Shown here: positions 1-28,586 of the stretch, in pieces
Numbering within the stretch: position 1 is the stretch's first letter
Layout of the letters: every line of letters starts with the position of its first letter
Assembly: GCA_003697085.1 (NCBI GenBank)
Contig: RFFU01000045.1
Coordinates: 1-28,586, forward strand
Length of the DNA stretch: 28,586 nt
Source of the DNA: Candidatus Hydrogenedentota bacterium
GTDB taxonomy: Bacteria; UBA8481; J006
Direction of reading: 5' to 3'
The notes under the pieces: model-generated
Told to the model about the DNA's origin: nothing
Databases searched by the model: none
The model's input: the letters and a program-made list of their open reading frames with translations, nothing else
Made by a program: the position numbers and the translations under genes

Positions 1-81
1 GCTCGGGACAGGCTCCGCGAGGAATCCCCGCCGCAGGGTATCCCGCCGTGGTGCCAATACGCCCCCCTCACCCCAACCCTC

Positions 82-115
82 CCTGCCTGTGCCGCGATGC
101 GTCGCGGCAGGCAGG
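82..115. repeat. GC-rich hairpin (inverted repeat)
   Basis: An outer arm CCTGCC/GGCAGG and an inner arm TGCCGCGA/TCGCGGCA enclose a TGCG loop, with a two-base TG bulge on the left arm. It gives 14 paired bases. There is no T-run after it on either strand, so it is not an obvious terminator. Confidence 0.65.
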
Positions 116-190
116 TCCCCCGAGGGGCGAGGGAGAACGAGGCGGTTGTCAGCAATCTCGGGGGATTCCTCGTCGGCCTCCGGCCTCCTC

Positions 191-235
191 GGAATGACAC
201 CAGGGGGGAGCAATGCGACACACTGGTGTCATCCC
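191..235. repeat. Inverted repeat around GACACCAG/CTGGTGTC
   Basis: Arms at 191-203 and 223-235 are complementary over 13 bases with one mismatch, separated by about 19 bases. The left arm (GGAATGACACCAG) follows a phrase, GATTCCTCGTCGGCCTCCGG, that reads like a dispersed intergenic repeat. Confidence 0.55.
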
Positions 236-326
236 GTGCAGGGGGGCGCGCCAACAGAGGTGGGCGACTACCGGTTGCGCCACCAGGCCGCGATCGGATG
301 GATCCGCTTCCTTTTCACCACCGTTT

Positions 327-353
327 TTCGCAGACTGGAGAGTCTGCGCTCCA
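327..353 (+). repeat. 27-bp hairpin repeat, copy 1
   Basis: The core CGCAGACT-GGAG-AGTCTGCG (329-348) is a perfect 8-base stem with a GGAG loop. The 27-base unit starting TTCGCAGACTGGAGAG has a close relative in the opposite orientation at 17116-17142, where 22 of 27 bases match by eye. It is therefore a dispersed repeat and not a chance hairpin. Confidence 0.6.
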
Positions 354-363
354 CATCTCCTGT

Positions 364-472
364 TCTCTTTTCCCTTTTGCCTTTTCCCTTTTGCCTTTTG
401 CCTTTTGACCTTTTCCTTTTTCCTTCTGCCTTTTTCCTTTTGCCTTTTTCTTCGCCCCTCTCCTTCCCCTTC
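364..472 (+). repeat. Degenerate pyrimidine heptamer tract (CCTTTTG-like)
   Basis: Roughly 14 imperfect copies of a 6-7 base unit of the form CCTTTTG run head to tail. The tract is almost purely pyrimidine on the plus strand. A second, more degraded tract of the same type lies at 13571-13652. The purine strand reads as Lys/Arg/Gly-rich in all frames, which makes false open frames. Confidence 0.75.
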
Positions 473-593
473 CCGATATCCGTATCCTGCTCCTTACGCT
501 CTCGGAGCGCACGAAATGGGAAGACCGAGGGCAATGCGAATACGGCGGCAGTTAACCTATTCCCAGCGAGTCGCTTGATGTACGATATATTGA

Positions 594-3161
594 ATGGAAA
601 TGCAGCCCGCAGACCTTGCTCCAACGCCAAGAAGATGTCATCCATCCCTGCGATTTCATCCTGTTGCGGTGTTCTTCCAGGCGATCCTTCTCTTCTTCGG
701 TACGGGTGGTTTCGTCTTCTTTTCAGTCACCGCTTCGGCCGCGTCTCGAGAGGTGTTCGCCGCCGGGGCGGCCACGCCTGCCTCACGGTCACCCGACTCA
801 GCCCCTTCCCCTTATCCGATTCTCAGACTCGGGAACGGATGGTTCTTTGCCTCCGGCGATGATCCCGCCTGGAAGTATTCTCCCCCCGACTCCGTCGCGC
901 CTCTTGCCATTGGAACGCCGTGGGAAGTTCAGGGATACAAATCCCTTGACGGCTGGGGATGGTATTTTCGGCGGTTCAAGACCCCCGACGAACTTCCCGC
1001 CGACAGCGTTCTCTTTCTCTTTCTCGGCGAGATCGACGATGCCGATGAAACGTATCTCGACGGAGAACTTTTGGGACAGACCGGCTCTTTTCCACCTCGA
1101 TTCCGATCCGCGTGGAACAAATGGAGGATTTATGCCGTGCCCCGCGCGCTTTTCTTCTCGAAGAAGGAACATCTCCTGGCCGTCCGCGTTTACGACAACT
1201 CCGGAAAGGGAGGAATGCTCGCGGGAATTCCGGGAGTTTTCACGAAGGTATCCCTCGAACTCTTTATGAAGAATCTCCACGCCGCACGCCGCACCTTTCA
1301 TCAACTCCCTCTCGCCAACGGTCTCGTTTCCGCGAAACTCAACCTTGAAACCCGGCGATTCGATAGTTTCCGAAACCACATCTATTCGCGATACGATCCG
1401 TTCACTCCGACGCGCGACTTTCTCGACGGCCTTTGGCTCGCCTTCGATTCTTCCCCGGAACCACCTCAAATCACGGGAGCGGCTTACGAGACGGGAAGCG
1501 GCATCGTCCAATACCAAATCTCCTCTCCGCTTGGTCCTCTTCAGGCCTACGCCTTCACACCTCAGTCCCGAAGGGACCGCGCGCTCGTGCTCCTCTATCG
1601 AGTCGATTCCGGCCTTCCTCCCGGCGCGCATTTTCGTCTCTCTCTCGACGGAAGCAACTTCACCACCTGGGAGGGAAGAGACACGATCTTCGTCCGGCGC
1701 GATCCCTGGACCGGTGATTATCTCTCTTTCCGCATTCTTTCTTCTTCGGGGACCTTGACCGCGGAACCCGAGGGCAATGCCCTGCGGCTGCGAAGAGGTT
1801 CCGACGCGGAGCGCTACTTTGGACTGGCCCTCATTTGGTCGCGAGACGGAGCGGCGCTTTCCCCGCTTCCCGCGCCCGAAAACCTCTTGTTCGGAGAACG
1901 CATGTTCTGGCGGCGTTTTCAGGAGACGGCGCGGAGACCCGATTTTCGATCACCGGACGAGGCTGCCGTCTTCCGCCAGTCGCTTGCTCTCCTCAAGATG
2001 GCGCAGTGCCGCGAAGAGGGGAGCCCTTACGGGCAGATCGTCGCCAGCCTTCCTCCGGGCCGCTGGAACATCTGCTGGATCCGCGACGCCTCCTACGCCA
2101 TCGACGGGCTCGTTTATGCCGGAAAATTCGCCGAAGCGCGCGCGGCTCTGCAGTTTTTTCTCCGTGCGGACTTCGGTCGTTATCAGCGGTTTCTCCTCGA
2201 CGGGAAAGACTACGGCATCGGGAAGCCCTATCAAATCTCGGTCTGCCGATATTACGGGAACGGAACGGAGGAATCGGACGGCGGGACCGATCCCAATATC
2301 GAACTCGACGGTTTCGGCCTCTTCCTCTGGGCTCTCGACCGCTATGTTTCGGAGAGCGGAGACGAGGTTCTGCTCGATCGATACGGCGATAGAATCTTCT
2401 CCCAGGTCGCCGACGTTCTTCTTGATCTCATCGACCCGGAACTCGATATCCTCCGTCCGGGTTCCGGTCCTTGGGAGCGCCATTTGAAAAAACGAGGAGT
2501 GAACGGAGCGCGGCGGTTCTCATATTCCTCGGCGACGGCCTACCGAGGTCTCCGCGGCGCGGAAGATTTGGCGCGGCGCGCGGGGAGACTCGAAAAGGCC
2601 CGGCGGTATGCGGCCGCGGCGCGGCGATTGCGGTGGGGATTTCGAAAACATTTCCTCGATTCGAAGGGATTCGTGCGGGGAAGTTACGAGGACACCGTTC
2701 TTCCCAAAAGCGTCGATGCCTCGGCCGTCGAAGCAGTCAACTTCTCTGTCGTGGACGATTCCACGGCGCGGAAGACCCTGGAGGCCTTCGATCGTTATCT
2801 GAAAATGCCCTACACCATCGGTTACCGTCGCAACAACGACGGCTCGGACTATGACGAGCAGGAATGGGTCGTCGTCGATCTGCGAATCGCAGCAGCGCTG
2901 GCGAAGTTGGGAGAGACGGAGCGGAGCGAGCGACTCCTTCGCTGGGTCACGCGTCAAGCCGCCGCGAATCATCTGCTCATCGCCGAACTTTATTCCTCCG
3001 AGAACGCCTCTTACGCCGGAGCGGTTCCGATGTGCGGGTTCGGGCCGGGAGCCTATATCTCCGCGCTCTTTATGCGCGACTCGGCACGCTCAGATCCCGG
3101 GCTTTCCCTCCTCCTCCAGGAAGAACCTTCCGATAAAACAAATCCGAGGAACCTCCGGTAA
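594..3161 (+). CDS. Secreted GH15-type glycoside hydrolase (glucoamylase/glucanohydrolase-like) with N-terminal jelly-roll domain
   Basis: The 855-residue product probably acts on alpha-glucans or related oligosaccharides outside the cytoplasm. A hydrophobic stretch at about residues 22-48 resembles a signal peptide with a long n-region. Residues about 85-220 look like a galactose-binding jelly roll (WGWYFRRF, DDADETYLDGELLGQTGSFP). A beta-sandwich linker follows to about 430. The C-terminal half is an (alpha/alpha)6 barrel with the GH15-like phrase WNICWIRDASYAIDGL at about 488-505. Glu628 in GPWERH fits the general acid, and Glu798 in IAELY fits the general base position of GH15 enzymes. 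The start at ATG 594 has no good ribosome site, and a second ATG lies two codons on. Its last 109 bases overlap the 3' end of the convergent rsmA gene. Substrate cannot be read from sequence. The GH15 call is moderately firm. Confidence 0.8.
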   Translation: MEMQPADLAPTPRRCHPSLRFHPVAVFFQAILLFFGTGGFVFFSVTASAASREVFAAGAATPASRSPDSAPSPYPILRLGNGWFFASGDDPAWKYSPPDSVAPLAIGTPWEVQGYKSLDGWGWYFRRFKTPDELPADSVLFLFLGEIDDADETYLDGELLGQTGSFPPRFRSAWNKWRIYAVPRALFFSKKEHLLAVRVYDNSGKGGMLAGIPGVFTKVSLELFMKNLHAARRTFHQLPLANGLVSAKLNLETRRFDSFRNHIYSRYDPFTPTRDFLDGLWLAFDSSPEPPQITGAAYETGSGIVQYQISSPLGPLQAYAFTPQSRRDRALVLLYRVDSGLPPGAHFRLSLDGSNFTTWEGRDTIFVRRDPWTGDYLSFRILSSSGTLTAEPEGNALRLRRGSDAERYFGLALIWSRDGAALSPLPAPENLLFGERMFWRRFQETARRPDFRSPDEAAVFRQSLALLKMAQCREEGSPYGQIVASLPPGRWNICWIRDASYAIDGLVYAGKFAEARAALQFFLRADFGRYQRFLLDGKDYGIGKPYQISVCRYYGNGTEESDGGTDPNIELDGFGLFLWALDRYVSESGDEVLLDRYGDRIFSQVADVLLDLIDPELDILRPGSGPWERHLKKRGVNGARRFSYSSATAYRGLRGAEDLARRAGRLEKARRYAAAARRLRWGFRKHFLDSKGFVRGSYEDTVLPKSVDASAVEAVNFSVVDDSTARKTLEAFDRYLKMPYTIGYRRNNDGSDYDEQEWVVVDLRIAAALAKLGETERSERLLRWVTRQAAANHLLIAELYSSENASYAGAVPMCGFGPGAYISALFMRDSARSDPGLSLLLQEEPSDKTNPRNLR

Positions 3162-4000
3162 CGCTCAATGTCTATCTCCTCGGGGCGGAGAGTGGGGTTG
3201 ATCCCCGCTTTTTCCATCGCCGCGTCCCCTCCTTCGATCCCCGAGACCGCGTTTCGAAAGGTTTTCCTGCGACGGGAAAAAATCTTCTTCAGAATCTCCT
3301 CCGTGCCGCTTCGTCTCCACCGTCTTTCGAGCGGAGTGATTTCCAGCACCGTCGAACGAACCTCCGGAACGGGATAAAACGCCGAGGGGGGGATCGAAAG
3401 AATCTTGCGCACCTCGGCGCGTAAACGCACCGCGATCGTAAGCGCTCCGTACGTGCTTCTCCCCGGCCTTGCCAAAATCCGTTTCCCGACCTCTTCCTGG
3501 ACGGTGACGACGAGTCGCTTCCACGGCAACTCTTCCTCCAAGAAGCGAAATAAGATCGGCGTCGTGACGGAATACGGAAGATTGCCGACGACGACCGGTT
3601 CGCCCCAACCGGCGATTTCTTCCCGTTTCAACGCTAAAACATCCTTTTCGATCAGATGAAAACGGCGTTGCCCTTCGAGAACAAATTTCAGCGGCGCCAG
3701 AAGATGGCGGGACTTCTCAACGCCGACCACGGAATCCGCTTTCTCCACCAGGCGGCGCGTCAACGCCCCCAATCCGGGTCCGATCTCGAGCACGAACTCG
3801 CCGTCCACGGCCGCCCTCTCCACGAAGGTGTCCCGAATCCTCCGGTCACAGAGGAAGTTCTGTCCCAGCCGCCGTGACGGCCGAAATGCGAACTCCCTCA
3901 ACAACGTCTTCAGAAAACGTCGCGAAACGGGATCGCGCTCAAAATTCGAAATTCCGCCACCGCCTCCTCGCCTCGAAGGCACGCTCCCCTTTCTTCTCAA
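3053..4000 (-). CDS. rsmA: 16S rRNA dimethyladenosine transferase RsmA/KsgA
   Basis: RsmA dimethylates the two adjacent adenines near the 3' end of 16S rRNA using S-adenosylmethionine, as a late check in 30S assembly. Visible motifs are RRLGQNFLCD at the start of the domain, the SAM-binding LEIGPGLGALTRRL, and the catalytic VVGNLPYSVTTPILF, followed by the usual helical C-terminal domain. I chose TTG at 4000 because GGAGG lies five bases upstream and it gives a TTGA overlap with the pdxA stop. An in-frame ATG at 4033 lacks a ribosome site, and a GTG lies further in. From TTG the protein is 315 residues, slightly long: there is an extra basic N-terminus and a 28-residue tail that overlaps the GH15 gene. 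It is the last gene of the nuoB operon. Confidence 0.93.
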   Translation of the reverse strand: MRRKGSVPSRRGGGGGISNFERDPVSRRFLKTLLREFAFRPSRRLGQNFLCDRRIRDTFVERAAVDGEFVLEIGPGLGALTRRLVEKADSVVGVEKSRHLLAPLKFVLEGQRRFHLIEKDVLALKREEIAGWGEPVVVGNLPYSVTTPILFRFLEEELPWKRLVVTVQEEVGKRILARPGRSTYGALTIAVRLRAEVRKILSIPPSAFYPVPEVRSTVLEITPLERRWRRSGTEEILKKIFSRRRKTFRNAVSGIEGGDAAMEKAGINPTLRPEEIDIERYRRFLGFVLSEGSSWRRRESPGSERAESRIKSAEI

Positions 4001-4998
4001 CGCCTCCTCCGTTCCGAAAACTCCACCGCCCATTCGATGGCGGAAACCATACTCGATTCATCCGCTTCCCCTTTGCCGGCAATATCGAAGGCCGTTCCGT
4101 GATCGGGTGAGACGCGAAGGAACGGTAAACCCAAAGTCACGTTGACCCCCGTACCTCCTGTCACCGCCTTGAAGACGGGCAATACCTGATCGTGGTACAT
4201 TCCGACGACGAGATCGAAACGGCGGCGAACCCGTTCCGTAAAAGCCGTGTCGGCGGGCAGAGGACCCTCGATGATCACATTTCGCCAGCGGTTTCGACAT
4301 TCCCCCAAGACCGGCTCCAGGATCTCCTTCTCTTCGCTCCCGATCCGGCCTTTTTCACCGGCGTGGGGATTGAGCCCGAGCACGGCCAAACGCGGCGTCA
4401 CAAACCCGAAACGGTCTCTCATCTCCTTCACAACGATTTCCAACGTCCTTACGAGCCTTTCCTTCTCCACCAATTCTGGAACCCGTCGCAGGGGAGAATG
4501 GATCGTAAGAAGTGCTATTCGCCATGGCGTTCCGGAAGCGTCGCGCCCGAAGAAGGCCATCACCGGTTGCGCCTTCGAAAGACGGCCGAGGAGTTCCGTG
4601 TGTCCGGGGTCCTTGATCCCCGCCGCCTCCCAGGCGGCCTTCGATATCGGAGCGGTGACAAGCGCCTCCGCTTCGCCGTCGAGAACGGAGCGGGCGGCGG
4701 CCGCCACGGCTTCGAAGGAAGCCCTTCCCGCGGCCGCTTCGACCCTCCCGCACTCGAAGAGCCCGCTGGAACAATCCCCGACCGGCCTCAGGGCAATATT
4801 TCGCGCAAGCCTTCCGTACCGCTCGACGGCCGTTTCGAGAGCCGTCTTCGGTCCGAACAAGAGAAATCGTTCCTCGGGAAACCGGGTCAACGCCCGGAAT
4901 GTTACCTCCGGACCGATCCCGCAGACATCGCCGATTGTAACCGCAGTCACGGAATTCGGTTTATGGGAATCCGAACAAACCCTCGGGATCTTCGTCAA
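3997..4998 (-). CDS. pdxA: 4-hydroxythreonine-4-phosphate dehydrogenase PdxA
   Basis: PdxA oxidises 4-phosphohydroxy-L-threonine in the DXP-dependent pyridoxal phosphate pathway. Metal- and substrate-binding signatures are all present: DPGHTELLG, LNPHAGEKGRIG, YHDQVLPVFK and PDHGTAFDIAGKGEAD. The usual GDPAGIGPE near the N-terminus is GDVCGIGPE here. TTG at 4998 overlaps the stop of the SurA-like gene as TTGA and gives 333 residues, close to the family length of about 330. GTG at 4950 would give 317 residues starting just before TIGD and is a real alternative, since neither start has a strong ribosome site. pdxA next to surA and rsmA/ksgA is a well-known arrangement in Proteobacteria, here extended upstream by bcp and nuoB. 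Confidence 0.93.
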   Translation of the reverse strand: MTKIPRVCSDSHKPNSVTAVTIGDVCGIGPEVTFRALTRFPEERFLLFGPKTALETAVERYGRLARNIALRPVGDCSSGLFECGRVEAAAGRASFEAVAAAARSVLDGEAEALVTAPISKAAWEAAGIKDPGHTELLGRLSKAQPVMAFFGRDASGTPWRIALLTIHSPLRRVPELVEKERLVRTLEIVVKEMRDRFGFVTPRLAVLGLNPHAGEKGRIGSEEKEILEPVLGECRNRWRNVIIEGPLPADTAFTERVRRRFDLVVGMYHDQVLPVFKAVTGGTGVNVTLGLPFLRVSPDHGTAFDIAGKGEADESSMVSAIEWAVEFSERRRR

Positions 4999-5972
4999 TC
5001 CAGTTGTGCCAGAGCGCCTTCCCGGAATTGAACATAGGCGCGCGCGCGCAATTCTTCGATATATTTCCGCAATTTCTTCTGCATCTTTCTTGCGAAGAGT
5101 TCCTGATAGATTTTGTCTCGCATCTTCTCGTCGAAAGGCGGTGGTTCCTTCTCGCGCCGATCGAGACATTGGATCACGTGATAACCGAACTGGGTCTTTA
5201 CGACGGGAGAAATCTCTCCGGGTTTCAAGGCGAAGGCCGCTTTTTCGAATTCTTCGACCATCATTCCCCGCCGGACCCAGCCGAGGTCGGTTGCTTCGAT
5301 CGTCGTAACGGAGGCCGCGACAAGATCGAAGTCCTCTCCGTCGACGAGCCTCCGGCGTACCGTTTCCGCCGTCGCGGAATCAGAAACGAGAATATGACGG
5401 ACCCGCACCTCCTTGCCGTATTGGCGATACGCATTCAGAACCTGGCTGTCGCTGATGCGGATTTTCGAGCGAATGTCGCGGTCGATCAATTTCCGCCTGA
5501 GGATTTCCGCCTCGGCTTGTTTTTCGTATCGTTCACGAAGGCGATCCGGCGTCATAAACTCCTGCGCCAGGGCTCGTTCAAACGCAGCATCCGTGGGAAA
5601 CTGAGAGCGGATCCGATCGATCGCCGTCTTCGATTCCTCTTCGATCTCCGCCGGGCTCGCGGTGATTCCACTTCGACGCGCTTTTTGAAGCAAGAGGGAA
5701 TCCGTGACCAGTTTTTCAAGAGCGCGGTCGACAAGCATTTCGCGTTCCGCGTGGGAAAGCCGTTCCGGATTCATCCCGGCCGCGGCCGCATTGCGCCGCA
5801 CCTCTTCCGCCACCTCGGAAAACGTGATCACATCCGCATCCACGACCGCCACGATCCACTCGGCCGGCTTCTCCACGGCGCCCGCCGAACCGGGAAGAAG
5901 AAAAAGAAACGCGAAGAGAAGAGCTTCGAAAAAGCGCGGGCGTTTCCCGGCACTCAGCCGTCCTATCGTCAC
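4995..5972 (-). CDS. SurA-like periplasmic peptidyl-prolyl cis-trans isomerase
   Basis: This is a chaperone/foldase likely assisting outer-membrane protein biogenesis in the periplasm. A signal peptide is clear (FFEALLFAFLFLLPGSAGA, residues about 14-32). A SurA N-terminal domain follows (WIVAVVDADVITFSEVAEE onward). One parvulin domain lies at about 190-285 (VRVRHILVSD, DLGWVRRG, VVKTQFGYHVIQ). Classical SurA has two parvulin domains and about 430 residues. This protein has one and 325 residues, like many SurA-type proteins outside Enterobacteria. It starts with GTG in a GTGA overlap with the peroxiredoxin stop and sits directly before pdxA and rsmA, which supports SurA over PrsA. Confidence 0.87.
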   Translation of the reverse strand: MTIGRLSAGKRPRFFEALLFAFLFLLPGSAGAVEKPAEWIVAVVDADVITFSEVAEEVRRNAAAAGMNPERLSHAEREMLVDRALEKLVTDSLLLQKARRSGITASPAEIEEESKTAIDRIRSQFPTDAAFERALAQEFMTPDRLRERYEKQAEAEILRRKLIDRDIRSKIRISDSQVLNAYRQYGKEVRVRHILVSDSATAETVRRRLVDGEDFDLVAASVTTIEATDLGWVRRGMMVEEFEKAAFALKPGEISPVVKTQFGYHVIQCLDRREKEPPPFDEKMRDKIYQELFARKMQKKLRKYIEELRARAYVQFREGALAQLD

Positions 5973-6556
5973 TTTTTCTTCTTCCTTCCTCCGCGTCCCG
6001 ACCGGCGGCGCGTTCGTCGAACGGAACGGGAGGCGGAACCGCGAGGCCTACGAATGCGCCGGGCTGGTTCTCCTTCTCGAACGACGACTCCCGCCGCCCG
6101 GCGTTTCGTTTCTTCCAAGACCGCCTCGACGTGTCCCTCGACCTTCACGCGAGGCCATATCTTTTCGATCCGGCCATCCGGTCCCACGAGGATCGTCGTT
6201 CGCGTGATTCCGCGGACCGTTTTGCCGGCCAGTTTCTTCTCCCCGTAAACGCCGAATCTCCGGGCCACTTGATAATCCTCATCGGCAAGGAGGCCGATCT
6301 TGAGATTGTTCTTCGTCTTGAATTTTCTCTTCGCTTCGAGACTCCCGCCGGAGACTCCCACCACTGTGGCGCCGACCCGATGAAAACGAGCCAAGGCCAG
6401 GGAGAATTCGCAAGCCTCGCGGGTGCATCCCGGAGTCATATCCCGCGGATAGAAGAAAAGAACCCACCGGCGTCCCAAATACCGGTCGGGCGAGATCAGA
6501 CGGCCCGCGGTATCTTTCAATGTGAACCGCGGAAGAAGTCGCCCTTCTTGGATCAC
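5969..6556 (-). CDS. bcp: Bcp-type thioredoxin-dependent peroxiredoxin with a basic C-terminal tail
   Basis: The enzyme reduces hydroperoxides using thioredoxin. The peroxidatic Cys44 and resolving Cys49 sit in [18 protein letters not shown], five residues apart as in the atypical 2-Cys Bcp/PrxQ group. The fold continues with [32 protein letters not shown] and [26 protein letters not shown] at 6556 overlaps the nuoB stop as GTGA and gives 195 residues. Family members are about 150-160, and the excess is a 40-odd residue Arg/Lys/Gly/Ser-rich tail after about residue 150, ending GRKKKK. The tail could bind nucleic acid or be a poorly conserved extension. No frameshift is evident. Confidence 0.9.
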
Positions 6557-7194
6557 GCTCGAATCCCGGGAGTAAAATACGCTCCCTTCTCCGTCCGCGC
6601 GCGGATCTCCTCCGCGGGTCGCAAACGGGGCCTTTCTCCTCGAATGATCTTCTGGAGTTCCATGACTCCATCGATCAACGCCTCGGGGCGGGGAGGACAG
6701 CCGCCGACATAAACATCCACCGGAATCACGCGGTCCACACCCTGAACGACATTGTAGACGCGGTACATTCCGCCGGTCGAGGCGCAGACGCCCATCGCAA
6801 TCACCCATTTCGGCTCGGCCATCTGGTCATACAATCGTTTGACCAACGGCGCCATCTTCTTGTTGACCGTTCCGGCCACGATCATAAGGTCCGCCTGGCG
6901 CGGGCTGGCCCGGAAAACCTCGGATCCGAATCGTGAAAGGTCGAACTTCGGATCCATCGTCGCCATCATCTCGATAGCACAACAGGCCAGGCCGAACGTA
7001 AGCGGCCAGAGTGAGTTTGACCGCGCCCAGTTGACGGCGTCCTCCAACCTCAAAAGACGTACTCCCAAGGCCATATCCCGCTCGTGAACGCCGGGATGCT
7101 CGGGAACACCGGGATCGGGGCCGGGGAGACGTTCCTTCACTCTCCACCCCGCGGGAGGGCTCTGAACCGGCTCTGAAATCGCTTCCTCCATCAC
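6553..7194 (-). CDS. nuoB: NADH-quinone oxidoreductase subunit B (NuoB), orphan
   Basis: NuoB carries the terminal 4Fe-4S cluster N2 of complex I, which passes electrons to quinone. The four cluster cysteines are all present: Cys71-Cys72 in [10 protein letters not shown], Cys137 in [11 protein letters not shown] and Cys166 in [12 protein letters not shown]. At 213 residues it is slightly long because of a Pro-rich 40-residue N-terminus. It starts at GTG 7194 or at ATG 7191 directly after it. No nuoA, nuoC or nuoD lies beside it. Upstream are a divergent intergenic region and the imuA cassette, and downstream is bcp. A TAGAAT sequence (7204-7199 on the minus strand) lies only four bases before the GTG, suggesting a leaderless or nearly leaderless transcript. 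Related hydrogenase small subunits such as HycG/MbhJ share the fold, but the length and motifs fit NuoB best. Confidence 0.92.
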
Positions 7195-7198
7195 GGTT

Positions 7199-7204
7199 AT
7201 TCTA
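7199..7204 (-). promoter_or_regulatory. Candidate -10 box for the nuoB operon
   Basis: The minus strand reads TAGAAT, a 5/6 match to TATAAT, with only a weak TTGTTT sixteen bases upstream. Transcription would begin at or next to the GTG/ATG start codons of nuoB. Confidence 0.35.
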
Positions 7205-7224
7205 TCAGACTCCTGTCCGAAAAC

Positions 7225-7246
7225 AAGCGCTCCAAAGGGAGCGCTT
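7225..7246 (-). other. Perfect 9-bp hairpin upstream of nuoB
   Basis: On the minus strand AAGCGCTCC-CTTT-GGAGCGCTT forms a perfect 9-base stem with a 4-base loop, followed by GTTTTC. It resembles an intrinsic terminator pointing towards nuoB, or an operator-like palindrome next to the weak -35 region. Nothing obvious upstream needs terminating in that direction. Confidence 0.45.
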
Positions 7247-7249
7247 GGG

Positions 7250-7480
7250 AAGGGGGGGCAAGGCGAAAAATGGGAACCTTTTTCCGGATTGTGTCAGTCC
7301 GCTGATGGGCGCCGCCCCCGCGTATGATCGGGGCGGCCGAAAGGCGGTCCTCTACGGACCCGTTTTTGCAGACAAGATGCCTGCCGGCCGGCAGGCCTGC
7401 GCTCCCGGGAATTGCGCTCCTTGCTGGTTTTGTTGCAGGCAGGGATGCCTGCGCTCCCAGGAAGGCCTCTCTGCAGGAAA
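7250..7480. repeat. Hairpin-rich dispersed repeat block (CCTGCGCTCCC family)
   Basis: No gene is seen between nuoB and imuA. The block holds a GC-rich inverted repeat near 7310-7337, a short GGTCC-TCTAC-GGACC hairpin with a T-run (7346-7367), a perfect 18-base palindrome GCCTGCCGGCCGGCAGGC (7379-7396), and GCAGGCA-GGGA-TGCCTGC (7435-7452). The phrase CCTGCGCTCCC follows both of the last two. Related phrases lie at 13480-13530 and 13931-13970, so this is a repeat family in intergenic DNA. Confidence 0.65.
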
Positions 7481-7522
7481 TTTGATCCTGCCCACAATTT
7501 GCCATGCTCTCCCATTCTTTCC

Positions 7523-7551
7523 TTGATGTCCGTACATTTGTACGGTACAAT
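7523..7551 (+). promoter_or_regulatory. imuA promoter with palindromic SOS-like operator in the spacer
   Basis: A sigma70-type promoter TTGATG (7523-7528), a 17-base spacer and TACAAT (7546-7551) lies just upstream of imuA. The spacer contains the perfect palindrome CCGTACATTTGTACGG (7530-7545, 7-base arms and a 2-base centre). Its GTAC-N4-GTAC core resembles the GTAC/GTTC-type LexA boxes known from cyanobacteria and some other phyla. Since imuA-imuB-dnaE2 cassettes are normally LexA-controlled, a LexA operator is the natural reading. That is an inference, as no lexA is in the window. Confidence 0.7.
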
Positions 7552-7564
7552 CTCTTTCGGAACA

Positions 7565-8512
7565 ATGAGAAAGCGGGCTCTCTTTTATACAACTCCTATC
7601 GAACCTCAAAGACCTCCTTTCGCTTCGAGAAGAGGTACGCGGCGGCCATCGGTGAAATACCGCCGACGAATCCGAACCCTCCCTCGAGGAGTCGTTACAG
7701 CCGAGAGGCTCCTCGCCTCTCTTCCCAACGCCGAATTCCGCTGGACACCCTCCTCGGTTGCCGGACGCGTCATTGAACTTCTTCCCGCATTTTCCGCTCA
7801 CGTTGCAACCTCAAATGCTTCTTCCTCGCCGCCTTTCCTTCCCCCCAACACGGTATTCCCTGCTCCGCTTCTCTCGCCGGCCGCGCTTCTCACGCTCCGT
7901 TTTCAACATTCCGGAAAACCTTCCGCTTGGATCGTCTCACGTGCGGCCTTTCCTTATCCTCCCGATCTCGAACAAATCGGCCTCGATCTCGACGCGCTCC
8001 TCTTCGTCAGGCTCGATGAATGTCGAAACGCCTACCGCGCCGCCGAGATTCTCCTTCACCAATCCGAAACGCTGGTCGTTCTCGATCTCTTCTTTCCCCG
8101 CATCGTTCCCTGCCCGAAACCTCTCGAAGCCCGCATTCTCGCTACGGCACGACGTTTCCGTTCCACACTCCTCGTGCTTCTTCCCCTCTCTGCTCGAAAC
8201 ATAGAATCGAACGTAAAAATGTCCGCCCTTTCTTCAAAATCCAAGCCTCGCGGAGGGGCGTTCCTTGATCCGTCCTTCAAACGACCGTCCTCCCGCCGTT
8301 CCAATGTCATCTCTTCTCCCATCTCATATCCCCGTGCCTTTCCCAACGCTTCTCTTCGGCTCCTCTCCTTCTCTTCCTCTTCCGCTCTTTCCTCCCGGCC
8401 TTCCGAAAATCACCGGCTTCTCTTATGGCGCGCCGTCCTTCTCAAAAGCAAAGGCTTTCTTCCGAAAAACAACATCACGGAGCCGTTTTATGACGCACAC
8501 GATCTGCCTTGA
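7565..8512 (+). CDS. imuA: ImuA, RecA-like protein of the mutagenesis cassette
   Basis: ImuA is a RecA-fold accessory protein that works with ImuB and the DnaE2 polymerase in damage-induced mutagenic translesion synthesis. The recognisable core is GRVIELLP, then WIVSRAAFPYPPDLEQIGLD, LDALLFVRLDECRNAYRAAE, ETLVVLDL and a following arginine-rich helix. These match the order of ImuA/RecA-like proteins. No Walker A motif is visible, as is common for ImuA. ATG 7565 gives 315 residues and lies only 14 bases after the -10 box, so the leader would be about seven bases. An internal GTG near 7651 is an alternative. The last third is Ser/Arg/Phe-rich with little similarity visible. It overlaps imuB by 23 bases, which couples translation. 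Confidence 0.8.
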   Translation: MRKRALFYTTPIEPQRPPFASRRGTRRPSVKYRRRIRTLPRGVVTAERLLASLPNAEFRWTPSSVAGRVIELLPAFSAHVATSNASSSPPFLPPNTVFPAPLLSPAALLTLRFQHSGKPSAWIVSRAAFPYPPDLEQIGLDLDALLFVRLDECRNAYRAAEILLHQSETLVVLDLFFPRIVPCPKPLEARILATARRFRSTLLVLLPLSARNIESNVKMSALSSKSKPRGGAFLDPSFKRPSSRRSNVISSPISYPRAFPNASLRLLSFSSSSALSSRPSENHRLLLWRAVLLKSKGFLPKNNITEPFYDAHDLP

Positions 8513-10271
8513 AATTCCGAATCCGGGAATCCGAATTCTCGAATTTCGCGGGCTCATCAGGGATGATCAGCCCGGGGGCATTCTTTCCGGAGGGCGGAAT
8601 CCGCACCTCGTCGAAGTCAACGATTCCGCCCGAAAAATCGGAATCCTCCCTGGAACCTCACTTTCCACGATCCTCGCCCTTCATCCTTCCTTCCAGACCT
8701 TCAGGCTTTCCCAACGGGAATTATTCGAGGAACATGCTCGTATAGCCGAAATACTCTTCTCCTTCACCCCCAATCTCTTTTTCACCGTCGATTTCCTCTT
8801 CCTCTTCTGGATAACACTCCCTGGAACCTCGCCCCAGAACCGCAAGATTTTTCTCAAAGAGATTCATTCGGTCCTCGCGAAGCAAGGATTTCCGACCCGC
8901 ATCTCCGAAGCCTCAACTCGTTTCGCCTCACGGCTGCTCTGTCTTACGATGCCGATCGGTGCGGAAAGGGATTTCTCAACCGCATTTCGATCCCTTCCCG
9001 AGGAGCAATCCGACCACTTTCTTCAACAGACTCCGCTCGAATCTTTTCGCTCTTTTCCGTCCTCTTTTTCCCAATCCTCTTCCTCGGAAATTCTTCTCTC
9101 CGACGAAACTCTTTCCTCGCTCGAGGCGCTCGGAGTTCGGACGCTTCAAGACCTCCTCTCCTTGCCGGAACAGGGTCTTCTCGAACGATACGAGCCGGCC
9201 TTGCATCGGCTTTATCGCCTTGGACGGGGCTGGGAGGATCTGCCGGTCATTCTTTATCGCCCCGCCGATATTCCCACGGCCCGGCGCCACTTCGAACCCG
9301 CAATCGAGGACGGCCGAAGGCTCATGAACGAAATACTCTCTCTTTTGGAAGAAACCCTGACGGTTCTTGAAGAGCAAGGCCGGGCCGTGAAAACAATCCA
9401 CATTCTCTTCGAGAGAGACTCTTTCTTCGAATCCCCGTCTCGCATTCGCACCCCTTCCTTCTCTCCCTTACTCCTCACCATCACTCCGGCGGAACCAACG
9501 ACCGATCGAAAGCGTCTCGGCAATCTCCTCCATCTTCATTTTGAAAGGAATTTTCTTTCTTCCCGGAGGAAACGGGATTCGCACCAAGCCCCCCGCCACA
9601 CCAAAGAAACTCCTTCTCCTGCTGGGAACACCTCCCGGAATCTTTCCTCCTTTTCCTGTTCGCAAATCGAAATTCTTCTCCTTCCGACAATACCCCCACT
9701 CGACACGGATTCTCCTCTTCTTTTCGATGAGACGCCCTCCCGCCCTTTGCTCGAATCCGTTTCCTCGTCTCCTCCCGCCTTCTTGCTCGATAAACCATCC
9801 CCCTTTGAGTCGTTCGGAGCCCGCATTGGAAACGCCCCTCCGAATCGGCCTTCCGGGATTTCACCTCGGATTCTCGAGAGCCTCTCCGCCTCCTTCGGCG
9901 CGGATGTCGTCGGGTTTCTCCGCGTCAACGATCTCTTCCCGCCGGAAGATCGGTTTACCTTCGTCACCGAACCGGATTTTCGCCTCTCCTTAAAGGCGTT
10001 TCGCGAACCCTCCGCGCGTCCTCCTTCCACCATTCGCAGATTCCTGCTCGAACCGCTTCCTTTTCCCGAAGCCGAAGTGTTTTTCGAAGAGAAAAAGAAT
10101 CTTGTTCGCGCCAACGGACGGTGGTGGGATGCTCCTTTCTCCTTTGAAGCCCTTCTCTTCGAGAGAGGCGACACGGGGTCGAAAGATTCCCGCGGTACTT
10201 CTCTTCCTTTCGGATTATGGATTCTCCGAAAAGCCGGAGAAGGAATCCGCATGATCGGCTGGCGGGAATGA
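8490..10271 (+). CDS. imuB: ImuB, inactive Y-family DNA polymerase homologue
   Basis: ImuB is the non-catalytic Y-family member that bridges the beta clamp and DnaE2 in translesion synthesis. The 593-residue product shows NDSARKIGILPGTSLSTILA (the finger-region helix of Y-family proteins), a little-finger/HhH region LSSLEALGVRTLQDLLSLPE and then LLERYEPALHRLYRLGRGWE, followed by a long divergent C-terminal half. The acidic residues expected in an active Y-family palm (DxD near the N-terminus, SxDE later) are not visible, as in known ImuB proteins. ATG 8490 is preceded by GGAG at a 7-base spacing inside the end of imuA. Its stop overlaps dnaE2 as ATGA. The middle is unusually rich in Ser, Phe and Pro, from a pyrimidine-rich coding strand. 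Confidence 0.82.
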   Translation: MTHTICLEIPNPGIRILEFRGLIRDDQPGGILSGGRNPHLVEVNDSARKIGILPGTSLSTILALHPSFQTFRLSQRELFEEHARIAEILFSFTPNLFFTVDFLFLFWITLPGTSPQNRKIFLKEIHSVLAKQGFPTRISEASTRFASRLLCLTMPIGAERDFSTAFRSLPEEQSDHFLQQTPLESFRSFPSSFSQSSSSEILLSDETLSSLEALGVRTLQDLLSLPEQGLLERYEPALHRLYRLGRGWEDLPVILYRPADIPTARRHFEPAIEDGRRLMNEILSLLEETLTVLEEQGRAVKTIHILFERDSFFESPSRIRTPSFSPLLLTITPAEPTTDRKRLGNLLHLHFERNFLSSRRKRDSHQAPRHTKETPSPAGNTSRNLSSFSCSQIEILLLPTIPPLDTDSPLLFDETPSRPLLESVSSSPPAFLLDKPSPFESFGARIGNAPPNRPSGISPRILESLSASFGADVVGFLRVNDLFPPEDRFTFVTEPDFRLSLKAFREPSARPPSTIRRFLLEPLPFPEAEVFFEEKKNLVRANGRWWDAPFSFEALLFERGDTGSKDSRGTSLPFGLWILRKAGEGIRMIGWRE

Positions 10272-13200
10272 AAAGCGAACCGCCTGTTCTTCTGGGCTGC
10301 CGCACCCACTTCTCCCTTCTGGAAGGCGCTTCTTCTCCCGAAGAGATCGTCCGAAGCGCCGCGGCGGCCGGCTACCGAACCATTGCGATTACGGATACCG
10401 CCACGGTAGGAGGAATTGTCCAGGCCCACGAGATTGCCTGCGAGACCGGAATCTCCCTCATCATCGGAACTCGGCTCGCTCTCGAGGAAGGTGATCACTT
10501 TCTGCTCCTTGCCAAAAACCGGTCCGGTTACGCCGCGCTCTGCCGGATCATCACAAAAGGCCGTCTCCGTGGCGAAAAGGGTACGGGATGTTACACACGT
10601 CGAGATCTACTCGAGGACGCCCGCGATCTCGTTCTCCTCTGGCTTCCCTCTCTCGCCGGAAATCCCTCTCCCTTCAAAGAGACGAAGAACTTCATTCGTG
10701 GATTGTTCCTTTGCGCGGAGGGCGATCTTTACATCGCCTACTCGCGTCATTTTCGTGAAGGCGATGCCTTTCGAGAGCGCCTCTTGCGCGCGCTCGCCTC
10801 AGAACTCGGCTTGCACCTCGTTCCCGTCCCCGAGGTCTTCTACCATCGTCCCGAGAGGCGAAGGCTTCAGGACCTTCTCACCGCCGTGCGGCTCAAACGT
10901 TCTCTCGACGCCTGCGGGCGAGCGCTCCTGCCGAACGACTCCTTTTTTCTTCCTCCTCCCTCTCTCTTCCTTGAACTTTACGCCGACGTCCCTTCCGAGA
11001 TTCGAAGAACGCAGACCATCGCGCAAAAATGCACCTTCTCTCTGGAGGAAATTTCCCATCGCTACCCGAAGGAAGCCGCGGGAGATCGGGAGAGTCTCGG
11101 GTATCTTCGTGAATTGACATTTCAAGGTGGAAGAGAACGTTTCCCCGAGGGACTCTCTCCCGAGATGGTTTGCCAGGTCGAACGGGAACTGGCTTTGATC
11201 GGCGAACTCAATTACGCCGACTACTTCCTCACAATGTATGACATTGTTCGGTTCTGTCGGAGAGAAGGGATTCTCTGCCAGGGGCGGGGGTCCGCCGCCA
11301 ATTCCACCGTCTGCTATCTTCTTGGAATAACCGCTGTCGATCCTGTCCGAATGGACCTTCTCTTCGAACGGTTTCTTTCGCGGGAGCGGGCCGAGCCGCC
11401 GGACATCGATCTGGACATCGAACACAAGCGGAGGGAAGAAGTTATCCAATACGTTTACCGCCGCTATGGGCGCGAGCGGGCCGCGATGGTGGGATGCGTG
11501 ATTCGTTTCCGCACTCGACAGGCCTTGCGGGACACGGGACGAGCCTTTTCCTTTTCCGAGGATATAACAGAGCGCCTCATCCGCGCTGCGGAGGATTGTG
11601 GAGGAATCGAACCCGGCATAGCGAAAACCGCGGGCTTGGAAGACACTCCGCGAATGCAAGCCGCGCTCCAGGTCGCCGCGGAACTTCTTCGCCGGCCCCG
11701 TCACCTCTCGATCCATCCCGGGGGTTTCCTGATCGGCCGCGATCCCGTAAGCCACATCGTTCCCATTGAAAACGCCGCGATGCCCGATCGGACTGTCATT
11801 CAGTGGGACAAGGATGATCTCGAATCCCTCGATCTCTTCAAGGTCGATCTTCTGGGGTTGGGCGCCTTGACACAGATTCGTATGACACTCGAACTCGTCC
11901 GAAAACACTATGGCCGCGCGCTGGATCTCTCTTCGATTCCGCCGGAGGACCCTTCCGTTTACGCTATGCTCCGCAAGGCCGACACGGTCGGCGTCTTTCA
12001 GCTCGAAAGCCGAGCCCAGATGAATATGCTTCCGCGGCTCAAACCGAGGACCTTCTTCGATCTCGTGGTTGAGATAAGCCTCATTCGGCCCGGGCCCATC
12101 ACCGGAGGAATGGTCCATCCCTACCTCAGACGGCGCAACGGCCTCGAACCCGTCTCCTTCCCTCATCCCTGCCTTGAACCTGTCCTCAAAAAGACGCTCG
12201 GCGTGCCGCTCTTTCAGGAACAGGTGATGAAACTCGCCGTCGTCGCCGCGGATTACTCCCCCGGAGAAGCCGATCAACTCCGCCGCGATATGGCTGCTTG
12301 GAGAAAAAACGGAAGAATCGACCGCCATCGCGAACGCCTCCTTTCCCGAATGAAGAAGAAGGGAATCCCCGAGGAATTCGCCTTGCGCATCTTCGAACAG
12401 ATTCGAGGTTTCGGAGAATACGGTTTTCCCGAAAGTCACGCCGCGGGTTTTGCGCTTCTCGCCTATGCCGCCGCCTATCTCAAACGGTACTTTCCCGCCG
12501 CATTCACCTGCGCACTTCTCAATGCCCAACCGATGGGCTTTTACTCCCCAGCAACCATCATCAACGACGCTCGGAGGCACGGGATCACCGTTCTTCCCGT
12601 CTCGGTCACCCGAAGTTTCGAATACGCCACGCTCGAAAGACTTCCGAGCGGCTCTCTCGGTATCCGCCTCGGACTCGATAGAGTCCGCGCCCTTCCGGAA
12701 AACGCAATTCGAAGCATCCTCGAGGAGCGAAACCGACAGCCCTTCGGTTCGCTCGAGGATTTCGCGGCGCGCACCAGGCTGAACCGAGACCACCTCGCGG
12801 CCTTGGCCCGCGCCGGCGCGCTGGCCCCCTTCGAACCCGACCGGAAGCGCGCTCTTTGGATCGCCCGCCGTCTGGCGCGAACAGCCCCCAAGCCCCTCGC
12901 TCTCCCTGAAGAAACCCTTCCTCTCTTCGCTGAACTGCGTGAGGATGAAGAGGTTCTCTGGGATTACCACGCTACCGATTGCAGTCCCCGGAATCATCCC
13001 CTCGCTTTTTGGAGAAAACGTCTTCACCAGAGCAAGGTCTCTTCGGCAAGCCATATCAATGCGACTCCTCCGCGCACGCGTGTTCGTTTCGCCGGCTTTG
13101 TCATCTGCCGACAACGACCTCCCACCGCCAAGGGAACCGTCTTTCTCACGCTGGAAGATGAAACCGGTCTCGTCAATGTCCTCTGTCGCAAGACGCTCTT

Positions 13201-13333
13201 CGAGCAAAACCGCTTTCTCGTCAAATACCGCCCCTTTCTCGGAGTCACCGGGCGGATTCAAAAAGAAGGAAGCGCCGTCCAGATCATCGCCGAGGAATTC
13301 TGGTCTCCGGAACACACCAAAACCACGAAATAA
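10268..13333 (+). CDS. dnaE2: Error-prone DNA polymerase III alpha subunit DnaE2 (ImuC)
   Basis: This is a C-family translesion polymerase that extends past lesions when held by ImuA/ImuB. The catalytic aspartates are in EPPDIDLDIEHKRREEVIQ (Asp379, Asp381) and FKVDLLGLGALT (Asp527). The DnaE2 hallmark CQGRGSAANSTVCYLLGITA precedes them. A thumb/finger region (GFGEYGFPESHAAGFALLAY), a tandem HhH region and a C-terminal OB fold (RVRFAGFVICRQRPPTAKG) follow. The N-terminal PHP domain has lost metal ligands: the usual HxH is G10-C-R12, and TDH is TDT (residues 42-44). ATG 10268 overlaps the imuB stop as ATGA and gives 1021 residues, near the family's usual length. The last codons run into a CCACGAA/CCACGGAA repeat, so the C-terminal tip is repeat-derived. 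Confidence 0.95.
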   Translation: MKSEPPVLLGCRTHFSLLEGASSPEEIVRSAAAAGYRTIAITDTATVGGIVQAHEIACETGISLIIGTRLALEEGDHFLLLAKNRSGYAALCRIITKGRLRGEKGTGCYTRRDLLEDARDLVLLWLPSLAGNPSPFKETKNFIRGLFLCAEGDLYIAYSRHFREGDAFRERLLRALASELGLHLVPVPEVFYHRPERRRLQDLLTAVRLKRSLDACGRALLPNDSFFLPPPSLFLELYADVPSEIRRTQTIAQKCTFSLEEISHRYPKEAAGDRESLGYLRELTFQGGRERFPEGLSPEMVCQVERELALIGELNYADYFLTMYDIVRFCRREGILCQGRGSAANSTVCYLLGITAVDPVRMDLLFERFLSRERAEPPDIDLDIEHKRREEVIQYVYRRYGRERAAMVGCVIRFRTRQALRDTGRAFSFSEDITERLIRAAEDCGGIEPGIAKTAGLEDTPRMQAALQVAAELLRRPRHLSIHPGGFLIGRDPVSHIVPIENAAMPDRTVIQWDKDDLESLDLFKVDLLGLGALTQIRMTLELVRKHYGRALDLSSIPPEDPSVYAMLRKADTVGVFQLESRAQMNMLPRLKPRTFFDLVVEISLIRPGPITGGMVHPYLRRRNGLEPVSFPHPCLEPVLKKTLGVPLFQEQVMKLAVVAADYSPGEADQLRRDMAAWRKNGRIDRHRERLLSRMKKKGIPEEFALRIFEQIRGFGEYGFPESHAAGFALLAYAAAYLKRYFPAAFTCALLNAQPMGFYSPATIINDARRHGITVLPVSVTRSFEYATLERLPSGSLGIRLGLDRVRALPENAIRSILEERNRQPFGSLEDFAARTRLNRDHLAALARAGALAPFEPDRKRALWIARRLARTAPKPLALPEETLPLFAELREDEEVLWDYHATDCSPRNHPLAFWRKRLHQSKVSSASHINATPPRTRVRFAGFVICRQRPPTAKGTVFLTLEDETGLVNVLCRKTLFEQNRFLVKYRPFLGVTGRIQKEGSAVQIIAEEFWSPEHTKTTK

Positions 13334-13440
13334 GGAAGAACCACGGACCACGCGGAAACCACGGAAGGAAAACGAACCACGGAATACGGGGAAACCACGG
13401 AAAGAAAACGAACTACGGAATACCCGGAATGCACGGAAGA
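13315..13440 (+). repeat. Tandem CCACGGAA repeat with 36-bp higher-order units
   Basis: A 9-12 base unit centred on ACCACGGAA is repeated about nine times. Two consecutive 36-base units (13357-13392 and 13393-13428) differ at only four positions. The array begins within the last codons of dnaE2 and continues past its stop. A and G dominate the spacers, and no reading frame in it looks like a real protein. Confidence 0.8.
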
Positions 13441-13700
13441 GGCCGAAAGATAAGAATCCGATTTCCGAGCACGTTGAAAACCCGCGCTCCGTTTCAACAA
13501 GCAGGCCTGTGCTCCCAGGCGGGCGCTCCCTTTCTATTTCTCCCTTCCCGCTGGTTGGACCTCGCCCCATTCTCTCTTCCTCTCTTCCTTCTTCCTTTTG
13601 CCTTTCTCCTTTCGCCTTCCCCCTTTTGCCTCCTGCTTTTTCCTTCGTTCTCCCTGTCGGCCAGGTTCCCCGCGCCGAGATACCTGCTGAAATATCCCTG
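13441..13700. repeat. Dispersed repeat copy and second pyrimidine heptamer tract
   Basis: Non-coding. Bases 13480-13530 carry a degenerate copy of the repeat seen at 7370-7475 (GCAGGCCTGTGCTCCCAGG followed by GCGGGCGCTCCC). Bases 13571-13652 carry a degraded form of the CCTTTTG tract seen at 364-472. With the CCACGGAA array this makes three repeat families in one gap between genes. Confidence 0.65.
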
Positions 13701-13752
13701 ATGCGGCGCAGTTCCCTCTCCGGCCTTTTTATCCCCACAGCCGCGATTTCCA

Positions 13753-13801
13753 TTGACTTTCCTTCCGGAGTACTGCATATTTTTGTTATGCAAGCGCTTG
13801 C
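13753..13801 (+). promoter_or_regulatory. Promoter with LacI-family-like palindromic operator
   Basis: TTGACT (13753-13758), a 17-base spacer and CATATT (13776-13781) form a plausible promoter. The perfect palindrome GCAAGCGCTTGC (13790-13801) follows at about +3 to +14. The AAGCGCTT core is typical of operators of LacI/GalR-family regulators and of cre-like sites. It lies about 180 bases upstream of the glycosidase gene, which suggests sugar-responsive control. No LacI-family gene is in the window. Confidence 0.5.
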
Positions 13802-13978
13802 GCATTTATTTGATCGGAGTAACGAATCCTTGTCGATTCACCTTGCTCTCGAGGGATGTGGAAATCGTTTTCGGAAAACACCCGCTTTTCGTACAGGCTT
13901 CCCGAATGTCCGAAAGCCTGGAAGAGGAAAAAAGCGGGCTGGAAACCTGCGCTCTCCCTGAAGCGCCGGAAATCCACC
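13802..13978 (+). other. Long leader with a third repeat copy upstream of the glycosidase
   Basis: About 180 bases between the candidate operator and the start codon hold a degenerate repeat copy at 13931-13970 (AAGCGGGCTGGAAACCTGCG followed by CTCTCCCTGAAGCGCC). The open frames through it look like by-products of the repeat and not genes. Confidence 0.5.
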
Positions 13979-15193
13979 ATGCCGCCACCGTCAACCAACT
14001 CATCCCGTAACGGAAAGAAGAAATACCTTCTTCTGTTGTTGCTGCTGTTGCTTCTTGCGGCCGCATTCTATTCATTTTTTCGATGGTTCATCAAAACAGA
14101 GACCTCTCCGAAAACGATTCTTCAATCCCAAACCAACCATCCGAAAGGCGGTATCAGCGAGGGGCCTGTACAAGTCCGCGGACGAAAGTTATACGTCGAT
14201 GGAAAGCCCTATCTTATAAAAGGGGTCGGCTATCATCCCGTGCCGATCGGAAAGGGGCCCGGGTTCAATTTTCTGCAGAGACCCGAAATCTGGAAGAGGG
14301 ATCTTCCTCTTCTGAGAAAGATGGGTTGCAACACGATCCGTCTCTGGGCCGGAACGCCTCCCCGTGAATTCCTTGACGCCTGCTGGAACGACGGCCGGAA
14401 GCCGATTCGGGTCGTTATGGGCTTCTGGATCCCTTACGACGTCGATCTCAGCGAACCGGGCAATCGAAAGCGTCTCAAGCGTCGTTTCGCCGAATTCGTT
14501 CTTCACTACAAGGATCACCCCGCCGTGCTCTTCTGGGCGCTCGGAAATGAGAACAACTACTTCTACACGGCCAGTATGCTGAAGGATTTCTACAAATTCT
14601 GCAACGAACTCGCCTATATGGCCTGGAAGGCCGAGGGAGAACGTTACCATCCTGTCGCGATCGTCAACGGAGGGCTCTTTGCACATAAGGGTTTTTGGCG
14701 GCCGGGGGGTGAGGTGGGGGAGGAGAAAAACGGCACAGACGACACATCACTCAAATACATTGACATCTGGGGAGCCAACCTCTATCCCGGAAAACACCTC
14801 ACGGATATCTTTCATCGCTATGAACGCGCTTCGAAGAAACCTCTTTGGGTCTCTGAATTCGGTGTGGACGCGTGGAACTCGAGAAGGGGACGGACACAGG
14901 AGACCGAGCAGGCGCGTTGGACCCTGACTCTGTGGAGGGACATCGCTCACTCGAAGATCGCCATCGGCGGAACGGTTATGGCATGGTCCGACGAGTGGTG
15001 GAAGGATTCGAACGGAAGTCCCTTCACCCATGACTATGGCGGTTATGCCAACCCGAGGGGCCATCCCGATGGCTACTCAAACGAGGAGTGGTACGGCATT
15101 ATGGAAACCATCGCCGATCCGTCGGGTCTGGATCGACTCCGCCCCCGAAAACTCTATTACGTTTTAGCGAAGGAATGGAACCGCTCTTCTTGA
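13979..15193 (+). CDS. Membrane-anchored clan GH-A glycosidase (GH2-TIM / GH72-like)
   Basis: The 404-residue product has a basic N-terminus, then a Leu-rich membrane segment at about residues 16-36 with ten leucines in a row, and no clear cleavage site, so it is probably anchored with the enzyme outside the cytoplasm. The (beta/alpha)8 barrel starts at YVDGKPYLIKGVGYHPV. Glu191 in FWALGNENNYF fits the acid/base catalyst at the end of strand 4. Glu293 in KPLWVSEFGVDAW fits the nucleophile at the end of strand 7. The opening KGVGYHP and the later RDLPLLRKMGCNTIRLWAG resemble both the GH2 TIM domain and GH72 beta-1,3-glucan transglycosylases. Substrate is unknown. ATG 13979 was chosen because it directly precedes the basic/TM segment. 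The stop lies ten bases from the convergent neuB stop. Confidence 0.8.
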   Translation: MPPPSTNSSRNGKKKYLLLLLLLLLLAAAFYSFFRWFIKTETSPKTILQSQTNHPKGGISEGPVQVRGRKLYVDGKPYLIKGVGYHPVPIGKGPGFNFLQRPEIWKRDLPLLRKMGCNTIRLWAGTPPREFLDACWNDGRKPIRVVMGFWIPYDVDLSEPGNRKRLKRRFAEFVLHYKDHPAVLFWALGNENNYFYTASMLKDFYKFCNELAYMAWKAEGERYHPVAIVNGGLFAHKGFWRPGGEVGEEKNGTDDTSLKYIDIWGANLYPGKHLTDIFHRYERASKKPLWVSEFGVDAWNSRRGRTQETEQARWTLTLWRDIAHSKIAIGGTVMAWSDEWWKDSNGSPFTHDYGGYANPRGHPDGYSNEEWYGIMETIADPSGLDRLRPRKLYYVLAKEWNRSS

Positions 15194-15202
15194 AAAAGAG
15201 AG

Positions 15203-16207
15203 TTATTCCAGATCCTCCTCCCGAATCAGGCTTCCGCTCGAAATCTCCCGTCTCACGCGCCGCCCCAGGACACGCTCTTCTTGCCCCACCGGGATCCCCG
15301 TTCCGGGCCGCAACCACGTAATCGCCGACTCCGTAATCGGTTCTCCTTTTTTCAGATCGCGTGCCGCCGCGATCGAGCGCCGCGCCGCCCGAGCCACTTC
15401 CCGTTCGGAAGCAAGCCGCTCCGGAGGGCGTCTCAAAAAGGCCTCGACCCGCCGAATCCTCCGTATCATTTCCACCATCTCTTCCGGCTCCGCCGACAAT
15501 TTATGATCCGGCCAATCCGACTGATTCTTGTCCAAGGTGAAATGCTTCTCGATGATTCGAGCCCCCAACGCCACCGCCGCCACACAGGCCTCGATCCCCA
15601 GCGTGTGGTCCGAATATCCCACGGGCAATCCTGCCTTCTCGAGGTCGCGAATCCGCAACAAATTCGCTCCGTCATCGGGAGTTGGATAACTTGAGACGCA
15701 ATGCAAAAGCGCGGCTTGAAAGGGCACCGAGGCTTCCTCCGCCGTTTTCCGCATATCGGAAAGAATCCCGCGTAATTCCCCGCCCTCGATGATTCCCGTG
15801 GAGAGGAGCACCGGTTTTCCGGTTCGCACCGCCGCACGGATCAAGGGAAGAAAATCGTTGTCTCCCGACGCGATCTTGACCGCCGGCATCAACGGTGCCA
15901 GAAAGGCCAGACTCTCCAGATCGAACGGCGTTGAAAGAAAGAGAACTCCCCGCCGTTCGCACTCCTGAGCCAACCGAGCATACTGATCGAGGGAAAACGC
16001 CACGCGCCTCAACGCCCGCAATCGGGCCTCCTCGCTCTTCGCCACCAGGCGTTCCGGAACGATCGTCTGAAATTTCACGGCTGACACACCGGAAGAAGCG
16101 GCGGCGTCCACCATTTCGAGCGCCCGCACGAAATCGCCCTCGTGATTCATTCCAATCTCGGCGATCACGAAGACCTCCTCTTCCACGTCCCGCGCGCCGA
16201 TCTTCAT
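15203..16207 (-). CDS. neuB: NeuB/SpsE-type nonulosonic acid synthase (N-acetylneuraminate synthase-like)
   Basis: These enzymes condense phosphoenolpyruvate with a hexosamine-derived sugar to make sialic, legionaminic or pseudaminic acid. The TIM-barrel signatures are EVFVIAEIGMNHEGDF, AVKFQT, FLSTPFDLES, KIASGDNDFLPLI, LLHCVSSYPTP, GYSDHTLGIEACVAAVALGA and IIEKHFTLDK. The C-terminal 60 residues (ARRSIAAARDLKKGEPITE onward, ending SGSLIREEDLE) are an SAF/antifreeze-like domain. ATG 16207 follows GGAAGG by eight bases; an upstream TTG would add two residues. Which acid is made cannot be told, since no CMP-sugar synthetase or 2-epimerase is nearby. Confidence 0.9.
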   Translation of the reverse strand: MKIGARDVEEEVFVIAEIGMNHEGDFVRALEMVDAAASSGVSAVKFQTIVPERLVAKSEEARLRALRRVAFSLDQYARLAQECERRGVLFLSTPFDLESLAFLAPLMPAVKIASGDNDFLPLIRAAVRTGKPVLLSTGIIEGGELRGILSDMRKTAEEASVPFQAALLHCVSSYPTPDDGANLLRIRDLEKAGLPVGYSDHTLGIEACVAAVALGARIIEKHFTLDKNQSDWPDHKLSAEPEEMVEMIRRIRRVEAFLRRPPERLASEREVARAARRSIAAARDLKKGEPITESAITWLRPGTGIPVGQEERVLGRRVRREISSGSLIREEDLE

Positions 16208-16253
16208 TCCCAATCCTTCCCTTCCCCGTTTCCTCCCCTTCTCCCCGTCAAAA

Positions 16254-16925
16254 TCAAGCCTCCGTTTCGGGCCAAATCCGAATTCCGGCGTGCCGGAACG
16301 GCGTCTGTTTCGAGATATTGAGTCGAATCAGAATCGAGGTGATCGCCTCGACGCACCGCGCCTGTTCCGCTAAACCGGCATTGTAGGCTCGGCACCCCAA
16401 TTTCTCCACCAAAGCCATCACTTTCTTCTTCGCCTCGAGATTATTGCCGCAGACCAAAACATCGCAGTTGATGGGCCGGTCGATCTCATCGAAAACCTGA
16501 GCCGATACATTCTGGAGAGCCGCCACGACGGGGACCTCCTCACCGACCAAGGCCTGCGCCTCCTCCGTCGCCGATCCTTCCGGCGGCATTGCAACACGTT
16601 TCGGATTTTCCGGATCGAGCGGTACCGCGACATCGACCAATATCTTTCCCTTTAATTCATCGCGGATCGACTCGATCGTTGCCCGATGTGCCGAAAAGGG
16701 AACCGTCAATACGACAAACTCTTCTGCCGCCCGGACCGCCTCCTGGTTCGTCGTTCCCGTGACGGCGGCGTCATCGGAGCCCAGGCGGTCCGCCAATTCC
16801 CGCGCGATACGCTCCCCTTTCTCTTTTTGTCGCGAACCGACCACGACTTCCACTCCGGCCTTGGCCCACCGCAAGGCCAACCCCCTTCCCTGGGGGCCCG
16901 TCCCCCCCAAAATTGCAATCTTCAT
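16254..16925 (-). CDS. npdG: F420:NADP oxidoreductase-like protein (NpdG family)
   Basis: NpdG-type enzymes move hydride between coenzyme F420 and NADP. The protein begins [20 protein letters not shown], a Rossmann nucleotide-binding start. It continues with [50 protein letters not shown] and [15 protein letters not shown], all in the NpdG order. At 223 residues it has the family length. ATG 16925 follows GGAG directly, with AGGAGG further up. No F420 biosynthesis gene is in the window, so use of F420 is not shown. A related NADP-linked reductase of the same fold is possible. It lies 46 bases upstream of neuB on the same strand. Confidence 0.82.
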
Positions 16926-17088
16926 CTCCTTTTTCCGTCCTCCTTCCTCGATTCTTCAGATTTCAAGACCTCAATTATATCAGTCTCCTTTCCGCAAGTC
17001 GCGTAGAGAAAATCTTCGAGAATCCCAAAAAATCGCCGCTTTGTGCCAACCTCTTCATAAAACCCGCGTTTCCCGCGAATCTACTGAA

Positions 17089-17142
17089 GGGAGTACGGTC
17101 CCTCCCGTCGGCAAATGGAACGTGAACTCTCCAGTCCGCGAA
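17089..17142 (-). repeat. 27-bp hairpin repeat, two tandem copies
   Basis: The minus-strand unit beginning TTCGCGGACTGGAGAG (17142-17116) matches the unit at 327-353 at all but about five positions. A second, more diverged unit follows at 17115-17089. In these copies the hairpin arms are less complementary than in copy 1. Confidence 0.6.
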
Positions 17143-17201
17143 GAGAACCCGGACTTTCTTTCCGGAAATCGCTTCCGCCAAATATTTGTCATCGCCTCGG
17201 C

Positions 17202-17229
17202 TTGACATCCCGCTCTCACTCGATAACCT
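17202..17229 (+). promoter_or_regulatory. Candidate promoter of the sugar-modification operon
   Basis: A perfect TTGACA (17202-17207) is followed after 16 bases by TAACCT (17224-17229). The -10 match is weak. The start codon of the Gfo/Idh/MocA gene is about 58 bases downstream. Confidence 0.4.
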
Positions 17230-17287
17230 TCCTTTCTTGAATCATCGGTAGTTCGCTTTTCTGGAAAGATCACAGAGGGTATTGGTT

Positions 17288-18319
17288 ATGGCGACAACCT
17301 TGGGCGTGCTCGGGGCAGGACACTGGGGGGGGAATCTGATTCGTGTTTTTGCGGAACTCGCCGGCCAAAATCTCAAGAAGGTCGTGGACCCCGACGCTTC
17401 CCGCCTCAACAAGATTCGGGCCAATTTCCCTTTTATCGAGACCTCGACGGACCCGGAAGCGGTGTTCCAGGATGAATCGATCGATGCCGTGGTCATTGCC
17501 ACTCCCGCCTCGGATCACTATCCTTCGGCCCTCAAAGCACTCTCTTCGGGGAAACACACCTTCGTCGAAAAACCTCTGGCGTTGAACCGAGCAGAATGTG
17601 CGGAGCTGATAGCAAAAGCCGAATCTTCTCGTCTCACGCTGATGGTGGGGCACACCTTTCTCTACAATGCAGCCGTAAGGAAATTACGGGAACTCATCTC
17701 GGACGGAACGATCGGAGATGTCTTCTATCTCTATTCCCAACGCCTGAATCTCGGCCGTATTCGTCGTGACGTGGATGCCCTCTGGAATTTTGCTCCTCAT
17801 GACATCTCCATCGCGATGTACATTCTCGACGCTGTTCCCGAACGGGTAGCCGCGCGTGGCTTCTCCTATCTCCAAAACGGGGTGGACGATGTTTCCTTCT
17901 TGACTCTCTATTTCTCCGGCGGCATCGCCGCTCAAATCCACGTCTCCTGGCTCGACCCTCGGAAGGTCCGTCAAATGACGGTCGTCGGCTCCCGAAAGAT
18001 GGTGCTCTATGACGATGTGGCCCCCGATGCCAAGATCGTCATTTATGACAAGGGTGTTTATTCCGAGCAACCCGAGCGGGAGGATGTCGCGACGTTCGGC
18101 GAGTTCCAACTCTTGACTCGATCAGGCGACGTAACAATCCCTCAAATCAAGTTCACGGAACCCCTCAAGACCGAAGCGGCGCATTTTCTCGAATGCATCG
18201 AGAAAAACGGAAAACCGTTGAGCGACGGAGAAAACGGCCGCCTTGTCGTGGCCGTTCTCGAAGCCGCCGACCGCTCGCGGAAGAAAGGCGGAGTTCCTGT
18301 CCCTCTCGAATCAACGTGA
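17288..18319 (+). CDS. Gfo/Idh/MocA-family NAD(P)-dependent sugar dehydrogenase
   Basis: The family oxidises or isomerises sugars and nucleotide sugars. Here the likely role is a nucleotide-sugar 3-dehydrogenase in surface glycan synthesis, of the WlbA/WbpB kind. The N-terminal Rossmann domain shows LGVLGAGHWGGNLIRVF, AVVIATPASDHYPSA and the diagnostic FVEKPLALN. The substrate domain has MVGHTFLYNAAVRKLRELI and NFAPHDISIAMYIL, which carries the conserved His. ATG 17288 is used, with GAGGGT upstream; a TTG two codons earlier is possible. It is 343 residues long. Its stop overlaps the next gene as GTGA. Exact substrate is not readable. Confidence 0.87.
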   Translation: MATTLGVLGAGHWGGNLIRVFAELAGQNLKKVVDPDASRLNKIRANFPFIETSTDPEAVFQDESIDAVVIATPASDHYPSALKALSSGKHTFVEKPLALNRAECAELIAKAESSRLTLMVGHTFLYNAAVRKLRELISDGTIGDVFYLYSQRLNLGRIRRDVDALWNFAPHDISIAMYILDAVPERVAARGFSYLQNGVDDVSFLTLYFSGGIAAQIHVSWLDPRKVRQMTVVGSRKMVLYDDVAPDAKIVIYDKGVYSEQPEREDVATFGEFQLLTRSGDVTIPQIKFTEPLKTEAAHFLECIEKNGKPLSDGENGRLVVAVLEAADRSRKKGGVPVPLEST

Positions 18320-19290
18320 CCACACCGCTTGAAAACGCCGAGCGAGCCTGCCGCGGAAAGGCGGTTCTCGTCACCGGAGCGGCTGGGTTTATCGGAAGTC
18401 ATGTCTGCGAATTGGCTTTGGAGGGCGGCGCCCGCCGTGTCTTGGGTCTGGACAATTTCGTTTCCGGACTTCCGCGGAACCTCGATCCCTTTCGGAACGA
18501 CCCGAGGTTCGATTTCACCGAGGGAGATGTTCGGGATTTCAATACGATTGCTCCGCTTGTTCGAGAAGCGGATCTCGTGATCCATGAAGCCGCCTCGAAA
18601 CTCGTAGCCTCCCGTGACAACCCGCGCGTCGATCTGGAAACTAACATTCTCGGAACATTCAACGTTTTGGAGGCGGCGCGAGAGAAGGCCGTTCCCGTCG
18701 TCCATGTCTCGACGGGAAGTGTTCTCGGGAACGCGCCGGAAGGCTCGATGCGGGAAGACCACCCCAAACGACCGTCCACCCTCTACGGAATCTCAAAATC
18801 CGCCGGTGAGGAATACGCGCTTTTTTACGCCCGCGAGTTCGGCGTGCCCGCGCGTGTGATTCGTTATTTCCACGTTTTCGGACCGCGTCAGGATTACAGC
18901 GGCGATGCAGGGGTCGTCAGCATCTTTTTGGCCCGGGCGATGCGCGGCCAAACACTCTTCATCCATGGCTCGGGAGAACAGATACGTTGTTTCACGTTCG
19001 TCCGTGACACGGTCGCCGCTACGTTTCTCCTGGCGGCACGCGAGGACACTCTCGGCGAAGTCTACAATGTCGCCTCGAGAAACCGCGTCTCCGTGAAGGA
19101 ACTGGCCGGGATCGTTTTGGAAAGATATGGGGCGGCGGGGGCGTCGATCGAACATGACGCGCCGAGACCCGGGGAAAACCTACGACCCATTCCGCTCACC
19201 GAGAAAATCGAATCCCTCGGCTGGAAGGCGATGGTCTCCTTCGACGAAGGGCTCGAGGCGACCGCGGAGTGGGTTCGCGCCACGCTCTGA
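18316..19290 (+). CDS. NAD-dependent nucleotide-sugar epimerase/dehydratase (extended SDR)
   Basis: This is a 324-residue extended short-chain dehydrogenase acting on a nucleotide sugar. It has the NAD motif VLVTGAAGFIGSHVCELAL, EADLVIHEAAS, the catalytic region VVHVSTGSVLG and YGISKSAGEEYALFYA (YxxxK), and the C-terminal substrate-domain signatures IRYFHVFGPRQ and YNVASRNRVSVKELAGIV. GTG 18316 overlaps the preceding stop as GTGA. Without it the protein would need a long Arg-rich leader that reads through the other gene, so the GTG is preferred. It probably works with the preceding dehydrogenase and following glycosyltransferase. Reaction type (4-epimerase or 4,6-dehydratase) is open. Confidence 0.87.
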   Translation: MTTPLENAERACRGKAVLVTGAAGFIGSHVCELALEGGARRVLGLDNFVSGLPRNLDPFRNDPRFDFTEGDVRDFNTIAPLVREADLVIHEAASKLVASRDNPRVDLETNILGTFNVLEAAREKAVPVVHVSTGSVLGNAPEGSMREDHPKRPSTLYGISKSAGEEYALFYAREFGVPARVIRYFHVFGPRQDYSGDAGVVSIFLARAMRGQTLFIHGSGEQIRCFTFVRDTVAATFLLAAREDTLGEVYNVASRNRVSVKELAGIVLERYGAAGASIEHDAPRPGENLRPIPLTEKIESLGWKAMVSFDEGLEATAEWVRATL

Positions 19291-19293
19291 ATT

Positions 19294-20019
19294 ATGTACA
19301 AATCCCACAGGATTGCCGTCATCATCCCCGCCTATAACGAACCGGGAAAGACCGTGCGCGTTGTGGAAAATATCCCGCGGGATCTTGTGGACAAAACGAT
19401 CGTCGTCAATGACGGTTCGACCGATTCTACCCCGCGGGAATGTGAAGAAGCCGGTGCTTTTCTTCTCCATCACGAACGCCGCCGGGGAATCGGAGCGGCG
19501 ATTCGCACGGGGTTCCGTTATGCTCTGGATAACAACTTCGACATCCTCGTCGCAATGGCCGGCAACGGAAAGGATGATCCGAAACAAATTTTCCGCTTGG
19601 TGCAACCCCTCGTCGATGAGGGATACGATTTCGTTCAAGGATCACGGTACCTTCGGGGAGGCGAGGCCGGCGTTATGCCGGCTCATCGCCGCATCGTGAC
19701 GCGCGTCTATCCACTTCTGGTTCGCCTCACCACCGGATTTCCGGCCACCGATTCCACGAACGGCTTCCGCGCGTTCAAACGTCACGTAATCGAAGACCCC
19801 CGCATCAATCTCGACCAAGATTGGCTCGACGATCCCTTGGAGTATTACCTTTATCTCAAGATTCTCAAGATTAGAGATTTTAAGGTGAAGGAGGTACCGG
19901 TAAGTAAAATTTATCCCAAAGGTGTTCCCTATCACCAGTACACGAAGGTCCGGCCGGGACACGACTGGATCCCTCGGCTGCTTCCGCTCTTCTATCTCAC
20001 CTTCGGAATCAAGAAATAA
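19294..20019 (+). CDS. Family 2 glycosyltransferase, DPM1-like, with MAGNGKDDP loop
   Basis: The 241-residue soluble GT-A enzyme probably transfers a sugar from a nucleotide donor to a lipid or glycan acceptor. AVIIPAYNEPGKTVRVVENI and TIVVNDGSTDSTPRECEEAG are typical GT2 donor-site motifs, and GIGAAIRTGFRYAL follows. Where most relatives have a DADGQHxP metal-binding DxD, this one reads AMAGNGKDDP (residues 87-96), so the first Asp of the motif is absent. The C-terminus has QGSRYLRGGE, STNGFRAF and an acidic loop DQDWLDDPLEYYLYLKIL. It starts three bases after the epimerase stop, without a clear ribosome site, so coupling is likely. No membrane segments are seen. Confidence 0.87.
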   Translation: MYKSHRIAVIIPAYNEPGKTVRVVENIPRDLVDKTIVVNDGSTDSTPRECEEAGAFLLHHERRRGIGAAIRTGFRYALDNNFDILVAMAGNGKDDPKQIFRLVQPLVDEGYDFVQGSRYLRGGEAGVMPAHRRIVTRVYPLLVRLTTGFPATDSTNGFRAFKRHVIEDPRINLDQDWLDDPLEYYLYLKILKIRDFKVKEVPVSKIYPKGVPYHQYTKVRPGHDWIPRLLPLFYLTFGIKK

Positions 20020-20040
20020 ATTCCCGCTCCTTTTTCCCCC

Positions 20041-21105
20041 TTATCCTTCGGAGAGGACATCCTCCTTTTCGATGATCTCCTTGAATATCGCGACGAGCCG
20101 GGGATCGAAGTGAGTTCCGGCGCAACGTTCGAGTTCTTCCAAAGCCTGCAATGATCCGATCGCCTTTCGATACGGTCGGTCCGACGTCATGGCGTCGTAG
20201 GCATCCACGATGGCGAAGAGCCGGGCCGCGAGGGGAATCTCTTCCCCCCGCAAGCCTCCGGGGTATCCCGAACCGTCATACTTTTCGTGGTGATGTCGAA
20301 TAATGGGCAAGGCACTTCGCAGGAAGGCGATGTCCTTGAGCATTCGATAACCCCATTCCGGATGCTCCCGGATTACCTCCATTTCCCCCGTCGTCAGTGA
20401 GGCCGGCTTTTTCAAAATCGAATCCGGAACACCCACCTTCCCCACATCGTGCAGGAGCGCCCCGCGCCGTACGGCTTCCACCTCCGGAGGCGAAAAACCG
20501 AGTCGCTTCGCGAATTTCTCGGCCAAATCCATTACGCGAAGCGAATGTCCCTCCGTCTCGGTATCGCGTAAATCCAGGGCGCGGCAAAGAGCGCGTACCG
20601 TGTCATCGTAAGCCGTTCGAATCTCCTCCTTAGCCCGGTGAACCCGATCCAGTTGCTCCTCCAGCTTGCTCATAATTCCGCGCATCCGGGAGCTGAATCT
20701 CCGAAGAACGATTCTTGCCGCGCGCGGGTTCCTCTCGAAGAAATCACAGAACCCGTCCTGATCCAGTTCAAGCAGCAGAACAGGTGTCTTCGCTCTTACG
20801 GAGGCCGACCGGGGTTGCCGATCCAGCACCGCCATTTCTCCGAAAAAATCCCCCGAACGGAGAACGTTCAATTCGAACTCCCCCGAGGCCGCCGATCTCA
20901 CGACCTCGAGAGTCCCCTCCGCGATAAAGAATACGGATTCCCCGGGCTCACCCTCCCGGACAATCTCCTGGGGCGGATCGATCCGATGAAGCCTCATCAC
21001 GGAACTCATCTCTCCCAGTTCCGATGCCGAGAGACCTTCGAAGAGTTCGATCCTCTTTAACAACGATGTCGCGACAGGCTCTCCTCTTATCAGATCCGAC
21101 GTCAT
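20041..21105 (-). CDS. Cyclic-nucleotide-binding-domain HD-GYP phosphodiesterase
   Basis: The 354-residue signalling protein joins a Crp-type cNMP-binding domain (about 20-135) to an HD-GYP domain (about 165-345). The first shows IVREGEPGESVFFIAEGTLE, LRSGDFFGEMAVL and the phosphate-cassette-like DRQPRSASV. The second shows HSLRVMDLAEKFA, GALLHDVGKVGVPDSILKKP, REHPEWGY and HHEKYDGSGYPGGLRGEEIP with a complete GYP motif, so cyclic-di-GMP hydrolysis is likely. ATG 21105 has AAAGGA six to seven bases upstream. The 181-base gap upstream carries promoter-like sequences (TAGAAT, TATAAG), so it may be transcribed on its own as well as from the HDOD gene. It is soluble, with no sensor beyond the cNMP domain. 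Confidence 0.92.
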   Translation of the reverse strand: MTSDLIRGEPVATSLLKRIELFEGLSASELGEMSSVMRLHRIDPPQEIVREGEPGESVFFIAEGTLEVVRSAASGEFELNVLRSGDFFGEMAVLDRQPRSASVRAKTPVLLLELDQDGFCDFFERNPRAARIVLRRFSSRMRGIMSKLEEQLDRVHRAKEEIRTAYDDTVRALCRALDLRDTETEGHSLRVMDLAEKFAKRLGFSPPEVEAVRRGALLHDVGKVGVPDSILKKPASLTTGEMEVIREHPEWGYRMLKDIAFLRSALPIIRHHHEKYDGSGYPGGLRGEEIPLAARLFAIVDAYDAMTSDRPYRKAIGSLQALEELERCAGTHFDPRLVAIFKEIIEKEDVLSEG

Positions 21106-21286
21106 TTCTTTTCCTTTCCCGCTTTCCACCGGTTTGCTCTTCCGTTCTTCCCTTCTTACCCGCACCTTATAAAATTCTATGGACATACTGAAGTTCCTGA
21201 ACACTTTTTTCGGAAAAAGATCGCCCCGTTCTTCTCCCCCTCTTCCTTTTTTCCTTCCACCGTTTCCGAGGACTCTGTTTTCGTTT

Positions 21287-22141
21287 CTACCCCCGTGCCA
21301 TCTGAACGAAAAGATCCGCCTTCGCAAACTCATCCGGAAGAACGGCCAAAATCCCCTTCAAGCGTCCTTCGTCCAATCCCAATTTTTCCCACGCCGCCGG
21401 GTCGAGCGGGGGGACCTTCGCATCACCGCCGGAACCGAGTTTTCTCGTCCGCGCCAAAATATCGGCGACGTGCACGACAGCCGTCTGTTTCGGAGCCCGC
21501 TGCGCGTTCGCGGGTTGATGATGGTAAAAGATGACATCGACGATCTCCGCAGGAAGACCCCATTTCATTCCCAACCAACGCCCTACCTGCGCATGGCTCG
21601 ACCCCAATACCGCCCGCTCGGCTTCGTAAATCAAACAGTTCTTCTCCTGGACGTAGGCGAGAACCCTGTCGAAATCGCCGGGGGCATACTGATCCAGCAC
21701 CACCTTTCCGATGTCGTGGATCACGCCGCACATAAAGGACTCCTCGATCTCCTTCATTCGGCACTCCCGCGCCAACAGTCTCGCCGCGACGCCCGTGGCG
21801 ATGGAATGACGCCAAAAAGCATCCCGATCAAAGTTTTTTCTTCCTCCCGCAAAGGCCGTGAAAACCGTCGCGGAAAGCGCCACCGATTTGATCGTGTCGA
21901 ATCCCAGGATTACGACCGCCTGGTGCAATGTCTTGATCTTCCCGGCGTAACCGTAAAACGCGGAATTAACGAGTTTCATCACCTTTGTGGAAAGAGATTG
22001 ATCGCGGCCGAGAATCATCTGGACGTCCGCGGCATTCGACTCGGGATCATGAACCAACTTCAAAATCCGAGTTACCACCGTGGGAAGCGTCGGTAAGTCC
22101 TGAATCCGTTCGACAATTCTCTTCAGACCCGGATTCGCCAT
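21287..22141 (-). CDS. HDOD-domain protein
   Basis: HDOD domains are degenerate relatives of HD phosphohydrolases found in bacterial signalling. LPTLPTVVTRILKLVHDPES, LSTKVMKLVNSAFYG, HQAVVILGFDTIKSVALS and FMCGVIHDIGKVVLDQY are the family landmarks. An HD pair is present in HDIGK, and KWGLPAEIVDVIFYHHQP follows. At 284 residues it consists of the HDOD domain alone, with no receiver or GGDEF domain. ATG 22141 has a strong AAGGAG seven bases upstream and lies three bases after the bioD stop, so it belongs to the bioD transcript. The HD-GYP gene downstream points to a linked signalling pair. A specific role is unknown. Confidence 0.9.
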   Translation of the reverse strand: MANPGLKRIVERIQDLPTLPTVVTRILKLVHDPESNAADVQMILGRDQSLSTKVMKLVNSAFYGYAGKIKTLHQAVVILGFDTIKSVALSATVFTAFAGGRKNFDRDAFWRHSIATGVAARLLARECRMKEIEESFMCGVIHDIGKVVLDQYAPGDFDRVLAYVQEKNCLIYEAERAVLGSSHAQVGRWLGMKWGLPAEIVDVIFYHHQPANAQRAPKQTAVVHVADILARTRKLGSGGDAKVPPLDPAAWEKLGLDEGRLKGILAVLPDEFAKADLFVQMARG

Positions 22142-22144
22142 CGT

Positions 22145-22933
22145 TCACTCCTTAGGACCGCCGGCCCCGCCGCGATCCTCCTCTCCTTCTTCCTTCCCAT
22201 CACACCCATCACAACTCCGAATGATCCCGGACCAATCGACATTGCACGCCCACGCCGAGCCGGGGTCCGAAGAATACGGGACGATTCCTCGAATCGCAAC
22301 CGCGGTCTTTTCGGCGATAATGGCTGCGTTTTCGCGCGCGTCTTCCTCCGTGACTCCTCCCGTCCCGTCGGCGAAAACAACGCCGACCGTCTCTATTTCT
22401 CGGATCCGGAGAGCCTCCAGTGTCAAAAGCGTGTGATTCAAGGTCCCCAATCCGGACCGCGCAATCAGAAGCGCGGGCCACGAATGGCGCGCCTGCAGGT
22501 CCAACCAGGTGTTCTGACGATCCAAGGGGACCATAACGCCCCCGATTCCTTCGATGATTCCCCAGTCGTGACCGCGAAGAGCATTCGAGAGATACTCTTC
22601 CACATCGGAAATCGGGATGGACGGTTCTCCACGACGAACGGCTCCGTAGGGGGAAAGCGCCGCGCGAAACCGCGCGGGAGGATAGTCCTTTTCCTCTATT
22701 CCGAGCCGGTCCAGATCCTCCCAGCGTTCGCCGATGCTTCCGGAGACGTACGGTTTGATCGGAACGGCGTCTTCCCCCCCCCTTCGTAGAAAGGACACCA
22801 AAGCCCTGACCGCCTCCGTCTTTCCCACACCGGTGTCCGTTCCCACGACGGCCAGAACACGCCCGTCCCTCCGCTTCCCACTCCGGTAACCCTTACCGTT
22901 GCAACCGGAAAAAGCGCCCGTGTCAGCGGCCAT
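22145..22933 (-). CDS. bioD: Dethiobiotin synthetase BioD
   Basis: BioD uses ATP and CO2 to close the ureido ring of dethiobiotin, the penultimate step of biotin synthesis. The P-loop is VVGTDTGVGKTEAVRALV. VPIKPYVSG and WGIIEGIGGVMVPLDRQNTW (the EGxGG loop) and LIARSGLGTLNHTLLTLEAL are all typical. It is 262 residues, slightly long, with a 25-residue N-terminal lead before the P-loop and an acidic/Gly-rich tail EEGEEDRGGAGG. ATG 22933 lacks a ribosome site but lies within the end of the small membrane ORF (11-base overlap), so coupling is plausible. No other bio gene is in the window. Confidence 0.9.
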   Translation of the reverse strand: MAADTGAFSGCNGKGYRSGKRRDGRVLAVVGTDTGVGKTEAVRALVSFLRRGGEDAVPIKPYVSGSIGERWEDLDRLGIEEKDYPPARFRAALSPYGAVRRGEPSIPISDVEEYLSNALRGHDWGIIEGIGGVMVPLDRQNTWLDLQARHSWPALLIARSGLGTLNHTLLTLEALRIREIETVGVVFADGTGGVTEEDARENAAIIAEKTAVAIRGIVPYSSDPGSAWACNVDWSGIIRSCDGCDGKEEGEEDRGGAGGPKE

Positions 22934-23018
22934 AGATCGTGATCAGGATGTTGACGAGAATGATAAAACCAAGAATAACATAAATATAAACCTCCACATG
23001 CGTGGCCAAATTGCTCAT
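22923..23018 (-). CDS. Small single-pass membrane protein, 31 residues (48 with an upstream GTG)
   Basis: I do not recognise this family. From ATG 23018 it reads MSNLATHVEVYIYVILGF and then continues hydrophobic (IILVNILITIYGR), a clear single membrane span. AAGG lies about ten bases upstream of the ATG. An in-frame GTG at 23069, with GGGAGG six bases upstream, would add 17 residues, twelve of them basic (RPRKKRRRRKVRR), placing a strongly positive segment in front of the span. It overlaps bioD by 11 bases and follows moaC on the same strand. Hydrophobicity and two ribosome sites support it. Its small size leaves real doubt. Confidence 0.5.
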   Translation of the reverse strand: MSNLATHVEVYIYVILGFIILVNILITIYGR

Positions 23019-23127
23019 TCGACGCACCTTCCGGCGCCGGCGTTTCTTTCTTGGTCGCTTTGTCAGCACCCTCGTCCTCCCACCGTTCTCTTTTCCTCTT
23101 CCCCCTCGGAAGAACCTCTCCCATCGT

Positions 23128-23607
23128 TCATCGTTCGAACGTACCGCTCCTCCCTCCTTTTTTGGAAAGCAGTTGGATTCGTTCGATCACGGCGCCGCGT
23201 TCCACTCCCTTGATCATATCGTAAAGCGCCAGGCAGGCCGTCATTACCGCAGTCAACGCCTCCATCTCCACCCCGGTCCTGCTCGTCGTCACCACTTCCG
23301 CGGTCACCCGAACGCCCGCCTCCTCCATTTCGACCTCCACCGTCACACCCTCGATCGGGATGGGATGGCACAACGGGACGAGTTCACTCGTCCTCTTTGC
23401 GCCCTGAATCCCCGCCAGCCGCGCTACGGCGAGAACATCGCCTTTCTTCACATTCTTGCTTCGGATCTTCTCGATCGTTGTGGAGGTCAGCCTTACGAAA
23501 CCCTCGGCCTTCGCTTCGCGCCGGGTCGGTTCCTTCTCAGCAACATTCACCATCCGCGCCGCGCCTGAGGAGTCCAAATGGGTCAAATCGCCGAGATCTC
23601 CGCTCAA
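23128..23607 (-). CDS. moaC: Cyclic pyranopterin monophosphate synthase MoaC
   Basis: MoaC converts 3',8-cyclo-7,8-dihydro-GTP to cyclic pyranopterin monophosphate in molybdenum cofactor synthesis. LTHLD near the N-terminus, ARMVNVAEKEPTRREA, KGDVLAVARLAGIQGAKRT, VPLCHPIPIE, TTSRTGVEMEALTAVMTACL and YDMIKG cover all family signatures. At 159 residues it has the normal length. The start must be TTG 23607, because this is the only start that keeps the conserved LTHxD with a usable position, and it overlaps the metG stop as TTGA. No other moa/moe gene is in the window. Confidence 0.95.
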   Translation of the reverse strand: MSGDLGDLTHLDSSGAARMVNVAEKEPTRREAKAEGFVRLTSTTIEKIRSKNVKKGDVLAVARLAGIQGAKRTSELVPLCHPIPIEGVTVEVEMEEAGVRVTAEVVTTSRTGVEMEALTAVMTACLALYDMIKGVERGAVIERIQLLSKKGGRSGTFER

Positions 23608-25520
23608 CGCACTTCCGCTCCCGGCTCCGGCTCGCCGTCGGTGGTAATCAAGGATAATTTTCGTTCTCGTCCGGTGGGGAGAGGCGCCGCAAGCAACATC
23701 CCCTGGGACTCGATTCCGCGGATCCGAGCCGGCTTCAGATTCGCCGCGAGCACGATTCTCCTCCCCACCAATTCCTCCGGAGCATACGATTCCGCTATTC
23801 CCGCGACGATCGTGCGTTCCTCCCGGCCCAGATCGACGTTCAATTTCAGAAGGCGGTCGGCCCCCTTCACTCGTTCCGCCTGTTTCACAACTGCGATTTT
23901 AAGATCCAGTTTCTTTACATCATCGAGAGTTGCCCATTCTCTTTCCGTCTTTTCCGCCGGAACTGATTTCTTCTCGGCCGGACCGTCCGGTGCGCGGCGG
24001 TGAGGGCGCGGGAAGATGGGCGCGCCTTTGGTCACCACCGCGGGAAACGGTTCGAGAACCGTCTTCAGCGAGAGGTCACGCAACCCGATCCGCTCGGCCG
24101 CCAAGGCCATCGAACGCGGCATCATGGGATGAAGCAGGACCGTAAGAATACGCAATCCCGCGGCAACACGAGCCAGAACCGAGGGGGCCTCTTCTCGATG
24201 GGACCACGGTGCCCTCTCTTGGATGTACTGATTCAGTGTTCGAGCAAAGGCGACCGCCTCCGAGCACGCGTCGTGAAATCGAAACGATTCCATCGCCTCC
24301 CTGTATCGTTCCATCACAGCGGCATCCTCGGGGACGGGAACGGAGTTCACGGCCCCTCCCAAAATCTTTCCCGTGAGAGACTGGAACCGGGAATAGAGAT
24401 TCCCGATGTCGTTGGAGAGATTCGCCGTCCACCTCCGCTCGAACGCCTCGAGAGAGAAAGTTCCGTCCAGACCGAAGGTCACCTCGCCCACCACGAAATA
24501 TCGGAAGGCATCGACCGCGCAGCGCTCGTCCTCTCCGCCGTATTCCTCGAAGAGCCGGAGGGGATCGACGACGTTCCCGCGGGATTTCGACATCTTTTCC
24601 CCGGAGAAATTCCACCATCCATGCGCCACGACGCGCCGGGGAAGAGGAATATCGAGCGCAGAGAGCATAGCCGGCCAATAGACACAGTGCGTGGTCAGGA
24701 TATCCTTTCCGATCAAGTGGGCGTAAGCCGGCCACCAGGATTCGATTCCCGCAGAACGAGCCAAGGATTCTCCCAGGAATTGCGGTCCGGAAACGTAGTT
24801 CAACAGTGCGTCGAACCAGACATAGGTCACATAATCCTCGTCAAAAGGAAGGGGAACTCCCCACGACAGTCGCTTTTTCGGCCGGCTGATGCAGAGATCC
24901 CCCAACCCTTGTTCCAGAAAACCGAGGACTTCATTCTTGCGACTTGCGGGAATGATCTCCATCTCGCCGCTTTCGACCGCTTTTCGAATCCGGCCGGCAT
25001 ATCGGCTCATTAAGAAGAAGTAGTTCTTTTCTTTGAGCAATTCGAGCGGCCGGCGGCAATCGGGGCAGGTCGAATCCGGGGCATCCTTCTCCGTCCAATA
25101 CCGCTCACAAGGGGTGCAGTACCATCCCTCGAAATCTCTCTGCACGATGAGGTTTCGTTCGTGGAGTTTCCGCAACGCCTCTTGAACGATCCTTTTATGG
25201 CGAGGATCGGTCGTTCGAATGAACGCGTCGTTCGAGATGCAAAGCCGTTTCCAGAGTTCCGCGAAACGGGGAGCCATTTCGTCACAATGGTCTTGCGGGG
25301 AGATTCCCCGTGCCCGGGCCGCCTTCTCGACCTTCTGACCGTGTTCGTCCACTCCTGTCAGGAAAAAGACGTGGCGGCCGAGGGAACGGTGGAAACGCGC
25401 CAGAACGTCCGCGGCGATCGTGGTATAAGCGTGTCCAATGTGCGGTTTGTCGTTCACATAGTAGATCGGCGTAGTGAGGTAAACCGCCTCTTCGCCTTTC
25501 CGCTCTCTTTCTTCTTTCAA
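23604..25520 (-). CDS. metG: Methionyl-tRNA synthetase MetG
   Basis: The class I enzyme charges tRNA-Met. HIGH is at residues 27-30 (DKPHIGHAYT) and KMSKS at about 306-310 (GEKMSKSRGNVV). One zinc knuckle is visible (CTPCERYW and STCPDC). The anticodon-binding helical domain follows. After a charged linker, the last about 105 residues are the EMAP-type tRNA-binding domain (DDVKKLDLKIAVVKQAERVK onward), which promotes dimerisation. At 638 residues the domain set is complete. The start is TTG 25520, six bases after GGAGG, and no better start lies before the conserved YLTTPIYYVND. It overlaps moaC by four bases. Confidence 0.97.
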   Translation of the reverse strand: MKEERERKGEEAVYLTTPIYYVNDKPHIGHAYTTIAADVLARFHRSLGRHVFFLTGVDEHGQKVEKAARARGISPQDHCDEMAPRFAELWKRLCISNDAFIRTTDPRHKRIVQEALRKLHERNLIVQRDFEGWYCTPCERYWTEKDAPDSTCPDCRRPLELLKEKNYFFLMSRYAGRIRKAVESGEMEIIPASRKNEVLGFLEQGLGDLCISRPKKRLSWGVPLPFDEDYVTYVWFDALLNYVSGPQFLGESLARSAGIESWWPAYAHLIGKDILTTHCVYWPAMLSALDIPLPRRVVAHGWWNFSGEKMSKSRGNVVDPLRLFEEYGGEDERCAVDAFRYFVVGEVTFGLDGTFSLEAFERRWTANLSNDIGNLYSRFQSLTGKILGGAVNSVPVPEDAAVMERYREAMESFRFHDACSEAVAFARTLNQYIQERAPWSHREEAPSVLARVAAGLRILTVLLHPMMPRSMALAAERIGLRDLSLKTVLEPFPAVVTKGAPIFPRPHRRAPDGPAEKKSVPAEKTEREWATLDDVKKLDLKIAVVKQAERVKGADRLLKLNVDLGREERTIVAGIAESYAPEELVGRRIVLAANLKPARIRGIESQGMLLAAPLPTGRERKLSLITTDGEPEPGAEVR

Positions 25521-25532
25521 ATCCTTCCTCCC
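25521..25532 (-). promoter_or_regulatory. Strong ribosome binding site deciding the metG TTG start
   Basis: The minus strand reads GGGAGGAAGGAT directly before TTG 25520. The GGAGG core is six bases from the start codon. Confidence 0.7.
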
Positions 25533-25624
25533 TTTCCGCGTTCTTTCCTCAAATCGAAGTGTTGTACTTTCGAAGTTTGTCGTGGCCGAACCGGAGAACC
25601 ATTATCCACGAAACACGCCTTGTG

Positions 25625-26614
25625 TCACTCCTCCGGTGATGCCGGGTCGGTAGGCCGAGACATCCCGTGTTTCTCCTCCCACGCGACCGCCGAAGCAACG
25701 ATCTCTTCGAGAGAAAAAGTCGGGTGCCAATCCAAAAGGCTCTCGGCCTTCTTGGGACTTGCAACGAGAACCGGAAGGTCCCCCTGACGGCGTTCCTTTT
25801 CATAAACGGTGATCTTGCGACCCGTCACCGTCTCGACCGCTTCCAAAACCTCGCGAACCGAGTGGCCCCGGCCGCTGCCCAGATTCACCGTCAGGCTTTC
25901 CTCGCGGTCCAAAACCCGCTGATGAGCCGCCGCGATATCCTCGACGTGAACGAAATCCCGAACCGCCGTGCCGTCCGGAGTGGGATAGTCGGTTCCGAAG
26001 ATCGCGAACGGTTCCCCCGTCCGAGCCGCACGAATCGCTCGAGGAATGAGATGCGTCTCGGGCCTGTGCGCCTCGCCGATCCGTCCCGAAGCCGAAGCCC
26101 CGGCGGCATTGAAATAGCGCAAGACGGCTACGGTCCACCCGTAACGCGTTCCGTACGCCTCCGCTGCATACTCCATCGCCAGTTTGGTTCTCCCATACAC
26201 TGATTCCGGCTGGCGGGGACTTTCTTCCTTCAACGGTTCTTTTTGGTTTCCGTATACGGCGCAGGAAGACGAAAGAACGATCCGCCGCACTCCTGTTCGC
26301 CGCATCGCTTCGAACAACGACAAACTTCCTTGAACATTGCAAAGAAAGTATTCCGAGGGGCGAACCGCGTCCTCACCGATGAGAATCCGTGAGGCGAAGT
26401 GCATCACGCCTTCTATACGGTGGCTGTATAGAATCTCCGCCATCCGCTCCGTTTCGAGAATGCTCCGGCGATAAAATGGCACGTTCTTCGGAACAAACTC
26501 CCCGTGGCCCGTCGAGAGATCATCTACAACGACGATGTTTTCTCCGGAATCGAGGAGCCGTTCGATGACGTGGCTTCCGATATATCCCGCTCCGCCCGTG
26601 ATTAAAAGATTCAT
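25625..26614 (-). CDS. galE: UDP-glucose 4-epimerase GalE
   Basis: GalE interconverts UDP-glucose and UDP-galactose (or the N-acetyl forms). The extended SDR signatures are MNLLITGGAGYIGSHVIERL, VVVDDLSTGH, VMHFASRILIGEDAVRPSEY, LSSSCAVYG, YGRTKLAMEY (YxxxK), LRYFNAAGAS and RDFVHVEDIAAAH. At 329 residues it is the family length. ATG 26614 has GAGG five bases before it. It is 39 bases from the divergent TPR lipoprotein gene. It is upstream of metG on the same strand after a 104-base gap, so co-transcription is possible but not certain. It may feed the sugar genes at 15-20 kb. Confidence 0.93.
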   Translation of the reverse strand: MNLLITGGAGYIGSHVIERLLDSGENIVVVDDLSTGHGEFVPKNVPFYRRSILETERMAEILYSHRIEGVMHFASRILIGEDAVRPSEYFLCNVQGSLSLFEAMRRTGVRRIVLSSSCAVYGNQKEPLKEESPRQPESVYGRTKLAMEYAAEAYGTRYGWTVAVLRYFNAAGASASGRIGEAHRPETHLIPRAIRAARTGEPFAIFGTDYPTPDGTAVRDFVHVEDIAAAHQRVLDREESLTVNLGSGRGHSVREVLEAVETVTGRKITVYEKERRQGDLPVLVASPKKAESLLDWHPTFSLEEIVASAVAWEEKHGMSRPTDPASPEE

Positions 26615-26633
26615 TCCAACCTCGAAGACATAC

Positions 26634-26639
26634 TACAAT
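26634..26639 (+). promoter_or_regulatory. Candidate -10 box for the TPR lipoprotein gene
   Basis: TACAAT lies 14 bases before ATG 26654 in the 39-base divergent gap, the same sequence and spacing as at imuA. No convincing -35 is seen. Confidence 0.3.
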
Positions 26640-26653
26640 TCTCTTGATGGAAT

Positions 26654-27382
26654 ATGAAGCCTCTTGCTCGACGAAAACAACATTGCTTTGGAAAAGGCCT
26701 CGCCCTCCTCTTCCTTCCTCTCTTGGCGTTTCTTTTCTTCTCGTGCGGGCGGAGTTCGCCGCGGGGAGGGCAAAACGACGAGGTCGAACGGCTCGAAAAA
26801 AAGGCCGAACGATATGCGCGCGAGATTGACCGAATGGTCTCTCTTTATGAAAGAGAGGCGGCGGTTCAGGCTCGGCTGGGGCACATTCTTATGCAACGCA
26901 GAAATTTCGGCGCGGCTTTGGAACATCTGCAAGAGGCTGAAAGCCTCCGTCCCACCGATCCCGACATTCGGCTCGACCTTGCCATCTGCTTCGCCAATCT
27001 CTCCCGCTTGGATTCCTCCTACCTCGAGAAAGCGGAAAAGGAATACTTCAACGTTCTCAAACTCGATCCAAAAAACTCCCAGGCTCATTACGGATTGGCT
27101 CAACTCTTTCGGTTCGAAGGCAAGATCAGGGAGGCGAAGGACCATTGCCGGAAGGCTCTCGCGATCGATCCCGGTTATCCGCAGGCTCACGCTCTCACCG
27201 CCGCGTTGGCGGCGGAAGAAGGAAATCTCCCTCTCGCCGCTGCTCATTATCGCTCCGCGCTCGACGCCTTTCCGAAGAATTCCGCCGAAATCGTCTCGGT
27301 GGCGCGCGCCTATGCCGATGTCCTCCGCGCGATGGGAAAACCGAACGAGGCTCGGGAAATACTCGACCGCTTCGTTCCTTGA
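26654..27382 (+). CDS. TPR-repeat lipoprotein
   Basis: The 242-residue product has a lipoprotein signal with lipobox LFFSC (Cys31) after a Leu/Phe-rich h-region, so it is likely anchored in a membrane facing the periplasm. A short charged coiled-coil-like segment (EVERLEKKAERYAREIDRMV) follows. Then come four to five TPR-like helix pairs, with the clearest at QARLGHILMQRRNFGAALEH, KNSQAHYGLAQLFRFEGKI and PQAHALTAALAAEEGNLPLA. TPR lipoproteins often act as scaffolds for envelope complexes, but a partner is not shown. It starts eight bases after a likely transcription start and ends five bases before dprA, with which it probably forms an operon. Confidence 0.85.
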   Translation: MKPLARRKQHCFGKGLALLFLPLLAFLFFSCGRSSPRGGQNDEVERLEKKAERYAREIDRMVSLYEREAAVQARLGHILMQRRNFGAALEHLQEAESLRPTDPDIRLDLAICFANLSRLDSSYLEKAEKEYFNVLKLDPKNSQAHYGLAQLFRFEGKIREAKDHCRKALAIDPGYPQAHALTAALAAEEGNLPLAAAHYRSALDAFPKNSAEIVSVARAYADVLRAMGKPNEAREILDRFVP

Positions 27383-27387
27383 CACTA

Positions 27388-28521
27388 ATGGAGGATTTTC
27401 GGGGAAAAACTCATCCACCTTCGGCGTCCCCAAAAGCGCGCCGCCCTGATATCGATGGCCTTCCGCGGGAAACCCTTGTCGCCCTCAATCTCTTTCCTTC
27501 GCTCTCCCCGCTCCGGAAGACGCGGCTTGCTGCGGCTCATCGGGATCCGGATTCTCTCTGGAAAGAACTCCTCTCCCAAAATGCCTTCCAGGGTGAACGA
27601 AATGTTCGCCGGCGGTTGGAAACGGAGGCGCGACAAGAGATGCGCCGCGCTCGTGAACTGGGGATCTCGATTCTCATTCAATCCGATCCGGAATATCCGT
27701 CGCTTCTAAAAGAGATTCCCGACCCTCCGATCGTTCTTTATTCGCAGGGGGCGCCGCTTTCGGCAGACGCCCTCACGATCGTCGGCACGCGCCGTGCCTC
27801 ACCCTACGGGCTCAAGTACACCGAACGGTTCTGTCGCGAATTGGCTTCCGCGGGCTGCCTGCTCGTCTCCGGCCTCGCTCGTGGAATCGACTCAGCGGTT
27901 CATCGAACCGCACTTGACGTTCAAAAACAGTCCTGCGCTGTGCTTCCGACGGGGCTTCTTTCCCTTTACCCCGCCGTCAATCGCGACTTGGCGAAAAGAA
28001 TACTTTCCAACGGCGGCACCCTCCTCTCGGAATTCCCGCTCGAACGCTCCGTACGAAAATTTCACTTCCCCGTTCGAAATAGAATTCTTGCGGGAATAAC
28101 CCGAGGAACCTTCGTTACCGAAGCACCGGCAAAGTCGGGAGCCTTGATCACGGCTTTCCTGGCCGTCGAATATGATCGGCTCGTCTGGACGCTCCCCCAT
28201 TCGCTCGGTCGATTCTCGGGTGTCGGATGCTTGAGATTGTTACGTTGCGGAGCAATACCGGTGACGGCGGCATCGGAAATACTCGAGGATCTTCGGATTC
28301 CCGTCGCGCGTTCTTCTTCTTCTTCTTCACAACAGGATGCGACCAACAATGCCGACATCAAAAAAATCTTGGAAGTTCTCGACCCCGACGGCGGTACGAT
28401 CGAGGAATTGATGGAAGCCACCGCCCTTGAACCGGGAACGCTCTACACATATTTGATGAGACTCGAACTTGCGGGACAAATCCATTGCGACTTCCACGGA
28501 CGATACCGCATCAGGGGATGA
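27388..28521 (+). CDS. dprA: DNA-processing protein DprA
   Basis: DprA binds incoming single-stranded DNA during transformation and loads RecA. The Rossmann-like core shows TIVGTRRASPYGLKYTERF, CLLVSGLARGIDSAVHRTAL, LLSLYPAVNRDLAKRI, GGTLLSEFPLE and FHFPVRNRILAGITRGTFVT, followed by EAPAKSGALITAFLAVEYDR. The usual VPG after the last motif is TLPHSL here. A serine/glutamine linker coded by a TTC/TCT run (around 28310-28330) leads to a C-terminal winged-helix domain (DIKKILEVLDPDGGTIEELM onward). It also has the typical N-terminal helical part. ATG 27388 gives 377 residues, the family length, but has no ribosome site, so it is probably coupled to the upstream gene. Confidence 0.93.
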   Translation: MEDFRGKTHPPSASPKARRPDIDGLPRETLVALNLFPSLSPLRKTRLAAAHRDPDSLWKELLSQNAFQGERNVRRRLETEARQEMRRARELGISILIQSDPEYPSLLKEIPDPPIVLYSQGAPLSADALTIVGTRRASPYGLKYTERFCRELASAGCLLVSGLARGIDSAVHRTALDVQKQSCAVLPTGLLSLYPAVNRDLAKRILSNGGTLLSEFPLERSVRKFHFPVRNRILAGITRGTFVTEAPAKSGALITAFLAVEYDRLVWTLPHSLGRFSGVGCLRLLRCGAIPVTAASEILEDLRIPVARSSSSSSQQDATNNADIKKILEVLDPDGGTIEELMEATALEPGTLYTYLMRLELAGQIHCDFHGRYRIRG

Positions 28522-28523
28522 CG

Positions 28524-28586
<63 letters not shown>

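Follow-up and report, generated by a model that had tools for sequence, protein, structure and literature searches.

The window analyzed here, a stretch of 28,586 nucleotides from a "Candidatus Hydrogenedentota" bacterium, contains three genes that make up a standard imuA-imuB-dnaE2 translesion/mutagenesis operon (Table 1). The genes are closely coupled, with a 23-base overlap between imuA and imuB and an ATGA overlap between imuB and dnaE2. In profile searches, DnaE2 scores 1251 bits with the error-prone polymerase model NF004225 (cutoff, 939), and it retains the active-site acids in a PDIDLD motif around residue 378. ImuA has no match in Pfam; it is divergent yet still recognizable through its similarity to the cassette ImuAs of related organisms (E value of ~1e-12). 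The gene coordinates, the NF004225 match, and the ImuA homology thus bear out the original prediction of a complete cassette. ImuB gives a weak match to PF00817 (20.3 bits, under the cutoff) and is 20 to 28% identical to the ImuBs of its relatives. In an alignment with these proteins, both of its acidic active-site motifs are seen to be replaced, VDL by CLEIP and FWLDASG by FWITLPG, in agreement with the predicted inactivity of this protein. The loss of the catalytic acids is an ordinary property of ImuB, which has been described as catalytically dead (PMC6511836). The ImuB segment that aligns with the QxGLF-like clamp-binding motifs of the relatives reads DSPLLF, without the Gln of the usual Q-x-L-F pattern. 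The divergence of ImuA and ImuB is far above that of DnaE2. Directly 3' of dnaE2, positions 13308 to 13430 of the window are occupied by tandem-like repeats, each roughly 18 bases long (ACCACGGAA...).

Table 1. Features of the imu operon and its promoter region (positions in the window)
Feature	Position	Strand	Description
-35 hexamer TTGATG	7523..7528	+	imuA promoter; from promoter search
Operator palindrome CCGTACA-TT-TGTACGG	7530..7545	.	Core GTACATTTGTAC at 7532-7543; predicted LexA2-type box
-10 hexamer TACAAT	7546..7551	+	Abuts the palindrome; 13 bases 5' of the imuA ATG
imuA	7565..8512	+	ATG start, 315 aa; very divergent RecA-like accessory protein
imuB	8490..10271	+	ATG start, 593 aa; Y-family-like, active-site acids missing
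dnaE2/imuC	10268..13333	+	1021 aa; error-prone C-family polymerase, PDIDLD active site

The combination TTGATG-17-TACAAT is the only sigma-70-like promoter found between positions 7195 and 7700 (9/12, with 0.2 expected), and the short distance between its -10 hexamer and the imuA start codon leads us to expect a very short leader. The palindrome fills 16 of the 17 spacer bases (7529 to 7545), just as had been predicted, although calling it perfect was a slight overstatement, since pairing extends to 14 of its 16 positions, in two 7-base arms around a central TT. One has to ask whether such a repeat could have arisen by chance or serve an unrelated repressor. Bare 7+2+7 repeats are indeed common in the window (5 versus 3.3 expected), but only 60 of 20,000 shuffles (0.3%) placed one inside the 43-bp promoter segment; this exact placement in the only promoter, the homologous sites in relatives, and the agreement between the recognition helix of LexA and the half-site (see below) make both readings quite improbable. 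The region just upstream of the promoter (positions 7382 to 7463) carries two copies of an interspersed repeat built around CAGGCAGGCCTGCGCTCCC, which is also seen in about 20 other places in the genome; with up to 2 mismatches allowed, the genome has 22 copies of it, versus none for the reversed control.

Homologous sites are found in front of cassette genes in both of the closest DnaE2 relatives. G076, whose DnaE2 is the closest (55% identity), has GAACGTATGTAC-GC-TATATG before imuA, and one of its lexA genes is preceded by GTACGCTTGTTC-GC-TATTAT. G050 has GAACATTTGTAC-AC-TATACT before a lexA-imuA-imuB-dnaE2 cluster. A further site, ATACATTTGTAT-GC-TATCAT, is present in the Arenicellales metagenome-assembled genome (MAG) L055. 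In all these promoters, as in the window, the -10 hexamer starts two bases past the second half-site. Searching both strands of 2.2 Mb of locus sequence for the operator followed by a -10 hexamer resulted in 12 matches, 4 of which precede imuA, a cassette lexA, or dnaE2, in a scan that is not fully independent because the spacing rule had been derived from some of the scanned sites. In the gammaproteobacterium Tahibacter harae, the identical 12-mer GTACATTTGTAC directly precedes the cassette lexA. The GTAC-N4-GTAC form is therefore no phylum mark, contrary to the expectation that it would be phylum informative. In the LexA subfamily described below, the half-site follows a residue of the recognition helix more closely than it follows the phylum. 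The one other genome of the same order encodes a very divergent LexA with the box ATAC-N4-GTAT and lacks DnaE2, so that it offers no close-relative footprint of imuA.

Two candidate comparators were set aside: a Pseudomonas plasmid cassette, which lacks lexA and carries a CTGT-N8-ACAG site of the E. coli type, and the Algiphilus sequence CTGTACATACGTACAG, which fits both box types and was left uncounted as independent support. Among the related loci, we also observed the same operator and -10 geometry as in the imu promoters in the recA promoter of G076 (L163:1435; AAACATATGTTT-GG-TATGAT); a dnaE2 in a Krumholzibacteriia MAG that is located apart from imuA-imuB and has a promoter of its own, AGACAATTGTCT-GG-TAGCAT (L051:5934-5949); and a Rhodanobacter plasmid (L173:864-7554) with an S24 peptidase-imuA-imuB arrangement, in which an opposite-strand gene separates dnaE2.

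The core of the palindrome, located between the -35 and -10 hexamers, fits the GTAC-N4-GTRC consensus, published as the site of LexA2 in front of the mitomycin C-induced imuC operon of Pseudomonas (PMC5544203). In Pseudomonas putida, LexA2 controls the lexA2-imuA-imuB-imuC operon (PMC3901139; see also Abella et al. 2004/2007, cited in this literature). The three imu genes, their order, the site sequence, and, as argued here, a cassette-directed LexA are common to P. putida and the window. In P. putida, however, lexA2 is part of the operon and there is a second, LexA1 regulon, whereas the genome studied here encodes a single LexA, whose gene is located elsewhere without a preceding site. Split imu cassettes, with lexA apart from imuAB-dnaE2, have been described previously (PMC8072749, section 2.2); unlike in those cases, the separated LexA here still belongs to the cassette-linked subfamily.

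This LexA, a protein of 225 aa encoded on contig C7, has the genome's sole match to PF01726. It consists of the winged helix-turn-helix (wHTH) and S24 domains, scoring above the cutoffs for PF01726 and PF00717 and passing TIGR00498 with 139 bits, and the residues of self-cleavage are conserved (VPAGG with the Ala-Gly site, GDSM with the Ser, and ATVKRL with the Lys). The cassette is on contig C75, so that lexA is not adjacent to imuA. The tetranucleotide composition of C7 correlates with that of the window (r = 0.95), and C7 shares repeats with other contigs; it is thus unlikely to be foreign and is no obvious contaminant. In a maximum-likelihood tree that did not include the Pseudomonas LexA2 protein, this LexA falls into a clade (support, 100/99) with L132, L053, L060, L055, and L161, whose members include G050, G026, an acidobacterial MAG (L053), a myxococcal MAG (L060), and the Arenicellales MAG. 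In G050, L060, and L055, lexA is followed by imuA. The clustering with cassette-encoded proteins indicates a LexA of the cassette type whose gene has become separated from the cassette.

By both tree and profile, it belongs to a cassette-linked LexA subfamily that is represented in G050, L053, L055, L060, and the phyla of G026 and G029. The lexA genes of this subfamily normally stand at the head of lexA-imuA-imuB-dnaE2 operons, in phyla other than that of the window. The subfamily profile has matches in 27 of the 80 genomes of the G026 phylum, part of which are other LexA classes, and in 6 of 195 genomes of the G029 phylum. The operator of this subfamily, NNAC-N4-GTNN, overlaps the promoter, as does the site in the window. 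Counting the members that score above 230 bits, with the window's own left out (n = 24), we found this dyad in 21 promoters, versus 10% of random stretches. All members with Ala as the second residue of the helix motif (KAV, RAV, AAV, or HAV) have AGAC half-sites (18 of 18), and 4 more clear cases from a second phylum bring the total to 22, although these sequences are related to each other and stand for fewer independent events than this count suggests. Members with Ser at this position never have AGAC: the half-sites are ATAC in L055, GAAC/GTAC in L132, and ATAC on one side in L179, the first two being solid comparators and the third a weak 5/7 dyad. Most of the subfamily thus combines Ala with AGAC-N4-GTCT, whereas the LexA studied here has Ser in its recognition helix (RSPDTARGH) and the palindrome has GTAC on both sides, a pairing consistent with the Ser-type pattern. 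It appears from this covariation that a single residue of the recognition helix sets the half-site in the cassette-linked subfamily.

A different class of regulator is suggested by the fact that 14 of the 16 palindrome bases are the same as in the mer operator, TTGACT-CCGTACATGAGTACGG, which is found in 2,202 plasmids and, in the one record opened, lies between merR and merT. The palindrome could then be the operator of a mercury-type MerR family protein that activates the promoter by untwisting its spacer, and the genome does encode a MerR with mercury-like cysteines (C91:132-143; L006), which has its own dyad promoter, TTGACTCTGTACCAAGGTACGGGGTTTAGAAT. MerR activation, however, needs a spacer of 19 to 20 bp; it is 19 bp in the mer operator and 17 bp at imuA. 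The half-sites in the homologous cassette promoters (GAAC, ATAC, or AGAC) are not mer-like, and we know of no link between imu genes and metals. Activation by a MerR protein is, accordingly, quite improbable, and repression by LexA remains the reading that we prefer.

How far LexA control might extend beyond the cassette was assessed in the genome assembly (3.2 Mb in 145 contigs, 94.6% complete). The window contains a single GTAC-N4-GTAC (0.01 expected); the genome as a whole has 11, compared with 2 for the reversed control. The ten other sites were rejected as regulon members: a MerR family gene has one of them in its promoter, and the rest are within long open reading frames. A relaxed search with GWACRNNYGTWC was discarded as too noisy, with 48 sites versus 29 for the reversed control, mostly GC-rich GAAC/GTTC pairs. 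The composite operator and -10 pattern WAC-RNNY-GTW-NNN-TANNNT, searched in both directions through the whole genome, gave 5 matches versus 8 in the control, and the only plausible promoter among them is that of imuA. The scanned region upstream of lexA has no AC-N4-GT site at all, which means that the usual autoregulation is missing, and neither recA gene has a dyad of the needed form upstream. Both of these recA genes are full length and pass TIGR02012 (C23, L016:3088-4527; C103, L017:3095-4153), and one of them has a long low-complexity N-terminal extension. For Deinococcus deserti, two RecAs have been described that play distinct parts in the activation of an imu-type cassette (PMC8072749).

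The original prediction had raised the possibility that GTAC-N4-GTAC is the LexA box of the lineage, to be checked by a genome scan upstream of recA and lexA. The class of the LexA and the site itself would agree with such a box insofar as the cassette is concerned. Its absence in front of lexA and the two recA genes, which the original prediction itself had named as counterevidence, together with the finding of a single convincing composite site in the genome, nevertheless argues against it and makes a broad regulon with this motif as a general SOS box very improbable. The Gram-positive (CGAAC-N4-GTTCG) and cyanobacterial (RGTAC-N3-DGTWCB) LexA boxes, which precede recA and lexA, resemble the window's palindrome in the N4-spaced register and in their half-sites; they belong to different LexA subfamilies, and the palindrome's form is absent from those two positions here. 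The lack of sites at lexA and recA does not speak against control of the imu operon by LexA, since a LexA2 directed at the cassette has precedent. Judging from the distribution of sites, the regulon seems to be reduced to the imuA promoter, with a LexA that would be dedicated to the cassette and not to lexA or recA.

Because relatives have homologous sites, the sole LexA is of the cassette-linked class, and the core matches the LexA2 consensus, a LexA operator is the best explanation of the palindrome, which is most likely a LexA binding site and hence a known kind of DNA damage switch. That part of the original prediction is supported, whereas its extension to a lineage-wide SOS box is not. 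We put the probability that the imu operon is held off by LexA through this predicted LexA2-type operator at roughly 0.8. A LexA dimer bound to CCGTACATTTGTACGG in the promoter spacer would block RNA polymerase; upon DNA damage, activated RecA would trigger the self-cleavage of LexA, and the operon would be released.

A wider reading is more tentative, and we would rate it at slightly less than even odds: a LexA subfamily accompanying the cassette through several phyla may switch its operator by one helix position (Ala with AGAC, Ser with RTAC), and in this poorly sampled lineage its representative may have become the sole LexA, acting at a single promoter and leaving lexA and the two recA genes outside SOS control. 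LexA is known for its evolving binding sites, with 17 motifs mentioned (PMC8565304), and the cassette-linked subfamily provides a compact example, open to testing, of a half-site that is apparently set by one helix residue. If true, a genome in which the sole LexA guards nothing but the error-prone polymerase operon would cleanly exemplify an SOS response reduced to the control of mutagenesis.
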